Below, piece after piece: positions 1 to 64,000 of a stretch of DNA of 64,000 nucleotides. The DNA comes from an uncultured Bdellovibrionales bacterium (GTDB lineage: Bacteria; Bdellovibrionota; Bdellovibrionia; Bdellovibrionales; UBA1609): the NCBI GenBank assembly GCA_903833275.1, contig CAILEP010000028.1, positions 1 to 64,000 of the forward strand, written 5' to 3'. Below the pieces are notes generated by a model. The model saw only the letters and a program-made list of their open reading frames with translations, was not told the origin of the DNA and ran no database searches. Both the position numbers and the translations under genes were made by a program. Numbering within the stretch: position 1 is the first letter of the stretch; the number at the start of each line of letters is the position of its first letter.

Positions 1-181
1 AAGCCGTATAGAAAAATCTTCGACGATCTTTTTGTGTTGGCCTCGCCGAACCTTCTACCAGGTTTAAACAAACACTTAATGTAGCCCTTATGAGCTGATC
101 TTTTGGTTCACCCTTAAGCGGTACTAATTGGACTTGCTTGTAGAGGTCTTTCGCTATTTGGTAACATCTGAAGTTTTTCAC
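1..181 (-). CDS. S23-type four-helix-bundle protein, partial (runs off left edge)
   Basis: I read this on the minus strand from a GTG at 181-179; 60 codons are present before the window ends. The product begins VKNFRCYQIAKDLYK and continues through LNLVEGSARPTQKDRRRFFYTA, the signature of the S23 / 23S-intervening-sequence family of small four-helix-bundle proteins. An AAGGAG ribosome-binding site lies on the right side of the start, inside the inverted repeat. The gene is head-to-head with a paralogue starting at 279, and the first ~25 nt of the two coding regions after the start are nearly identical. Family members occur in rRNA intervening sequences, next to retroelements (bAvd) and alone; their cellular role is largely unknown. 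The start and family are well supported. The C-terminal half is not visible. Confidence 0.8.
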   Translation of the reverse strand, partial: MKNFRCYQIAKDLYKQVQLVPLKGEPKDQLIRATLSVCLNLVEGSARPTQKDRRRFFYTA

Positions 182-187
182 TTTGGT

Positions 188-274
188 TTTCTCCTTTTAA
201 TAAATTTATTTTCTAGCCCCTGCTGCGCAGCCCGAAGGGGTCGGGCTAGAAAATAAATTTCTTAAAAGGAGAAA
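188..274. repeat. 32-bp inverted repeat between divergent S23 genes
   Basis: The arms are 188-219 and 243-274 and match at 31 of 32 positions. They enclose a GC-rich loop that contains the 10-bp palindrome GCTGCGCAGC (222-231). Each arm carries the AAAAGGAG ribosome-binding site of the outward-facing gene, and similarity continues into both coding regions (TTCAGATGTTACCAAATAGCG in each). The simplest reading is an inverted duplication of one gene with its leader. The repeat could also form a cruciform, or be a shared bidirectional promoter/operator. Confidence 0.85.
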
Positions 275-278
275 GTAA

Positions 279-584
279 ATGCTTGCGAATTTCAGATGTT
301 ACCAAATAGCGAAAGAGGTCTATGCCGATTGCGAAAAACTACCATTGAAAGGTGAGATTAAATCTCAGTTAAATAGAGCCGCACTCAGTATTGTGCTCAA
401 TCTTGCAGAAGGTTCTGGCAAATTTGAGAAAAATGACCAGAGGCGCTTTTTCAAAATTGCGTTTGGTTCAATCCGTGAGGTACAGGCCATACTTGATTTA
501 ATTAAAAACGATGAGCTTCTTGTCAAAGTTGATCGCTTGGCCGCTACGACTTGGTGCTTGATAAGGGCGGGCGCTATTAGGTGA
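279..584 (+). CDS. S23-type four-helix-bundle protein
   Basis: This 101-aa protein carries the family core: NFRCYQIAKEVY at the N-terminus, then QLNRAALSIVLNLAEGSGKF, KNDQRRFFKIAFGSIREVQAILDL, and a last helix ending LAATTWCLIRAG. The length fits single-domain members (about 100-120 aa). The ATG is preceded by AAGGAG (265-270) at good spacing. It is paralogous to, and divergent from, the partial gene at 1-181; the left copy differs at many codons, so the duplication is not recent everywhere. There is no signal peptide and no reverse transcriptase nearby, so a diversity-generating-retroelement role is not supported here. Molecular function is unknown. The C-terminus (GAIR) differs from the usual Lys/Leu-rich ending and may be slightly truncated. 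Confidence 0.85.
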   Translation: MLANFRCYQIAKEVYADCEKLPLKGEIKSQLNRAALSIVLNLAEGSGKFEKNDQRRFFKIAFGSIREVQAILDLIKNDELLVKVDRLAATTWCLIRAGAIR

Positions 585-590
585 ATTACA

Positions 591-640
591 GTTTCAGCCC
601 ACAGACGGCAGCCCCACAGTAGCGGGGCAGTTGCCGAAAC
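591..640 (+). other. Strong three-segment RNA/DNA hairpin downstream of S23 gene
   Basis: Nested complementary segments are GTTTC 591-595 with GAAAC 636-640, GGCA 607-610 with TGCC 632-635, and GCCCC 611-615 with GGGGC 624-628. The loop is ACAGTAGC. It begins 6 nt after the S23 stop. No T-tract follows, so it is not a classic intrinsic terminator; it could protect the 3' end or be a small structured RNA. The rest of 641-779 shows only the hairpin at 737-758. Confidence 0.5.
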
Positions 641-736
641 CAGCCACAGGGGCCGAGACCCGGTCTAATTAATTATCCACAAAAAGAAGAAAGAGCGAGT
701 AAACCGACCAAACTATAGCCAGTCCTATCTTGTTTT

Positions 737-758
737 CACTGCCCTTTAGTTGGCAGTG
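737..758 (+). promoter_or_regulatory. Hairpin upstream of lipoprotein gene
   Basis: CACTGCC (737-743) pairs with GGCAGTG (752-758) across an 8-nt loop. It lies 21 nt before the ATG at 780. A -10-like TAAACT sits at 768-773, six nt before the ATG, and there is no Shine-Dalgarno sequence. If transcription starts at the ATG, this palindrome covers the -35 region and is more likely an operator than an RNA structure. Confidence 0.35.
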
Positions 759-779
759 CAGATCGACTAAACTCACCAA

Positions 780-2117
780 ATGAAATCGAGATTCTCGGGT
801 TCAAGCCGTCTATTCAGTTCACTTATTTTTTCGGGGCTGGTTGGCTTGCTTTATTTGGGTTGCGCTCCGAAGGGGCACGATCACAGCGAAAAACCGAGCC
901 CCACAGCGTCGCCAACAAAAGAAAATCCGCCGCCGAAAGAGAACACTCCTCCCAAAAAAGAGGGGGACGAGACCGAACAAGAGAATCCACCCCCGAAAAA
1001 AAATGTGCTGCTAACTGACGAGCCAATAAAAACGCCGACGCCAGGCACCGATTCTAAAATTTCGAAACCGAAACGACCGAAAAAGCCTGCGCCATCGCCG
1101 GAGCCGATTTTCGATGCCGCGATCCACCCAGAGAGAATCGAGACCAAACTTGGCACCGCCGGAAAAATTAGAATTGCGGTTGAGTTTGCGCGTGGTGGTC
1201 AGCCAACTTCGATTTCAAACTTGAAGTTTGAAAGTGACTCGGTGAAGGGCGCAGCGACGGCGCCAGCTGCCGACTCAGCGTCTGAGCGCCAAATGCTAAC
1301 TTGCGAACAAAACAACAGCACGCTTGATGTCTCGGCCCGAATCGCCAATCAGTACTATCGGGTCATGGGGCAGTATCAAATTTATGTGGTGAAGTTCTCG
1401 GCCGTCTGCGGCCATGATTACCGCCTGCAGTTCGACGAAGAGTCAAAGGGCGGCCAGGTCTTGAGCATCGTTGAGACCATTGAACGCGCCAAAGGGCGGC
1501 TTGCCGGCGAGGTCGGCCTCGAGTTTTGGAATGAACGCATCAACATAAACTATCCAGCTCGCTCGAATTACTACGCGCTGGGGACTGTGAATATCACTCG
1601 CGGCAATCAGTACGAGGCCGTCGCCCATGAGATCGGACATGCGATTTATGAACTCGGCGGAGTCGGCGCCTTCGGCCTCGGCGTTGGCACTCAATCGTCG
1701 GTTGGCAGTAAAGTTCACTTTATGGATCAGTGCTACAGCGAAGAGCTCGCCTACTCTGAAGGTTGGGCCACTTTTTTTGCTTCGTGGCTTTATTTGAACC
1801 CATCCGACCCTGACGCCCACCTGACGACGATACAAACGCGACGTTCACCCATCCAAATCGAAAATGTCCCTGGCGATGTTTGCAAGGGCCCGGCCAGTGA
1901 GTGGCGGGTGGCTTCTTATTTTTGGCGGCTCTACGATCAAACCACTACCGACCGAATTCGACCCTACTCATTTAAAGAAATCTGGTCGTCACTAACCGGG
2001 CACGAAGTGCTGACCGTTCGCCAGGCAGCCGCCCTTATTGAAGCCCATTTGGCCCCCACGACCGAAGGTAAAGCCGCTTTTTCTGGGCTTTGGCGCAAGG
2101 TTTTTTTAACCAAATGA
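780..2117 (+). CDS. Putative zinc-metallopeptidase lipoprotein
   Basis: The 445-aa product has a lipoprotein signal peptide ending in the lipobox YLGC (Cys28). A Pro/Lys/Glu-rich low-complexity linker follows (about 30-110), then a globular domain. The domain contains HEIGH at 283-287 in AVAHEIGHAIYELGG, and an EGWATFF segment with Glu327, 40 residues after the second His. This is the gluzincin pattern: HExxH plus a downstream Glu as third zinc ligand. It is probably a membrane-anchored protease facing the periplasm or the cell surface. I do not recognise a named family. The ATG lacks a Shine-Dalgarno sequence, which fits a leaderless start. The gene stands alone, convergent with potD. Exported status is well supported; peptidase function is inferred from the motif. 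Confidence 0.7.
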   Translation: MKSRFSGSSRLFSSLIFSGLVGLLYLGCAPKGHDHSEKPSPTASPTKENPPPKENTPPKKEGDETEQENPPPKKNVLLTDEPIKTPTPGTDSKISKPKRPKKPAPSPEPIFDAAIHPERIETKLGTAGKIRIAVEFARGGQPTSISNLKFESDSVKGAATAPAADSASERQMLTCEQNNSTLDVSARIANQYYRVMGQYQIYVVKFSAVCGHDYRLQFDEESKGGQVLSIVETIERAKGRLAGEVGLEFWNERININYPARSNYYALGTVNITRGNQYEAVAHEIGHAIYELGGVGAFGLGVGTQSSVGSKVHFMDQCYSEELAYSEGWATFFASWLYLNPSDPDAHLTTIQTRRSPIQIENVPGDVCKGPASEWRVASYFWRLYDQTTTDRIRPYSFKEIWSSLTGHEVLTVRQAAALIEAHLAPTTEGKAAFSGLWRKVFLTK

Positions 2118-2154
2118 CCGTCGCTTCTAAGTGACGAGGCCAAAAGCAAATTTT

Positions 2155-3255
2155 CTAGTTGGTTTTTATGCGGGTCCAAAGTTGGTCATAGAGACGTGTC
2201 TTGACACCCAAATCTAGCACCGATTCAAATTTAGCTAACTTAGCCTCTGCGGGGAACAACACTGGGCTGTTCTTCATGTTCTCCGGCAATTGGGCTCGAG
2301 TGGTTTTCAAAACCGGGCCACCCCAAACCGACTTTACAAAGCTAACGTTCACCTCGGGGCTCAACATAAAATTCAAAAGCTTGTGTGCCGACTCAAGATT
2401 CTTTGAGCCTTTTAGAATCACCAGAGTGTCGATAGAGCGCGTGCCGCCCTCTTCTGGTAATATAAATTCAATCTTACTGCCACTCTTGGCCGCGGCCTGC
2501 AGGGCATCGGTCGAAAAAGCGTGGGCGACCGCCACTTCTTTTTTGAGTAACGCGTCAATCGTGTCAGAGCGAAACATCTTCACCCTTGGCTTAACTTCGA
2601 GCAAGGTACTCTCAGCTTTCTTAAGCTCGTCGGGGTTGGTTGTGTTCACTGAGTAGCCGTTGTATTTCAGGGCGGCGGCCAGAACCTCGCGCACATCATC
2701 TAGCAAAGAAACTTTGCCCGCCAACTGTTGGTCCGTAAAAACGGCCTTCCAGCCCTTGATATCACCTTTGAAAAGATCGCGGTTAACGGCAATGCCTGCC
2801 GTCGACCAAGTGTATGGCCACGAGTAGCGGTTCTCAGGGTCAAAATCCTGGTGCAAAAGCTCGGGCAGCAACTTGTCGATATTGGCTATTTGTGCGCGGT
2901 CAATTTCGTGCAGAAGCGAGAGCTTGGTTAAAATTCGAACCATGTAATCTGAGGGGACGGCGACGTCGATCCCGCTGGCCCCGGCTTGGATTTTAGCCAG
3001 CAGCTCTTCGTTTGAGTTGTAGTTTGAGATATTAACCTTGATGCCACTTTCGGCTTCAAACTTCTTAACCAAATCAGGGGTCAGGTAGTTGCCCCAAATT
3101 GCCAAGTTAACGACTTTTGCAGGGGCGGAGCCGCCTCGGGTGCAGCCCAAAAATCCAAAACTCAGAGCCAGGCCGACGGCGAAAACGAGGGCTTGGACGA
3201 CCAAGCTTTTGCGGCCGAAATATTTTTTAATCGATCCATTTTTATCTATCGACAT
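2155..3255 (-). CDS. potD: Spermidine/putrescine ABC transporter substrate-binding lipoprotein
   Basis: This is a periplasmic solute-binding protein of the PotD/PotF family. A signal peptide ends in the lipobox FLGC, then comes VVNLAIWGNYLTPDLVKKFEAESGIKV, the usual PotD opening, and YMVRILTKLSLLHEID and NRYSWPYTWSTAGIAVNRD further on. I start at the ATG at 3255 (366 aa) because AAAGG precedes it by about 9 nt; the longer reading from 3285 would overlap potA's start. The gene is divergent from potABC, so its promoter must lie within potA's first codons. It binds the polyamine (or a related cation) for the PotABC importer. Substrate specificity cannot be read from sequence; thiamine or iron importers share the fold. 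Confidence 0.88.
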   Translation of the reverse strand: MSIDKNGSIKKYFGRKSLVVQALVFAVGLALSFGFLGCTRGGSAPAKVVNLAIWGNYLTPDLVKKFEAESGIKVNISNYNSNEELLAKIQAGASGIDVAVPSDYMVRILTKLSLLHEIDRAQIANIDKLLPELLHQDFDPENRYSWPYTWSTAGIAVNRDLFKGDIKGWKAVFTDQQLAGKVSLLDDVREVLAAALKYNGYSVNTTNPDELKKAESTLLEVKPRVKMFRSDTIDALLKKEVAVAHAFSTDALQAAAKSGSKIEFILPEEGGTRSIDTLVILKGSKNLESAHKLLNFMLSPEVNVSFVKSVWGGPVLKTTRAQLPENMKNSPVLFPAEAKLAKFESVLDLGVKTRLYDQLWTRIKTN

Positions 3256-3300
3256 CGCCAACGACCTTTCATATGTTATTGCCATGCTACGTATTGTGAA
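3249..3300. promoter_or_regulatory. Overlapping divergent potA/potD promoters
   Basis: Plus strand: TCGACA (3249-3254), 17 nt, TATGTT (3272-3277), then 6 nt to potA's ATG at 3284. Minus strand: TTCACA (3300-3295), 16 nt, TAACAT (3278-3273), leading to potD's AAAGG site and ATG at 3255. The two -10 elements occupy the same bases, so the promoters should compete. This is assigned by eye from consensus matches only. Confidence 0.45.
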
Positions 3301-4339
3301 TATGAGTAAAAATTTTGCAAGTCAAACCGCACTTGCAGATGTCGCACTCGAGGTGAAGGACGGCGAGTTCTTTTCTCTTCTCGGGCCGAGCGGCTGTGGC
3401 AAAACCACGCTTCTACGAATTATCGGCGGTTTCGAAACCCCTTCCACGGGTGAAATCTACTGGAACGACCTGCGAATCGACCAAATTCGACCTCAGCAAC
3501 GCCCCTTCAATATGGTTTTTCAGCGCTATGCCCTCTTTCCGCACTTCTCGGTTTTTGAAAACGTCGCTTTCGGCCTTAAGGTTAAACAAGTGGCCCCCGC
3601 GAACCTGCGCCGACGAGTTCAAGAGGCCTTGAATTTGGTGGGCCTCTGGGCTCTTCGTGACCGCTTGCCCGAAACTTTGTCGGGCGGTCAGGCCCAACGC
3701 GTGGCTGTTGCCCGTGCTATCGTCAATGAACCAAAAATTTTGCTGCTTGATGAGCCGCTCTCGGCCCTTGATCTCAAAATGCGCGAGCACATGCAAACCG
3801 AGCTTAGAGAGCTTCAGCGCCGCCTTGGCATCACCTTCATTCTCGTCACCCACGACCAAGACGAAGCCATGGCTTTGTCTGATCGCATCGGAGTTATGAA
3901 TCAGGGTCGGCTTGAGCAAGTGTCAACTCCGAGAGATTTATACGAACGCCCGGCCACGCATTTTGTCGCCGATTTTGTCGGCAGCATGGGTTCGGTTCAT
4001 GGCGAGTGCATCGACTCTGAAGCCATGCGCCTAAAGAACGGCTCAGTGATACGCGGTCGCGGCCAGCTGAACCTAACTAAAGGGTGCGCAGCCGAAGCGT
4101 TTGTCCGCCCCGAAAAAGTTCATATTGGCGGCAATAAAAGTGCCAACGAAATTTACGCCAAGGTCAGAAGCGTGGCCTACAAGGGTTTACATTTTGAGCT
4201 GCAGCTCGAGGTTTCGCCCGAGCAAATAATTCGCGCCTTCGTACCCCCCGAAACCATGAGCGGCGGCGTTAACGTCGGCGATCAAATCCAGGCCCATTTC
4301 TCACCGGCCGATACTTTTCTGTTCGAAAGACCCACGTAA
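3284..4339 (+). CDS. potA: Polyamine ABC transporter ATP-binding protein
   Basis: This 351-aa ATPase drives polyamine import. It has Walker A GPSGCGKT (34-41), Q-loop Gln80, signature LSGGQ (132-136), Walker B ILLLDE (152-157), switch His190 and a C-terminal TOBE-type domain (about 240-350). I start at 3284 because MLRIVNMSKNF aligns with the usual first strand of ABC ATPases, and because a -10-like TATGTT lies exactly 6 nt upstream without any Shine-Dalgarno sequence, suggesting a leaderless transcript. Its TAA overlaps potB's ATG (TAATG), so the two are translationally coupled. The family also includes ferric-iron and thiamine ATPases; the PotD/B/C partners favour polyamines. Confidence 0.9.
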   Translation: MLRIVNMSKNFASQTALADVALEVKDGEFFSLLGPSGCGKTTLLRIIGGFETPSTGEIYWNDLRIDQIRPQQRPFNMVFQRYALFPHFSVFENVAFGLKVKQVAPANLRRRVQEALNLVGLWALRDRLPETLSGGQAQRVAVARAIVNEPKILLLDEPLSALDLKMREHMQTELRELQRRLGITFILVTHDQDEAMALSDRIGVMNQGRLEQVSTPRDLYERPATHFVADFVGSMGSVHGECIDSEAMRLKNGSVIRGRGQLNLTKGCAAEAFVRPEKVHIGGNKSANEIYAKVRSVAYKGLHFELQLEVSPEQIIRAFVPPETMSGGVNVGDQIQAHFSPADTFLFERPT

Positions 4340-5214
4340 TGAAGCGAAAGCCCCCACCCGCGCCAACCTTGATATCAAATGAATTGGCCTGGTTCGGGTA
4401 CCCGTTATTGTTATGGTTGATGTTTTTTATGGCCGCTCCACTTTTTCTGGTCATTGCCCTTGGGTTTTTCTCGCGAGGCGAATATGGCGGGGTAGAAGCC
4501 CAACTGACCCTCGAAAACTTTCATCGACTCTTTGACCCGGTCTATTTCACGATATTCGTTCGAAGCATCACCCTTTCATTGGTGACCGCGCTTATTTGCC
4601 TCGCATTATCTTACCCGATGGCGTGGGCCATGGCGTCTGCCTCTCAAAAATGGCGGCTTTATTTTACAGTGGGCCTCGCCATCCCGTTTATGACAAATTT
4701 GATCATTCGAGTCTATGCCATCAAACTTTGCGTCGGCATGGATGGGCCGCTACAATCACTATTAACTTGGCTTCATATCAGTTTTGACCCCTACCAAATT
4801 TCGCAAAATCAAACTTTGGTTTTCTACGGAATGATCACCAGTTATTTGCCGTTTATGGTCTTCCCGATCTATGCGGCTCTTGAGAAATTTGATTTTTCTT
4901 TGGTTGAGGCCGCCGAAGACTTGGGTGCCTCTCAACTTAAAGTTCTATTCTCCGTGATCTTACCGAACACACGAACCGCGGCGGTCAATAGCTTCACTTT
5001 GGTCTTTGTGCCTTGCCTTGGAGAATTTGTAATCCCCGATCTTTTGGGTGGGGCCAAAACAATGCTCGCCGGCAATTTGATCACCGAACAGTTTCTTAAG
5101 GCTCGCGATTGGCCCTTTGGGGCCGCCCTTTCGTTGGGGCTGATGACAGTACTTCTGGTATTACCTTACCTCCTTCGACGAATCTTTATACCGAAAGCGA
5201 AGGCTGCGGCATGA
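4339..5214 (+). CDS. potB: Polyamine ABC transporter permease PotB
   Basis: The 291-aa inner-membrane permease has about six hydrophobic helices and the cytoplasmic EAA loop VEAAEDLGASQLKVLFSVILP that docks the ATPase. The C-terminal motif PCLGEFVIPDLLGGAKT is characteristic of PotB. It follows potA with a 1-nt overlap and overlaps potC by 4 nt (ATGA), so potABC is one translationally coupled unit. It forms the channel with PotC. Confidence in the family is high; substrate is inferred from the operon. Confidence 0.9.
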   Translation: MKRKPPPAPTLISNELAWFGYPLLLWLMFFMAAPLFLVIALGFFSRGEYGGVEAQLTLENFHRLFDPVYFTIFVRSITLSLVTALICLALSYPMAWAMASASQKWRLYFTVGLAIPFMTNLIIRVYAIKLCVGMDGPLQSLLTWLHISFDPYQISQNQTLVFYGMITSYLPFMVFPIYAALEKFDFSLVEAAEDLGASQLKVLFSVILPNTRTAAVNSFTLVFVPCLGEFVIPDLLGGAKTMLAGNLITEQFLKARDWPFGAALSLGLMTVLLVLPYLLRRIFIPKAKAAA

Positions 5215-6032
5215 AGAAAGGTTTGGCGAGCTCAAAAGAACGCGCACGACCGCAGGCCCCACTGTGGGCCTTTGGAGTTCTAATCGCCGTTCTCATCGTG
5301 CTCTATTTGCCAATCATTGTGATGATGGTCAATTCGGTTTTGGTCAAAACGGACACTTGGCATTTCGGTTTCGATTGGTACCTGCAGATTTGGAACGACG
5401 AAGAACTCGTCGATGCTCTAGTGCGAAGTCTAGAAGTCGGGTTAATATCGAGCACCGTGGCCACGCTGATTAGCGGCATGGCGGCCATTGCACTTCTCCG
5501 CTCTCGATTTCGCTGGGCCCATATTGTCAATTCGCTTTCTTATCTTTCACTTATTTTGCCAGAGCTCGTTTTTGCATTGGCTCTACTCTCTTGGTTTTTT
5601 GTTTTGAAAATTCAGCTTTCGCTTATGACCGTGATTTTCGCACACGTCACCTTTAGCCTTTCTTTTGTGCTCATGACGGTTAACGGACGACTCGCCACGC
5701 TTGACGTTAGCATTGAAGATGCAGCGCGCGACCTCGGCGCTTCAGAGATGACAATCTTGCGCCGAGTGATTGTGCCCGCCGTGCTCGCTGCCCTTGCTTC
5801 CGGTTTTTTACTTTCATTTTTACTTTCATTCGATGATTTCTTAATCACCTTTTACACAAGTGGAGTTGGCAGCGACACCCTGCCGATTCGCCTTTACACC
5901 GCAATGAAAGTCGGCCTGAATGCCAAGCTTTCGGCTCTCGCGACACTTATGTTTCTACTGACTTTCACATTGATTATGGGCCTCACCAAAATGCGCGGCC
6001 TGCGCCAGATCCTGACCGAAGAAGGCCACTAG
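5211..6032 (+). CDS. potC: Polyamine ABC transporter permease PotC
   Basis: The 273-aa second permease has hydrophobic helices and the EAA loop IEDAARDLGASEMTILRRVIVP. SFDDFLITFYTSG near the end matches the PotC signature region. I take the ATG at 5211 that overlaps potB's TGA; an upstream in-frame start at 5109 lies inside potB. It ends the potABC operon, convergent with the GspE-type gene; a 12-bp tandem repeat, not a clear terminator, lies between the two. Confidence 0.9.
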   Translation: MKKGLASSKERARPQAPLWAFGVLIAVLIVLYLPIIVMMVNSVLVKTDTWHFGFDWYLQIWNDEELVDALVRSLEVGLISSTVATLISGMAAIALLRSRFRWAHIVNSLSYLSLILPELVFALALLSWFFVLKIQLSLMTVIFAHVTFSLSFVLMTVNGRLATLDVSIEDAARDLGASEMTILRRVIVPAVLAALASGFLLSFLLSFDDFLITFYTSGVGSDTLPIRLYTAMKVGLNAKLSALATLMFLLTFTLIMGLTKMRGLRQILTEEGH

Positions 6033-6054
6033 GCTGCCTAGATTTACCGGCTGT

Positions 6055-6102
6055 CTTACATCTTAACTTACATGTTAACTTACATCTTAAGTTACTTCTT
6101 AG
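6055..6102. repeat. 12-bp tandem repeat, four units, between convergent genes
   Basis: The units are CTTACATCTTAA, CTTACATGTTAA, CTTACATCTTAA and GTTACTTCTTAG. The last unit contains the stop codon of the minus-strand ATPase gene (6099-6101). The repeat supplies TAA stops in several frames. There is no hairpin with a T-run, so it is not an obvious terminator. Confidence 0.75.
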
Positions 6103-8867
6103 CTTGCCATGTTCGACAGGTTACGTCTGACTTCATCAAGAGTTGTTAACCCGATGAGGGCCATTCTAATACCGAACTCAAAGAGCGTTTCGAAGTGGTC
6201 TTCGCGCGCAATTTTCTCGAGATCCATTAGGTCGGCACCACTCAGAAGAGCATTATTCATCTGTAAGTTATTGCGCCACATCTCGAAAACTGGCAATCGA
6301 TCAAGATATCCAGTGTGATGGCACGCTTGGCAACCCCGACCATAATGCAGAACATCCGGCATCTGAATGTCACCCACCGATCTCTGTACAAATTTCTTCT
6401 CACCCAAAGTCATGGGCCGAGAAGATTCACACTTTTTGCAGATCGAGCGAATAAGCCGCTGCGAGAGAACTCCTAATAGCCCGGCCGAGAGCGTTGCGGG
6501 CGATATACCAAGTTCTCTTAATCGCGCCGGCACGTCGAGCGACGAATTTGTATGCAATGTCGAAAGAACCAAGTGCCCGGTTATTGCGGCGTCAAAAACA
6601 ATTTTGGCCGATTCGGCATCGCGAATTTCACCCACCATAATAACATCGGGGTCTTGACGTAAAACACTTCTTAGAACAAGCGAGAAATCCAAACCTTTCT
6701 TGCGATCAATTTCAACTTGATTACAGCCAATAATTTCCATCTCGACTGGCTCTTCAATCGTGACCACATTCAGGCCCACTTTATTTACCTCTTGCACCAT
6801 CGAATAAAGTGTTGAAGTTTTACCCGAACCCGTTGGGCCGGTCACAAGAAATAGTCCCTGATTTGATCGGGCAATCCCCTGCAAGAGATGAATACTACGT
6901 CGATCGGGCGCCAACATATTGAGAGGGATAATTGAGCTCTTTTGCCGTATGATTCGCAACACCATGGTTTCACCATGTTTTACCGGAAGGACAGAGGCTC
7001 GCGCCACGAAGGTCAGTTCGTTGATGTCCGTCTTTAGGTGCCCGTCTTGCGGGGTAAAGTGATTCGCGATATCCATGCCCGCCAGAATCTTCAAGCGTGA
7101 GATAATTTGCTTTGCAACGCTCGGCTGAAAGCGTTCGGCATGCTCAGCCAACTCACCATCAACGCGGTACCGAACGATAAGACCTCGCTCAAACGTTTCA
7201 AAATGAATATCACTGGCTCGCAGAGAGAGGCCCCTCAAAAAGATTTCATTCAAAACATGGGTCGGGTCAACGACGGCCTTCGAAACGTCAGCGAGATTGA
7301 GACCCTTTGTACTGCCAGCCGCGACCTTTTCGTCGGTGGCTGTGGTCGTCTGAAATTGCATTATCCAAGACTTAAATTGCAGATCGGTGATGTTTACAAT
7401 TTTCACTCTATAGTCAGAAAGATAACGCCCAATTAGACTGAGCACCGAAGCGTGATCTGTGCTGACACTGCCCAGAAGTATCTCGTTGTCGCGAATCTCG
7501 AGGGGCAGCACATGTTGTTCGGCCATTACGCCTTTTGGGATTAAATCTCTCACGGCATCAAAGCGCGGCGCCACTTCTGGTTTATAAAACTGCACCCCGG
7601 TCAAGTGATTGAGATTTTGCAATCGAGTCGCTAATATTTGCGAAAGGGGCACTGTGAACACGGGCGTCGCCACGAGCTGATCGATTACATCTGCACTAAA
7701 GGGTATGAGTACAGTGTCTTCAATGGCGCGTACATTATGCAAAAATGGCTTTTGGCTAAAATACTCGACGTCGCCAACCCATTCACCACGGCCAAGTTCA
7801 TATAGCGCGGCTTCGACTTTTGCGGCTTCGACTTCGCGAGACAATTGTAGGCTACCTGAAAGTATAAAATAGATTGTGCCGGGTGCGTCTTGCGGCCGAA
7901 CGAGAATTTCGCCGGAGGCAAGATTTCGCACCGGGATATTGTCGCGAATCTGAAATAGAACATCATCCGGAAAGTCTTTAAATAATGGCGCCGACCGCAA
8001 TGTCTCTAAAGTTGACGGCGCGACAGCCGGCTTAAAGGCAGCGACAGTTGCGCGTGGCTGAAATTTGTTTTTCGCGACGCTTTCAACGATTTCTTCAAAC
8101 ATATTTTCATCGATAAGATATGAGATGATGTGAAGGTCTTTGCCGCGACCCGTGATGTAATCGGCCAATAGCCCATTGCGCAGATCACGCATCGCCACGT
8201 AGAGCATCGAGCCTTTTGAAGCGATCGGGATCGCCCCTAAGCGTGACCACTGCCCGACCGGCAACACCTCGGTCGCCGAGCCCACCACATCGAGCAATTG
8301 ATCCGGCTTCACATAAGGCACAAAGTCAGCGCCCATTTCAAAGCTGTAAACGAGTTCGGCCAACAGTCGCGAGAGCTTTTGCGGAACTTCCGGAAAGCGC
8401 CTCAACATCTGCATAAAATGTTCACCGTGAATTCTAAATAGCTCGCAATCCTTGTAGGCGTAGGCCGACCCTGATTTGTTGGTGCCGCTGATCACAGAAA
8501 ATTCGGCAAAATGGGCACCTGATTTTAGCAGAGCCACACGTTGCACTCTTTTCTCAGTCGGAATGTAACTGACAATTTCGACAGCGCCCGTTCGCACAAA
8601 ATAGACATGGTCGTTGCGCTCGCCCTGCAAAATGATCGGGTCGCCTTGTGCGAAGGTGCAGGGCTCGATGTGGCCTGCAATAAAATTGATGGCCTCTTCA
8701 TGAGCTTCTCTAAACAAAATAGAATTTCGAAGAAGCTCGCGCGGCTCAACATGCGGAGCAATTGCCTCAACGGGCTCTGGCATCTCAATATTTTCATGAG
8801 ATGCTTCTGCTAAATTATCGTTTGCGTTGACGTTCTTGGCGGCCGACATGCTTGATACATCGGCCAC
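6099..8867 (-). CDS. GspE/PilB-family ATPase with two cNMP-binding-like and two MshEN-like domains
   Basis: This 922-aa secretion/pilus assembly ATPase has an unusual layout. A cyclic-nucleotide-binding-like fold spans about 45-178. A GspE N-terminal (MshEN-like) region follows at about 180-265, a second cNMP-like fold at about 285-420 and a second MshEN-like region at about 425-505. The type II secretion ATPase occupies 530-922. Its motifs are intact: Walker A GPTGSGKT (677-684), Asp box TIEEPVE (703-709), Walker B region DPDVIMVGEIRD (739-750), His box TGHLVLSTLHT (763-773), and a zinc tetracysteine C810/C813/C846/C849. It should power a type IV pilus or type II secretion machine. Both cNMP phosphate-binding cassettes look degenerate, so nucleotide binding there is doubtful. 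No pilus genes flank it. Confidence 0.88.
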   Translation of the reverse strand: MADVSSMSAAKNVNANDNLAEASHENIEMPEPVEAIAPHVEPRELLRNSILFREAHEEAINFIAGHIEPCTFAQGDPIILQGERNDHVYFVRTGAVEIVSYIPTEKRVQRVALLKSGAHFAEFSVISGTNKSGSAYAYKDCELFRIHGEHFMQMLRRFPEVPQKLSRLLAELVYSFEMGADFVPYVKPDQLLDVVGSATEVLPVGQWSRLGAIPIASKGSMLYVAMRDLRNGLLADYITGRGKDLHIISYLIDENMFEEIVESVAKNKFQPRATVAAFKPAVAPSTLETLRSAPLFKDFPDDVLFQIRDNIPVRNLASGEILVRPQDAPGTIYFILSGSLQLSREVEAAKVEAALYELGRGEWVGDVEYFSQKPFLHNVRAIEDTVLIPFSADVIDQLVATPVFTVPLSQILATRLQNLNHLTGVQFYKPEVAPRFDAVRDLIPKGVMAEQHVLPLEIRDNEILLGSVSTDHASVLSLIGRYLSDYRVKIVNITDLQFKSWIMQFQTTTATDEKVAAGSTKGLNLADVSKAVVDPTHVLNEIFLRGLSLRASDIHFETFERGLIVRYRVDGELAEHAERFQPSVAKQIISRLKILAGMDIANHFTPQDGHLKTDINELTFVARASVLPVKHGETMVLRIIRQKSSIIPLNMLAPDRRSIHLLQGIARSNQGLFLVTGPTGSGKTSTLYSMVQEVNKVGLNVVTIEEPVEMEIIGCNQVEIDRKKGLDFSLVLRSVLRQDPDVIMVGEIRDAESAKIVFDAAITGHLVLSTLHTNSSLDVPARLRELGISPATLSAGLLGVLSQRLIRSICKKCESSRPMTLGEKKFVQRSVGDIQMPDVLHYGRGCQACHHTGYLDRLPVFEMWRNNLQMNNALLSGADLMDLEKIAREDHFETLFEFGIRMALIGLTTLDEVRRNLSNMAS

Positions 8868-8960
8868 AAACGACCAAAAGGTGAGCTAATGCCAGCCGAT
8901 TGCCTCGTCATTAACACGATCTAGTTATTGAGCCCGACCAATCGCTAGATATATTGTCGA

Positions 8961-10043
8961 CTAAAGTTTTGCTCGTTCGTATTGAGGCGGCCAGGCGACA
9001 TTGACCTTTAACTCTCGCGCAGCCCTCAACGGCCAGTAAGGGTCTCGCAATAATTCACGGGCCAAGAAAATGACGTCAGCTGAACCTTCTTCAAGAATTT
9101 GCTCCGCCTGATGTGATTCTGTAATCATACCGACGGCACCGGTGAGAACTTGAGTGGCTTGGCGAATTTTTGCGGCGAATGAAACCTGGTAGCCGGGGCC
9201 GATGTTCATTTTGACATTCGGGATGGCCCCTCCACTTGATACGTCGATGAGGTCGACGCCTATTTTTTTTACAGCTTTTACAAACTCAATACTCTCGGCT
9301 ACCGACCACCCACCGTCGACCCAATCTGAGGCCGAAATACGCACAAAAAGCGGTAGATCGTTTGGCCAAACTTTACGAACGGCCGCGCATATTTCAATCG
9401 GCAAACGCATTCTGTTCTCGAGAGACCCACCATATTGATCATGACGATGGTTCGAAAGTGGAGATAAAAATTCGTGCAAAAGATAACCATGGGCCATATG
9501 AAGTTCAACAACCTTAAAACCAGCCCGAAGACTTCGCTCGGTGGCGGTGCGAAACTGCTCGATTAAGTTTTTGATTTGGGGCTCCGTGAGCTCAGTCGGG
9601 GTCTGATAACCCTCACCAAAGGGCAAAGCACTCGGCGCCACGGTCTGCCAGCCATTTTGCTGATCGGGGCCAATGGGTCGACCACCCTTCCATGGTAGAT
9701 CTGTCGATGCTTTTCGCCCAGCATGCGCCAGTTGAATTGCGGGCACCGCCCCTTGCTGCAATATAAATTGGTTGATTTTCTGAAAGGCCGTTACCTGTTC
9801 GTCATTGTAAATACCGAGATCACCCGCTGAAATTCGCCCGATCGGCGAAACCGCCGTGGCCTCGCACATGACCAAAGCTGCCCCGCCGACAGCCCGAGAG
9901 CCAAGGTGCACGAGATGCCATTCTGATGGCATACCTTCTAGGGCTGAGTACTGGCACATAGGCGACACGAAAATGCGGTTTTTAAAGCCTAAACTGCGTA
10001 TATTAAACGGCGAAAACAACTTAGCGACTTTAGCGGCAACCAT
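8961..10043 (-). CDS. NADH:flavin oxidoreductase, old yellow enzyme (YqjM-like)
   Basis: This 360-aa FMN-dependent ene-reductase is of the YqjM/NamA type, reducing activated C=C bonds with NAD(P)H. Seen: LFSPFNIRSLGFKNRIFVSPMCQYSA with the redox-tuning Cys30, VELHMAHGYLLHEFLSP, and SNHRHDQYGGSLENRMRLP. I choose the ATG at 10043 because GAGGG precedes it by 7 nt; an ATG at 10049 is too close to that site. It is divergent from erpA with only 48 nt between starts. Physiological substrate is unknown; xenobiotic or oxylipin enones are typical in vitro. Confidence 0.88.
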   Translation of the reverse strand: MVAAKVAKLFSPFNIRSLGFKNRIFVSPMCQYSALEGMPSEWHLVHLGSRAVGGAALVMCEATAVSPIGRISAGDLGIYNDEQVTAFQKINQFILQQGAVPAIQLAHAGRKASTDLPWKGGRPIGPDQQNGWQTVAPSALPFGEGYQTPTELTEPQIKNLIEQFRTATERSLRAGFKVVELHMAHGYLLHEFLSPLSNHRHDQYGGSLENRMRLPIEICAAVRKVWPNDLPLFVRISASDWVDGGWSVAESIEFVKAVKKIGVDLIDVSSGGAIPNVKMNIGPGYQVSFAAKIRQATQVLTGAVGMITESHQAEQILEEGSADVIFLARELLRDPYWPLRAARELKVNVAWPPQYERAKL

Positions 10044-10055
10044 TCTCATACCCTC

Positions 10056-10085
10056 TTGGCAACGAAATGCGTTTTATGTTACACT
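10056..10085 (+). promoter_or_regulatory. Candidate leaderless erpA promoter
   Basis: TTGGCA (10056-10061), an 18-nt spacer and TACACT (10080-10085) are followed after 6 nt by erpA's ATG at 10092, with no Shine-Dalgarno sequence. Transcription would start at or next to the A of the ATG. Confidence 0.45.
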
Positions 10086-10091
10086 GACCCC

Positions 10092-10418
10092 ATGATTCAA
10101 GTCACCGAAAACGCATCTAAAAAAATCATCCTTTTAAAGACCGAAGACGGCGCTTCTGAGCAAGCCTTCTTGCGCGTAAAAGTTAAGCGCGGTGGTTGCT
10201 CGGGTTTTTCTTATAAAATGGAATTCGACACCGCTCTTACCGATAAAGATAAAGTCTATGAATCAAACGGCGCCAAAGTTGTCATTGATGACCAGAGCCT
10301 CTTGTATCTTATCGGCATGACGCTCGATTTTGAAGGCGGCTTAAACGGTAAAGGTTTTATTTTTCAAAACCCCAATGCCACAAAGTCTTGCGGCTGCGGC
10401 TCTAGCTTCGCTGTTTAG
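10092..10418 (+). CDS. erpA: HesB/IscA-family iron-sulfur cluster insertion protein
   Basis: The 108-aa A-type carrier delivers Fe-S clusters to apoproteins. Three conserved cysteines are present: Cys36 in KRGGCSGFSY, and Cys100 and Cys102 in the C-terminal SCGCGSSF. Length is normal. I use the ATG at 10092 (MIQVTENASKKI), which fits the family N-terminus; the upstream in-frame extension is non-homologous. There are no isc/suf genes beside it. ErpA, SufA and IscA are hard to separate by sequence; erpA is the likeliest for a lone gene. Confidence 0.88.
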   Translation: MIQVTENASKKIILLKTEDGASEQAFLRVKVKRGGCSGFSYKMEFDTALTDKDKVYESNGAKVVIDDQSLLYLIGMTLDFEGGLNGKGFIFQNPNATKSCGCGSSFAV

Positions 10419-10446
10419 ATCTTTAGAAAATAGACCAATTCATTGC

Positions 10447-12546
10447 CTATTTGATTTTCAACTTTTTTAAAAACGCCTCGTTGTTCGGTTGGCGGTCTAA
10501 AAATTCAGCCAATATATCAATGGCATCGAGCATATCGCCCTGCTCAAGAATCGTAGCGCGGTATTTCTCGCCCGTTGTCGAATTCAAAAGCCCCTCCTTC
10601 TGAAAGGCCGTAAACATATCGGCAGCAAAAACCTCAGACCAAATATAACCATAGTAGCCGGCGTCGTAGCCGCCCATCAAATGACCAAAGCCCGCGCAAA
10701 AATGCGAACCGTCAATGACCGAAAAGGTCATGACGTCTTTGTGAATTCGCTTATAAGTTTCATTAACATCAACCGGCCCAGTCGCCGTATGCATCGCCAT
10801 GTCAGTTAAACCCAAACTCAACTGTCTCGAGTAGAAATAACCTTTATTGAAATCACGGGTCGCTACGATTTTTGCGATGAGATCATCTGGCATCTTCTGT
10901 TTCGGGTCTGAATAAAGACCCGAAACTTTTTTAAGTATCATTGGGTCCCAGACCCAATTCTCAAGCATTTGACTTGGCGCTTCGACAAAGTCTTGCGCCA
11001 CTGCTGAACCAGATAAAAATCCAAATGGGGCACGAGTCAAAGTCTGATGCATAATGTGCCCGAATTCGTGAAACACCGTCTCTAACTCGTCATGAGTTAA
11101 CAGCGAGGGCCTCCCGTTCGCGGGGGGCGTAAAATTCGCCACAATCGCTGACACCGGCTGAACATAACTGCCGTTTTTTAACAAGCGCCCTAAAATAATC
11201 GGAAAAGCCGCCGCGTGGCCATACTTGCCCTCTCGTGGCATAAAATCGGTATAAAAATAACCTACGATCTGCTTCGATTCGCGGTCCCGAATCGAATAGA
11301 GCTTCACCTCAGGGCCCCAAACGCGAGCGTCTTTTATCTCTTCGAATTTAACTGAAAGAAGTGTTGAGTAAACCTCAAATAACCCGGCCATCACTGTTTC
11401 TTTCGGAAGGTAGTCACGAACCACTTCTTCGTCGAGTGAATAGTCGGTCTTTTTGACTTGGTTTTCAAAATAACGAATATCCCAAGCCTTTAACTCTTTT
11501 GCATTGGCATCTTCTAGCTTCTTTTTAGCCTCTAACAAAATCGCCAAATCACTTACCAATCTCGGCTTCATTTTTTGTTTTAAATCGACCAAAAAGGCAT
11601 TCACTTGATTCGAATTATTGGCCATGTTGCCTTTAATTCGATAGTCAGCCCAAACCTTATAGCCCAATTTTTTTGCGATTTTCTCTCGAAGCACTACGGC
11701 CTTTTCAAGAAGCAACGTGTTGCCCTTGGCCGCAATATTCTCGCGCGCCGAGTGCATCTTTCGCCGAGTCTCGCCACTCTTGGCATTTTCCATTACTTGA
11801 AGGTAATCCGTAATTTTAGTCGTAACAATATAACGCCCGTCGGCCGCCTTCTTTAAGCGACTGATAAAAGCGGCCGGCATCCCGGTCAGTTCTGATTCAG
11901 TGAGTTCAATTGTCGTGGTGTCTTCATTTAAGTTTTTGGTGAATTGCGCTTCGACCCCAACCAGTTCTGATTTCATCTCGCGATACTCAGTCAAGTCGGG
12001 CCCACTTAGGGTCATGCCATTCTTTTCAAAGTTGCGCTTAAATTCAGATACAATTCGATCTTCATCTGGGTTTTGTGTGGGTGTTGCGACTACCACTTCA
12101 TAAAGATTTTTACGGGTGAACATATCGATCAGTGCTCGATTGTATTTTTCTTCGCACTGACTGCCCTCAGCCCGCACCTTTTCATTTTGGTTCACATACC
12201 CCATAAACGAGAGCGGTGTCGTTTCGTCCGTTACTTCTGCGTAGACCCGATCAAGATCAAAGGCATTTTTGACTTCGCGCTCAAGACGATCCGAAAACTT
12301 CGAGATCGCCTTGTCGCAAAGAGTCTTTAATTCACCCGGCTCATAACTAACCCTAATGAGTGGCGTGCTCGAATACGATCGCCCAAGATCGCCGCCGGCA
12401 GCGCTAACAAGCTTGCCATCGCCCTGTCTATCGAGCGCATGTTGGGCGCAAGAGACCATCGCGCCGGCAATAACAAAAAGAGCCAAATAACGAACATTAT
12501 TAAAGCAAATTTTCGAATGCAAAGAACCGTCTGTTAGTTTTTTCAT
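10447..12546 (-). CDS. M3-family zinc oligopeptidase, lipoprotein
   Basis: This 699-aa thimet-oligopeptidase-like enzyme has HEFGH at 493-497 in VFHEFGHIMHQTLTRAPFGFLSG and the downstream EAPSQMLENWVWD segment with the third zinc ligand. The start at 12546 gives MKKLTDGS followed by a hydrophobic stretch and the lipobox AMVSC, so the enzyme is exported and lipidated, unlike cytosolic PrlC/Dcp types. It probably trims short peptides in the periplasm. The alternative start at 12594 would add 16 residues ahead of the signal peptide. It is divergent from an SDR gene, with the two possible starts abutting as CATATG. Well supported. Confidence 0.88.
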   Translation of the reverse strand: MKKLTDGSLHSKICFNNVRYLALFVIAGAMVSCAQHALDRQGDGKLVSAAGGDLGRSYSSTPLIRVSYEPGELKTLCDKAISKFSDRLEREVKNAFDLDRVYAEVTDETTPLSFMGYVNQNEKVRAEGSQCEEKYNRALIDMFTRKNLYEVVVATPTQNPDEDRIVSEFKRNFEKNGMTLSGPDLTEYREMKSELVGVEAQFTKNLNEDTTTIELTESELTGMPAAFISRLKKAADGRYIVTTKITDYLQVMENAKSGETRRKMHSARENIAAKGNTLLLEKAVVLREKIAKKLGYKVWADYRIKGNMANNSNQVNAFLVDLKQKMKPRLVSDLAILLEAKKKLEDANAKELKAWDIRYFENQVKKTDYSLDEEVVRDYLPKETVMAGLFEVYSTLLSVKFEEIKDARVWGPEVKLYSIRDRESKQIVGYFYTDFMPREGKYGHAAAFPIILGRLLKNGSYVQPVSAIVANFTPPANGRPSLLTHDELETVFHEFGHIMHQTLTRAPFGFLSGSAVAQDFVEAPSQMLENWVWDPMILKKVSGLYSDPKQKMPDDLIAKIVATRDFNKGYFYSRQLSLGLTDMAMHTATGPVDVNETYKRIHKDVMTFSVIDGSHFCAGFGHLMGGYDAGYYGYIWSEVFAADMFTAFQKEGLLNSTTGEKYRATILEQGDMLDAIDILAEFLDRQPNNEAFLKKLKIK

Positions 12547-12594
12547 TGCTAAATGATTGACCATCAACTGCGAGAGGTCAACAATCTGAAACAT

Positions 12595-13293
12595 ATGAAT
12601 TACCTCATCACCGGCGCCGGGCGCGGCATTGGCCTAGAACTCACCTTATTTGCTCTTGAAAATGGCCATAGTGTCATAACACTGGTTCGCGAACCCAATA
12701 ATGCCCGAAGCCTCGCTCAGGCCAAGAAAGAGTACGGCGACAAACTCTCCGTTTTCAAATGCGATATTGCCGACCCAGAAAGCCTCGCTCAAGCCCATAG
12801 CCAAGCCCACGAGCTGCTCGGCGATTTCACTCTCGATGTGCTCATCAATAATGCCGGGGTTTTACTAGATGATGAAGAACGCTTTGACCAACTTCCGCTC
12901 GAGAAAGTGATTAATTCTCTACATGTGAATGCCGTCGGCCCCGTGTCTGTGACTCAGGCCTTTTTGCCCAATCTCAATAAATCAGCGTCCGCCAAACTGG
13001 TTAACATCACGAGCCAAATGGGCTCCATCGCTGACAATGCCTCTGGCGGCTATTATGGGTACCGAATGTCAAAGGCCGCTCTCAATATGTTTGCGAAATC
13101 CTTCGCGGTCGATCATCCCAAAATTATAACTCTGCTCATCCACCCGGGTTGGGTTCGAACCGACATGGGCGGAGCCCAAGCCCCGCTCTTGCCTCGCGAA
13201 TCGGCCCGTGGAGTCTTTAAAGTCATTTCAGAAGCCACTAAAAATGAAACCGGTCGCTTTTTCGATTATAAGGGCAAAGAACTGCCCTGGTGA
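12595..13293 (+). CDS. Short-chain dehydrogenase/reductase
   Basis: This 232-aa Rossmann-fold NAD(P)-dependent oxidoreductase has TGAGRGIG (6-13), NNAG (85-88), Ser143, and the catalytic Tyr156-x3-Lys160 in YYGYRMSKAALN. HPGWVRTDMGG follows. It resembles the C-factor (CsgA)-like / YwfD-like single-domain SDRs. I start at MNYLITG by homology; an in-frame start at 12553 is possible and would overlap the M3 peptidase's start region. There is no clear Shine-Dalgarno sequence at either. The substrate is unknown. Confidence 0.82.
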   Translation: MNYLITGAGRGIGLELTLFALENGHSVITLVREPNNARSLAQAKKEYGDKLSVFKCDIADPESLAQAHSQAHELLGDFTLDVLINNAGVLLDDEERFDQLPLEKVINSLHVNAVGPVSVTQAFLPNLNKSASAKLVNITSQMGSIADNASGGYYGYRMSKAALNMFAKSFAVDHPKIITLLIHPGWVRTDMGGAQAPLLPRESARGVFKVISEATKNETGRFFDYKGKELPW

Positions 13294-13308
13294 TGGCGCC
13301 CTTGTCCA

Positions 13309-14127
13309 CTAGCCGGCAAATTCGGCAAAAACTTCAGCCCATTTATCCTGCAAAAGAAGATGGCCATTGTGATCAATTTTAATCTGATCTTTCGGTCTAA
13401 TTTTGGCGATAAATTTCTCGTAATTTTCGGTATCAAAAAGCGAATCATGAGAAGAATAGTAGACTCGATCTATCGATTGGTCCGTAAGAGATGCAAGTCT
13501 CTCAAACCATTGAGCCCAATTCTCGCGCTGCTCAATCCACAAAAATCGCTCCATCGCTTTTTCAACTAACAAAAGTTTACGCTCATTGAAATGATGGATC
13601 TCGTGTTGGCCTGTGGCGCCGATGCGAAAAACTCGGGCCGCCTCAACTAAATTTTCGTGCCCTTCTGCTGAACGCATGTACTCAACCATGTCTCGACCCG
13701 CCTTGAGTGCGAAAAGCAAATCCTGGATCTTTTTATTTTGCACAGAAGCCAACGGGTCAAACGGCATCGGGTTTAAAAGCCAATGACGTGAAACATTGAG
13801 GTGAGTAAACGCCCGCAGAGCAAGCGAAAGTGTGCCGCCGTAACTTTGGCCAAGCATATGAAGTTTCTTTGGCCGATGTACGTCCCAGATCTGCTGAGTA
13901 AAAAGCGCCAAAATCTCAATCTGCCTTGAGAAAGTTTTCGGCCATTGTGAGCCAATAAAATACTTTAAATTCGGGATTATCACTTTGGCGTGTCGACCTA
14001 GCATCGGTGCGACGTCTTGAAAATCAGCGGGCCCACCGCCAAAACCATGCCAACATAGAAACACATTCTCGCCCTGCCCGTGGACTCGATAGCGAATTTC
14101 GACTCCGTCACATTTGAAAACATTCAC
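13309..14127 (-). CDS. Alpha/beta-hydrolase
   Basis: The 272-aa alpha/beta-hydrolase-fold protein has an oxyanion-hole segment WHGFGGGPADF (about 26-36), nucleophile Ser95 in GQSYGG, and the presumed catalytic His256 in DHNGHLLL. There is no signal peptide, so it is cytosolic. It lies 2 nt downstream of the tailed ferredoxin's stop, so it is probably the last gene of the rny-tyrS-ferredoxin unit. Substrate unknown; esterase or small-molecule hydrolase. Confidence 0.78.
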   Translation of the reverse strand: MNVFKCDGVEIRYRVHGQGENVFLCWHGFGGGPADFQDVAPMLGRHAKVIIPNLKYFIGSQWPKTFSRQIEILALFTQQIWDVHRPKKLHMLGQSYGGTLSLALRAFTHLNVSRHWLLNPMPFDPLASVQNKKIQDLLFALKAGRDMVEYMRSAEGHENLVEAARVFRIGATGQHEIHHFNERKLLLVEKAMERFLWIEQRENWAQWFERLASLTDQSIDRVYYSSHDSLFDTENYEKFIAKIRPKDQIKIDHNGHLLLQDKWAEVFAEFAG

Positions 14128-14129
14128 GA

Positions 14130-14912
14130 CTATGATCGTCTCGGGTTTCGGTCACGATCATTATTGGATGGTTGAGATTGACCTGCTGGTTCGCTCTGTG
14201 GTCGCGGTTGACCTTGCTGCGATTGACCTTGTTGGGGATGTCCCTGTCGCGGTTGGCCCTGCTGCGATTGGCCTTGTCGCTGCTGTGGTCGTTGGCCACC
14301 TCGGTTATCACCGCCATCACGACCGCGATTATTTCGCCCGCCACCTCGGCCGTCGCCTCGCCCACCGCCACGATTTTCGCCTCGATCATTGCGACCGCCG
14401 CGCTGCTGTTGGCCTGAGCGCTGATCTGAACGTTGGTCTGAACGTTGATCTGAACGTTGATTTTGGCGGCCGCCCTGACGATCGTTTGCATTCTCGGCAG
14501 GCGCTTCACTCACTAATTTCTTTAGCTCAAGATCTTGCTCTATCAAATTGCCACTAACGGCATGCGAAACTTCAACTTCAGTTTTTTTGCTGCCCTGAGG
14601 GCGGCGGGGGCCCTGATTCTGTTTCGCAACTTGCTCCGTGAGGTCAATCGTTACGTCACCAAAACATCTTAGCTGGCACGACAAACGCCGTTGATCAATA
14701 AAATGCCCGGTGCCGATCAGACCAAGTTCTTTAGCGCTTGGAGGCAATACATTTTCTTCGCCTTCGATAACCCGCACTCGACATTCGGCACACGATGGCA
14801 AGCCATTGCAAATCGACTTAATGAAAACGTTGTTTTTATGAGCGAGATCGAGCACCGATTGGCCAGCCCCAATATCAAACTCAACATTTTGCGGAACAAA
14901 TTTTACTTTCAT
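14130..14912 (-). CDS. 2Fe-2S ferredoxin with long Arg/Gly/Gln-rich tail
   Basis: The 260-aa protein begins with a plant/adrenodoxin-type 2Fe-2S domain (1-95), with ligands Cys35, Cys41, Cys44 and Cys79 in [14 protein letters not shown] and LSCQ. After a Lys/Glu linker (100-140) comes a disordered tail (141-260) of RSDQ repeats, then RGG/GRGG blocks, then a QGQ/QPR-rich segment. RGG tracts typically bind RNA or promote condensation, so this may be an RNA- or ribonucleoprotein-associated electron carrier (inference). The ATG at 14912 overlaps tyrS's stop, and tyrS overlaps rny. The tail composition is unlike any neighbour. The ferredoxin assignment is firm; the role of the tail is unknown. Confidence 0.85.
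14419..14466. repeat. 12-bp tandem repeat encoding RSDQ units
   Basis: Four adjacent 12-nt units (14419, 14431, 14443, 14455; the last diverged) encode the RSDQ-like repeats of the ferredoxin tail. A second, less regular Gln-rich repeat block lies at about 14190-14290. Copy number could vary by slippage. Confidence 0.75.
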
Positions 14913-16135
14913 CGCACTACAACTTTCGCAAATTTCTTTTTGCCTGAGCGAACGATCCACTCATCGCCCTTTTTTAAATCTATAGCGAGTCGCGCATCAG
15001 TGACCTTTTCGCCCTTGATCTCGACGGCTCGCCCCTCAATCGCACGCTTCGCTTCGCCATTCGAAGCGGCAAGACCCACTTTAACCAGCAGATGACAAAC
15101 GCCGAGATTCGACTCTTCTTTCATTTCAAATTCAGGGATAACATCGGGCAGCCCACCGCCGCTAAAAACGCGGTGAAATTCTTCTTCGGCCTTATTGGCT
15201 TCAGCCAAAGAATGAAATCTTGTAACCAGGGTTTTGGCCAGGCCGATCTTTACGTCACGTGGGTGTTTTTTGCCGCTCGCCAGATCGCTTTTCAGCTGGT
15301 TCAGTTCGTCGGTTGTCACATCGGTCAATAGCTCATAGTAACGCACCATCAGTTCGTCACTGACCCTCATGGTTTTGCCGAACATGTCTTTGGGGTTTTC
15401 TTCAACAGCAATATAGTTATTCAGACTTTTCGACATCTTCTGCACGCCATCGAGCCCCTCGAGAATCGGCGTCGTCATTATACATTGGCTTGGTACGCCG
15501 TAAGACTTCTGAATCTCACGCCCGACCAAAAGATTAAACCGCTGGTCGGTCCCGCCCATTTCAACGTCGGCCTTGAGCGCCACCGAATCGTAGCCCTGCA
15601 CCAAGGGATATAAAAATTCATGAATCGAAATCGGAGTTTGGTCGCGAAATCTTTTCGAAAAATCATCGCGCTCAAGCATGCGGGCCAAAGTGTATTGTGA
15701 GGACAATTTAACAAAATCCGCTGCGTTGAATTTCTTCATCCAGTGCGAATTGTAAGCCACTTCTGTTTTTTCAGCGTCCAAGATTTTATAAACCTGCCCC
15801 GCATAGGTCTTGGCATTCTCAACACACTCTTCTTCGGTCAAAGCCGGCCGAGTCTGATTTTTGCCAGTGGGGTCGCCAATCATGGCGGTAAAATCGCCAA
15901 TTAAAAAGATCACGTGATGACCCAACAGTTGAAATTGGCGCATTTTATTTAACAACACCGTGTGCCCGATATGCAAATCGGGCCGAGACGGGTCAAAGCC
16001 GGCTTTGATTCTTAACGGCTTCTTCTTCTGTACCGAATCTTTCAATTTGGCCAACAGCTCACCTTCAGAAACGAGGTCGACAACCCCTTTCTTCAACTCG
16101 CGCAGTTGATCTTCAGGTGGCCGAAAATGGCTCAT
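14909..16135 (-). CDS. tyrS: Tyrosyl-tRNA synthetase
   Basis: This class I synthetase of 408 aa charges tRNA-Tyr. Visible are HIGH at 55-58 ([11 protein letters not shown]), KMSKS at 233-237 and a C-terminal S4-type RNA-binding domain (about 345-405). The pattern fits the TyrZ-like bacterial subgroup. It overlaps rny by 4 nt upstream and the ferredoxin gene by 3 nt downstream, so expression is coupled. No T-box-like leader was seen. Confidence 0.94.
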
Positions 16136-17712
16136 CGCGCGTGCTCTACAATGCGCGTCTCACGCACAACCGACACTTTAATCTGCCCAGGGTAATTCAG
16201 CTCGCGCTCTATTTTGCGCGCGATATCTCGACTGAGCATCACAGACTGATCATCGGTAATTCGGCCGCTCTCGACCAGCACTCGAATTTCTTTACCCGAT
16301 TGAAGGGCATACGCTCGCACCACTCCGTCGAATGAATTCGCCACAGATTCAAGATCTTCAAGGCGTCGCACAAAGTTTTGTATCATTTGGCGATTTGCAC
16401 CCGGTCGCGACTCTGAAAAAGAATTCGCCGCAAACACAATGTGGCCCAAAAGCGAGCGATCTTCTTCGCGAAGACCCAGCGAGCGAACTGCGTTCACAAT
16501 TACGTCGCGCTCTCCGTGTCGCTTTAAATAGTCAGCCGCCACTTGCCAAACGCCACCCTCAACAGTGTGATCAATTGATTGCCCAATGTCGTGCAAGAAA
16601 CCCGCGCGTCGAGCGGCAGAAACGTCTTCACCGAGCTCACCGGCCATTAAGCCTGCAACAAATGCAACTTCTACTGAGTGATCAAATAGATTTTGCGAGC
16701 CGACCATTCTGTACTTCTCACTACCAATTAAGCTCAAGACATTTGCATGTAAACCCGAAAGACCAAGATCAAACGCAGCCTTCTCACCATCTTGTTTTAC
16801 GTTATGAAGAAGATCGCCTTTTACTTTTTCAACAACCTCTTCAATACGAGCGGGATGCACACGACCGTCTTCCATCAATTTTTCAATAGAAAGCTTGGCG
16901 ACCTGTCGGCGAACCGGGTCGAAACTCGAAATCACCACGGCCTCAGGGGTTTCATCAACGATCAAATCAACTCCGCAGGCGGCTTCAAGAGCCCGAATAT
17001 TACGCCCTTCTCGGCCGATGATTTTACCTTTCATCTCATCGCTCGTGAGCGGCACGATGCTCACTGATCTTTCGGTCGCAACCTCATTGGCGTAACGAGT
17101 GAGCGCTGTCGCCAAAATTCGTTTGGCTTTTTGGTCGGCCTCTTTTTTCGCCTCTTCTTCAATTTTAATCAATTGCGGAGCAATGTCTTTGCGAACATCC
17201 TCTTGCAGAGCCGCACGCAGCTCATCTCGCGCCTGATCGGTGGTTAAATTCGCCACGTGTTCAAGCTTTTCTTTCAGCTCTTGCACCTGCGAATTGGCCT
17301 TTTTCTCAACCTCAAAAAGTCGATTTTCTTGAATCTTGAGTTTTTCATTTCGATCATCGAGTTGCTTCAATCTTGAATTGAGAGTGTCGTCTTTTTTCTT
17401 AAAATCAATTTCAAGGCGCGACTCTTTTTGTTTCAGTGACTGTTCGGTAGTTTGAATGCGCTGCTTTTCTTTGCGGACTTCGTTCTCCGCATTTCGACGG
17501 GCTCGCGCCTCAAAATCATTGGCCCGTGCCGCCGCATCCCGCTCAATTTTTTGAGATTGCGACTTCGCCTTGGCGATAATTTTCTCAGCCTCTTTACTCG
17601 CATCGCCTTTTATTCGGTCGTCCTGAATTTTTCGATACATGACGAGAGCCACAAAGCCGGTGATTAAGCCGACAAACATACTCCCGATAACTATTAACAG
17701 TGTTTTATCCAT
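16132..17712 (-). CDS. rny: Ribonuclease Y
   Basis: This 526-aa membrane-anchored endoribonuclease initiates mRNA decay. It has one N-terminal transmembrane helix (about 4-26), a long coiled coil (about 35-190), a KH domain with [10 protein letters not shown] (229-238), and an HD domain with the metal-binding pair His374-Asp375 ([11 protein letters not shown]). Its length matches the family. It is the first gene of a coupled rny-tyrS-ferredoxin unit. The preceding gene on the same strand, the formyl-THF ligase, ends 20 nt upstream, so the unit may extend back to zapA. Confidence 0.95.
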
Positions 17713-17732
17713 GAACTATCTCATTTCGTTTT

Positions 17733-18392
17733 CTAAAGTTTAGGTTCTAATTTCTTTTCAAGCTTCAAAAGGTAATTTTCCGTAACTAAAATATCGAGAG
17801 TTTGATCATGCTCTTCGCGCGGCAAATTGACGTCACTCACTTGAGCCGCACTGCAAACGCCGACCTTGAGCGCCGTTGAGTTTGCTAAGATGCGATCATA
17901 ATAGCCGCCACCGCGACCCAGCCGAACCAGTTTTCTATCAAACGCCAATGCCGGTATGACATAGGCCTCGATTTTATCGGTCTCTACTCGGCGACTTGTT
18001 TCTTCCGAAGGCTCATCGAGCCCAAAATTATTTTGAACCCATTTGGTCTCATCGTTGGTTTCAAAAAAGGCGATATTGTCGTTTTCAATTTTTGGATAAA
18101 CAACTTTACAATGGGCTTTGATTTCAGCTGAACCAAATAACTCCGCGAGATTGGGCTCAGAGGCGAGGGCTCGATAGCCCGCAACACATTGATAGGATTG
18201 CAATAAGAGTTTTAACTTTTGAGAAATGGCCGACGCCCGCTTCGCGGCTGCAGCCCCAGCCCATTGTTCGGTGGCGATAGTGCGATATCGTGCCCTCAGC
18301 TCTTTTTTCTGAGCGGCGATTTGAACTTTTGTTTCAACCGAATTCTGAACGGTCGAAGAATCAACATCAAAAACTGCAACTGCCAAACGCAA
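17733..18392 (-). CDS. 5-formyltetrahydrofolate cyclo-ligase family protein
   Basis: The ~219-aa protein of the YgfA/MTHFS family converts 5-formyl-THF to 5,10-methenyl-THF using ATP. Seen: KKELRARYRTIATEQW near the N-terminus and the active-site segment AFDRKLVRLGRGGGYYDRIL. There is no ATG upstream of the conserved region; the frame opens at TTG 18392, so the start is uncertain. It follows zapA, the classic zapA-ygfA pairing, but the 73-nt gap is too short for the 6S RNA found between these genes in enterobacteria. Confidence 0.85.
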   Translation of the reverse strand: MRLAVAVFDVDSSTVQNSVETKVQIAAQKKELRARYRTIATEQWAGAAAAKRASAISQKLKLLLQSYQCVAGYRALASEPNLAELFGSAEIKAHCKVVYPKIENDNIAFFETNDETKWVQNNFGLDEPSEETSRRVETDKIEAYVIPALAFDRKLVRLGRGGGYYDRILANSTALKVGVCSAAQVSDVNLPREEHDQTLDILVTENYLLKLEKKLEPKL

Positions 18393-18465
18393 TACGCCTG
18401 TTCACGAAGTGCCTAATTGTTGCGGAGACCCCAACCAAATTCAAAAATGCCAGCCCGATTACGAC

Positions 18466-18768
18466 CTAATTGGTCGTCGACGTAGCATCTTCGAATCGAT
18501 CAAGAATTTGACGTGTTCGTTCTTCGACTCTTGAAAGCTCACCCGTTAACGTTTTTCTAAGAAGCATAAGCTCCTCAGAAACGTTTAGCGCGGCCAAAAC
18601 CAGTGCATTTTGAAATGACACTGTGGAGTTGGCACTCATGGCTTCTTTCACCTTCTGATCTACAAGATTAACTAATTCAGAAACAGTTTGAGGGTCGTGT
18701 GAAGAGCGTAACTTCAGGGGTAGACCGGCGACGTGCACTTCGTATACGTTTTTGACCGTCTCGCCCAC
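18466..18768 (-). CDS. zapA: Cell division protein ZapA
   Basis: This 100-aa cytosolic protein stabilises FtsZ filaments. The N-terminal VYEVHVAGLPLKLRSSHDPQTVSELVNLVDQKV and the C-terminal coiled coil (ALNVSEELMLLRKTLTGELSRVEERTRQIL) fit ZapA, as does the length. The start is GTG at 18768 with AGGAGA about 6 nt upstream. It heads the group with the formyl-THF ligase and rny. Confidence 0.87.
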   Translation of the reverse strand: MGETVKNVYEVHVAGLPLKLRSSHDPQTVSELVNLVDQKVKEAMSANSTVSFQNALVLAALNVSEELMLLRKTLTGELSRVEERTRQILDRFEDATSTTN

Positions 18769-18950
18769 TGATGTCTCCTATAATTGCGAATACATTTAAA
18801 CTAATTATACCTACGCCTTCACATTTACCGCACCCTAGCAAAGTGGTCAATTTTACTTGGTTTTATGCGATGCCCCAGGAGCCCAAATTAGCAATTTTCA
18901 ACCCTGCGCCTTGCGCTGCGTCAGCCCTCGTGTTACATAGTTACGAACAT

Positions 18951-18976
18951 TTAATCGTCGACAGTCGATCGATTAA
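18951..18976. promoter_or_regulatory. Imperfect palindrome upstream of Cys-rich secreted gene
   Basis: Arms of 12 nt (18951-18962) and 13 nt (18964-18976) are complementary apart from one extra T at 18969, around a central A. The site ends 17 nt before the ATG at 18994 and touches a -10-like TTTAAT (18950-18955). It suits either an operator or a 5'-leader hairpin. Confidence 0.45.
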
Positions 18977-18993
18977 TAACGAGGAGTTTCGCG

Positions 18994-19404
18994 ATGAAAG
19001 CCCTTTTCTCTCTCTTATTTGTTTACCTAATTGGATTCTCGGCACAAGCCTGCAGCGACTGGGTTCAATCTGACGGGTGCGTCTACGGCGAAATGAAAGA
19101 CGGCAATGGTTGGAAGGCACAGAGCTGCGACCCCGATAAAATCTGTAAAAAAGTCGGCCATCATCCTCTGCCCGGCACCACCTGCGAAGAAGACTATGTT
19201 TGTTTGCCGAAAAATTTGACTCCCGACATGTTGGCCGCACAAGGCAACGTCTGCGCGCCATGGGAAGAAATGACGAGCACCGATAATGCCCGCGCCTGTG
19301 GCGATTCGCACCTCAAACTCTGGAGTCGCCTAAAAGAATGCATGATTATTGGTGGCTCTTACCTCACCAGCGCTTGTTCCGAAGTAAGCCCGGACAACAA
19401 TTAG
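18994..19404 (+). CDS. Small Cys-rich secreted protein
   Basis: The 136-aa protein has a clean signal peptide, likely cleaved at SAQA-C, leaving a mature ~117 aa with ten cysteines and hence probably several disulfides. The spacing (CSDW, DGC, QSC, KIC, TTC, YVC, NVC, RAC, KEC, SAC) matches no family I recognise. GAGGAG (18981-18986) is a good ribosome-binding site. It is a single-gene transcript between a palindrome and a terminator. Periplasmic or secreted location is likely; function unknown. Confidence 0.75.
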   Translation: MKALFSLLFVYLIGFSAQACSDWVQSDGCVYGEMKDGNGWKAQSCDPDKICKKVGHHPLPGTTCEEDYVCLPKNLTPDMLAAQGNVCAPWEEMTSTDNARACGDSHLKLWSRLKECMIIGGSYLTSACSEVSPDNN

Positions 19405-19408
19405 TACC

Positions 19409-19430
19409 AAAAGGTGCTTGGCACCTTTTT
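19409..19430. terminator. Bidirectional intrinsic terminator
   Basis: AAAAGGTGC, loop TTG, GCACCTTTTT: a GC stem with an A-tract on one side and a T-tract on the other. It starts 5 nt after the Cys-rich gene's stop and touches the stop of the convergent transporter gene, so it can serve both. Confidence 0.85.
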
Positions 19431-21036
19431 AACGTTCTCTTAGAAAAGCGTAAACGTGGTTGGATAAAAGACTGACCACGCGGCGGTAGTCACTTAACAC
19501 ATCCAAATGAATCGAACTGGTATTGATGGTCTCTTTACGACCCGCCACGAGCCGTTCGATGTGGGCCTCGCGAAGCATCTTCTCCATTTTTCGAATCACT
19601 CGTTTTTTAAATACAACTTTGGCTGCAAGATCTTTGCTCTGCAATTGAAAACAACTGACCGAGAGTGACGCGACTTCCATCACCGCGTCATGAAGATTGG
19701 CGAGCTCCTTCCAGCCTTCGGAGCTGAACTCCACTTTCAACGAATGCTTCTTCTGCGCTAACTCTAATATTGAATTGTCAATAACGTCCGCTGCACTCTC
19801 GAGATCTGAGGCAAAACCAAAAAGCCGAACCATCTCGGTGTGCAAATTGCCATCGTTATTATCCATAAACTTGGTGATAAAAAGCGAAATCTCGCGATTG
19901 AGCAAATCGACTTTATTATCGCGAGCTCGCAAATCTTCAATTAAATCTGGGTTGTGATCATGCAAAATACGAATCGAATCTTTAATCATGCTAATCACTA
20001 TGTCCGCCATGCGAAGACATTCGCGTTCGGCATGGGCCAAAACCACACTCGGAGACTCGAAGGTCGCACGATCGAGATACTTAACCGAAAATTCTTTTTC
20101 TTCTGACGAAGGCGGAAACATTTTCTGAATCAAAGTCGTGGCCGGCTTAATAAACGGAAAGAAAACAATGGCGCCGACCAAATTGAAAATCAAATGAGCG
20201 TTTGCGACGTCGCGAGCTGGCGAACCAACCGAAATAAATTCGGCGATATACGGGGTGAAATAATAAAACATCAAAATGAGCGCGACCTTATGTAAGCAAT
20301 GCGCCCACGCCACTTGCTTACCCACCGTATTGCCCCCCGATGCCGCCATCAGGGCCGTCGCGGTCGTGCCGAGGTTGGCACCGTAAACCCAGTAGAACGC
20401 ATCACCAATCGAAATTAAGCCAGACGCCGCCATGGACATCGCAATACCGACGGCCGCCGCACTACTTCGCACCAACGTTGTGAATGCCGACGCAATCAAC
20501 ACCATTGCGATCGGATTGGCCTTCAAATAGATCAGTGATTCTTTAAAAAGTGGGACATCAACCAGAGCATTGGTTCCGTAACCCATCAGCTCGAGGCCCC
20601 AAAACATAAGACCGAAACCCATGAAAACTTGCATGATTCGGCTCAAAGTTTTTCTATGAGTCAGAAACTGGATTGTGTAACCAAAGGCAAAAATCGGCAA
20701 ACCCATTTCTGCAATATTGAAACTCAATAACTGGGTTGTCACAGTCGTGCCAATACCGGTGCCAAGAATAATGCCCATCACCTGAGGTAAGGTAACGACA
20801 CCCGCCGTGCCAAGACCCACCAGCATCGCTGTCACCGCGCCCGAACTCTGCATTAGCACTGTGACGATGATGCCGGCTAAAACCGAAAGAAATGGATGAT
20901 CGGCCAATCGAGAAATGATATCTCGAATGCGGTTGGCGGCCAGGCTCTGAAGGTTGTCACTCGCAATGTGCATCCCAAGTAAAAAGAACGCTGTGCCACC
21001 CATCAGTAAAACGAAAATCGTATGCGCCTGATTCAT
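19429..21036 (-). CDS. Na/Pi cotransporter family protein with PhoU-like C-terminal domain
   Basis: This 535-aa inner-membrane protein has repeated hydrophobic segments with GLGTAGVVTLPQVMGIILGTGIGTTVTTQLL and the mirrored VRSSAAAVGIAMSMAASG / GANLGTTATALMAA. These are the inverted QSS-type repeats of the NptA/PNaS family (QSSGAVTAMLVGLG is visible). Residues ~330-535 form a helical PhoU-like domain. It probably transports phosphate with sodium. It is the third gene of smc-ftsY-this, overlapping ftsY by 4 nt. Confidence 0.85.
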   Translation of the reverse strand: MNQAHTIFVLLMGGTAFFLLGMHIASDNLQSLAANRIRDIISRLADHPFLSVLAGIIVTVLMQSSGAVTAMLVGLGTAGVVTLPQVMGIILGTGIGTTVTTQLLSFNIAEMGLPIFAFGYTIQFLTHRKTLSRIMQVFMGFGLMFWGLELMGYGTNALVDVPLFKESLIYLKANPIAMVLIASAFTTLVRSSAAAVGIAMSMAASGLISIGDAFYWVYGANLGTTATALMAASGGNTVGKQVAWAHCLHKVALILMFYYFTPYIAEFISVGSPARDVANAHLIFNLVGAIVFFPFIKPATTLIQKMFPPSSEEKEFSVKYLDRATFESPSVVLAHAERECLRMADIVISMIKDSIRILHDHNPDLIEDLRARDNKVDLLNREISLFITKFMDNNDGNLHTEMVRLFGFASDLESAADVIDNSILELAQKKHSLKVEFSSEGWKELANLHDAVMEVASLSVSCFQLQSKDLAAKVVFKKRVIRKMEKMLREAHIERLVAGRKETINTSSIHLDVLSDYRRVVSLLSNHVYAFLRER

Positions 21037-22181
21037 ATCACCGCCTCAACAAATTCGGGGGCGCTAAAAGGGCGAAGATCTTCAAGCGATTCACCAATGC
21101 CAACATAGACAATTGGGATTTTTAATTCATACGCAATCCCGAGAGCCATGCCGCCTTTCGCGGTGCCATCCATTTTTGTAAGAATCGCACCCGTCACGCC
21201 TACTGCCTCATGAAATTGCTTTGCTTGTATCAAAGCGTTTTGCCCAGCGTTCGCGTCGAGAACAATGAGCACTTCGTGCGGCGCCTCGGGCTCAACCTTG
21301 CTCATCACGCGCTTAATTTTTACAAGCTCCTGCATTAAGTGGTCTTGGGTATGCAAACGACCGGCGGTGTCGACCAAAACCAGATCAGAGCCATTGGCCT
21401 TCGCGCGCTCGAGCCCAGCGTAACAGACAGCACTCGGGTCTTTGGTGTTTTCAGCTCCATAAATTTCAGCCCCAGCACGCTCTGCCCAAACTCTCAATTG
21501 GCTGTCAGCCGCGGCCCGAAAAGTGTCGCCCGCAATAATTGTGGTCTTAAGTTTTTTAGCTCGCGCCAGATTTGCCAGTTTACCAATTGTCGTGGTTTTG
21601 CCGGCGCCGTTGACCCCGACAATCATCCACACCTGAGGCTTTGATGCCGTCGCGAGCTTTTGCCAAAGTTCTTCGCGAATCACCAGATTAAAAACGTCAT
21701 TCATTTCAGCTTTGAGGCCGGTGCGCACAGCCTCAAGACTATTGCGTTCTTTTTTTTGCAAATCATCAGTCACGCGATTGAGCAATGCATCGGCCGTTTT
21801 AGGGCCGAGATCGCTCGAGTAAAGAATTTCTTCAACTTCGTCGCGAATCTGAATCGGCAGCTCTCCGGCATTCGCCAGCTTTGCGATGCGACCCCACAAA
21901 GATTCACGCGTCGATTTGAGTGCCGTCGCCACTGTTGCAGTCGATGAAACCGAGCGAGGTGTTGGCGCACCTGAGGCGGGCGTCAATGCAGTGGCTGCGG
22001 GTGGTATTTGGCTTAATTCTTTTGGCGCCAACCCATATTCGATCGGCTTCTTGGTTAATAGCTCTTTGTCATCATGATCAGTCTTGATGTAGTAGCGGGC
22101 AAAATAATAAACAAGCGAGGAGCCAACTCCGATGACTACAAAGAGAATCGACAACCCAATAACGAACCCGGTTGAATCCAT
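21033..22181 (-). CDS. ftsY: Signal recognition particle receptor FtsY, membrane-anchored form
   Basis: The 382-aa SRP-receptor GTPase has P-loop GVNGAGKT (189-196), GDTFRAAADSQL, DTAGRLHTQ and TKMDGTAKGG. Unlike the E. coli type, which has an acidic A-domain, it starts with a clear transmembrane helix (about 5-28) and a short Pro/Ala-rich linker before the NG domain. It therefore resembles the fixed-anchor forms seen in some other bacteria. It docks ribosome-SRP complexes to the translocon. Its ATG overlaps smc's stop (TAATG). Confidence 0.95.
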   Translation of the reverse strand: MDSTGFVIGLSILFVVIGVGSSLVYYFARYYIKTDHDDKELLTKKPIEYGLAPKELSQIPPAATALTPASGAPTPRSVSSTATVATALKSTRESLWGRIAKLANAGELPIQIRDEVEEILYSSDLGPKTADALLNRVTDDLQKKERNSLEAVRTGLKAEMNDVFNLVIREELWQKLATASKPQVWMIVGVNGAGKTTTIGKLANLARAKKLKTTIIAGDTFRAAADSQLRVWAERAGAEIYGAENTKDPSAVCYAGLERAKANGSDLVLVDTAGRLHTQDHLMQELVKIKRVMSKVEPEAPHEVLIVLDANAGQNALIQAKQFHEAVGVTGAILTKMDGTAKGGMALGIAYELKIPIVYVGIGESLEDLRPFSAPEFVEAVI

Positions 22182-25100
22182 TAGTGGGCAGCCAATTTCT
22201 CGGCATCAGTGAGGCTGACAGAAACCATTTTCGAAACGCCTTTTTCTTGCATCGTTACGCCGTACAATTTGTTATTTTCTTTCATCGTGTGTTTGTTATG
22301 GGTCACAACGATGATCTGCGAACGCTTCGCCATTTCTCTCACGAGATCGTTAAAGCGAAACACGTTGGCATCATCAAGCGGAGCATCAACCTCATCCAGC
22401 AAACAGAACGGTGATGGCTTCACCAAGAAAATAGAGAAAATCAGCGAAACGGCCGTCAAAGCTTTCTCGCCACCTGACAATAGGCTCACGCTTTGCAATT
22501 TTTTGCCCGGGGGGCGCGCCACGATATCGATGCCCGGCTCATCGAGCTCAGGGTTTTCAATCAAAATAAGCTCAGCCTCACCACCACCAAAAAGAACCGG
22601 AAACACTCGGGTAAAGCGCTCATTCACCTGCTCAAACGTCTCTTTAAAACGACGCGAACAAATTCGATTGATTCGATCGATTACTTTGCGCAAGTTTTCT
22701 TTGGCATCAGTTAGGTCAAGATGTTGTTGAGTCAAAAAGGCATAGCGCTTAATGACGTCATCGTATTCTTGAATGGCGCTCAAGTTCACTTCACCAATAC
22801 GCTTAATCTTGTCCTTTAGTTCTTCAATATCTTTAGTAAACTGCTCAAGGTCACCCGGCTGGTCTCGTTGTTCAATTGCGACCACCTGGAGATCAAGTAC
22901 GTAGCGCTCTAGAATTTGATCAATCAAGTAGCGCTCTTTCATCTGGCACTGCTCAAGTTTAAGCTGCGACTCGTTCATTTTCGCCCGCACCTGATTCAAT
23001 TGGTGCATAGTTTGCGAAAGTTCGGTTTCGGCCTGCCGCGTGCTTTGACTCAAAACTTCAAATTCGTCGCGCGTCCGAGCCACATGAAGCTCCGCCTCTT
23101 TTGTTTGATGTATCAGCTTTTGTAATTCAGCCTGCTGCTCGACAACCGATATCTGACTTGAACTCAAAGTGTCGGCATTACGAGCCGTCTCTTGAGTCAT
23201 TTTTTCGAGGCTCGAATTCAGCTCTGTGAGCGTCGACTGAGTCAGAAGCATTTCGCGCTCCATACTCTCGGCTTCTTGATTCTTAGTCGCGACCGAAACT
23301 CGCAGCTCTGTCACTCTGCGATTCTTCTCGTCGATGCCCTCACGCGCTTGCGCAAGCTCAACTGTTAACGTCTCAACATCGGTCGATAGATTTGTACGCC
23401 TTTGACTCAACTCTGCGATTTTAGTGACCAGCTCTTCGAGCGTGCCCTTCAAAGTATTCAGATCGGTCTCTACACGAGTCGATTCGCGATTTTCGCGTTC
23501 AAAAGCCGTAATCGCATTGCCGAGTTCAATTTCGGCGCGCTCAAGATCTTTCTTCAGTTCAGCAATTAAGATTTCTTTTTCAACCGCAGATTTCTTAGCG
23601 GCCTCGAGGCTTTGACTAACAGTCGCCTCGGTGGCCTCAAGTTTTTTAAGTGTCAGCTGCGCCAATTGAAGTTTGCCTGCGAACTCTTCGCGTTTAAGCG
23701 AAAGCTCTTTGATCTCGCGTCGACGCTTTAGAACTCCAGTTTCAACCGCATCACTTGACCCGCCCGTCATAACGCCATCACGCGAGAGAATATCGCCATC
23801 GAGCGTAACAAAAGTTCGATTAATATAAAGAGGGCGCAACCGAAGGGCCGTGCGAATAGAATCCACTACGACGATATCGCTAAAAAAGTGCGCCACCTGA
23901 TTGCGCCATTGGTCTGGGATGTTTACGACATCTCGTAAAAAAGATTGTACGCCATCTTCAGTGCTTAGACGGGTGTCGTCTGCCGCATCGTTCGAAATAT
24001 CAACGGCAAGATCGCCGCTGAGAAAGCTCGAGCGACCATTTTTCTTTTCTTTAAGATAGTCGACCGCCCCAACGGCGCTCTCACTTGTTTCAGAAAGCAA
24101 TAATTGAAGGCGCGCACCTAATGAGGCTTCCATCGCCATTTCGTACTGGGCCGGGACTTCAACCACTTCAGCCAAGGGCTTAAAGGTTGTTCGAGCCGCC
24201 GAACCAGCCATCGCACCCAATTCAAGCGATGCTTCGGTTGGCTGCGGCTGAGCTCTCTGCCAAAGCATTACGCTCTTTACGCCCTCTTCGAAACCTTCAA
24301 AGTTGGACTGCAAATTCTCTAGACCATAAAGGCGACTGGCCACCTGATTGAGTTCGTCTTTGATTTGATCAACGTCGTCTTTGCGAGTGGCGACTTGACG
24401 GCGAACCTCGTTTAAATTTTGAGCGATCAGATCATAGTCTCGGGTTAAATCGAGCTGCATCTGTCTTTCAGTTTCTAAGCTTTGATAAACGCGATTGCGA
24501 CGATCAGTAAAATCGACTTTTCGTGTCCCTAGTTCGGCCAAAATCGCCTGCGAATTTTCAAATTTTTTGGTCTCATCACCGATACGCTGACGGGTCAGAG
24601 AGTCGCGGGCTTCTAGATGGGTTGTGCTGGCTTGCACTCCCAAAAGTTCGCGCCGCTTTTCGGTCAACTCTTGGTCGGCTGTGATCACCCGTGCCTGGAG
24701 GGTCTGAAATTCTGTATCAAATTTATGATGATCAGTTTCTAGTCGAACGAGATCTTCGCGCGCATCACTCAGACGCTCTTCGAGAGCGCTTTTTTCGCTT
24801 TCAAGGTTATCACGACGAAGTTCATACTGCGCAACGATTGAACCGGTCATTTCATTCGAACGCCGCGCCTGATCGATCGCCATATTGAGTTCACGAATGC
24901 GAAATTCGGTTTCTTGAGTATGGGTCAACAAGTCGCGATGAGATTTTTGACTCTCTTGAACCGCAGCCTCTTTTTCAACCAGCTCAAGGCGAAGAGCCGA
25001 AACTCTTGCTTCTAGTTCTGCCAAACGACCTTCGCTGCCGCCATCAGTGGCGCGGGCTTCATTTAATGACTGCTCAGCTTGAGTGGATTCGTCGCGAAGC

Positions 25101-25816
25101 TGCAAATAGTTCTGCGAAGCCACCCAGACGTCTTTTTGCTGAAGCTCTGTTTTAATTTTGCGATAACGCTCGGCTCGTTGGGCCTGGCGCTCAAGACTGT
25201 CGATTTGGCGTTTTTGCTCACCGATAATATCCTGCAACCGCACCAAATTCTGATCGGTTGATTCAAGTTTTCTCTGTGATTCGCGCTTACGCACTTTGAA
25301 CTTGGTTATACCCGCGGCTTCTTCGATCAAATTTCGGCGATCTTCAGGTTTGGCGGTAATGATCTTACCGATGGCGCCCTGCTCGATAATTGAAAAGCCT
25401 TTTGAACCCGCACCGGTGTCCATAAAAATTTCTTGGATATCACGAAGTCGTGCGGCCTCTTTGTTGATCAAGTATTCAGACTCACCCGAACGATGAAGTC
25501 GACGAGTGACCATGATTTCAGAAAAACGTGCATACTGCGCCGGGAAAGGCCCGCCGTCATTTTCAAGAGTTAACGAAACCTCAGCCAGACCCATGGGGGC
25601 ATAGCCTTCTGCTCCAGCAAAAATAACGTCTTCCATACTTGCGCCGCGAAGGTGCTTGGCCGACATTTCGCCCATCACCCAAACCAGGGCGTCGACGATG
25701 TTCGATTTACCGCAGCCGTTTGGGCCGACGATACCGGTGATCCCGGCGTCAAACTGGATGACTGTGCGATCTTTAAAAGATTTGAAACCAAATATTTCGA
25801 GTTTTTTTATTCTCAA
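22181..25816 (-). CDS. smc: Chromosome segregation protein SMC
   Basis: The 1211-aa condensin subunit has Walker A GPNGCGKS (31-38), two long coiled coils flanking a hinge (about 515-670), signature LLSGGEKAL (1112-1120) and Walker B LLDE (1139-1142). It compacts and segregates DNA with ScpA and ScpB, encoded ~28 kb away in this window. The start is TTG at 25816, supported by AAGGGG 8 nt upstream. It is the first gene of the smc-ftsY-transporter unit. Confidence 0.96.
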   Translation of the reverse strand: MRIKKLEIFGFKSFKDRTVIQFDAGITGIVGPNGCGKSNIVDALVWVMGEMSAKHLRGASMEDVIFAGAEGYAPMGLAEVSLTLENDGGPFPAQYARFSEIMVTRRLHRSGESEYLINKEAARLRDIQEIFMDTGAGSKGFSIIEQGAIGKIITAKPEDRRNLIEEAAGITKFKVRKRESQRKLESTDQNLVRLQDIIGEQKRQIDSLERQAQRAERYRKIKTELQQKDVWVASQNYLQLRDESTQAEQSLNEARATDGGSEGRLAELEARVSALRLELVEKEAAVQESQKSHRDLLTHTQETEFRIRELNMAIDQARRSNEMTGSIVAQYELRRDNLESEKSALEERLSDAREDLVRLETDHHKFDTEFQTLQARVITADQELTEKRRELLGVQASTTHLEARDSLTRQRIGDETKKFENSQAILAELGTRKVDFTDRRNRVYQSLETERQMQLDLTRDYDLIAQNLNEVRRQVATRKDDVDQIKDELNQVASRLYGLENLQSNFEGFEEGVKSVMLWQRAQPQPTEASLELGAMAGSAARTTFKPLAEVVEVPAQYEMAMEASLGARLQLLLSETSESAVGAVDYLKEKKNGRSSFLSGDLAVDISNDAADDTRLSTEDGVQSFLRDVVNIPDQWRNQVAHFFSDIVVVDSIRTALRLRPLYINRTFVTLDGDILSRDGVMTGGSSDAVETGVLKRRREIKELSLKREEFAGKLQLAQLTLKKLEATEATVSQSLEAAKKSAVEKEILIAELKKDLERAEIELGNAITAFERENRESTRVETDLNTLKGTLEELVTKIAELSQRRTNLSTDVETLTVELAQAREGIDEKNRRVTELRVSVATKNQEAESMEREMLLTQSTLTELNSSLEKMTQETARNADTLSSSQISVVEQQAELQKLIHQTKEAELHVARTRDEFEVLSQSTRQAETELSQTMHQLNQVRAKMNESQLKLEQCQMKERYLIDQILERYVLDLQVVAIEQRDQPGDLEQFTKDIEELKDKIKRIGEVNLSAIQEYDDVIKRYAFLTQQHLDLTDAKENLRKVIDRINRICSRRFKETFEQVNERFTRVFPVLFGGGEAELILIENPELDEPGIDIVARPPGKKLQSVSLLSGGEKALTAVSLIFSIFLVKPSPFCLLDEVDAPLDDANVFRFNDLVREMAKRSQIIVVTHNKHTMKENNKLYGVTMQEKGVSKMVSVSLTDAEKLAAH

Positions 25817-25888
25817 GTTAGAACCCCTTCTATTAATTCAAAAACAAATATCAAAAACAAATATACGACCCTAAGCGACCACCGAACC

Positions 25889-28612
25889 TTACTGCAATCG
25901 CTCTGCTTTCTTTTGTTCAAGTGCGGCCCTGGCGGCTGATAAACGCGCAATGGGCACCCGAAACGGAGAGCAACTGACGTAGTGCAAACCGATCTCGTAA
26001 AAAAACGAAATCGACTGCGGGTCACCACCATGTTCACCGCAAACGCCGAGCTTAATATCAGGCTTCGTTTGGCGACCAAATTCAACTGCTTTTTTTACTA
26101 ATTCGCCCACTCCCTCACGATCAATAGTCTGAAAGGGGTCAAATGGCAAAATGCCATCCGACACATAAGTACTCAGAAATCGAGCCGAATCGTCTCGCGA
26201 TAGGCCCATGGTGGTTTGGGTCAAATCATTGGTGCCGAAGCTAAAAAACTCAGCATATTCGGCGATCTGGTCAGCGATAAGAGCTGCGCGTGGCAACTCA
26301 ATCATGGTGCCAATCTTAACGTCAAACTTAAGGCCCAGTTCTTCTTGCACACGCCCCACTTCGACTTCAACAAGGCGTCGCAGGCGCTTCAGCTCTTCTT
26401 TCATACCCACGAGCGGGATCATAATCTCCGCAATTGGCTTCTTGCCCTTCTTCATCAACTCAATAACAGCCTCTGCAATTGCCCGAGCCTGCATCTGGTA
26501 GATCTCTGGATAAGTTATCGCCAATCGACAGCCTCTATGACCCAACATCGGATTGAACTCATGCAGATTTCGAATTTTGCTACGAACTGAATTTTCATCC
26601 CACTTAATACGGTGAGCGAGCTCGCGAATTTCTGAGTCGGATTGCGGCAAGAACTCATGCAATGGCGGGTCTAACAGGCGAATCGTCACGGGCAGGCCAT
26701 CCATTGCACTAAAGATCCCAATAAAATCTTCGCGCTGCATGGGCAGCAATTTATCGAGCGCGCGAATCCGCTCTTCGCGCTCGTCGGCCAAAATCATTTG
26801 GCGGACAACATCGATTCTGTCGGCATTAAAAAACATATGTTCGGTACGGCAGAGACCGACACCCTCGGCGCCAAACTTTCGAGCCTGCACGGCGTCGGCC
26901 GGAGTGTCAGCGTTAGCTCGAACACCCATCGTGCGATATTTATCTGCTAAAGCCATAATGAAGGTGAAATTCTCTTCGAGGCGTGGCGGTACCGTTTTAA
27001 CTTCGCCCAAGAACACTTCACCCGTTGAGCCGTCGAGGGTTATGTAATCGCCTTCTTTGAGAACGTAGTCGTTCACGCGCAAGGTTTTAGCACGGTAATC
27101 AATGTCAATTTCGCCCGCGCCGGCTACGCAGCACTTGCCCATCCCGCGCGCGACAACGGCGGCGTGAGAGGTCATACCACCACGCGAGGTCATCACGCCT
27201 TGGGCCTTCACCATGCCCTCAATGTCTTCTGGCGAGGTTTCGATTCGGGCCAAAATCACTTTCTTGCCCTTCTCTGCCCAATCAACCGCATCTTCAGAGG
27301 TGAAAACAATTTGACCAACGGCCGCGCCCGGGCTCGCCGGCAAACCCTTGGTTAATTTTGTTTTCGCAGCATCAGGGTCAAGCGTCGGGTGCAGCAATTG
27401 ATCGAGACCCTTGGGGTCAATTCGCAGAATAGCTTCTTCTTCGGTTATCAACTTCTCTTCAATCATCTCGCGCGCAACCCGTAAAGCCGCCAGCGTCGTT
27501 CGCTTGCCGGTTCGAGTTTGCAACATATAAAGCTTGCCGCGCTCAATGGTGAACTCAATGTCTTGCATATCGCGAAAGAATTTCTCAAGCTTCTGATAGG
27601 TATCAACAAGTTCTTGATAGGCTCTCGGCATAATTTTCTGAAGAGTTTCAATTGGCTCTGGAGTGCGAATGCCGGCGACCACATCTTCACCCTGCGCATT
27701 CACCATGTACTCACCAAAAAATTTCTTTTCGCCGGTCGATGGGTTGCGCGTAAAGGCCACGCCCGTTGCCGAGTCTTCGCCCATATTGCCAAAAACCATT
27801 GACTGCACATTAACGGCCGTCCCCCAACTGTCGGGGTAACCGTGAAGTTCGCGATAGGTCACGGCGCGCGGGGTATTCCAGCTCTTAAAGACCGACGAAA
27901 TGGCACCGTAGAGTTGCTCTCTCGGCTCGAGCGGAAAGGCGCGGCCAGTGTGCTCAATGATATTCTTTTTATATTTAGCGACAAGGGCCTTGAGATCATC
28001 GGCCGACATGTCGGTGTCGTTCTTGTAGCCCTTGTCATGCTTCAAGTCTTCAAGAATCACATCAAGAAAAGAGCCGTTCATACCCATGACGACATTTGAA
28101 TACATTTGCAGAAATCGGCGATAGGCATCCCAAGCAAATCTTGGGTTTTGCGAAACTTTTGCCAGCACTTCGACGGTCTGATCGTTGAGGCCTAAATTCA
28201 AAATTGTATCCATCATCCCGGGCATTGAGGCACGAGCCCCCGAACGCACGCTGACCAAGAGAGGCATGGTGGTCGAACCCATTTTCTTTGCCGTCACTTT
28301 TTCAAGACGATCAACGGCTTCATCAATGGCCTTCACAACTTCGGCTGGCAGTTTCTCGCCGGCGTCGAAGAAAGCCTGGCAGACTTCAGTAGATATCGTA
28401 AAGCCCGGAGGCACCGGCAAACCCAACGCCGTCATTTCGGCGAGGTTTGCGCCCTTACCGCCGAGTGTCGATTTCAAAGTGGCATTGCCGTCAGCTTTAC
28501 CGTCAGCAAAGAAATAAATAATTTTGCTCAATTTTTTTAGTGCCATTTTTTCTGACATTGAGCCTGTTGCCTTTGCTGGTTTCGTTTCGGCTTTTGAATT
28601 TGTCACAGTCAC
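25889..28612 (-). CDS. ppdK: Pyruvate, phosphate dikinase
   Basis: This 907-aa enzyme interconverts pyruvate, ATP and Pi with PEP, AMP and PPi. It contains the N-terminal ATP-grasp region (GGKGANLAEMTALGLPVPPGF), the phospho-histidine domain with His483 in GGMTSHAAVVARGMGK, and the C-terminal PEP/pyruvate barrel with GTNDLTQTTMGLSRDD and the acid/base Cys858 in GVCGEHGG. The start is GTG at 28612 with AGGGGG just upstream; the first ~25 residues are an unconserved extension. It follows glyS by 22 nt, likely the same transcript. It can serve gluconeogenesis or PPi-dependent glycolysis. Confidence 0.95.
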   Translation of the reverse strand: MTVTNSKAETKPAKATGSMSEKMALKKLSKIIYFFADGKADGNATLKSTLGGKGANLAEMTALGLPVPPGFTISTEVCQAFFDAGEKLPAEVVKAIDEAVDRLEKVTAKKMGSTTMPLLVSVRSGARASMPGMMDTILNLGLNDQTVEVLAKVSQNPRFAWDAYRRFLQMYSNVVMGMNGSFLDVILEDLKHDKGYKNDTDMSADDLKALVAKYKKNIIEHTGRAFPLEPREQLYGAISSVFKSWNTPRAVTYRELHGYPDSWGTAVNVQSMVFGNMGEDSATGVAFTRNPSTGEKKFFGEYMVNAQGEDVVAGIRTPEPIETLQKIMPRAYQELVDTYQKLEKFFRDMQDIEFTIERGKLYMLQTRTGKRTTLAALRVAREMIEEKLITEEEAILRIDPKGLDQLLHPTLDPDAAKTKLTKGLPASPGAAVGQIVFTSEDAVDWAEKGKKVILARIETSPEDIEGMVKAQGVMTSRGGMTSHAAVVARGMGKCCVAGAGEIDIDYRAKTLRVNDYVLKEGDYITLDGSTGEVFLGEVKTVPPRLEENFTFIMALADKYRTMGVRANADTPADAVQARKFGAEGVGLCRTEHMFFNADRIDVVRQMILADEREERIRALDKLLPMQREDFIGIFSAMDGLPVTIRLLDPPLHEFLPQSDSEIRELAHRIKWDENSVRSKIRNLHEFNPMLGHRGCRLAITYPEIYQMQARAIAEAVIELMKKGKKPIAEIMIPLVGMKEELKRLRRLVEVEVGRVQEELGLKFDVKIGTMIELPRAALIADQIAEYAEFFSFGTNDLTQTTMGLSRDDSARFLSTYVSDGILPFDPFQTIDREGVGELVKKAVEFGRQTKPDIKLGVCGEHGGDPQSISFFYEIGLHYVSCSPFRVPIARLSAARAALEQKKAERLQ

Positions 28613-28634
28613 TTTGCCCCCTAAAATGCTCTCG

Positions 28635-30017
28635 TTAGAACGTTTTCATTTTTTCGGCCAAATAAGCTTCGAGTTGCGAAATATCAATGCGATCTTGGGT
28701 CATCGAATCACGATGACGAACAGTCACCTTTTTATCAACCAGCGAGTCAAAATCGATGGTCGCACACAACGGCGTGCCGATCTCATCTTGTCGGCGATAG
28801 CGCTTACCGATTGAGGCACTTTCGTCGTAATCGACGCGCCAATTTTGCGCGAAATCATCGCGCAATTTGTGTGCGAGCTCTTGCAAATCGGGTTTTTTCG
28901 AAAGTGGCAAAAACGCGAGTTGAACGGGCGCAATCTCAGGCTTCAACTTGAGCACGATACGAATATCGGCAGCCGCCTCAGCGTCTTTGGGCGCCCCATT
29001 GCCGCCTTCTGTTTTCTCAGTCGCCTTGGTGACTTTTTCTTCAGTGTAGGCGTTGCACAAAAGCGCCAAGCACAAACGATCGCAACCCACTGCGGTTTCA
29101 ATCACGTACGGTACAAATTTTTCTTTGGTAGGCTCGTCGAAGTATTCGAGTTTTTTGCCTGAGAATTTTGAGTGTTGGGTTAGATCGAAATCGCCGCGAT
29201 TGTGGATGCCCTCAAGCTCTTGCCAGCCAAACGGAAATTCGTATTGCACATCGAAAGCCGCGCGCGCGTAGTGCGCCAGCTCTTTCGGGCCGTGTTCCTT
29301 AAAACGCAAAGAAGATTTTTTGAAACCCAGCCGATCATAATGCTGAAGTCGGGTTTCTTTCCATTTCTCAAACCACTCCATATCGCTGCCGGGCTTGACG
29401 AAATATTGCATCTCCATCTGTTCAAATTCGCGGGTGCGAAAAGTAAAATTGCCAGGAGTAATTTCGTTTCGAAAGCTCTTGCCAATTTGCGCAATACCGA
29501 ATGGGATTTTTTTGCGCATACTGGTTTGCACATTTTCAAAGTTAACAAAGATACCCTGTGCCGTTTCGGGCCGCAAATAGACGATCGAGGCGCCCTCTTC
29601 AACCGGGCCCATGTAGGTCTTAAACATCAGGTTGAAATTGCGTGGCTCGGTGACATCTAACGAAGCGCAATTCGGGCAAACCGTTTTGCCATCTTTGGTC
29701 GGCGCGGTGTCTTGGCGAAATCGGGTCTTACAAGATTTGCAATCGCACAGCGGGTCAGTGAAACCATCGACGTGGCCAGAGGCCTTCCAAACCATGGGGT
29801 GCATTAAAATCGCTGCATCAAGGCCAACGATATCGAGTCGACGTGTCATGGCTTTCCACCACGACATTTTTACGTTGAATTTAAAATCAGCGCCAAGCGG
29901 GCCGTAATCCCAACAAGAATTCAAACCGCCGTAAATTTCAGAACTTTGGAAGATAAAACCGCGTCGTTTGCAAAGCGAAACGAGAGTCTGCAGATCGGTG
30001 AGAGTTTTGGCTTCCAA
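28635..30017 (-). CDS. glyS: Glycyl-tRNA synthetase (single-chain type)
   Basis: This 460-aa class II synthetase is of the homodimeric (eukaryote/archaea-like) type rather than the bacterial alpha2-beta2 type. Seen: [40 protein letters not shown] and [19 protein letters not shown] (zinc-like cysteines), [15 protein letters not shown], and the anticodon-binding C-terminus. The frame opens at TTG 30017; AAGGAG (30024-30029) at 6-nt spacing supports it. It is upstream of ppdK. Confidence 0.93.
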
Positions 30018-30053
30018 ACGAGGCTCCTTGTAGCAGAATTTTAGTGATGTTTC

Positions 30054-30106
30054 AGGCCTTTAGTCAGGGTTAGCATTCACCCGCTGGTGAGTCAAATTTA
30101 AGGCCT
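30054..30106 (-). other. Possible structured leader of glyS
   Basis: In the glyS upstream region, AGGCCTT (30054-30060) can pair with AAGGCCT (30100-30106), enclosing a hairpin TCACC/GGTGA (30077-30081 with 30086-30090). I do not see T-box or glycine-riboswitch consensus. The remaining sequence to 30273 shows no other gene or clear signal. Confidence 0.3.
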
Positions 30107-30273
30107 CTATTGGAGGGTGGATTGAGCCTGATAATGCGGCGTTTAATTAGTGAAGCCGGGGCTTAAACTTTCGCAGCCAAACCCCTAGAATTTTGCTGAA
30201 TCGCTGGAGTTCAAAGCACTGGCCGATTTCAGGGCCATTTCAATAATCAGCCGAGCTGAGTGTTAACCTAAGG

Positions 30274-30969
30274 TCATTCTAAAATCTGCACGAGTTTTGT
30301 GCGCAGGTCTCTTGCCGCCTTAAACTCTCTTCTGACCGATTCCCCCACTTGCTCTGGCTTGGCGAGGTCACTCTGCAACTTGTGGCCAAGCTCTTTTATA
30401 TCTTTGCGCAATACGCTCAAACTCTTAGCCTTTTCGGCGCTCACCGTTAACAAACCGGCATTCGCCATCTTCTCGATCGTAACAGCATCAACAGAAAGGG
30501 ATATCAATGTCTCTTGAGCCGGGTCGCGCACAAATGATTTCAATACCTGAATCACGGCTTGGCTTTGCTTTGCGTCTTTTGATGATTTTAGCGCTCCAAT
30601 CAAACCCTTAACCAGTTTTTGCTCAGGCACATTGCAGCGATCTTGCATGGCTAAGACATCGTTCACATTATCAGGTTTCAGCAAATCTTCGATGGCCTCG
30701 GCTCGTAATTCTCGAGCGTGGGCGCTTATGCCTGGCGAATTTTTGAAAAGAGCCAAGGCTTTTTCAAAATTATTTGATTCGACTACGTACTCGCTCATAC
30801 CGGCTTCCTTTATGAGAGCCAGAACCTCAGTGTCATACTTTCGGCAAGCCGTCTTTAAGGCCTCTGAAGCTACTTTCAATTCTTTCAGCAAACCAGCCGG
30901 GTCACCTGGGCTGTGTGCAAATGCCAAGTTCGAAAGTAAAATTAACGAGAACATCACTAACTGTTTCAT
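30274..30969 (-). CDS. Exported helical protein of unknown function
   Basis: This 231-aa product has an N-terminal signal peptide (MKQLVMFSLILLSNLAFA, cleavage probably FA-HS) and an otherwise alpha-helical, Lys/Glu-rich body without cysteine pairs or recognised motifs. Segments such as KLVKGLIGALKSSKDAKQ and IQVLKSFVRDPAQETLI resemble helical-repeat proteins. It overlaps the upstream aminotransferase by 1 nt (TGATG), so the two are translationally coupled, although their compartments differ. Function not recognised. Confidence 0.7.
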   Translation of the reverse strand: MKQLVMFSLILLSNLAFAHSPGDPAGLLKELKVASEALKTACRKYDTEVLALIKEAGMSEYVVESNNFEKALALFKNSPGISAHARELRAEAIEDLLKPDNVNDVLAMQDRCNVPEQKLVKGLIGALKSSKDAKQSQAVIQVLKSFVRDPAQETLISLSVDAVTIEKMANAGLLTVSAEKAKSLSVLRKDIKELGHKLQSDLAKPEQVGESVRREFKAARDLRTKLVQILE

Positions 30970-31946
30970 CAGACCCCCAAATCTTTTAATAACTCAGCTC
31001 TCAGCGCGCGCGCCACCGGGCCGCCTTTACCGTCGCCTATTTTCTTAGACTCTACCCGTGTTACAGGCAGAACCTCAAGTGTTGTACCGACCATCATCAA
31101 TTCACTGGCCTGCAACAAATCATCGCGCGACAAATCCGCCGAACCGATTGAATGAACCGCAACCCCGCCAATGGAACCCGTCTTATTCAAAAGATCTTTA
31201 GCCAAATCGAGGGTGCGCACCAAAGTGGTGCCGCGAAGCGTGTAATCAAATTTCGGCGCCACCAAGTCACCGGCAGCGGTTAAAACTAAAATATTTTCGG
31301 TCGGGCCCTCAGCGACAAAACCTTGCTCCGTGAGATTGACTGCAAAATCATAACCGCGGTCGAGAGACTCTTTTTTGGTTAAAACATTGGGCAAATAATT
31401 GCAGCTTTTTACCTGCGCAAATAGACCTGGCTTAACCGGCACCGTAGAAAACATCAGCGAGACGCCTTCGATAAATTTTTCAGCCGCGAGCGGCTTAAAT
31501 TCCATGATCGCAATATAAATTTGCGAACCGAGCGTCGAATACGGCGAAGGTGAAAAATCACCTGGGCCACGGCCTATAAAAATGCGCAGCATGGCCGACG
31601 ACAATCCGGCTATTTTCTGAAGTTTGAGCGAGATCTCAAAAATCTCTTCGATTGTGTGGGGCAACTTCAGGCCAATCAGCTCGGCCGATCGCGCCAACCG
31701 GGCGAGGTGCTCTTTCATTAGAAAAAAACCCTTGGGTGCCAACCGCACAGCCTCAAAAACACCATCACCGCGGTGCACGAGGTGATCGTCAATGGGCACC
31801 AGCATAAGTGCCGGGTCGGTGACGAAACCCTTGACCACCGAGTTGTACATGGCGGCGTACTTGCGCTTAGGGTTGAGCTCGGTGAGCCTTCGAAAAAATT
31901 CGTCGGTCGTTAAAACGGATGAATGAACATCTAGCGGTATTGTCAT
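30969..31946 (-). CDS. Class IV PLP aminotransferase
   Basis: The 325-aa fold-type IV enzyme has HRGDGVFEAVRLAPKGFFLMKEHLARLARSAELIGL, the PLP-binding Lys180 in QVKSCNYLPNVLTKKES, and GFVAEGPTENILVLT with the PLP-N1 Glu. The family includes branched-chain aminotransferase (IlvE), D-amino-acid aminotransferase and aminodeoxychorismate lyase (PabC). The sequence alone does not decide, though divergence from an AmpG-like permease makes a D-amino-acid role worth testing. It is coupled to the exported gene downstream. Confidence 0.82.
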   Translation of the reverse strand: MTIPLDVHSSVLTTDEFFRRLTELNPKRKYAAMYNSVVKGFVTDPALMLVPIDDHLVHRGDGVFEAVRLAPKGFFLMKEHLARLARSAELIGLKLPHTIEEIFEISLKLQKIAGLSSAMLRIFIGRGPGDFSPSPYSTLGSQIYIAIMEFKPLAAEKFIEGVSLMFSTVPVKPGLFAQVKSCNYLPNVLTKKESLDRGYDFAVNLTEQGFVAEGPTENILVLTAAGDLVAPKFDYTLRGTTLVRTLDLAKDLLNKTGSIGGVAVHSIGSADLSRDDLLQASELMMVGTTLEVLPVTRVESKKIGDGKGGPVARALRAELLKDLGV

Positions 31947-31949
31947 AAT

Positions 31950-32001
31950 TCTATTTTTGGTAAGACAATTCGCTTTTGCAATGTCTATTTTTGGATATAC
32001 T
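31950..32001. promoter_or_regulatory. Direct repeat and promoter between aminotransferase and ampG-like gene
   Basis: TCTATTTTTGG occurs at 31950-31960 and again at 31984-31994, 34 nt apart (about 3.2 helical turns). The second copy abuts a -10-like TATACT (31996-32001) that lies exactly 6 nt before the ATG at 32008, with no Shine-Dalgarno sequence. No good -35 is visible, which would fit activator dependence. Confidence 0.45.
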
Positions 32002-32007
32002 TAAGAA

Positions 32008-33267
32008 ATGGCAAGTTCGTTTTTCTCTGACTTAAAAGTGGCGCTAACGCAAAAGAAGATGCTGTTCATGCTCTTGATGGGCTTCTCTTCTGGCCTGCCT
32101 TTGCTGCTGACCTCACGCACCCTGCAACTCTGGCTTTCGTATAGCGGCGGCAGCAATGCTCTGGTGGGCTATGTGGCCATCATCGGCCTGCCCTACACCT
32201 TAAAATTTGTTTGGGCTCCGCTTATGGATCGTTACGCCATACCTAAGCTGGGTCGGCGCCGTGGCTGGATGTTTGTCACTCAAGCCCTCACCATGCTTTC
32301 AATTTTTGCGCTGTCACGCATCGACCCCCTGGCAAATCTCACACTAGCCGCCGCCTCAGCCTTTATGATTGCATTTGCCAGTGCAAGCCAAGACATCGTC
32401 ATCGATGCCTATCGCCGAGAAATTCTCACTGACGAAGAACTTGGCCTCGGCTCTTCACTCAGCACCACTGGCTATCGAATCGCCATGTGGGTCGCCGGTG
32501 GCCTCGCGGTGATTATGTCGAAATTCTTAGGCTGGAATACAATTTACCTTCTGCTTTCGCTTTTTATGGGCGTCGGCTTGATCACAACTTTTTTCGCCCC
32601 AGAGCCCGACATTCACAAGTCACGGCCTCACTCGCTAAAGGATGCGGTTTGGTTACCGCTAAAAGATTTTTTCGAGCGCCCGCGCGTCTTAGTCATTCTC
32701 GCGTTCATCCTGCTCTATCGCGTCGGCGATTCGATGGTCGGCAATATGCTCTCGAAACTTTATGTTACACTCGGGTTTACTCCTGAAGAGATTGGCGTGG
32801 TGGCAAAAAGTTTGACTCCGTTTTCATTTGGCTTTGGCGCTTTTATTGGCGGCGCTGCGATTTTGCGACTCGGCATTATGCGCTCGCTTTTTATTTTCGG
32901 TATCTATCAAGCCCTGACAAGCCTGCTCTTCACTGTTTTGCATTTATCGGGTCACAATATCGTTATTTTTGGCCTCGTTGTATTTTCTGAAGATCTTGCT
33001 AACGGCATGACCAGCGCGGCGCTTTTGGCCTATATGGCTTCGCTCACGAACAAAAGCTTCACGGCGACACAATACGCGCTTTTAACTTCGCTGATGGCAG
33101 TGCCAAGAATTTTTATTGCCTCAATGGCCGGCCATCTCGTCGATTTCTTTGGCTGGGATAACTTCTTTATCTTCTGCACGATGGCCGCTACTCCTGGCCT
33201 ACTTCTTCTTTACTATCTTTATAAGCGCCACAACCCCCAAACCGACATTCTAAAAGCAAAAGCTTGA
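32008..33267 (+). CDS. AmpG-like MFS permease
   Basis: The 419-aa inner-membrane transporter of the major facilitator superfamily (12 predicted helices) has the AmpG-type N-terminus (MGFSSGLPLLLTSRTLQLWL, GLPYTLKFVWAPLMDRY, GRRRGW) and ASQDIVIDAYRREIL. AmpG imports anhydromuropeptides for peptidoglycan recycling; relatives carry other substrates. The ATG has no ribosome-binding site and probably heads a leaderless mRNA. A thioesterase gene follows by 18 nt. Symbol withheld because the substrate is not proven. Confidence 0.85.
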   Translation: MASSFFSDLKVALTQKKMLFMLLMGFSSGLPLLLTSRTLQLWLSYSGGSNALVGYVAIIGLPYTLKFVWAPLMDRYAIPKLGRRRGWMFVTQALTMLSIFALSRIDPLANLTLAAASAFMIAFASASQDIVIDAYRREILTDEELGLGSSLSTTGYRIAMWVAGGLAVIMSKFLGWNTIYLLLSLFMGVGLITTFFAPEPDIHKSRPHSLKDAVWLPLKDFFERPRVLVILAFILLYRVGDSMVGNMLSKLYVTLGFTPEEIGVVAKSLTPFSFGFGAFIGGAAILRLGIMRSLFIFGIYQALTSLLFTVLHLSGHNIVIFGLVVFSEDLANGMTSAALLAYMASLTNKSFTATQYALLTSLMAVPRIFIASMAGHLVDFFGWDNFFIFCTMAATPGLLLLYYLYKRHNPQTDILKAKA

Positions 33268-33285
33268 ACCAAAGGCCGCGACAAA

Positions 33286-33696
33286 ATGGCACATTTAAAA
33301 TTCACCTGGCAATTTACCGTTCTCGAAACCCACTTAGACACTTTTGGCCACATGAACAATGCCACCTATCTACAGATTTTCGAACAAGCTCGCTGGGAGT
33401 TTATTAATGAGCGCGGCTATGGCCTCAAAAAAATTATCGAGACCCAGGTTGGCCCCACGATTCTTGAAGCTAATATAAAGTACAAACGCGAGTTGCGATT
33501 GCGCGAAGTGATCACAGTTGAATCTGAAACTCTCGAATACAACAGTAAAATCGGTAAAGTCTTTCAGCGCATGGTGAACCAAAATGGCGAAACTTGTGCG
33601 ACCGCCGAATTTACCATTGGTCTTTTCAATATGAAGACGCGTCGACTCATATCAGCCAATGACGATTGGCTTCGGGCTGTAGGCGTCATCGAGTAG
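33286..33696 (+). CDS. Hotdog-fold acyl-CoA thioesterase (YbgC/4HBT type)
   Basis: This 136-aa protein carries the 4-hydroxybenzoyl-CoA thioesterase signature THLDTFGHMNNATYLQIFEQARWEF, where the Asp of LDTFGHMNN is the expected catalytic residue. Single hotdog domain, cytosolic. AAAGG lies about 10 nt before the ATG. It probably shares a transcript with the AmpG-like gene. The acyl substrate is unknown. Confidence 0.88.
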   Translation: MAHLKFTWQFTVLETHLDTFGHMNNATYLQIFEQARWEFINERGYGLKKIIETQVGPTILEANIKYKRELRLREVITVESETLEYNSKIGKVFQRMVNQNGETCATAEFTIGLFNMKTRRLISANDDWLRAVGVIE

Positions 33697-33750
33697 ATTC
33701 GAGACACGTGATATCAAAACAAACCCTACCGGCGCCCCCGGCCCGCCTTG

Positions 33751-33785
33751 CTCTCTTTAGAGAGTCGCCCCCGTGTGGGCGCGAC
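33751..33785 (+). terminator. Two adjacent GC-rich hairpins after thioesterase gene
   Basis: CTCTC-TTTA-GAGAG (33751-33764) is followed at once by GTCG/CGAC plus CCC/GGG pairing (33764-33785). There is no T-tract. They probably end or stabilise the ampG-thioesterase transcript. The rest of the gap to 33908 holds only the AAGAGGAG ribosome-binding site of the next gene. Confidence 0.4.
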
Positions 33786-33908
33786 AAATATACGTTTAAT
33801 GTAATCATTACCATGTGCAAGCCCCCTGATCTCGGGTAAACGAACCGCGGTAACAAATTGGTTTATCGCTCATAATTTTAAGAGCGAAATATTTTAAGAG
33901 GAGATCTT

Positions 33909-34529
33909 ATGATTCAACGTTTGCTTTCTATCGCCTGGACGCTCGTGCTCGCGGCATTTGCATCAATCGCAATTTGCTTGGCTAGCGCAGTCGCCTCTGC
34001 CGATACCACAACTCTGTCAAGAACCGAAGTCAATGAGCTCAAGATTGCCCGACAAGCTCTCAAAGACGACCGAACGGCAGTAACAACCCAGCTCATGCTA
34101 AATGCTCTGAAAATAAAGGTCTACCAAGACTGGTTTAACAACAAGCAGCCGAGCGTGATCACAGACCGCGCTCTTCCGTCAGCCGAAGCCATACTGGTCG
34201 GCGGCACATCAACCTACGCGATCAGCGGCCTAGAGATGAAGTTGATCACTGAACTCGCCGGCAAAACAGCTCCGTATCTAATTAAATTTGTAAAGGGTTC
34301 TCCGGTTATTGCGGCTTCGGTAGCCGCTTACTACGTCAGCAAAGATTTTCTAGATTACAAAAAAGCCGTTAGCAGCTTGGATGATGTAAAACCCGCCGAT
34401 CGTCTGAATCAATATCGCAAATTGCTTGAATATCGCGACAGCGCTCTTGATATCATTCGAAATGAAAGTCTCGAAATAAACAAGTTAGACACTCAACTTC
34501 GTATTTATGACGTGGCCGATAAAAACTAA
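33909..34529 (+). CDS. Exported protein of unknown function (pair member 1)
   Basis: The 206-aa product has a signal peptide (hydrophobic to about residue 33, cleavage near ASA-DT). It has a helical N-terminal half, a central hydrophobic glycine-containing stretch (AILVGGTSTYAISG; SPVIAASVAAYYV) and a C-terminal amphipathic helix (RLNQYRKLLEYRDSALDIIRNESLEINKL). AAGAGGAG gives a strong ribosome-binding site. The next gene, 39 nt downstream, has the same layout, suggesting distant paralogues or partners. Not recognised. Confidence 0.7.
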   Translation: MIQRLLSIAWTLVLAAFASIAICLASAVASADTTTLSRTEVNELKIARQALKDDRTAVTTQLMLNALKIKVYQDWFNNKQPSVITDRALPSAEAILVGGTSTYAISGLEMKLITELAGKTAPYLIKFVKGSPVIAASVAAYYVSKDFLDYKKAVSSLDDVKPADRLNQYRKLLEYRDSALDIIRNESLEINKLDTQLRIYDVADKN

Positions 34530-34568
34530 TTTTTGAACCCGAATTTAAATTTATTAAGGAGTACCAAA

Positions 34569-35216
34569 ATGACAAAACTAATGACCGTTCTCGCTCTTGC
34601 CCTTGCTGCCCAAACGGCTTTTGCCGAAACTACACCTTTTGACAATATCAAGGCGCGCACCGAAGCCCTCCAGATCGCTAAAGGCGAACTTCTAAAAGAC
34701 ATCGCACTCAACACCGTCTTGGCTGACTCTGCGCTCGATCAATCACAATTAATTGAAGAGTACGCGCAGTCACGCGGCACGATCTATCAAAATGTCTTGG
34801 ATTTTATTGGCAGCAACCCTGCCAGCGTTGACTCAACCTTTATCGCGTCTGTCACAGCGGCGTCAGTTATTGCGCAACGCACTCTGATCAGCCCTGTTCT
34901 CGTCGGCGAAGCCGGAAATGTTGTGAGCAAATTGATGCAGCGTTTTCCGAAAATGTCGAAAGCCGCCCCATGGGTCGCAACAGTGGCGACCGCCGCAGTT
35001 GTTATTCGCCAGACCATTCGCCTTGCGAACATGATGCAGTTTGATGGCATGACGGCTACAGAATTGACTAACCTTTATGCGCGCAAGCTTCAGGACTACA
35101 ATCTCTATCGCGACAACGTTGTAAACGAAACCCGTGAGCTTCAGAAAGTTGCAAAAGAACTTAATCAGTTGCTACCAGCCGACGAAGCCAAAACGGCCAA
35201 ATATCCGCTTCACTAA
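34569..35216 (+). CDS. Exported protein of unknown function (pair member 2)
   Basis: The 215-aa product begins MTKLMTVLALALAAQTAFA-ETT, a typical signal peptide. I start at 34569 because AAGGAG precedes it by 7-8 nt; the longer reading from 34533 would spoil the signal. Like its neighbour it has a central hydrophobic segment (APWVATVATAAVVI) and a C-terminal coiled-coil-like helix (NLYARKLQDYNLYRDNVVNETRELQKVAKEL). The last 4 nt overlap the convergent udk gene. Function unknown. Confidence 0.72.
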   Translation: MTKLMTVLALALAAQTAFAETTPFDNIKARTEALQIAKGELLKDIALNTVLADSALDQSQLIEEYAQSRGTIYQNVLDFIGSNPASVDSTFIASVTAASVIAQRTLISPVLVGEAGNVVSKLMQRFPKMSKAAPWVATVATAAVVIRQTIRLANMMQFDGMTATELTNLYARKLQDYNLYRDNVVNETRELQKVAKELNQLLPADEAKTAKYPLH

Positions 35217-35878
35217 TCTTTTTTAGTTTTTTTTGTATCCGCCAATTGCCGCGCCAGAATCTCAATAGCTGGCGCGAAATTCTCTTCACCGCTAATCACT
35301 AAATCAGCAAAATTTTTTGATGGTTCAACAAACTGATCGTGCATCGGTTTGACTTGCGAAAAGAACTGGGACCGAACCCCTTCTGGCGTTCGACCGCGCT
35401 CCACCACATCTCGCTTCAATCGCCGCTCAAATCTCACCTCTTCACGGGCTTCAATAAATATTTTATTTCTAAGCAGCGCGCGGATACTCTCTTGGACAAA
35501 AACCAAAATGCCGTCGACAATTAGGTACGGCCGCGGCTCGCACACCAGCGCCTGATGTTGCCGCCTGTGGGTCGCAAAATCATAAATAGGCACTTCAATT
35601 GACAAACCGCGCATAGCGAGTCGAATGTGCCGCTCGAGCAAACCCCAGTCGATCGAATCGGGGTGGTCGAAGTTCACCTTGCCACCGTCATGATCAAAAT
35701 CCTCGCTGCGATCGATGTAGTAAGAGTCTTGCGCGAGCAAGGTCACATTGCCTCGACCGAGGCGCTCGGTCAGCGCGCGAGCAAACGTTGTTTTACCTGA
35801 GCCACTGCCGCCGGCAACCCCAATTGTCGTGATCATTGAGCCAGAAACAAATGCACTCGGCATGGGGGCATCGGTCAA
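35213..35878 (-). CDS. udk: Uridine kinase
   Basis: The 221-aa P-loop kinase phosphorylates uridine/cytidine to UMP/CMP. Seen: GGSGSGKT (23-30), DSYYIDRSEDFDHDGGKVNFDHPDSIDW and VDGILVF. The frame opens with TTG at 35878, overlapping upp's TGA by 4 nt; ATGs at 35863 and 35836 also keep the P-loop, and none has a good ribosome-binding site, so the start is uncertain. It is the last gene of the urc1-urc4-upp-udk unit, feeding uridine into the UMP pool. Confidence 0.9.
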   Translation of the reverse strand: MTDAPMPSAFVSGSMITTIGVAGGSGSGKTTFARALTERLGRGNVTLLAQDSYYIDRSEDFDHDGGKVNFDHPDSIDWGLLERHIRLAMRGLSIEVPIYDFATHRRQHQALVCEPRPYLIVDGILVFVQESIRALLRNKIFIEAREEVRFERRLKRDVVERGRTPEGVRSQFFSQVKPMHDQFVEPSKNFADLVISGEENFAPAIEILARQLADTKKTKKD

Positions 35879-36534
35879 GCTTCAGCCCCGACCTCTGCGC
35901 CAAACGTGCCATAGATTCTATCGCCAGCATCACCGATACCCGGCAGAATATAGCCCTCGGTGTTCACGTCAGGTTCAACACTTAGAGTGTAGACGTGCAC
36001 GTCGGGGTGAGCCTTCAAGAAGCGCTCAAGCCCTGTTTTTGCCGCCAATATAGTCACGAACATAATAGGCCCAGTGTTGTATTCTTTAAGGCGAGAAATT
36101 GCAGCAATTGCGGTGTCGCCCGTAGCGAGCAATGGGTCCAGAACCGCAACTCTTGTGCCCTTGATATTCTTTGGAAGGCGAAAATAGTACTCGACCGTGT
36201 TGTTGACGAATTTGTCGCGGTAAATGCCGATATGGCCAACTGTGCAGTAAGGCAAAAGACTCAACATGCCCTCAAGCATGGCCTGGCCCGCGCGCATGAT
36301 TGGCACGAGCGAAAGATTCTCAACTATCTTTAATCCGGTTGTCGCCTTCAGCGGAGTCTCAACCTTGAAACCCTTGGTCTTAAAATCGCGGGTCACTTCG
36401 TAAGCCAAGATCTGGCTGATTTCAGAAATCAAACGACGAAAATTATCTGGCGTCGTGGCCTTATTGCGCAGATGCCAAAGTTTATCTTGAGCCAGCGGAT
36501 GATCAATGATGTGAATATTCTTGTCGTGCTTCAA
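35875..36534 (-). CDS. upp: Uracil phosphoribosyltransferase
   Basis: This 219-aa enzyme makes UMP from uracil and PRPP. It has the PRPP-binding loop VLDPLLATGDTAIAAISRL and the uracil-site C-terminus DVNTEGYILPGIGDAGDRIYGT. The start is TTG at 36534 with GAGG 6 nt upstream. In the yeast URC pathway the equivalent step is Urc6; here upp is linked to urc1 and urc4 homologues, so it probably supplies the nucleotide that the ring-opening enzymes use, as well as acting in salvage. Confidence 0.93.
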   Translation of the reverse strand: MKHDKNIHIIDHPLAQDKLWHLRNKATTPDNFRRLISEISQILAYEVTRDFKTKGFKVETPLKATTGLKIVENLSLVPIMRAGQAMLEGMLSLLPYCTVGHIGIYRDKFVNNTVEYYFRLPKNIKGTRVAVLDPLLATGDTAIAAISRLKEYNTGPIMFVTILAAKTGLERFLKAHPDVHVYTLSVEPDVNTEGYILPGIGDAGDRIYGTFGAEVGAEA

Positions 36535-36564
36535 CTGAGACCTCTTTCAAAATTAAAAAACTTT

Positions 36565-37818
36565 TTAAAACACAGTGCCATCGCTCATGATTTCAAACGG
36601 AGGCTTGCCGCCCCGTTTTTCTTGAGCGAGTTTTCGACCAGCCCACCAAGTGCCGCCCTCGAGAACCTTTACGAGCGGAAACTCGTCTTCAGACAACTTT
36701 AATTTTCGCCTAATAACTTTGGCAACTTCGTCGAGCAATGCCACTGTCAGCGCCCGCCATTCAATAATTATTTTAGAATCCGGGTACAGGGCGCGGCTGC
36801 CAACATTTTGGCGAAGCTCCACCAACCCCGAATCAATGATTAAGCCGCCATTACGATACTCCGCGAGACCGGTGAGCTTATTCAAATTCAAAAACTTAAA
36901 GCCCATGCCCTCAAGCGGCTCAAGTAAAGAATAGGTTAACCACTGCGAGAGTTTATGAAAGGGCACAAAGGCCTCCCAGCCTTCTGCCAGCGCCGGATGG
37001 CGCCAGGTATCGCCGAGGTTAATATCATTCATGATAATTCGGCCAGGCCAAATTTCACCCAGCCCGCGCAAAACAACCTTCAGCATATCTTCGGCTTCGA
37101 TTTTTTTATTCGGGTATTTCTTTAGCAAATAGTCGACGATAAAACCGGGGCGATGATATTCGGGCCCAGCGAAATATTCGTTGCTATTCTCAATAGCCTT
37201 ACCCAATCTATGAAGAAGTTCGGCTCGGCCTTTAGCTCCCAATAAAGGGTTGCCTACCGAAACTTGAAAACCTTTTTGGATGTGGGCCTCGGTCATCTGC
37301 ATTAAGCCCGAAGCATCGGCCCAAAACTTTTGTTTTTGACTCGACGAAAACTCGCCGGCCATAAACATATTGAAACTTGCCACGGCCAAACCTTCAGAAC
37401 GCGAATAGAGGTGTCCATTCTCGGTGTACTTCCAGTCATTACCGGCACCCGCATCAAGCAGAACGCTTGTGACGCAGAGATCGATTTTAATACGGGCTTT
37501 CTCTTCAGCGGTTTCGTTCGCAATAAGGCGATCTAGCTGAGCAATACGATCAATACCACCCACACGAAAATGATTAAACCGCGAATGATAGGGTATTTTC
37601 ATATCGGGGTATTTGTCGCGGATCACTTCAAGAACGTAATCGGCGACGGTGTCTAATTTTTCGAGATGAACTATGAACTCACCCTCACCTTTGAGACTCA
37701 GTTCAAGAATCTTACGAGACCGCTCGCGAACAGCCTTGGCCGATAGCAAATAATCGACTTGCTCAGCGCTCGAACCATCGTTTCGGAATTCTGATTCGCT
37801 TGGTGAATACTCACTCAT
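36565..37818 (-). CDS. URC4/Urg3 family protein (DUF1688)
   Basis: This 417-aa protein matches the URC4 family end to end: SAKAVRERSRKILEL, IPYHSRFNHFRVGGIDR, VTSVLLDAGAGNDWKY, GDTWRHPALAEG, VPFHKLSQWLTYSLLEPL, AEYRNGGL, and the C-terminal VLEGGTWWAGRKLAQEKRGGKPPFEIMSDGTVF. In Lachancea kluyveri, URC4 is needed for growth on uracil as nitrogen source; its biochemical step is not firmly settled. It overlaps urc1 by 8 nt and precedes upp by 30 nt. Confidence 0.9.
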   Translation of the reverse strand: MSEYSPSESEFRNDGSSAEQVDYLLSAKAVRERSRKILELSLKGEGEFIVHLEKLDTVADYVLEVIRDKYPDMKIPYHSRFNHFRVGGIDRIAQLDRLIANETAEEKARIKIDLCVTSVLLDAGAGNDWKYTENGHLYSRSEGLAVASFNMFMAGEFSSSQKQKFWADASGLMQMTEAHIQKGFQVSVGNPLLGAKGRAELLHRLGKAIENSNEYFAGPEYHRPGFIVDYLLKKYPNKKIEAEDMLKVVLRGLGEIWPGRIIMNDINLGDTWRHPALAEGWEAFVPFHKLSQWLTYSLLEPLEGMGFKFLNLNKLTGLAEYRNGGLIIDSGLVELRQNVGSRALYPDSKIIIEWRALTVALLDEVAKVIRRKLKLSEDEFPLVKVLEGGTWWAGRKLAQEKRGGKPPFEIMSDGTVF

Positions 37819-39070
37819 TGAGACCGCGCCCCTTCACTTTTTTAAGATCGCCCTTATTTTTTACTTTCTCATCGGTGAAATAGCCGGCCGCTTTCTTGGC
37901 CTCCATTTCAACTTTCGCATCATCCGGCACCAGATCATCTGGTATCGGCACGCGCTTAACGATTTGGATGCCGCTATTGACGATGGCGTCGTATTTCATG
38001 TCACTCATTGAAATAAAATTATCAATTCGTTTAATGCCGAGCCAATGCAAAACATCGGGCATGATTTGTTGAAAGCGCATGTCTTGTACGCCGGCTACGC
38101 ACTCTGTTCGGTGAAAATACTCAGCCGCGGTGTCGCCATCTTTGTGGCGTTTGCGAGCATTATAAACCAAGAACTTCGTCACCTCTCCGAGCGCGCGACC
38201 TTCTTTTCTAAAATACACAACCAAGCCAGAACCACCGGCTTGGGCCGTTTTAATGGCCTCTTCTATGCCGTGCACCAGGTACGGCCGGCAGGTGCAGATA
38301 TCTGAACCAAAAACATCAGAACCATTGCACTCATCATGCACCCGGCAGGTGAGTTGTTTTTTAATATCCGGTATGTAAGCGACTGGACCAAAAATATAGA
38401 CCGTGGTGCCACCGATCGGCGGTAGAAAAACTTTAATATCGGGTCGAGTGACAAGCTCTGGGAACATCCCGCCCGTGTGCTGAAAAAGACCGCGTCGCAG
38501 GTCGCCCTCTTCTATACCGAAGCGTTTGGCAATGCCGGGCAAATGCCAAACCGGCTCAATCGCCATTTTTGTAACCGCCACATCACCTTTTTTACCAACA
38601 ATTTTGCCATCTATTTTAATACGTTTTTTTGCAATGGCATCGAAAATTTCTGGCATGTGAATGTGAGCTTTTGTGACGGCAATTGAAGGGCGGATATCGT
38701 AGCCCTTTTTAAAGTACTCCTGAAAGTCAGCGAAAACATTTGACCCCCATGGGTCGAGCGCAACTATTTTTTCGGGGTCCGACCACGACGGAAATGGGCC
38801 AATTGGCTCAGCCGGCGCGGTGTTAGTCAAATCGGGCTTGAATTCATTCTTCAAACCACCCGCTGCTGTCGCGAGCGCACGATACACTGAATAGGCGCCA
38901 CCATGGGTGCCAATCGCATTGCGGGCCGTGAGGTCGGTCAAAGAGGCCACGACAGGCCCACGCTGATGGGCGGTTTTTGCCCCCCAATTGATCGGCAGAG
39001 ATCTGGTGAAAACCTGACTCGGGTGGGAGGTTAAGATAACGTGCGACTGAAGTAAATTGTGGTTCGGCAT
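37811..39070 (-). CDS. URC1-type GTP cyclohydrolase II-like protein
   Basis: The 419-aa protein has a ~230-aa N-terminal extension followed by a RibA-like cyclohydrolase domain. Zinc ligands appear in CRVHDECNGSDVFGSDICTC, and the catalytic YFRKEGRALG replaces the usual RxEGRG of RibA. The long N-terminus (THGGAYSVYRALATAAG, DPWGSNVFADF, RPSIAVTKAHIHMPEI) is the hallmark of the Urc1 subfamily, which is linked to uracil degradation rather than riboflavin. ATG with GGGAG upstream. It is the first gene of the operon; no rib genes are nearby. Confidence 0.9.
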   Translation of the reverse strand: MPNHNLLQSHVILTSHPSQVFTRSLPINWGAKTAHQRGPVVASLTDLTARNAIGTHGGAYSVYRALATAAGGLKNEFKPDLTNTAPAEPIGPFPSWSDPEKIVALDPWGSNVFADFQEYFKKGYDIRPSIAVTKAHIHMPEIFDAIAKKRIKIDGKIVGKKGDVAVTKMAIEPVWHLPGIAKRFGIEEGDLRRGLFQHTGGMFPELVTRPDIKVFLPPIGGTTVYIFGPVAYIPDIKKQLTCRVHDECNGSDVFGSDICTCRPYLVHGIEEAIKTAQAGGSGLVVYFRKEGRALGEVTKFLVYNARKRHKDGDTAAEYFHRTECVAGVQDMRFQQIMPDVLHWLGIKRIDNFISMSDMKYDAIVNSGIQIVKRVPIPDDLVPDDAKVEMEAKKAAGYFTDEKVKNKGDLKKVKGRGLNE

Positions 39071-39102
39071 CGAGGGGTCTCCCTAAAGATCAAAATTCTG
39101 GC

Positions 39103-39122
39103 GCCGAGAGGGGCCCTCTGGC
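39103..39122. promoter_or_regulatory. Palindrome in urc operon leader
   Basis: GCC, a bulged G, AGAGGG, central G, CCCTCT, GGC: a near-perfect 20-bp palindrome 33-52 nt upstream of the urc1 ATG. An AT-rich -10-like TATATA/TATAAG lies further upstream on the minus strand (39153-39162), with only a weak -35. It is a candidate operator or leader hairpin for uracil-responsive control. Confidence 0.4.
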
Positions 39123-39256
39123 AATAGGAAATCATGGGTTGGGGCGCAGAGTCTTATATATAGAGAAGGTACGACAAACGTAATTGGCATTGAAAGTCGC
39201 TCAAACCGCCCCCTAAAAACCGCGCCCTGTATTTAAACGATATTAAAGTTCTCTAT

Positions 39257-39284
39257 TCTGTCTAGGTTCTCAACCTGAGACAGA
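39257..39284 (+). other. Hairpin in the 348-nt urc1 / Ig-like gene intergenic region
   Basis: TCTGTCTAGGTT (39257-39268) pairs with AACCTGAGACAGA (39272-39284), leaving one bulged G and a 3-nt loop. A plausible plus-strand promoter follows: TTGATT (39305-39310), 17 nt, TCTAAG (39328-39333). The rest of the 39071-39418 gap contains the urc palindrome and no gene. Confidence 0.5.
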
Positions 39285-39418
39285 TTATTATGCTGATTAA
39301 CGCATTGATTCTGAGCTTGAATTTCACTCTAAGACACGAGCAAAGACCCTTCTGCCGCCGCTACACCGCCGCCCATGCTAGAATTATCTAACATCTGTAC
39401 GTAACTGGGTAAGGATCT

Positions 39419-42409
39419 ATGAAACTTGAACGTGTGCACTTGAAAAACAAGTCGCGCGCTCGGGTGGCATTTCTTTGCCCCCGTCGCGACCACTCGCCTT
39501 TGAAGGTCTGGCAAAAAGCCGGTCTTCTGCTTGGGCTTCTGGCGCTCCCCCTCACCCTATTAACCTCATGCAAATCCACCGACGCCGATGACTGCGTCAA
39601 AAAATTTGATGTCACCATCACGCCTGACAAGATCGACGATGGCACTGTCTATATTTCGCCTGAGAAGCTCAATTTTCTTTTTGAAGCAGACTATTTCATA
39701 ATCGATGATACGGATTTAAAAGTCGCAATCACTGGCCGCCGAAGCGATTCGCGGGATATCGACCTCGATTTAAACGGCATTAAATTAACCCGTGATGATG
39801 GTCATCGCGGGATTGAGCACGAGGATTTTGATCGTGGCCACGCATGCACCAATATCCATTTCAAACCCCACAAGCTGCACCTAAATGGCGCTGAAGATTT
39901 CAGCCATTTTATGTCGCGGGTTAAAACCAATCGCGGCAAAATCGCAATCCGACTGCACGGTGGCGACGACCTGAGAAACCGATATAAAAGTGTCCAAATC
40001 GAGCTGATCGGCCGTACTTTTAGCGACGCCAACTGCAAGGCCAAACCGGCGCCGACCCCAACTCCGACCCCGGTGGTCAACTTGGGAGACTATGCGCCAA
40101 AGATCACTGCAACGAACCCGAACGTAACGCCGACAAATTCTACCAATATGATGGTGACCTTTTCTGCCACCGCCACAGACGGGGTTTTCTTCTGCTCGCT
40201 TGATAATGCGGTGGCCACAAAATGTTCGTCGCCTGTTAATTACTCGAATCTAACAAACGGCACTCACCTCTTTCAGGTGTCAGGCCAAACCCCGGGTGGC
40301 GTTAGTGCCGGCTCAGCGGCAAGTTACTCTTGGGCGATCGACACGACGGCTCCAACTGTCACTATTACCAACGCGGCTTCGTTACCGACCCTAACGAACA
40401 ATACCGCTATCTCGCTTGTTTTTTCAGCGACGAAGCCGAGCAGCACTTTTACCTGTAGCCTTGATAGTGCCACGGCTTCTAGTTGCACTTCACCCGCGGC
40501 TTATAATTCTTTGACGGCAGGTTTACATAGCTTTCAAGTTTGGGCGACTGACTCGCTCGGCAATATCAGCCCGACCCCCGCCCTATTTCAATGGAATATC
40601 GATTTGACCGCGCCGGTGACCTCAATCTTAAACACCATTCCGACGGCGGCGATTACAAATATTAATACGATGCAGGTCACGTTCTCTGCCAATAAAACTG
40701 CAAACTTCGCTTGCTCAATCGACAATGGCCCAATGACCTCGTGCACTTCGCCCGCATCATTTCAAAATCTCGCAGCGGGCAATCACTACTTTGGCGTAAT
40801 AGCCACCGACTTGGCTGGCAATGTTGGCCTTGCTGTCACCTATGCTTGGATTACAGACTACACTGCGCCCGTCATCACACTTGGCTCGGTTGTGCCGGCA
40901 CAGGGTTTGACCAACGCGCAAAGTGTTTCTGCGGCCTTTAGTGCTGATAAGCCGGCGGCCTTTACCTGCACCTTCGACAACCTAGCCCCGACCGCCTGCG
41001 TGTCGCCATTTACCACCGCCATTTCGGCAAGTGGCCCTCACACCTTGGTGCTCGTAGCCGCTGACCTTGCTGGCAATATCAGTGCACCAGTCACCCTCAA
41101 TTGGCAGATGGACTTCACTGCTCCAATTATAAGCTTTGGCCTAATTACCCCGAACACAAATGCGAACGTGAACTCAACTGATTTTACATTTCAAATTTTA
41201 CCTTCGAAATCGGTGACTTTGAACGCGACACTAAATGGCGTTAGCATTGTGACCCCGACCAATCCGATCACATTGAGTGGGCTTGCCGAGGGCAGTTACA
41301 CATTGACCGTGTCAGCGACAGATCTCGTCGGCTATACTTCAAATGTCTTAACCTATTCATTTACCGTCGATCTGACCGCACCAATATTGACGCTTTCAAC
41401 CAACACCGTAAGCCCCACCAACAAAGACGTAGCGACCTTCACGTTTACTGCTAACGAATCAGCCACCTTTGCCTGTAACTTTGACGGCGCCGGTTTCGCG
41501 GCCTGCGTAAGCCCCGCCCCCTACGCCGGTATCGCCGATGGCAGCCACACTTTTATCGTTCAGGCCACTGACTTGGCGGGCAACGCAAGCACGGCGAGTT
41601 TCTCTTGGATCGTTGACACCGTACCTCCGACCACCACAGGTACCATTTCTGTGCAAACGGCTAATGCGACAGTTTCGCTTGGCTCAAACAAGTCGCCCGT
41701 CACTTTTACTTGCTCAATCGACAACGGCCCTCTGACAGTGTGCTCACAAGTTGTGAGCTATACCAATCTAGAATCAGGCCCGCACCTTTTCGTGGCCTAC
41801 TCAACCGATGCGTCGGGCAACATTGACCCCAACGGCTTTTCAACTATTTTCTATATTTTGCCGCCCATTCAGACGATTATCTCTTCGACCTTGCCAGCAA
41901 AAAATCTCACGAATTCGACAACTATGATTATTTCGTTCACTGCGACCGTGACGGCCTCGGCATTTGAATGCTCTCTCGACTCGGCGCCCGCCACAAGCTG
42001 CAGTTCTCCAGTTACTTACACGGGCCTGGTCAATGGCGCGCACAATTTCTTGGTTAAGGCCACCGATCAGTCAGGCCACAAAGACCCTGTCGGCGCTGCT
42101 TTCACTTGGACTGTCGACACCGCGCCTCCAGCTGTCTCTGCAGTTTCTTTTTCAATTACCAGCAACACAGTGACCATTACCTACACTACGAACAAGCTTT
42201 CAACTGACCAAGTGCTTTATGGCGCCGGCAGCACGGCTGCGAACATCAATCAGGCTACCACAGAGAGCACGGCCTACTCGACAACCCACACCGTGACGAT
42301 TTCTGGTTTGACGGCAAATACCGCCTACACTCTTGAGGTCGCTGGTCACGATCAGGCGGGGAATGCGTATGCGAGCAGCCCGGCTCAGACAGTGCGTACG
42401 CACAGATAG
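39419..42409 (+). CDS. Large lipoprotein with eight Ig-like repeats and C-terminal FN3-like domain
   Basis: This 996-aa exported protein has an unusually long N-region, then a hydrophobic stretch ending in the lipobox LLTSC (~Cys50). A unique beta-rich domain follows (about 60-200), then a PTPTPTP linker and eight ~85-aa repeats starting near residue 218. Most repeats carry the pair FxCSxD...xC and end in ...ATDxxGN...W-x-DxTAP, typical of bacterial Ig-like surface proteins. Repeat 5 lacks both cysteines. The last ~90 residues (NTVTITYTTNKLSTDQVLYG...ISGLTANTAYTLEVAGHDQAGN) look like a fibronectin type III domain. AAGGA precedes the ATG. It is probably a surface adhesin or ligand-binding protein. 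Confidence 0.82.
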   Translation: MKLERVHLKNKSRARVAFLCPRRDHSPLKVWQKAGLLLGLLALPLTLLTSCKSTDADDCVKKFDVTITPDKIDDGTVYISPEKLNFLFEADYFIIDDTDLKVAITGRRSDSRDIDLDLNGIKLTRDDGHRGIEHEDFDRGHACTNIHFKPHKLHLNGAEDFSHFMSRVKTNRGKIAIRLHGGDDLRNRYKSVQIELIGRTFSDANCKAKPAPTPTPTPVVNLGDYAPKITATNPNVTPTNSTNMMVTFSATATDGVFFCSLDNAVATKCSSPVNYSNLTNGTHLFQVSGQTPGGVSAGSAASYSWAIDTTAPTVTITNAASLPTLTNNTAISLVFSATKPSSTFTCSLDSATASSCTSPAAYNSLTAGLHSFQVWATDSLGNISPTPALFQWNIDLTAPVTSILNTIPTAAITNINTMQVTFSANKTANFACSIDNGPMTSCTSPASFQNLAAGNHYFGVIATDLAGNVGLAVTYAWITDYTAPVITLGSVVPAQGLTNAQSVSAAFSADKPAAFTCTFDNLAPTACVSPFTTAISASGPHTLVLVAADLAGNISAPVTLNWQMDFTAPIISFGLITPNTNANVNSTDFTFQILPSKSVTLNATLNGVSIVTPTNPITLSGLAEGSYTLTVSATDLVGYTSNVLTYSFTVDLTAPILTLSTNTVSPTNKDVATFTFTANESATFACNFDGAGFAACVSPAPYAGIADGSHTFIVQATDLAGNASTASFSWIVDTVPPTTTGTISVQTANATVSLGSNKSPVTFTCSIDNGPLTVCSQVVSYTNLESGPHLFVAYSTDASGNIDPNGFSTIFYILPPIQTIISSTLPAKNLTNSTTMIISFTATVTASAFECSLDSAPATSCSSPVTYTGLVNGAHNFLVKATDQSGHKDPVGAAFTWTVDTAPPAVSAVSFSITSNTVTITYTTNKLSTDQVLYGAGSTAANINQATTESTAYSTTHTVTISGLTANTAYTLEVAGHDQAGNAYASSPAQTVRTHR

Positions 42410-42469
42410 ACAAAAGATAAATAGCCGTACGCACAGATAGACAATAGATAAATAGCCGTACGCACAGAT
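42395..42469. repeat. 31-bp tandem repeat over the 3' end of the Ig-like gene
   Basis: The unit beginning CGTACGCACAGAT recurs at 42395, 42426 and 42457 (period 31, about 2.4 copies). The first copy encodes the final Arg-Thr-His-Arg and stop codon; the others lie between the two convergent genes. Each contains the palindrome CGTACG. Confidence 0.85.
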
Positions 42470-42471
42470 CA

Positions 42472-43458
42472 TCAAAGATCTAAATCGTGAATGACTCCGC
42501 GGCGAATGCTTTCGAGCGCTTTAGCGGGGTTGAGTTTAACCCCTTTGGCTTTTTCAACTAACGAATTCGATTCGTATTGATAAGTAAGCTCGATGTCTTT
42601 TTCGATCAAATAACGAAAGGCCGCGCGATCCATACGGTTGGATTTGTAGGCCGCCAGGACCTTCTGCCGATAGACATTCGTCATTAGCGACGGTTCAACC
42701 TTGCCCAACATCTCAGGCATCTCGACTGCAATCTCAAGATTAATATAATCAAAATAATATCGATGCGTAAGGCGAAAGACCTCAAAAGTATCTTGTTCGC
42801 TCAAATTGTACTTAGCCGCAGTTTCATTCGCTTGCCGAAATAGTATGCTGTCTTTGAAATCAGAAACGATATGCGGGTTGCTACTTTTCATATCGAGATC
42901 TTTTGCTTGGCCGGCATAACCCATAAGAGCTAAACGCAAAGCATAGACCCCTTTCAACGCGGCTGTTTTGGTAATACTGCCCATATCAAGATTGGCCTTG
43001 ATGCCTTCATACATGAGATCATTTTGCAAAAGCTCAAGATCTTCTTTTTCATGTTTCAACGAGTTTTCAGCGACAATCTGTTCAGTCTCTTGATTAAACT
43101 TTTGCTCAACGGGTCGCTGGTGCCCAAAATAAAGGGCCGTCGACAAAATCACAGTTGTTAATATTAGACTCGGGCGCTTTTTAACGTAGAAAAGTCTTTC
43201 GGTGATCGCCTCGGTGGGTCTGTCGATTAAGTATTCGCCTAAAAAACGAAATGGGTGTCGCCAAGATTGCGCTTCAGTCACCGCCGGGGGGTCAACAAAG
43301 AAAATTCTTGCCCCACGAGTGTCTTTGACGTCGACGACATAGGCTTTAATGGCACGAGCTTTGGCCCTGAAAAAATCGGCGCACACATTGCCCGCATAAG
43401 AAAATGGCGACCCCACGAGGGCCGCCATTAAGACTAAAACAATCGTCTTTTTAATCAT
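42472..43458 (-). CDS. Exported/membrane protein of unknown function
   Basis: The 328-aa protein has an N-terminal signal sequence (MIKKTIVLVLMAALVGSPFSYAG) and a second hydrophobic segment (PSLILTTVILSTALYFGH, about 95-112), so it may be anchored in the membrane. The rest is helical, rich in charged residues and Tyr, with no recognised motif. It starts 4 nt after the upstream exported gene's stop, so the two form an operon and may act together. Function unknown. Confidence 0.7.
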   Translation of the reverse strand: MIKKTIVLVLMAALVGSPFSYAGNVCADFFRAKARAIKAYVVDVKDTRGARIFFVDPPAVTEAQSWRHPFRFLGEYLIDRPTEAITERLFYVKKRPSLILTTVILSTALYFGHQRPVEQKFNQETEQIVAENSLKHEKEDLELLQNDLMYEGIKANLDMGSITKTAALKGVYALRLALMGYAGQAKDLDMKSSNPHIVSDFKDSILFRQANETAAKYNLSEQDTFEVFRLTHRYYFDYINLEIAVEMPEMLGKVEPSLMTNVYRQKVLAAYKSNRMDRAAFRYLIEKDIELTYQYESNSLVEKAKGVKLNPAKALESIRRGVIHDLDL

Positions 43459-43462
43459 TCGC

Positions 43463-44263
43463 TTATTTGCTGGTCGATTTCTTCAAATAATCGATTACGC
43501 TTTGTGCATAACTCTGGCTCGCATTTTTGATATCGGCAACCGATTTAGTTTGGCTGCTCATATCAACTGAATTAATGAGGCTTTGGCCCATTACGATAAC
43601 CGGAAGAGCTCCTGGATCTCGGCCTAAATCAGAAACGATCAATAGGCGCGAACCATCGCTAACAATTGCATAAAGAACCGATACACCTTGCGTAAGGCGT
43701 GACACCAATTTAATTGACGTGCCCAGTTTCACATTCAATGACTTAAGAGCGGCTGGCAATTGCTCTTCAAGAATCATCGTGCGTTTTGCAATGATGCTTT
43801 CAAGCTCTTTTACTTCTGCTGTAACGACTTCATTGGGCGTCGGAGCCACAACTGCGTTTTGCTTTTCGATAAGCTTTTCAAGCTCAGCTTTTCGAGTATC
43901 AAGTGCTTCTAATTGATTCTTTAATTTGCTCGGCTGATTCTCTTGAAGATCGCGACCGATGTTGTAAACCAACTTCGCCAACCCAGGGACCATTACGCCG
44001 GCAATTGCTAAATCAACGGCTCCGATAACGATCTGACCACCAACCACAACGCTGTTTGCTTGACCGTTAAATAGCATTTTCATCTTGGCTTCAACTTCTG
44101 CCGTTTGAGCATCAATCGCCATTTTGGCCTTGCTAAAATCAATTTTCTGAACGCCGCTGTAGTCGATCTTGCTGCTTGGGCCTTGTGAAAAACTGGGGCT
44201 TTCTGCAAAAGCCTGACCTGATACTGTGGCCAACATAGCAGCCGTTAAAATCACTTTCTTCAT
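43463..44263 (-). CDS. Exported coiled-coil protein of unknown function
   Basis: This 266-aa product has a signal peptide (MKKVILTAAMLATVSGQAFA-ES) and a hydrophobic stretch VVVGGQIVIGAVDLAIAGVMVPGLAKLV (about 72-99). A coiled coil follows (KLKNQLEALDTRKAELEKLIEKQ; AEVKELESIIAKRTMILEEQ). The overall plan (signal, central hydrophobic patch, helices) is like the exported pair at 33.9-35.2 kb, though sequence similarity is not obvious. GGAGGT lies 8 nt before the ATG. It is co-transcribed with the gene at 42472. The 282-nt gap upstream to prfC holds no gene that I can support. Confidence 0.7.
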   Translation of the reverse strand: MKKVILTAAMLATVSGQAFAESPSFSQGPSSKIDYSGVQKIDFSKAKMAIDAQTAEVEAKMKMLFNGQANSVVVGGQIVIGAVDLAIAGVMVPGLAKLVYNIGRDLQENQPSKLKNQLEALDTRKAELEKLIEKQNAVVAPTPNEVVTAEVKELESIIAKRTMILEEQLPAALKSLNVKLGTSIKLVSRLTQGVSVLYAIVSDGSRLLIVSDLGRDPGALPVIVMGQSLINSVDMSSQTKSVADIKNASQSYAQSVIDYLKKSTSK

Positions 44264-44545
44264 ACGTATACCTCCATTAAGTAACGTTTCGATTCTAAAA
44301 TTTGTCTAAAACTCTCAATCAATTAGAGCCGCAGAGTAACAAACAAATGGGTCTTAAAGCGAAAAATCTAGAAATGAGCTGAGTGACAAATTTTGGCAGA
44401 CGAATAGCTTGGGGCAATTCGCTATTTGGGCTCGATGTAGAATGTACCTGTCCAATATGTTTACAGCGCCAAACAAGGTCGGCCCGACAATCCTGGCCCG
44501 TCTTTCCGGCCGATGCCCGCTAAATAGCGGCGTCTTTATATTATT

Positions 44546-46168
44546 CTATTTGCCAGTAATGGCGAATTCGAGCGTTGGGTTTTCTTTGATGAGCCAATTG
44601 AGGTCCCATTCTTTATTTAGCAAAACCACTGGCTGCCCCTTCACGTCTTGATAAAGAATCTGGCCACCATTGATAGATTTTGGCCGCTCGCCCGCTTTTA
44701 CTCCTGGAGGTAATTTCAAGCCCTCATCAGACTTATAATAGGGCCAGCGCGCCACAGATAGCGGCAAACGCTCAAGTTTTACATCAAGATTGTATTCGTC
44801 ATTTAATCGGTACAAGAGCACGTCAAATTGCAGTTCACCGACCACGCCCAGTACGGCGTCTTGATCACCCACGCGGGGGTCAATAAATATCTGAACGGAC
44901 CCTTCTTCTGCGAGCTGGTTAACAGCTTTCTGCATTTGCTTACGCTTAAGGGGGTCTTTGATAGATAGTCGCGCGAAACACTCGGGGCTAAAACGCGGCA
45001 TTTCGTCAAACGTTAATTTCTTACCGTCGGTGACTGTATCGCCGATTTGAAAATTTCCAGTATCAGTAATACCCACAATATCGCCAGCAAAAGCTTCATC
45101 AACGGTCTCACGATCTCGAGCCATAAACTGATTGGCGTAAGCCAATCGAAGTTCACGCTCAAGCCGTTGATGCTGCACTTTCATACCACGCTCAAAACGG
45201 CCCGAACATATTCGAATAAACGCTACGCGGTCGCGATGCCGAGGGTCCATGTTGGCTTGCATTTTAAAAACAAAACCTGAAAAGAACGGAGCGTAAGGGG
45301 TCACTTCACCGACACTTGAATTTCTCGCCATAGGCTCAGGAGAATACTCGGTAAATAAATCGAGAAAAATATCGACGCCCCAATTGTACTTGGCGCTACC
45401 GAAGGTCATCGGAGTAATTTTGCCCGCTAAAAAGGCCTTTTGATCCCATGGGGCGAGCGCGCCCTCGAGCAGCTCAACGTCTTCATAGAATCGGTCGTAA
45501 AGTTCTTGCCCCACTCGTTGAAGAATAACGGGGTCAGAGGGGCCCGAAACATCGACGATATCTGGCGCTTCGACCCCGCGAGTGAAGAAATAGACTTTCT
45601 TTTGTAAGCGATGATAGAGACCGCGAAAACGATCGCCCATGCCGATTGGCCAAGTCACCGGAAAGCAATGGAGGCCTAGCGTATTCTCAACGTCATCAAT
45701 TAGTTCGAGGGGCTCTTTACCCTCTCGATCCATTTTGTTTGCAAAAGTATAGATTGGGACATTTCGCAAGTGGCAGACTTCAAAAAGTTTTCGTGTTCGC
45801 TCCTCAACACCCTTACCAGAGTCGATAAGCATGGCCGCACTATCGGCCGCAATTAAAGTGCGATAGGTGTCTTCGCCGAAATCTTTATGGCCAGGAGTAT
45901 CCAGCAGATTCACCCGAAAACCACGATAATCAAATTGCATCACTGACGATGTAATCGACACGCCCCGTTCGCGCTCCATTGCCATCCAGTCGGAGGTCAC
46001 CGCCTTCTTGCCAGCTTTACCGTGAACCTCACCGGCTTCGCGAATAATTCGACCAAGATAGAGAATTTTTTCGGTGATCGTCGTTTTACCCGCATCTGGA
46101 TGCGAAATAATCGCGAACGTGCGACGACGTGCAATCTCTTTCTTTTGTGCTTCAACCGTAATGGCCAT
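44546..46168 (-). CDS. prfC: Peptide chain release factor 3
   Basis: The 540-aa translational GTPase recycles RF1/RF2 from the ribosome. Its G-domain motifs are HPDAGKTTITEKIL (P-loop), switch II DTPGHKDFGEDTYR and NKMD. MERERGVSITSSVMQF marks it as RF3 rather than EF-G. Length is typical. It lies 14 nt downstream of a small ferredoxin gene, so the two may be co-transcribed; no functional link between them is known. Confidence 0.95.
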   Translation of the reverse strand: MAITVEAQKKEIARRRTFAIISHPDAGKTTITEKILYLGRIIREAGEVHGKAGKKAVTSDWMAMERERGVSITSSVMQFDYRGFRVNLLDTPGHKDFGEDTYRTLIAADSAAMLIDSGKGVEERTRKLFEVCHLRNVPIYTFANKMDREGKEPLELIDDVENTLGLHCFPVTWPIGMGDRFRGLYHRLQKKVYFFTRGVEAPDIVDVSGPSDPVILQRVGQELYDRFYEDVELLEGALAPWDQKAFLAGKITPMTFGSAKYNWGVDIFLDLFTEYSPEPMARNSSVGEVTPYAPFFSGFVFKMQANMDPRHRDRVAFIRICSGRFERGMKVQHQRLERELRLAYANQFMARDRETVDEAFAGDIVGITDTGNFQIGDTVTDGKKLTFDEMPRFSPECFARLSIKDPLKRKQMQKAVNQLAEEGSVQIFIDPRVGDQDAVLGVVGELQFDVLLYRLNDEYNLDVKLERLPLSVARWPYYKSDEGLKLPPGVKAGERPKSINGGQILYQDVKGQPVVLLNKEWDLNWLIKENPTLEFAITGK

Positions 46169-46182
46169 CTCTATTGTCTCAC

Positions 46183-46422
46183 TTATTCGTTGTCGCCGTT
46201 ATTGCCGATGGCCTCGACAGGGCAGCCCTCAAGAGCTTCTCTACAAAGCGTTTCTTCTTCTGTTGTCGTCGGCTGCTTGACCACAAAGGCATGGCCATCA
46301 TCTTCATCCATGCCAAAATTTTTGGGGGCACACATGACGCAGGCATCGCACTTAATGCACTCATTATCGACAAAATATTTACCCTTTACGTTCTCTGCGT
46401 ATTTTTTGGTCTTATCGGCCAT
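46183..46422 (-). CDS. Small 4Fe-4S (or 3Fe-4S) ferredoxin
   Basis: This 79-aa single-cluster ferredoxin has CIKCDACVMCAP (Cys23, 26, 29, 32) and the C-terminal EGCPVEAIG, giving one cluster site with a spare cysteine. It is acidic and cytosolic, an electron carrier of unknown partner. The sequence upstream of its ATG has GGGG but no strong ribosome-binding site. It is the first gene before prfC. Confidence 0.85.
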   Translation of the reverse strand: MADKTKKYAENVKGKYFVDNECIKCDACVMCAPKNFGMDEDDGHAFVVKQPTTTEEETLCREALEGCPVEAIGNNGDNE

Positions 46423-46476
46423 TACTTACCCCAAATAAAAACGACACTAGATTAGAAGGTTCCCATTTCATGGCTA

Positions 46477-47301
46477 TCACAAACTTACGCCCATTTTTAC
46501 CGCACCCAGATGAGGCATCACGTTTAGGCATTTTGAGGGGTATATAACAATCACCGTACTGCCCATATTGAACACTCCCAACTCATCACCTTTTTTTACA
46601 GCCGCGGCGCGCTCAAATGTCTCACTGATTGGAGCCGTTCGAAAGGGTGAATTGGTGGCGAAATCACGACGAAATTCTTCAGAGCCCACGCTCACTGAAA
46701 TCTGACCGACATTCGTGGCGCCCACCATCACCAATGCGGCTGGGCCAAATGGCGTACGCAGCCAAAATATAACTCTCTCGTTAACTGCAAAAAGATTCTC
46801 AACATTTTCGACACTCCATTTATTCACTGGCCAAAGCGCACCAGGAACATGGGTAACGGCCTCAACATCGCAATCAATCGGAGCATGAACGCGATGATAG
46901 TCCGTTGGGCAAAGATAATAAGTCAAAGCAAGGCCGCCAGTAAATTTCGCGATCACCTCATCGGGCGATATTTTCAAAAAATCAGACAATTTGTACTGAT
47001 GCCCCTTGGCTTGAATGATGCTGTTGCCTTCAATGTTTTCGGCCCGAGTCAGTTCGGCATCGCAAGGGTGAACAATCCCGGCGCCAAGCGGGCGTGCCCC
47101 AGGCTTTAACTTTCGCGTAAACAATTTAGCCAAAGATGGGTATTGCTCGACCGGCAATTCGGCCTCTGCCAAATTGAGCTTGTAACGAGCCGCAAACCAA
47201 TCGCGAAATTGAGTCGCAACAATTTTTGGCTTTTCGATTTGCGCAAAACGACCGACGGTTCTGCTCAACATATTTTTAGGCAATAAGTTCAAATACCACA
47301 T
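46477..47301 (-). CDS. psd: Phosphatidylserine decarboxylase
   Basis: The 274-aa pyruvoyl-dependent enzyme makes phosphatidylethanolamine at the inner membrane. The self-cleavage site is GST (247-249) in FNMGSTVIV, with Ser248 becoming the pyruvoyl group. Asp81 (HPCDAEL) and His139 (YHRVHAP) complete the autoprocessing triad. FxxR-type FTRKLKPGARP is present near the N-terminus. The proenzyme length is normal. It is divergent from the AAA+ gene at 47467. No pssA nearby. Confidence 0.93.
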   Translation of the reverse strand: MWYLNLLPKNMLSRTVGRFAQIEKPKIVATQFRDWFAARYKLNLAEAELPVEQYPSLAKLFTRKLKPGARPLGAGIVHPCDAELTRAENIEGNSIIQAKGHQYKLSDFLKISPDEVIAKFTGGLALTYYLCPTDYHRVHAPIDCDVEAVTHVPGALWPVNKWSVENVENLFAVNERVIFWLRTPFGPAALVMVGATNVGQISVSVGSEEFRRDFATNSPFRTAPISETFERAAAVKKGDELGVFNMGSTVIVIYPSKCLNVMPHLGAVKMGVSL

Positions 47302-47466
47302 AAGGCATCACTCATAGCATTCTTTATGGGTTGCCGCAATTTAGCTTATACCAAATCGAGCATTAATTTCTCAAACCGTCAGAATAATAACATCTATTTT
47401 TTTTGCCTAACAAACCTCATAATGCCGAACTCGTAACCAGCGACTTAACGAAAAAGAGGGCTCCGC

Positions 47467-50265
47467 ATGAAAGACCTTTTGGCCGCACCAAAGAATAAGA
47501 TTATGAACCGGGCCCTGCATACTCTCATTGTGACCCCAATCGCCAGCTTGATGCTTATAGCGCCGAGCGCCTGGGCCGCGGGCGATGCCCCTCCAGCCCC
47601 GCCTAAGCCGCCTCAACAGGGTGATATGAAGAATAGGACCACCGCGAAAGAACGCGGCCAGATCTATTGGACACCTATCAGTGCGCGACACATCACCTTT
47701 CGTGTTGTTTACAACAATTCGCTAACCAACTCGACATCACCATCTCGCCATCTCGGCATCTATAGACGAGCTCAGATTGCAAAGGCACCCCCGGCCCTCC
47801 GAGATACCGTCGAAGAAAACCTTCTGCTACCAGGCAATTTGCAACCCCTGCCTTTTGACGCCTCAATGGACCTCAAAGACCTTTCGGTTGAAAGCCCCTA
47901 CGTTTTACCGCGCCCCGATTATGCACTGGTTTCAAATATTAAAAAGGATCTCTATATATTGACTGAAAACGGTATTGCGCAAATCAACAGAGTGCCCGTC
48001 GAGAACGTTTCAGCGATCCTTAACAAAGCGCATATGAATCGCCACCTCTATGACATCTATTTTATTTCAAACGCCAACAAACAAGTTGGCGAACTTTTAG
48101 TCATTCGTGATGATGGCCAAGTCGTATCGGCTGGCTCAGCCGCGGTTTCAAAAACCCTGACCATTAAAGTGCAGGGTCGAAATCTGCCAATTCTGATCGT
48201 AAACGGTCAGCCGTTACAAACACCTGAAGACTACAAAGCCTTAATAGATGCGACGATCGATATGGCCGAGGCAAATCAAAAACCGGATCAGAGCGGTGTC
48301 GACCGCTCAAGAGCACTCGCCCCCATCATCAGTGGCGGCGCTCAACACCATGGCCCGACGGCAAAGGGCGGAGCAACACCAGAGAATTCTGACTTTATGA
48401 AGGGCATTGAAGACGTCGACGTCATGAGCGCTGAAGGCAAATCTGAGTCGGCTAAAAATATTGTCAAAGTTTTTGTCACAGACGTTGTCGCTGAATTGAA
48501 AGCCAAGGCCGATGAGAACATCAATGTCGACGCCAACCTTGAAGCGCAAATTGCCCGCGGCCTATTGAAACGCGAACGCGGCAGCGTCGCGTTTCTCGGC
48601 GAAGCCGGCGTCGGAAAGTCGACGAACATCCGCGGTCTTATTTACGACATTCATATTAAGAAGAAACCCGAACTTCAGGCTCTTCAAGAATATACATTTC
48701 TTGAGGTCAGCCCGTCGGCTCTTGGGGCCGGCAACAAATTTGTGGGCGCGGTCGATACCAAAATAAACGCCATGATTCAATTATCACGTAAAAACAAAAT
48801 TATTTGGGTGCTCGATGAAATGCACGTGCTGCGCGGTATGGGCACCAGCTCAAACGACAGCAATGATGTTTTAGACTTTATGATGAAACCGTTGAGCGAC
48901 GGAACACTTCGCACCATCGGTATCACGACCCCCGATTCGTTCTGGGCCATGTTCGGTGGTGACCCCGGGTTGCGCAGACGGTTCACGATTGTTGAACGCA
49001 AGAACCCAGACCAAGAAGAAGTACTTCACATTTCTCAATCGTGGGTCAAGCGCTTCAACCTTTCGGCTGCATCAGACGACGTCTTGAAAGAGGCAATTCG
49101 AATTGCCGCAGAGATGGACCCCACCCGCGCCCAGCCCGACGCTACGATTTCGCTACTCGAAGAAGCCTATGCCGATAAACGATTGACGAAAGCAACCGAG
49201 GGCACCCCGCTTGAATTAAAAGACTTACAGCAAGCAGCGGTTCGACTTTACAGCCTTGACCCCTCTTTTATGACTCCGTCTCGACAGAAAGATCGATTCA
49301 TTCATCTAAAAAGCTATTTGGATGAAAATATTATTGGTCAGGACCTTGCCAAAAAAATGGTTCTCGATTTAACAGAACAGATTTTGGCCGATGTCCATGA
49401 CAACAGCAAGCCTCGAATTATGGCGATGCTCACTGGCAAAAAGGGTTTGGGTAAAACTGAATTTGTTTTGGCCTATGCAAAGGCCCTCGGCTTGCCTATT
49501 GAAATAATCGAAATGAATTCATTCAACAGCCCGCGCTCGGGTTTTGACCGAATGGGCCTGATGGAAGCTCTCGCTAACGCCATCAATAAAAGCCCCTTTG
49601 TCGTCATCGGCTTCGACGAATTTGAGAAGGCACCGATTGCAGTACAGAACGAACTTTTGAGAATGCTCAACAATGGCGAATTCACGGTTACCGTTCGCAA
49701 CAAAGGCGAAACGGGCACCCAGGTTTCACGCAAAATTGATGCACGAAAAACCAGCATCTTCTTTACGGCTAATGCCGGCCAAGAGTACATGCGCGAGAAA
49801 GCCCGCCCTTCGATCGGCTTTGTCTCTAACCATAATTCAGAGGCCGAATCGACCCGCAGTCGCAACCTACGCGAAGCCCTAGAGGCCGATAATCTTTCAA
49901 ACGTCGTTCTTGATCGGGTGAATGCGATAATCCCGTTTATTGATACGAGCCGTGAAGAATTTAAAAATGTAATCGCTCTGCACTTGCGCAAAACAATTCA
50001 TAATCTTGGATTGCGAAATAAAAAGACCATATCGGTTGAGAATGAGGCCGGGTTTCTTGAGTTTTCGGCCCAAAGGCTCTATCACGAAAACGTGAGCAAT
50101 CGAGATGCGTTACGTGCCGTTCAAGATGACGTTCGCCAAGTGATTGCGCGAGCGCTGCTCGGTGTAAACGGCACCACTAAAGTTGTATTGAAATTTGAGG
50201 GCACGGGCTTTGTCGCTGAATTAACGGGCGAAAGCTGTACTGAACTACTGAAAGGTGCTAAATAG
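47467..50265 (+). CDS. ClpB-like double AAA+ ATPase with N-terminal signal peptide
   Basis: This 932-aa protein has a basic n-region, a hydrophobic core (LIVTPIASLMLIAPSAWA) and an A-x-A type cleavage site, so it should be exported or membrane-anchored. A Pro-rich segment and a unique domain (about 60-300) follow. AAA-1 has Walker A GEAGVGKST (378-386), a pore-loop-like NKFVG and Walker B with Asp450-Glu451. AAA-2 has Walker A at 657-664, a pore-like SGFDRMG, Walker B with Asp717-Glu718 and FTAN as sensor 1. A ClpB-type C-terminal domain ends it. Both ATP sites look intact, which is odd for an exported protein. GAGGG precedes the ATG. ClpB N-domain and middle-domain are not evident. A chaperone/unfoldase role is inferred; location and energy source are unknown. 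Confidence 0.82.
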   Translation: MKDLLAAPKNKIMNRALHTLIVTPIASLMLIAPSAWAAGDAPPAPPKPPQQGDMKNRTTAKERGQIYWTPISARHITFRVVYNNSLTNSTSPSRHLGIYRRAQIAKAPPALRDTVEENLLLPGNLQPLPFDASMDLKDLSVESPYVLPRPDYALVSNIKKDLYILTENGIAQINRVPVENVSAILNKAHMNRHLYDIYFISNANKQVGELLVIRDDGQVVSAGSAAVSKTLTIKVQGRNLPILIVNGQPLQTPEDYKALIDATIDMAEANQKPDQSGVDRSRALAPIISGGAQHHGPTAKGGATPENSDFMKGIEDVDVMSAEGKSESAKNIVKVFVTDVVAELKAKADENINVDANLEAQIARGLLKRERGSVAFLGEAGVGKSTNIRGLIYDIHIKKKPELQALQEYTFLEVSPSALGAGNKFVGAVDTKINAMIQLSRKNKIIWVLDEMHVLRGMGTSSNDSNDVLDFMMKPLSDGTLRTIGITTPDSFWAMFGGDPGLRRRFTIVERKNPDQEEVLHISQSWVKRFNLSAASDDVLKEAIRIAAEMDPTRAQPDATISLLEEAYADKRLTKATEGTPLELKDLQQAAVRLYSLDPSFMTPSRQKDRFIHLKSYLDENIIGQDLAKKMVLDLTEQILADVHDNSKPRIMAMLTGKKGLGKTEFVLAYAKALGLPIEIIEMNSFNSPRSGFDRMGLMEALANAINKSPFVVIGFDEFEKAPIAVQNELLRMLNNGEFTVTVRNKGETGTQVSRKIDARKTSIFFTANAGQEYMREKARPSIGFVSNHNSEAESTRSRNLREALEADNLSNVVLDRVNAIIPFIDTSREEFKNVIALHLRKTIHNLGLRNKKTISVENEAGFLEFSAQRLYHENVSNRDALRAVQDDVRQVIARALLGVNGTTKVVLKFEGTGFVAELTGESCTELLKGAK

Positions 50266-50297
50266 ATATTGGGTCGTAAATATAAAAGAGCTAAAGC

Positions 50298-51980
50298 ATG
50301 CGAGTCTTCCACAATATTACAGTTGGCCTCGATGAAGAGCTCGAAGAAAAGTTAGCCTGGATGACGCCCGGCTTCGCTTCTCATCGAATTCTCAAAAAAT
50401 CCGTCGACGCCCGCCAAAGACATAGCCCTCACTTCGTCTACTCCGTAGAGGTTTACGAAGCCGGCGAACCACCGCCCGAGCGTCACTTCACGCTTGAGAA
50501 AGTGCCCTATTCGGGCCCGCGACCCATAATCATTGGCGCTGGCCCCGCTGGCCTTTTTGCCGCCCTTCGCTTTGTCGAACGCGGAGTGCCCTGTTTGCTG
50601 CTCGAGCGCGGCTCGCCAGCCGAAAAACGCATGCGTCACATCAACCGCTTTTGGCGCTACGGCGAACTCGACGCCAATAACAATGTTTGTTTTGGTGAGG
50701 GTGGGGCCGGGCTCTACTCTGACGGAAAGCTCATCACGCGCATTAAATCGCCGCACATTCGCTACGTCATGAATCGACTCGTGCAATTTGGCGCGCCGGC
50801 TGAGATCGAATATTTGGCTAACCCGCATGTTGGGTCTGATCGCATTCGCCGAGTGATACCCCGCATGCGCGAGTACCTGATTGCCAATGGCTGCGAAATT
50901 AAATTTGATGCGCCCGTCGTGAAGTTTCTAACTCAAAATTCGGGCGCACTCGCGGGTGAAAATCAAAAGCCCCAGCAGCAAGTGATTGGGGTCGAAACCC
51001 AAGACGGTCAGATTCACCACTCTGACAAAATCATTATGGCGACGGGTCACTCGGCCTCTGACATTTTTGATCAGCTCAGTTTGTCGGGCGTGCATATGGA
51101 AGGCAAAAGTTTTGCTGTTGGCCTACGAATTGAGCACCCACAATCTTTGATTAACGAAATTCAATATCGCGAGAAGAACAGCCATGAAAAATTGGGCGCG
51201 GCCAATTACCGACTGGCCCGACACGATCGCCAAGCCGACCTCGGCGTTTACAGTTTTTGCATGTGCCCGGGCGGCTACGTACTTTCAAGCGGCACCGAAA
51301 CCGAGTCGGTCGTTGTGAACGGCATGAGCAATTACAGCCGCGACTCGGCCTTCGCCAACAGTGCGATTGTCGTCACCGTCGATTACGCCAAAAGTTTTGG
51401 CACCGAAGATATTTGGGCCGGCCTGAAGTTTCGACAGCACCTTGAAAAATCGGCCTACGAAATGGTGCGCTCGAAAGAAATCCCGGCTCAGCGCTTGGTT
51501 GACTTTATGGCCGACAAAACTGGCCCGGTGCTACCGACCTCGTCACCGTCGCATGTCAAAGCGGCGCCCTTGCACGAACTTATGCCGCAAGTTCTCACTG
51601 AACATTTTAAAAAAGGCATCGAAGATTTCGGGCGAAAAATGAATGGTTTTATTTCGCCTGAAGCTCAATTGCATGCCGTCGAATCGCGAACCTCATGCCC
51701 GATAAGAGTTACTCGTGATCGCGAGACACTGCAGTCGCTGTCACATTTGGGTCTTTACCCGTGCGGCGAAGGCGCCGGCTACGCCGGCGGCATCACCAGC
51801 GCCGCCTGCGATGGCATACGCATTGTCGATGTTATTCTGGGCGTGCCTGCAGAAGTTCAGGTCGACGAAACAGATAGCGAAACAGTCGCGTCTGCAGCGC
51901 CGATAGCGGCCCCCGCATCGGCGGCAAAAAAACCAGGTAAGAACTTACCATCACCAGAAAGAAAAAATGTAAGTCCATAA
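50298..51980 (+). CDS. FAD-dependent dehydrogenase (COG2509 type)
   Basis: The 560-aa flavoprotein has the dinucleotide-binding motif GAGPAG (80-85) in PIIIGAGPAGLFAALRFVERGVPCLLLERG, NVCFGEGGAGLYSDGKL, and the closing FAD motif LYPCGEGAGYAGGITSAACDG. These match the widespread, uncharacterised COG2509 family. The conserved protein ends near residue 510; the last 50 residues are an Ala/Pro-rich tail encoded in DNA that overlaps the convergent HTTM gene by 149 nt. It starts 32 nt after the AAA+ gene. Reaction unknown. Confidence 0.85.
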   Translation: MRVFHNITVGLDEELEEKLAWMTPGFASHRILKKSVDARQRHSPHFVYSVEVYEAGEPPPERHFTLEKVPYSGPRPIIIGAGPAGLFAALRFVERGVPCLLLERGSPAEKRMRHINRFWRYGELDANNNVCFGEGGAGLYSDGKLITRIKSPHIRYVMNRLVQFGAPAEIEYLANPHVGSDRIRRVIPRMREYLIANGCEIKFDAPVVKFLTQNSGALAGENQKPQQQVIGVETQDGQIHHSDKIIMATGHSASDIFDQLSLSGVHMEGKSFAVGLRIEHPQSLINEIQYREKNSHEKLGAANYRLARHDRQADLGVYSFCMCPGGYVLSSGTETESVVVNGMSNYSRDSAFANSAIVVTVDYAKSFGTEDIWAGLKFRQHLEKSAYEMVRSKEIPAQRLVDFMADKTGPVLPTSSPSHVKAAPLHELMPQVLTEHFKKGIEDFGRKMNGFISPEAQLHAVESRTSCPIRVTRDRETLQSLSHLGLYPCGEGAGYAGGITSAACDGIRIVDVILGVPAEVQVDETDSETVASAAPIAAPASAAKKPGKNLPSPERKNVSP

Positions 51981-52803
51981 GAAGGGCTGTGCCAAGGTGA
52001 AATAGAAACCCGGCCGCCAGCCAGGGGTACTTCAACTTTTTATTCCACACTGCAAAAGAAAAATAGATTTCAAAGACCACCGTGCTCATTGAAAGCAACG
52101 CCACAATCACCGGAAAGTTTTGCATAAACGCAAAATCGTGCGGGACTAAATCATCTAGCCCGATGACATACCAAACGGCGGTGCCCTCCCACCAGGCGCT
52201 GCCCTTGAGCTTCTCAATGCCCGTATAGGCATACGAGATACAAAGCTGAATTTGAATCAAGCGAATGGCCATTGTTGTGAGCATATCCGACTGAAGAACA
52301 GCACGTTCGGCGCGAACTTTTTGTTTTCGAAACCAATTTAAAATTGAAAAATAGCGATTGTGATCGGCGAAACTTAAATAAAATAGCCAGAAATTGCCAA
52401 ACAGATCGGCACCGTAAACAATGCTTATGTTACGTTGAATTAAACCGAGGTTTATTACAAATAATAGCCAGGTCAACGATCGACCGAAAACCCCGAGCGT
52501 AAAAAGTGTTAAAAGAAGCAAATGAGCGATGCCTTGCCAATGAATACCCACGTCGGAGGTTAGAAAAAACGGCACTGTGGTTTGGTAACCTGCCGGCATC
52601 GCATCAAGCGCCTGGGCCACAGGCATCACACCATTGTTTAAATAGAAAAAATCAAACTCGCTGGCTCGCATGAGGTACATGACCAGCATTGAGAGGCCCA
52701 AAAGAAAGCGAAACAACGAAACGTTGTATAAGTCTTGCGGGGCAAACCAAAACTCGCACCAGCTTTGCCAAGAACGAGACAAAAGTGATTTAAAGTTTTT
52801 CAT
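51832..52803 (-). CDS. HTTM-domain membrane protein (vitamin K-dependent carboxylase-like)
   Basis: This 323-aa multi-helix protein contains DLYNVSLFRFLLGLSMLVMYLMR, SIVYGADLFGNFWLFYLSFADHNRYFSI, QIQLCISYAYTGIEKLKGSAWWEGTAVWYVIG and FEIYFSFAVWNKKLKYPWLAAGFLFHLG. These are the features of the HTTM family related to gamma-glutamyl carboxylase. The final helix (DLHFFFLVMVSSYLVFL) lies in the region overlapping the FAD gene, so both frames appear genuinely coded. It overlaps the upstream 52790 gene by 14 nt. Bacterial HTTM function is mostly unknown. Confidence 0.83.
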   Translation of the reverse strand: MKNFKSLLSRSWQSWCEFWFAPQDLYNVSLFRFLLGLSMLVMYLMRASEFDFFYLNNGVMPVAQALDAMPAGYQTTVPFFLTSDVGIHWQGIAHLLLLTLFTLGVFGRSLTWLLFVINLGLIQRNISIVYGADLFGNFWLFYLSFADHNRYFSILNWFRKQKVRAERAVLQSDMLTTMAIRLIQIQLCISYAYTGIEKLKGSAWWEGTAVWYVIGLDDLVPHDFAFMQNFPVIVALLSMSTVVFEIYFSFAVWNKKLKYPWLAAGFLFHLGTALLMDLHFFFLVMVSSYLVFLPPMRGPLSALQTRLFRYLFRRPELLQARPE

Positions 52804-53380
52804 TGGCCACGCAGTTAATATCCATCAGATAATCTCGCGTCACTTCGCCCAACTCGCTGACGTGTTGACCTAAATGTCGTGATTTTTCAATGGTCGGAAA
52901 GGTGCGCCCCTTAACGTAGATCGCAATGGTCTCGGCGCCTTTGTGCCATTTGCAGAGCTGCGGCCCCAAGGTCACCGGCAATAGCTCGCGCGCCGTAACG
53001 TACATTTCGTTATTCACTTTGCGATTGTAGATTTCTTGAAATTTCTCTTCGTTAAGTTTTCTCGGGTAACGAAAGCTTTCGCTTTGTAATTTGCCATTTT
53101 GATCTTTTTTAAAAACATCGTATTCGAGTAGGCGTACGGCCGGGGTCGGCGAAAAAAACCGCCAGGTCGTATTGAGACCAAAAAAATTGCCATAGGCCAC
53201 GATTGTGCTGGCAAACTCACGAAATAAAATGCTCTCGGGGTTTGGGCAAATGAACACCGTGAGAACTTGAAATACTATAAAAACCGAAAGTAGAACCTTA
53301 AGGAGTTTCTGGTTCTGACGTTGCGGCTTCTGCAGTTGTGACTTCTGTATTTGTGGTTTCGACGTTTGCAGCGGCGGCAT
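52790..53380 (-). CDS. HTTM-associated single-pass membrane protein
   Basis: The 196-aa product has a Gln/Lys/Pro-rich cytoplasmic N-terminus, one transmembrane helix (KVLLSVFIVFQVLTVFI) and an exported domain with NTTWRFFSPTPAVRLLEYDVF, the kind of small partner often encoded beside HTTM genes. I start at ATG 53380, with GAGG 7 nt upstream; a GTG at 53434 is the alternative. Either start lies inside scpB's 3' end (83 nt of overlap from 53380). The low-complexity N-terminus is the part shared with scpB. The partner relation is inferred from the overlap. Confidence 0.7.
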   Translation of the reverse strand: MPPLQTSKPQIQKSQLQKPQRQNQKLLKVLLSVFIVFQVLTVFICPNPESILFREFASTIVAYGNFFGLNTTWRFFSPTPAVRLLEYDVFKKDQNGKLQSESFRYPRKLNEEKFQEIYNRKVNNEMYVTARELLPVTLGPQLCKWHKGAETIAIYVKGRTFPTIEKSRHLGQHVSELGEVTRDYLMDINCVANEKL

Positions 53381-54446
53381 GTTCGGCCTCGTATTTCTCG
53401 AGCCATCTACGCTCGCGCTGTTCAACAGCCTCACCGACTGTTATGCGCTCACGCAAATCTTGCGCGCGTTCGGCATCGCGCTTTTGACGTTGGCGCAGTT
53501 TTTCTTCTTCAAAAAATGCGGTGGTTGTCTCGATTGTCTTTAGTTCACTTGATATATCAATCAGCTCTTCTTCGCCAATCGAGTAACTATTGACCTGCAC
53601 TTCGGCTGACAGCTCACCAGTGATGTCTTTTAGCTCGGGCTTCTTTTCTACGTCTTCGCCAATCCCTTCGGGTATCAACTGATCAATTTCGTTAAGAGTC
53701 GGCAGCTCTTGAATATTGCGAAGATTGAAAATCTCAAGAAATTTTCGGGTCGTGTCGTAGTTCATCGGTCGGCCGGGCAAATCGCTTTTGCCCGCAAAAT
53801 GAATCAATCCGCGATCGAGTAAACCACGCATTAAATGCCCTGACTCTACTCCGCGAATTTCATCAACCATTGCCTTGGTGCAGGGTTGTTTATAGGCCAC
53901 GATTGCTAAAACTTCGAGAGCAGGCCCCGAAAGCCGAAATGGACGCGCCTTCACCGTGCGTAAAAGATATTTTTGATTCTCGGGTTTGGTGCGAATTTGA
54001 AAACCGCCAGCCACTTCGTCAACAATGACCCCGCGTGCAGCATTTGTGTACTCGAGTTGCAAGCGCTCGATTGCCGAACGAATATCAGAAACGCGAACTT
54101 TAGTGCCCTGAAAAGCGGCCTTTAATGTGGCGGCCGACTGCGGGCGATCTGAAGCAAACAACAAACTTTCGACCGCTGACATTAGCTCTTCTTGGCTCAC
54201 TTCTTCGACGGCTTCAATTTCAGCGGCGTCAAATACCGCGAGCTCAGTGTCTTCAACGTCGGCGGCTGTATTAATATCAATTTCTTCGTCAAACGCCGGG
54301 CCACTTATGGGCGCGGCTGTTAGCGACTCTTCGATTAGGTTATCGAAAACCTGCTCAGTAAAACTTTTTTCATCCAGCTCGAACTTAAGTTCAGCATCGG
54401 CTGGTGCGTCGTTATTTGTCGAATTAACTGATGTCTTTTTCGCCAT
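53298..54446 (-). CDS. scpB: Segregation and condensation protein B
   Basis: This 382-aa protein, much longer than typical ScpB (~190-200 aa), has a conserved core at about 90-255 (ELMSAVESLLFASDRPQSAATLKAAF, AVLAIVAYKQPCTKAMVDEIRGVESGHLMRGLLDRGLIHFAG, YDTTRKFLEIFNL). The core is flanked by an acidic N-terminal extension and a charged helical C-terminal extension ending in a Thr/Glu-rich tail. I start at ATG 54446 with GAGGAAG about 7 nt upstream, giving 23 nt of overlap with scpA. It binds ScpA to form the kleisin module of SMC. Confidence 0.93.
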   Translation of the reverse strand: MAKKTSVNSTNNDAPADAELKFELDEKSFTEQVFDNLIEESLTAAPISGPAFDEEIDINTAADVEDTELAVFDAAEIEAVEEVSQEELMSAVESLLFASDRPQSAATLKAAFQGTKVRVSDIRSAIERLQLEYTNAARGVIVDEVAGGFQIRTKPENQKYLLRTVKARPFRLSGPALEVLAIVAYKQPCTKAMVDEIRGVESGHLMRGLLDRGLIHFAGKSDLPGRPMNYDTTRKFLEIFNLRNIQELPTLNEIDQLIPEGIGEDVEKKPELKDITGELSAEVQVNSYSIGEEELIDISSELKTIETTTAFFEEEKLRQRQKRDAERAQDLRERITVGEAVEQRERRWLEKYEAEHAAAANVETTNTEVTTAEAATSEPETP

Positions 54447-55599
54447 ATTTAGCTTCCTCTTCTTCAATTTCTAAATCTGTAGCCGCCTCAACGATAATCG
54501 GAGTATCAAAAAACAATGGAGCTTCGCTTGTTGCAAAAGTGGCCCCTACCGGCACTGGCTGGGTCTCTTCAGCCAACTCTTCAGCCAAATCGTCTGCCAA
54601 GGCCCCTGCCAGTTCAGCCGTCAAATCGGCCGCTGATTTAATCGACGAAACATTTGCTTCAAGCTCCATTTGGCCAGCGAGGTTGATCGCCATTCGAGCC
54701 GCTTCTTCTCCCGAAATTTCAACAGCATTGTCTGAAGTGCCACCGCGGTCTTCGTCGCTCAACCAAATATCCTGCATGCCTTTATTTTCTTTGGCTTGCG
54801 AATCATAGTTTTCGACATGAGAAATCACATCGCGCGAGATCACACCTTTGGTTTCAACATGAATGTCGGCGTAGTTGTCAGTTTGAAAAAGATGAACCAA
54901 ACCAATTTTGGCGAGCTCAAGAAGAGACAAAAACGTAATCAGCAGACGCCCTTTACGCTCAGGAGTATGCGCCACCGGTTCGCCAGGCGTGGCTGCGGTT
55001 GAAACTCCGGCATCAACGAGTTCGAAAAAGCTGGCGCGCTGGCCGATCACAAGTCGCTCGCGCATCTCCCAAATTCGATCTGAAATTGACTGCAAGCTCT
55101 CAGCCACGCGATGCACGGCCTTGGTCAAACGCTTAATCGCGCCACGATAAAGCGATATCAACGAATAAAGCGCGTTGTCTTCTTCGAGAATAATGCTGTC
55201 GTCTTTGACCGCAATCTCTTCACGCTGACCGCGAGCCCATGTATTGCGACCCAAAAGCGGCCTCTTGTAGAGATTTTGCCCGGCCTCTTGAAACATTTGA
55301 TATTCAAGTAAGCGCTTCACAAGATCGCGGCGCGGATCTTCCGTTTCAATCACTTCGCCGTTTTCGTTATATTGCGGCAAAAGCATCTTTGATTTGATCT
55401 GAATCAAGGTCGCCGCCATGGCGATAAAATCACCGGCGACTTCAAGATTCAATTTTTTCATAGCCTTAATAGAGTCAAGATACTGTTTGGTGATCTGGTG
55501 GATATTGATATCGAAAATATCCATTTCTTCTTGCCGAATTAGATGCAGCAAAAGCCCCATCGGACCAGAAAATTTATCTATGTGTACAACCACGCCCAT
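54424..55599 (-). CDS. scpA: Segregation and condensation protein A (kleisin)
   Basis: This 391-aa protein bridges the SMC heads. The conserved N-terminus is MGVVVHIDKFSGPMGLLLHLIRQEEMDIFDINIHQITKQYLD, followed by AATLIQIKSKMLLP. The winged-helix part (LLITFLSLLELAKIGLVHLFQTDNYADIHV) lies near 225-255. The C-terminus is extended by an acidic Ala/Glu-rich tail of about 100 residues, which is unusual. scpA and scpB overlap, and smc is at 22-26 kb in the same window. Confidence 0.94.
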   Translation of the reverse strand: MGVVVHIDKFSGPMGLLLHLIRQEEMDIFDINIHQITKQYLDSIKAMKKLNLEVAGDFIAMAATLIQIKSKMLLPQYNENGEVIETEDPRRDLVKRLLEYQMFQEAGQNLYKRPLLGRNTWARGQREEIAVKDDSIILEEDNALYSLISLYRGAIKRLTKAVHRVAESLQSISDRIWEMRERLVIGQRASFFELVDAGVSTAATPGEPVAHTPERKGRLLITFLSLLELAKIGLVHLFQTDNYADIHVETKGVISRDVISHVENYDSQAKENKGMQDIWLSDEDRGGTSDNAVEISGEEAARMAINLAGQMELEANVSSIKSAADLTAELAGALADDLAEELAEETQPVPVGATFATSEAPLFFDTPIIVEAATDLEIEEEEAKYGEKDIS

Positions 55600-55746
55600 C
55601 TAATAATCTCTTTGCATTTTGCTCACGGTTATCAATTGGATTTTCAAAAGTGATTCAACCAATCTGCCAATTTGATTGCAACAAAACTATCGCCGCGCGC
55701 GTGCAAAAAACGGCTTAAATTGCGCTACGCGTTACAGCGGTGCCTC

Positions 55747-55760
55747 TGGCGGGCCCGCCA
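55747..55760 (-). terminator. GC palindrome just after M50 protease stop
   Basis: TGGCGGGCCCGCCA is a perfect 14-bp palindrome one nt downstream of the M50 stop codon on the minus strand. No T-tract follows. It may act as a weak terminator or 3'-end stabiliser. Confidence 0.4.
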
Positions 55761-55761
55761 A

Positions 55762-56469
55762 TCAAGTGTGCTGAATGAGCGGCAAGAGAATGCTTGATAT
55801 TACGCGGACCATTTGCTCGGTCAGCCAAGCGATCGGCACCCCCAAAAAGCGAAAGCCTCCGGCGATAAAAAATATGATAAGGCCCATCTGTAGCTGATTT
55901 TGGTGCTGCTCCAGAAAATAGTTCCAGCGGATAGGTAAAAAGCGGGCGATCACCTTGCCGCCATCGAGCGGATGAAGCGGTATTAGATTGAACACACAGA
56001 GGAGCATATTGATCATCACGAAATTGGCTGCCATCGTTTGCATCGAATTCGCGAGGTCGGCCGAAGTCACGAAAGCCCCAATCAGTATGTACATCGTGAT
56101 CGCCACCGCTGCCAAAATGAGGTTCGAGAGCGGGCCAGCCAGCGCAATCCAGAACATATCTTCGCGCGGATGTTGCAGGTTGCGAGAGTTGACTGGCACG
56201 GGTTTCGCCCAGCCAAAAATGAAGCCCTGGCCACCGTTGACACCGCCGATACCGGCTAAAATACCAATAATCGGTAGCACAAAGGTGCCAATGGGGTCGG
56301 CGTGGGCAAAGGGATTAAGGGTCAAGCGGCCCATCATTTCAGCCGTATTGTCGCCACGCCTCTTGGCCATATAGCCGTGGGCCCATTCGTGAATGCACAA
56401 GGCAAATAAGAAGGGCACAAATTGCACGCCGAGTTTCGCCAAAATTTCGATCATGTTGATATTATTCAT
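55762..56469 (-). CDS. Site-2-type intramembrane zinc protease (M50)
   Basis: The 235-aa multi-spanning protein has the zinc motif HEWAH (27-31) in ALCIHEWAHGYMAKRRGD and the distal ligand Asp169 in NLIPLHPLDGGKV. ALAGPLSNLILA lies between them. This is the compact M50B (YwhC/FtsH-unlinked) type without a PDZ domain. It may cleave transmembrane signalling proteins. A TACAAT hexamer 7 nt before the ATG with no ribosome-binding site suggests a leaderless start. Substrate unknown. Confidence 0.88.
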   Translation of the reverse strand: MNNINMIEILAKLGVQFVPFLFALCIHEWAHGYMAKRRGDNTAEMMGRLTLNPFAHADPIGTFVLPIIGILAGIGGVNGGQGFIFGWAKPVPVNSRNLQHPREDMFWIALAGPLSNLILAAVAITMYILIGAFVTSADLANSMQTMAANFVMINMLLCVFNLIPLHPLDGGKVIARFLPIRWNYFLEQHQNQLQMGLIIFFIAGGFRFLGVPIAWLTEQMVRVISSILLPLIQHT

Positions 56470-56531
56470 GCCGACAATTGTATGTGTAGGTTTCGAATTT
56501 ATCTAGACCATTTTGATTTTTTCTTTCTAAG

Positions 56532-57821
56532 ATGCTCCCCATGTCGTTATTTCGATTTTCGAAATTTTTTGTGCCCCGCTTAATAGTTTTGTTTTTGGGG
56601 CTCGCTCTGTGCTCTCGGGCATCAGCCGAAGTTTTAAACTACAACTCGGTTATGCTGGGTGATCGCGCCAGCGGGATGGGCGGCGCCTACACCGCGATGA
56701 CTGACGACCCTGCGGCAAGCCCCTATTACAACCCCGCGGCCCTGGCGCGCTTGCATGGCAACAGTCTTTCAACTGCCGTCAGCTTGTTCAACAAATACGA
56801 CTCAAGCTACGGCGATCAACCGAGTCTTAACGACTCCATTTTTCGTATCAACCGCGGTAAGATTTTATCAATCCCCGCTTCAAGCGCCATCATTTCAAGC
56901 TTTCATAATTTCTCAGCAGGGGTCTCAATTCTATTGCCCGAATATCAAAACTTTGGTGGCACCATCCATTCATCCGGCACCGACAGCACGTTTTTGCGCC
57001 TCGACAACCAAAATCTTTGGGTGGGCGGCGCTTTCGCCCTCAATGTCACCGATAACGATGCTTTGGGCTTTAGTGCGCATTACACTTCTCAAAACACAGC
57101 GCGCTCATCAACAAACTTATTTGCGGCGGGCGGCGGTACGACAGTTGAAAACGAAGAGCTCACGCTCGCGACAAATTCTGTGATTTACCAGCTCGGTTAT
57201 TTTCATGAGTTCGCCAAGACCGAACAAGAAAACAAATGGCGCCTCGGCCTCAGCTACCGCTTTCGTTCGATTCTGGTGGCCGGTTCTGGCAGCTATCTTT
57301 TTTCAAGTGTCAGCACGGTGAGCGGAGCTTCGACCCCAATCCAAAAAAACAGTCTGAGCGCCTTTTCGTATGTGCCTGATCGTCTAGCAATGGGTCTTTC
57401 GTGCACGACTCAGCACCAACAGACCTACTCGTTCGATATTAGCTATTACGGCAGCAATCACTTTAGCGATCTCGAGCAAGACGGTGACGTCATCGTGCAG
57501 AAAAATATTTTTAATTTTGCACTGGGGTATGAAAATCAGCTCGAGCCGTGGCTCGCTTTGCGGCTTGGCTTATTTACAGATTACAGCGCGGCCCCGGGGA
57601 TACCAGCAAACCCCTCGATGCGCTACCAAGATCACATCGACAAATTCGGCTTCAGCGCCAATTTCGGCATTCAAACAACCGATCATACACGGCTATCACT
57701 CGGCGGCTATTATCTCGGGGGCACCGGCGACACCGCCGAAAAAATCGGCGCGGCCTACACCCCTTTAACTAAGACCGACCGAGTCTTCTCGTTCTTGGTC
57801 GGGTCATCTTACTGGTTCTAG
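56532..57821 (+). CDS. FadL/OMPP1-like outer-membrane beta-barrel protein
   Basis: This 429-aa protein has a signal peptide (cleavage near ASA-EV) and the opening SVMLGDRASGMGGAYTAMTDDPAASPYYNPAALARLHGN, characteristic of FadL/PorV-like barrels. Alternating aromatic beta strands follow, ending in FLVGSSYWF with a terminal Phe that fits BAM recognition. It probably forms a hydrophobic-compound or lipid channel. The start could also be the ATG at 56541. It is followed by a T-rich hairpin. Confidence 0.83.
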   Translation: MLPMSLFRFSKFFVPRLIVLFLGLALCSRASAEVLNYNSVMLGDRASGMGGAYTAMTDDPAASPYYNPAALARLHGNSLSTAVSLFNKYDSSYGDQPSLNDSIFRINRGKILSIPASSAIISSFHNFSAGVSILLPEYQNFGGTIHSSGTDSTFLRLDNQNLWVGGAFALNVTDNDALGFSAHYTSQNTARSSTNLFAAGGGTTVENEELTLATNSVIYQLGYFHEFAKTEQENKWRLGLSYRFRSILVAGSGSYLFSSVSTVSGASTPIQKNSLSAFSYVPDRLAMGLSCTTQHQQTYSFDISYYGSNHFSDLEQDGDVIVQKNIFNFALGYENQLEPWLALRLGLFTDYSAAPGIPANPSMRYQDHIDKFGFSANFGIQTTDHTRLSLGGYYLGGTGDTAEKIGAAYTPLTKTDRVFSFLVGSSYWF

Positions 57822-57903
57822 GTCGCAAACGAAAAGCCTGATCGTAGAACCTTGGTGGCACTTAAGTCGCGCTTAGGTCGCGCTAGTGACACCCTTTAAA
57901 AGG

Positions 57904-57928
57904 AAAAAAGTTACGGCGTACCTTTTTT
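57904..57928. terminator. A/T-stem terminator-like hairpin
   Basis: AAAAAAG (57904-57910) pairs with CTTTTTT (57922-57928) around an 11-nt loop, 83 nt after the barrel gene. The T-run fits an intrinsic terminator, although the stem is AT-rich. Just upstream, CTTAAGTCGCG/CTTAGGTCGCG (57861-57882) is an 11-bp tandem duplication. Confidence 0.45.
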
Positions 57929-57932
57929 CTCG

Positions 57933-57938
57933 GATAAT
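57933..57938 (+). promoter_or_regulatory. Candidate -10 of leaderless HD-hydrolase gene
   Basis: GATAAT (5 of 6 to consensus) ends 6 nt before the ATG at 57945; no Shine-Dalgarno sequence is present. A convincing -35 was not found. Confidence 0.35.
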
Positions 57939-57944
57939 AATGAA

Positions 57945-59384
57945 ATGGCCACTCTTTTTAAGCGCACCATCTTTGATACACTCCATGGGCATATTACGCT
58001 CAATCGGGTTGAAGCACGGATTCTCGAAACCCCCTACTATCAACGCCTGCGCTGGATTCGCCAGCTCGGGTTTAGCTTCTATGTCTTCCCGGGGGCGACC
58101 CACACCCGGCACGCTCACGCTCTCGGAGTGTTGCACGTTATGCACCGAGTGCTGCACGCTTTAACGCTTGCTGTACCGGATGAGAAATTCTTTGACCCCG
58201 ACATGCACGACGAAAAGACGACCTTTCACAAGATGATGCGACTGGCAGCGATGCTACACGATATTGGCACCCTGCCATTCTCTCACACCATCGAACTCGC
58301 CTACATCAATCACTACCGCGAACAGCAGCGCTCGAGAACCCCGAAGTACAATGCCAATCATGAGACCTTAGGTTCGCACTTGATTCTCAACACGGACTTC
58401 GAAGGCGGCATCACACGCATTCTTAAAGAAGAAGGCATTGACCCACAAGAGCTGAGCCAAATCATCGCCGGAAAGTCAAAAATTCTGGTCGCTAACCAAC
58501 TGATGCACTCCGATATCGATGCCGACCGCATGGACTATTTGTTACGCGATGCTTACTTCACGGGGGTCAAGTTAGGTCTTTACGATATTGATTTCTTGAT
58601 AAAGAGCATGGTGCTACATAAAGACAATGGCGATCAGCAGATGTGCATGCGCGAAGAGGCACTCACAACTGTCGATTCATTTCTGGTCAGTCGCTACTTT
58701 TGGTATTCACAAATCATTAGCGACGGCACAAGCTACAAATTCGATTTGATCGCAGCCAAAATTTATCAATATTTTCTCGAGAACGGTCTCGCCTACTCGT
58801 TCGAACATCTGATCGATAAAATCTCGCAGAACCCAAATGAGTATTTTACTTTCAACGATTCGTATTTTCTTGCCAAGCTTCATGAGTATCTCGCCGGCCG
58901 CATCACGCACCCGATGATTCGCGAACTTTCAGAGATGCTTGCCAATCGCGAAGCGCCGGCCCAAATAAAGGCCGGCCCGGTTAAGCCGACGCTCATTCAG
59001 AGCGACGACCACCGCAAAGATCTCATTCGGCAAGTGACGGCCGCCGCCGAATGGTTGCAAGGCGAAATTCGCGAGATCGACCCGGAAGCTTGGATGATTT
59101 TTGATATCCCCTCTAAAGATGTGATGTTCACAAAGAATCTCGATCGCTGCCATAAAGACGCGGCCAAAGACGGTACGGGCGGCGATATTCACAAGCTGCG
59201 CGACCCCGCCAAAATCCTCACTCGCACGGGCGAGCTTTCGCTGTTGGTTGAAGTTCCGAATTCGTTGATGTCGATACTCAGCCAATATCGAAACTTTCTA
59301 CCGCGTATTTATGTTTCACCTACGCTCAATGAAAAACTCGAGAAGAAAAAAATTCTCGAAAAAATGAATTCAATGAAGTTCTAA
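57945..59384 (+). CDS. HD-superfamily (dNTPase-like) phosphohydrolase
   Basis: This 479-aa COG1078-type protein opens with FDTLHGHITLNRVEARILETPYYQRLRWIRQLGFSFYVFPGATHTRHAHALGV, then has the HD pair His105-Asp106 (MLHDIGTLPFSHTIE) and DIDADRMDYLLRDAYFTGV. The family resembles SAMHD1/dGTPase enzymes that hydrolyse (d)NTPs; bacterial members are mostly uncharacterised. It is cytosolic. It is convergent with the 59392 gene with 7 nt between stops. Confidence 0.87.
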   Translation: MATLFKRTIFDTLHGHITLNRVEARILETPYYQRLRWIRQLGFSFYVFPGATHTRHAHALGVLHVMHRVLHALTLAVPDEKFFDPDMHDEKTTFHKMMRLAAMLHDIGTLPFSHTIELAYINHYREQQRSRTPKYNANHETLGSHLILNTDFEGGITRILKEEGIDPQELSQIIAGKSKILVANQLMHSDIDADRMDYLLRDAYFTGVKLGLYDIDFLIKSMVLHKDNGDQQMCMREEALTTVDSFLVSRYFWYSQIISDGTSYKFDLIAAKIYQYFLENGLAYSFEHLIDKISQNPNEYFTFNDSYFLAKLHEYLAGRITHPMIRELSEMLANREAPAQIKAGPVKPTLIQSDDHRKDLIRQVTAAAEWLQGEIREIDPEAWMIFDIPSKDVMFTKNLDRCHKDAAKDGTGGDIHKLRDPAKILTRTGELSLLVEVPNSLMSILSQYRNFLPRIYVSPTLNEKLEKKKILEKMNSMKF

Positions 59385-59391
59385 TTAAATT

Positions 59392-61707
59392 CTATTTGCA
59401 CACCACGGGCTGAGGCTTCACGTGCAAGATTTCACGGATGGCTGAAGAGGCATTGTTGTTACAATTCGCCGTTTCGGGCGACAATGGTTTTTCTTTGGTT
59501 TGCTTACCCGAAAATAGCCCAACATCGTGCAAGTATTTATTCAGGCAAGACTTACCAGGCAAAGACCAGACCCCAGGGCCACAGGTCGCAAAAAACGTTT
59601 GCACCTTGCATTTGGCATCACCCTCGCCGCAAATGGCTGATACTGTGACTTCATATTTCTCTGCAGGGCCCTTGCCAAAATCGCAGACGTAGTGGCCCAC
59701 TTTAATTTTCTGGCAACGCTTTAAATTCGCCACCATATAGCGCAGGCGTTCGGGGCTCGTTACGCTTGTGGGCTTGTCCATTTCTCCGATTCTTTTGTTA
59801 ACGGCCTTAAACTCTTTCTCAAGCGTCGCTTTTTCAGTTTCAGAAAGACTGTTTTTACCAAGAATACGCTTGAGCTCATCGCGGCGCTTTATGTAGGGCG
59901 CGGTAATGGTGTTGTATTTATCACTGATTTTATGAAGGCGGTCCATAACCTGAACTTCAGATTCGCCTTCGGCAACACTTGCTAGTTTCAAAAACTCTTC
60001 GTCGAAGTGCCTTCGCAAGAGATGATCTTCTTTATTGGCCTCGGCCAGAAAATGAATGCTGCCGTCGCTGAATTCTAAATCCTCATGAACCAATTGGGAG
60101 CTCGTATTTTGAGCCGGCGGTTTTGGCGCCACCGGTGGCTCAGCCGCTCTCGCACCGCGAGCTGCCACCGAAGCTTCTGCCTCGGCCGCCCCAGCCTTGG
60201 CCTGCCTCAGATACTTCATGGCCGCCATCCCAGCCTCTGTCGCCAAAGAGACCCCGTTAAGGGCTGTCGATGCAACGACCGCCAAACAATCTGAAGTGTG
60301 ATTTTGAAGTTGAAACTGGCTGAGCATTTTCTGACTGCACGAATTCGCCGGGACCGTTTGAACGAGCGCTGACAGCGAACTGCATTTTTTCACAGATTCT
60401 TTTAGCCCTGCGCCCAACCAACCAATGTTGACTCCCATCGAAACTCTTGCCGCAATAGTGGCGGCTATTTCGCTTCCGGCAACAGCTGAACGCGCCAAAA
60501 AGCCAAGCCCGCCCGACAGACTCGAAAGAGCAATACTGCCCGCCAAATAAAGCTGGCCATCAGCCTCTTCTCGATTGCCTCGTACACCCACCATGCAGAC
60601 TTCTTTTTCGATGCCCGCATAGGCCTGTCGCCCTGCATTTGAATCGGCCGACCGACCGTAGGTGATTTGCGCCGATGGCGTTTCGCTAATGGCTTCTTGA
60701 ATTTTCGATAAATCACACGACAAAACCCCTGCTACGCAGTTCGATGCCGTCGTGAAGTCACCCAGTTGTTTACTGATTTTCTCTCGCGATTTGACGAAAT
60801 AGTCTTTTAGACTCGCCTTTACCGATGCCGTAATATCAACCGGCGCATCGTTCGGATACGCGAAATGGCCCGCCTTGATCGAGATCAGTTTTGCGAATGG
60901 CGCCGTCTTGAGCCAAGGCATATCGGTCTCAATTTGTAGTTGCGAGCTCTTAAGCTTTAGTACAGCATCCTCGAGACTCTCTAACCGCTTTGGATCATTT
61001 TTATTTAATCGCAGGTGAAACACCTGATTGTCCATATCTGTCAAAACGGCTTTGTTGGCGGCATAAACTAGAATATTTTTTTCAGTCTGCTGTTCAATGG
61101 CCGGGCGCAATTCTCCGTTCATACGACAAGCCTTGCTCTGTCTACAAAACTCTTGCGCACTTGGAGTCACTAGCTTCTCGCACGCCACATCACTCGAGGG
61201 GTCATGCCCAAGATAACTATCGATGGCCGCAAGCTCAGAAACATCGAGCTTTTGACCCTCTACGATGCCGCCCTGAATGAAGTAGTATTTTGAAACAAAC
61301 GCTTTTTTCTTTACGTCATTTAACGGCAGACTCTCGAGGCATTCGTCTAACTGGTTTGAATGAAAGGCCCCCAGCGAAAAAATATTTGACCGCTCGTAAT
61401 ACCCGGCCAATTGAAAACTATTAATTGTACTCTTCTCAAGTTCAGGCTGACGGCAAATCAGCGTTGGGTTTGTCTGCGTAAGATAACCAATTAACCCGCC
61501 CTTGCTATCGTCATTCACCATTTCGATAAGTGCCGGCGAACAATGCAATTTGCCATTGCACTGTTTTGGATTATTCATTCTCTCAATTTTTTTTGCCAAC
61601 GCGACGACGTCGCGAGGGTCAGGGCCCTTGCCAACTGGCGATTGCGCCAGCACTTTCGGTGCAATTATAAGCGTTATGGCCAAAGTCCAGTTGAGGGCGC
61701 GAGTCAT
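59392..61707 (-). CDS. Large exported protein of unknown function
   Basis: The 771-aa product starts MTRALNWTLAITLIIAPKVLA-QSP, a signal peptide; I use the ATG at 61707 rather than the TTG one codon upstream. A Cys-containing N-terminal half (CNGKLHC, CRQSKACR) is followed by a Gly/Ala-rich hydrophobic stretch (LSGGLGFLARSAVAGSEIAATIAARVSMGVNIGWLG, about 395-430) and an Ala-rich helix. A PPVAPKPPAQ linker comes next, then a charged coiled coil (RDELKRILGKNSLSETEKATLEKEFKAVNKRI) and a Cys-rich C-terminal domain. I do not recognise it. The layout recalls large secreted effectors, but no toxin motif is visible. Confidence 0.72.
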   Translation of the reverse strand: MTRALNWTLAITLIIAPKVLAQSPVGKGPDPRDVVALAKKIERMNNPKQCNGKLHCSPALIEMVNDDSKGGLIGYLTQTNPTLICRQPELEKSTINSFQLAGYYERSNIFSLGAFHSNQLDECLESLPLNDVKKKAFVSKYYFIQGGIVEGQKLDVSELAAIDSYLGHDPSSDVACEKLVTPSAQEFCRQSKACRMNGELRPAIEQQTEKNILVYAANKAVLTDMDNQVFHLRLNKNDPKRLESLEDAVLKLKSSQLQIETDMPWLKTAPFAKLISIKAGHFAYPNDAPVDITASVKASLKDYFVKSREKISKQLGDFTTASNCVAGVLSCDLSKIQEAISETPSAQITYGRSADSNAGRQAYAGIEKEVCMVGVRGNREEADGQLYLAGSIALSSLSGGLGFLARSAVAGSEIAATIAARVSMGVNIGWLGAGLKESVKKCSSLSALVQTVPANSCSQKMLSQFQLQNHTSDCLAVVASTALNGVSLATEAGMAAMKYLRQAKAGAAEAEASVAARGARAAEPPVAPKPPAQNTSSQLVHEDLEFSDGSIHFLAEANKEDHLLRRHFDEEFLKLASVAEGESEVQVMDRLHKISDKYNTITAPYIKRRDELKRILGKNSLSETEKATLEKEFKAVNKRIGEMDKPTSVTSPERLRYMVANLKRCQKIKVGHYVCDFGKGPAEKYEVTVSAICGEGDAKCKVQTFFATCGPGVWSLPGKSCLNKYLHDVGLFSGKQTKEKPLSPETANCNNNASSAIREILHVKPQPVVCK

Positions 61708-61765
61708 CAATATTATTCGGCGAAAACCATCACCTTTTAAAGTCGAGAGACTGCTCGTTTTGAAT

Positions 61766-62245
61766 TTATCGGCCGACCAATTTTTTAGTTTTTTCTACGA
61801 TTTCGCCAAGCGAAGTCCCTGGGCCGAAGACCGCTTTGACGCCGTGTTTTAATAGCTTAGTCGAGTCGGAGGTCGGTATAATCCCGCCAACAAATAGTGG
61901 TTTGCTCACACGTTTCGCTTTTAGAAGTCGCTGAATTTCAGTCACAAGCGGCAGGTGCGCCCCAGACAAAATTGAGAGCCCTATGACGTCGACATCCTCT
62001 TGAATGGCCGCGTTCACGATCATCTCTGGAGTTTGATGCAGACCCGTATAAATAACCTCAAAACCGGCGTCACGAAGCCCGCGCGCAACGATTTTCGCAC
62101 CTCTGTCGTGCCCATCAAGGCCCGGCTTTGCAATAAGCACGCGGCTCGGTAGGCTCGTCGCTGCGTGGCCTAAAACCGCCTTGGGTTTCACCGAAAATTT
62201 TTTCTTGGCCGTCGCTTTGGCTTTTTTAGCTACTTTTTTTCGCAT
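61766..62245 (-). CDS. Stand-alone B12-binding subunit (methylmalonyl-CoA mutase small-subunit type)
   Basis: This 159-aa protein carries the cobalamin-binding Rossmann domain: [34 protein letters not shown] with the DxHxxG motif (its His is the Co ligand), [12 protein letters not shown] and FVGGIIP. It matches the C-terminal domain of methylmalonyl- or isobutyryl-CoA mutases, with a Lys/Ala-rich basic N-terminus of about 20 residues. I start at ATG 62245, with GAGG 6 nt upstream; an ATG at 62251 is also possible. No catalytic mutase subunit is in the window. It is divergent from an acyl-CoA dehydrogenase, which points to branched-chain or propionate metabolism. Confidence 0.87.
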
Positions 62246-62323
62246 AGACATCCTCGAATTTTATAGAGAAAATGGCCGTATTAAAACTATATGCGCACCT
62301 CTCTTGCCAGTCGTCTAGTTTTT

Positions 62324-62352
62324 TTGATCAAAATTTTGATCAATCTTGTAAT
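62324..62352 (+). promoter_or_regulatory. 20-bp perfect palindrome over acyl-CoA dehydrogenase promoter
   Basis: TTGATCAAAA/TTTTGATCAA forms a perfect palindrome at 62324-62343. Its left end is a -35-like TTGATC; after 17 nt comes the -10-like TGTAAT (62347-62352). A bound protein would block this promoter. A TATAAA on the minus strand near 62263-62268 may serve the divergent B12-binding gene. The layout suggests a TetR- or FadR-like operator, though no regulator gene is adjacent. Confidence 0.6.
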
Positions 62353-62408
62353 CGACGGTTGACGCAGCGAGAGCCACAAGGGTTCGCATCAAAAAAGGAT
62401 CTACCCGT

Positions 62409-63542
62409 ATGTTGACGATTCTATCTGACGACGAAATGGCCTTCAAAGACGCGGTTCGCACCTTTGCCGAAGCCGAAATCAAACCGCTGGTTAACAAAAT
62501 GGATCACGACGCCAAAATGGATGCGGGTCTATTGCCGAAACTTTTTGCTATGGGCTTGATGGGTATTGAAACTCCCGAGCGATTTGGTGGCGCAGGTTCA
62601 ACATTTATGATGGCCTGCCTCGCGGTAGAAGAACTAGGTCGCGTCGATGGCTCGGTTAGCGTAATGGTCGACGTGCAAAATACTCTCGTCACAAATGCCA
62701 TGCTTAAATCCGCAAATGATAAACAAAAGGACAAATACCTTCCGCTATTGGCAACAAAATGGGTCGGGGCCTATGCCTTAAGCGAAAGCAGCTCAGGCTC
62801 AGATGCTTTTGCCCTGAAATTGCGCGCTGAAGATAAAGGCGATCACTATTTACTAAACGGTCACAAACTTTGGATCACCAACGGTGCCGAGGCCTCTCTG
62901 TTTTTAGTGTTCGCCAACATGGACCCTGCCAAAGGCTATAAGGGCATCACCGGCTTTATCGTCGAAAAAGATTTTGCCGGATTCAAAGTTGGCAAAAAAG
63001 AAGACAAGCTCGGCATTCGCGCCAGCTCAACCTGCGAATTGATTTTTGAAAACTGCCGGGTACCAAAAGAGAATGTCATTGGCGAAGTCGGCAAGGGTTA
63101 CAAAATTGCGATCGAAACTTTAAACGAAGGTCGTATCGGCATTGGCGCGCAAATGCTCGGCATCGCGCAAGGCGCCTACGAAGCCACGGTCAACTACGTA
63201 AAAAGTCGCGAGCAATTCGGCAAACCCATCGGCCAGTTTCAAGGAGTGCAATTTCAAATTGCCGAAATGCGCACCCAACTTGAGGCGATCCGCTTGTTTG
63301 TGTACAACGCTGCGCGCTTGAAGGATGCCGGCCGCGATTTCGTAAAAGAAGCCGCCATGGCAAAGCTCTATGCCTCGCGCACCGCTGAAAAAATTTGCTC
63401 GGTCGCTGTCGATCTTTTCGGCGGCAACGGATTCACCAAAGAATACCCCATCGAGAAATTCTACCGCGACGCTAAAATCGGCCAAATCTACGAAGGCACT
63501 TCGAACATGCAGCTTCAGACCATCGCGAAGATGGAACTTTAA
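62409..63542 (+). CDS. Acyl-CoA dehydrogenase
   Basis: This 377-aa FAD enzyme introduces the alpha-beta double bond in acyl-CoAs. Seen: GGAGSTFMMACLAVEELGRVDGSVSVMVDVQN, the flavin-contact YALSESSSGSDAF, RASSTCELIFENCRVP, SREQFGKPIGQFQGVQFQIAEM, GGNGFTKEYPIEKFYRDAKI, and the catalytic-base Glu362 in IYEGTSNMQ. This pattern fits short- or branched-chain enzymes. AAGGAT precedes the ATG by about 11 nt. The link to a B12 mutase subunit favours isobutyryl/2-methylbutyryl-CoA or butyryl-CoA, but specificity is not proven. Confidence 0.93.
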   Translation: MLTILSDDEMAFKDAVRTFAEAEIKPLVNKMDHDAKMDAGLLPKLFAMGLMGIETPERFGGAGSTFMMACLAVEELGRVDGSVSVMVDVQNTLVTNAMLKSANDKQKDKYLPLLATKWVGAYALSESSSGSDAFALKLRAEDKGDHYLLNGHKLWITNGAEASLFLVFANMDPAKGYKGITGFIVEKDFAGFKVGKKEDKLGIRASSTCELIFENCRVPKENVIGEVGKGYKIAIETLNEGRIGIGAQMLGIAQGAYEATVNYVKSREQFGKPIGQFQGVQFQIAEMRTQLEAIRLFVYNAARLKDAGRDFVKEAAMAKLYASRTAEKICSVAVDLFGGNGFTKEYPIEKFYRDAKIGQIYEGTSNMQLQTIAKMEL

Positions 63543-63607
63543 TACCCGGCCCGTTTTCTGGTGGACGGCGCGTTAGAGAGTCCGCTGCCAGATTCATTTT
63601 CGGATAT

Positions 63608-63622
63608 CCGGCCGCGCGCCGG
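63608..63622 (+). repeat. GC hairpin upstream of transposase (possible REP-like element)
   Basis: CCGGC (63608-63612) and GCCGG (63618-63622) flank CGCGC. RAYT transposases act on short palindromes next to their genes; this is one candidate, but only a single copy is visible here. The remaining sequence 63543-63690 shows no gene. Confidence 0.25.
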
Positions 63623-63690
63623 TCTCTCGCGGACGCCATATTTAAAATCACCTGCTTCGACCTGGCAAGGCACTTGCAAACAACTCCTGC

Positions 63691-64000
63691 ATGCGTGGAT
63701 TTATTTGCGACCCCTCCTCAGCCTATCACGTCACTTCGAGATGCATCAATCGCGACTGGTTCGCGATGCCAATCAATGACGTTTGGAAAATTTTCGCAAC
63801 AAACCTCAAGTTTGTTTCGTCTGCTTATGAAATTCGAGTTCACGCCTTTATACTCATGAGCAACCATTTTCACCTTCTCGCAACAGCGCCAAGGGCCAAC
63901 CTCAGTTTAGCAATGAACTATTTTTTAGCGCAAACAAGTCGACATATCGTCCACGACTCCAACAGGATTAACCATACATTTGCGCGTAAATTCAAAAGGT
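63691..64000 (+). CDS. REP-associated tyrosine transposase (Y1/HUH), partial at right edge
   Basis: I translated this frame directly: from the ATG at 63691 it stays open to the window end (103 codons). It reads SAYHVTSRCINRDWF near the start, then the HUH metal-binding motif His59-Phe-His61 in VHAFILMSNHFHLLATAP, and NLSLAMNYFLAQTSRHI. These are the marks of single-copy Y1-family transposases (RAYT/TnpA-like) common in Bdellovibrio-type genomes. The catalytic Tyr lies beyond the edge. The start is chosen as the first ATG of the frame; there is no ribosome-binding site. Confidence 0.8.
   Translation, partial: MRGFICDPSSAYHVTSRCINRDWFAMPINDVWKIFATNLKFVSSAYEIRVHAFILMSNHFHLLATAPRANLSLAMNYFLAQTSRHIVHDSNRINHTFARKFKR

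What the first reader, a model, noticed from the sequence alone, without database searches (positions are those of the whole stretch)
47467..50265. Exported ClpB-like AAA+ ATPase
A double-AAA+ unfoldase with intact Walker A/B motifs in both modules carries a canonical signal peptide and a novel N-terminal domain. The periplasm lacks ATP, so either it is anchored facing the cytoplasm, secreted into a compartment with ATP (for a predator, the prey cell), or uses an unknown energy source. Each possibility would be new biology.
Basis: partly seen in the sequence, partly recalled or inferred. Interest (0 to 1): 0.65.

Follow-up and report, generated by a model that had tools for sequence, protein, structure and literature searches.

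The report
Sec-exported ClpA-derived AAA+ unfoldase family
Some Bdellovibrionota bacteria carry an ATP-driven protein-unfolding motor that looks built to be exported out of the cytoplasm, where ATP is supposed to be absent; the export signal is kept across a divergent family of these motors, so this is not an annotation slip, but where they find ATP is unknown.

Summary
Window 47467-50265 encodes a 932-residue double-AAA+ protein with both Walker A/B pairs intact, behind a Sec signal peptide with an AWA|A cleavage site. It belongs to a divergent family (20-35% identity) found in 16 of 369 Bdellovibrionota genomes. All 15 members with a complete N-terminus begin with a signal-peptide-like segment (13 pass a strict rule, 2 by eye), against 0 of 48 ClpA/ClpB controls. 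The Walker A lysines are invariant in both rings of all 16. Every member keeps a Walker A/B pair and arginine finger in at least one ring. The family is a sister clade of ClpA, not ClpB: no M-domain, no Clp N-domain, and the D2 GYVG pore loop is deleted in all 16. Thirteen of 15 complete C-termini carry a conserved cysteine (CxxLL-type tail). The same genome encodes a second, otherwise different exported double-AAA+ protein with an HEFGH peptidase motif and nearly the same tail (SCASLLKGA / SCTELLKGAK). Best reading: an ATP-dependent unfoldase working after export, most likely on ATP from another cell. The export signal is shown by sequence; destination and ATP source are inferred. No predator link was found; a sampled Bdellovibrio-like genus lacks the gene.

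The parts
47467..50265 (+). exported ClpA-derived double-AAA+ ATPase, 932 aa, stop codon included
   Evidence: ORF; family; tree
47467..47577 (+). Sec signal peptide, residues 1-37, cleavage AWA|A
   Evidence: 13 of 15 family members by strict rule, the other 2 by eye; charge and core length
47578..48396 (+). N-terminal region, residues 38-310: beta-rich about 76-245 plus low-confidence linker; no Pfam match; single copy in genome; fold not resolved
48598..48624 (+). D1 Walker A GEAGVGKST (Lys384 invariant in 16 of 16)
48730..48747 (+). D1 pore loop GNKFVG (aromatic in 12 of 16)
48799..48825 (+). D1 Walker B IIWVLDEMH
49435..49461 (+). D2 Walker A GKKGLGKTE (Lys663 invariant in 16 of 16)
49600..49632 (+). 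D2 Walker B VVIGFDEFEKA
49813..49821 (+). IGF tripeptide aligned with the ClpA IGL (ClpP-docking) loop; kept in part of the family
50233..50262 (+). C-terminal tail SCTELLKGAK with the only cysteine of the protein (Cys924)

Best explanation
This is a ClpA paralogue that lost its Clp N-domain and the D2 GYVG pore loop and gained a Sec signal peptide, a new beta-rich N-terminal region and a single-cysteine C-terminal tail. It is exported unfolded through Sec and cut by signal peptidase I. It then folds outside the cytoplasm, presumably as a hexamer, and remodels or unfolds proteins there by ATP hydrolysis, pulling mainly through the D1 aromatic pore loops. The ATP most likely belongs to another organism (a prey, host or lysing neighbour cell), because the bacterium's own periplasm is held to contain none. 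Supported by sequence: signal peptide across the family, intact ATPase motifs, ClpA descent, tail Cys. Inferred: hexamer, substrate unfolding, final compartment, ATP source. I put export at about 0.88 and ATP hydrolysis after export at about 0.75; 'in or at another cell' is only about 0.4.
For: Signal peptides in the family: 13 of 15 strict plus 2 by eye, with 0 of 48 Clp controls. Cores are short with a positive n-region, as in signal peptides rather than anchors. One clade sister to ClpA, SH-aLRT 100. Walker A Lys 16 of 16 in D1 and D2, D2 sensor-1 Asn 16 of 16, D2 sensor-2 Arg 15 of 15; members with degenerate D1 (L069, L070, L071) keep D2, and the one with degenerate D2 (L067) keeps D1. 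Strong constraint between two members 64% identical at protein level: pN 0.24 with synonymous sites saturated, pS 0.81. A second exported double-AAA+ family (G000:C31:142387-145683 plus homologues) has signal peptides at all 8 readable N-termini, HEFGH in all complete members, an invariant C-terminal Cys and nearly the same tail. In 1.23 Mb of this genome these two are the only signal-peptide-bearing proteins with strict Walker A plus Walker B, FtsY (a membrane-anchored case) being the nearest other hit. The AAA+ core was predicted mostly at pLDDT about 80-95 and aligns with ClpA, ClpC and Hsp104 at Z about 24.
Against: No experiment. The signal-peptide rule is home-made, not SignalP. 'There is no ATP in the periplasm' (PMC7391070). 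No carrier has a detectable ATP/ADP carrier of the TLC type. No conserved neighbour, partner or secretion system next to the gene. The family is absent from the Bdellovibrio-like genus and from the other five genomes of the window's own genus, so no link with predation is shown. The D2 pore loop is missing, so processive threading is uncertain.
Confidence: 0.5

Rival explanations
1. It is exported but works in the bacterium's own periplasm or outer envelope as a proteostasis machine, on ATP that leaks in, is released by neighbours or is delivered by an unknown route.
For: Signal peptidase I sites make the periplasm the default address. A second exported AAA+ with a peptidase motif fits an envelope quality-control role. 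A C..[LF][LFI] motif is enriched in tails of exported proteins of this genome generally, not only in ATPases.
Against: No known periplasmic ATP (PMC7391070); no TLC transporter in carriers; patchy distribution, 16 of 369 genomes, argues against housekeeping.
Confidence: 0.27
2. It is exported but no longer a motor: a nucleotide-locked or nucleotide-free AAA+ ring used as scaffold or adhesin.
For: Some members have lost catalytic residues in one ring, and the D2 GYVG pore loop is deleted in all 16.
Against: Walker A Lys is invariant in both rings, and no member lost both sites; a scaffold would be expected to lose them somewhere across 20-35% identity.
Confidence: 0.12
3. The N-terminal hydrophobic segment is a membrane anchor and the AAA+ part faces the cytoplasm.
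For: The periplasm lacks ATP; FtsY in this window is such a case (TM-anchored, cytoplasmic P-loop).
Against: n-regions positive, hydrophobic cores mostly 11-18 residues followed by A-x-A in nearly all members, no positive cluster shared after the core; tail Cys motif shared with other exported proteins.
Confidence: 0.07
4. Start misannotation: the real protein starts downstream and is cytoplasmic.
For: Internal ATG codons exist (for example M54).
Against: The signal peptide is kept at the N-terminus of 15 of 15 complete members that share little else at that end.
Confidence: 0.04

Closest known systems
ClpA (TIGR02639), unfoldase of ClpAP
   Same: Two AAA+ rings with the same spacing (279 versus 281 residues between Walker A lysines), no M-domain, sister clade in the tree, IGF/L-type loop in about half the members
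   Different: Signal peptide instead of a Clp N-domain; D2 GYVG pore loop deleted; C-terminal Cys tail; NCBIfam score 202 bits against a cut-off of 993; no exported ClpP found in the own genome
Plasmodium HSP101 (PTEX), an HSP100 working outside the parasite cell
   Same: HSP100 double ring used outside the cell's own cytoplasm; the structure appears among fold matches (6e10, Z 21.9); export role in PMC7355975
   Different: HSP101 is a ClpB with M-domain and partners EXP2/PTEX150; none seen here. Analogy only.
Torsins (ER lumen) and Skd3/CLPB (mitochondrial intermembrane space)
   Same: Clp/HSP100-related AAA+ in an extracytoplasmic compartment (from general knowledge; Skd3 AAA+ matches D2 at Z about 23)
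   Different: Single AAA+ ring, eukaryotic, in compartments that hold ATP (general knowledge)
Exported AAA+ / HEXXH protein of this phylum (G000:C31:142387-145683 and homologues)
   Same: Signal peptide, two AAA+ modules, C-terminal Cys tail; found in the same genome
   Different: Not ClpA-derived beyond AAA+ (ClpA E 1.6e-8); carries an FtsH-like HEFGH peptidase region; only this genome has both families

Membership tests
ClpB / Hsp104 | Coiled-coil M-domain between D1 and D2 (Walker A spacing about 400) | tested here: not met
   Spacing 264-284 in 16 members against 398-405 in 7 ClpB
ClpB / Hsp104 | Groups with ClpB in a tree | tested here: not met
   Groups with ClpA, apart from ClpB
ClpA | Two AAA+ rings without M-domain, sister to or inside the ClpA clade | tested here: met
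   Sister clade to ClpA, long stem 2.54
ClpA | N-terminal Clp_N repeat domain | tested here: not met
   No Clp_N match in the window protein; not among the 25 families that most members match
ClpA | D2 GYVG pore loop | tested here: not met
   Deleted in 16 of 16
ClpA | IGF/L loop for ClpP docking | tested here: inconclusive
   IGF-like in about half of 16 members; no exported ClpP in the own genome
ClpA | NCBIfam equivalog cut-off | tested here: not met
   202 bits against 993.15
AAA+ ATPase (active) | Walker A Lys, Walker B Asp-Glu, Arg finger and sensors in at least one ring | tested here: met
   activity itself not testable here
Sec/SPI substrate | n-region positive, short hydrophobic core, A-x-A site | tested here: met
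   (home-made rule; SignalP not available)
PTEX-like translocon | Membrane pore and adaptor partners | tested here: inconclusive
   No conserved neighbours in 16 loci, but partners need not be linked
Hexameric unfoldase | Hexamer and ATP-driven unfolding | not testable with these tools
   Needs purified protein

The most novel reading that the evidence does not exclude
Bdellovibrionota secrete ATP-dependent protein machines (a ClpA-derived unfoldase and an AAA+ protein with an FtsH-like peptidase motif, sharing a cysteine-bearing C-terminal tail) that work inside or at another cell on that cell's ATP, as malaria parasites do with HSP101; the tail would be part of a not yet described sorting or redox-release system.
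Probability: 0.25. Interest if true: 0.93.

Novelty: new variant of a known kind. Interest (0 to 1): 0.72.

Why it matters
HSP100 unfoldases in bacteria are treated as cytoplasmic because they need ATP. A family whose signal peptide and ATP-binding residues are both conserved across great divergence, plus a second exported AAA+ family carrying a peptidase motif in the same phylum, means either that ATP is available outside the cytoplasm of these bacteria or that the machines act in other cells. Either answer would be new, and it can be tested with a heterologously expressed mature protein and a localisation assay.

Tried and rejected
Family-wide alignment A1 had no stretch conserved enough for the genome-contig scan; a three-member alignment found only the two members already known, which gave names: Bdellovibrionales HKST-UBA12 and Bdellovibrionota KLAP115. 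Genomes outside the phylum could not be searched with the genome search ('of' takes G handles only), so the host range beyond Bdellovibrionota is untested apart from plasmids (no match) and phages (ordinary Clp-annotated proteins at about 24% identity among the rows shown). Exported ClpP partner: none in the own genome. ATP/ADP translocase PF03219 as ATP source: in 2 of 369 genomes, no carrier. Conserved operon partners: none. N-terminal domain fold: mean pLDDT 47, so not searched against structures. In a 400 kb sample of a Bdellovibrio-like genome none of 108 signal-peptide proteins has the tail motif, which is too few to exclude it. Literature searches found no bacterial exported Clp/AAA+; absence from this library is not proof. 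Co-occurrence with predation genes was not tested.

Full report
WHAT IS THERE. The ORF at 47467-50265 (+) codes for 932 residues. It starts with MKDLLAAPKNKIMNRALHTLIVTPIASLMLIAPSAWA|AGD, followed by an N-terminal region of about 270 residues without any Pfam match, then two AAA+ modules. Pfam AAA matches at 375-488 and AAA_2 at 651-804. The best NCBIfam model is ClpA (E 1.5e-59 but 202 bits against a cut-off of 993), ahead of ClpV1 and ClpB. The AlphaFold2 model has a AAA+ core mostly at pLDDT about 80-95. Foldseek and VIA-align put it with ClpC, ClpA, ClpB and Hsp104.

A FAMILY, NOT A FREAK. Searches of 40 relatives, 141 order genomes and 369 phylum genomes show a set of 16 proteins in 16 genomes. 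They score 339-922 bits with the family profile; ordinary ClpA proteins of the same phylum score about 311 at most. Members come from about ten taxonomic families but are patchy, and the other five genomes of the window's own genus lack it. Two members are named in GTDB records: Bdellovibrionales HKST-UBA12 and Bdellovibrionota KLAP115. The genus with many closed 3-4 Mb genomes, which I take to be Bdellovibrio, has only ClpA at this level.

THE SIGNAL PEPTIDE IS THE MOST CONSERVED THING AT THE N-TERMINUS. The N-terminal regions of the members are hardly alignable and in several are nearly absent (L066, L070, L071). Yet all 15 complete N-termini have a signal-peptide-like start. A strict rule accepts 13; the other two read MKLLFILICIHASAVLA|S and MFLLIMSFLMVFA|EEK. 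The same rule accepts 37 of 136 other ORFs in the loci and 0 of 48 ClpA/ClpB proteins. If members were drawn at the background rate of 0.27, 13 or more of 15 would have a probability of about 2e-6 (own arithmetic). Hydrophobic cores are short, n-regions are positive, and A-x-A follows. FtsY in the same window (21033-22181), with a 26-residue hydrophobic segment, is the natural contrast. Synonymous sites are saturated between the two closest members (pS 0.81, pN 0.24, 64% identity), so the protein is under strong constraint.

THE MOTORS ARE INTACT. In an alignment with ClpA and ClpB, the D1 and D2 Walker A lysines are kept in 16 of 16, the D2 sensor-1 Asn in 16 of 16, the D2 arginine finger in 15 of 16 and the D2 sensor-2 Arg in 15 of 15. 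Three members have degenerate D1 sites (Walker B DN or DD, arginine finger lost) but keep D2. One has a degenerate D2 (DK, Gln for the finger) but keeps D1. No member lost both. This is hard to reconcile with a compartment without ATP. What did change is the D2 pore loop: the GYVG stretch is deleted in all 16, while D1 keeps an aromatic residue in 12 of 16. I infer that D1 does the gripping.

DESCENT. A maximum-likelihood tree gives three clades: exported family, ClpA and ClpB. The exported family is sister to ClpA (SH-aLRT 100, stem 2.54). The long branches call for care, but two independent features agree: the Walker A spacing is 264-284, as in ClpA (278-286), not 398-405 as in ClpB, and about half the members keep an IGF-like tripeptide where ClpA has its ClpP-docking IGL loop. 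An exported ClpP partner was looked for and not found in the own genome.

THE TAIL AND A COMPANION. Cys924 is the only cysteine of the window protein. Thirteen of the 15 members with a complete C-terminus have a cysteine near the end, usually C-x-x-[LIV]-[LF]. In about 1.23 Mb of the own genome (40%), only two proteins with a signal peptide have strict Walker A plus Walker B (FtsY is the nearest other hit). One is this protein. The other is a 1099-residue protein at G000:C31:142387-145683 with two AAA+ modules, an HEFGH motif resembling FtsH (M41 E 0.003, M50 E 0.001, so weak), a signal peptide, a single cysteine and the tail SCASLLKGA, against SCTELLKGAK here. It has eight further homologous copies in seven other genomes of the phylum. 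All eight readable N-termini of that family have signal peptides; HEFGH and the tail Cys are invariant among seven aligned members. So two distinct exported AAA+ families exist in this phylum and share a tail. Only this genome has both, so they are not an obligate pair. The tail motif is not private to ATPases: C..[LF][LFI] occurs in the last 20 residues of 6 of 272 signal-peptide proteins of this genome against 0.63 expected (0 of 1000 shuffles), with no excess in proteins without a signal peptide under a slightly wider pattern. It looks like a lineage feature of exported proteins. Its function is unknown; disulfide anchoring or redox release are guesses.

HOW IT MOST LIKELY WORKS. Shown by sequence: an export signal, intact ATP sites, ClpA descent, lost N-domain and D2 pore loop, tail cysteine. 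Inferred: Sec export in the unfolded state, cleavage after residue 37, folding and assembly outside, ATP-driven remodelling of proteins through D1. The weak step is ATP. Textbook opinion is that the periplasm has none (PMC7391070). Nothing in the genomes points to a supply: TLC carriers are absent from the genomes that have the gene. The cheapest answer is that the protein meets ATP of another cell, for which Plasmodium HSP101 is a working precedent (PMC7355975; fold match 6e10). But no evidence here ties the family to predation, and the likely Bdellovibrio genus lacks it.

VERDICT. This is a new, exported variant of a known kind of machine. Interest 0.72.

Noticed in passing
own genome G000:C31:142387-145683 (L138:2387-5683 +), homologues L146-L153: Second exported double-AAA+ family, 1099 aa, with an FtsH-like HEFGH motif, signal peptides at all readable N-termini, and an invariant C-terminal Cys (tail SCASLLKGA). 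9 copies in 8 of 369 genomes.
   Followed up: partly
exported proteins of the own genome, e.g. L166:246-2327, L163:412-1395, L170:11730-12884: C..[LF][LFI] motif enriched in the last 20 residues of signal-peptide proteins (6 of 272, 0.63 expected by shuffling); tails such as NCADLLKPSS, NCLDLLQP, GCRELLQP. Also a weaker excess near the mature N-terminus (6 against 1.39).
   Followed up: partly
L125:6243-7025 (-), G000:C28 about 70.2-71.0 kb: Exported ParBc_2 (PF08857, E 9e-50) protein with a signal peptide and a single Cys in the tail QCKRFLSKQ.
   Followed up: no
window 21033-22181 (-): Probable FtsY with a long N-terminal hydrophobic segment; a useful contrast to the signal peptide of the Clp protein.
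   Followed up: partly
window 42472-43458 (-): Exported 328-aa protein whose mature N-terminus starts GNVCADFFRAK, the C-x-x-[FL]-[FL] motif at the other end.
   Followed up: no
G161:C4:323984-345796 (L202, L203): Two copies of the exported AAA+/HEFGH protein about 19 kb apart in one genome.
   Followed up: no
G020:C107:1507-3873 (L105): Two weak ClpP-like matches in one contig; the first is a probable lipoprotein (MKAVILSLLGLFLLSSC). G020 carries the exported Clp family, so an exported ClpP-like partner there is possible.
   Followed up: no
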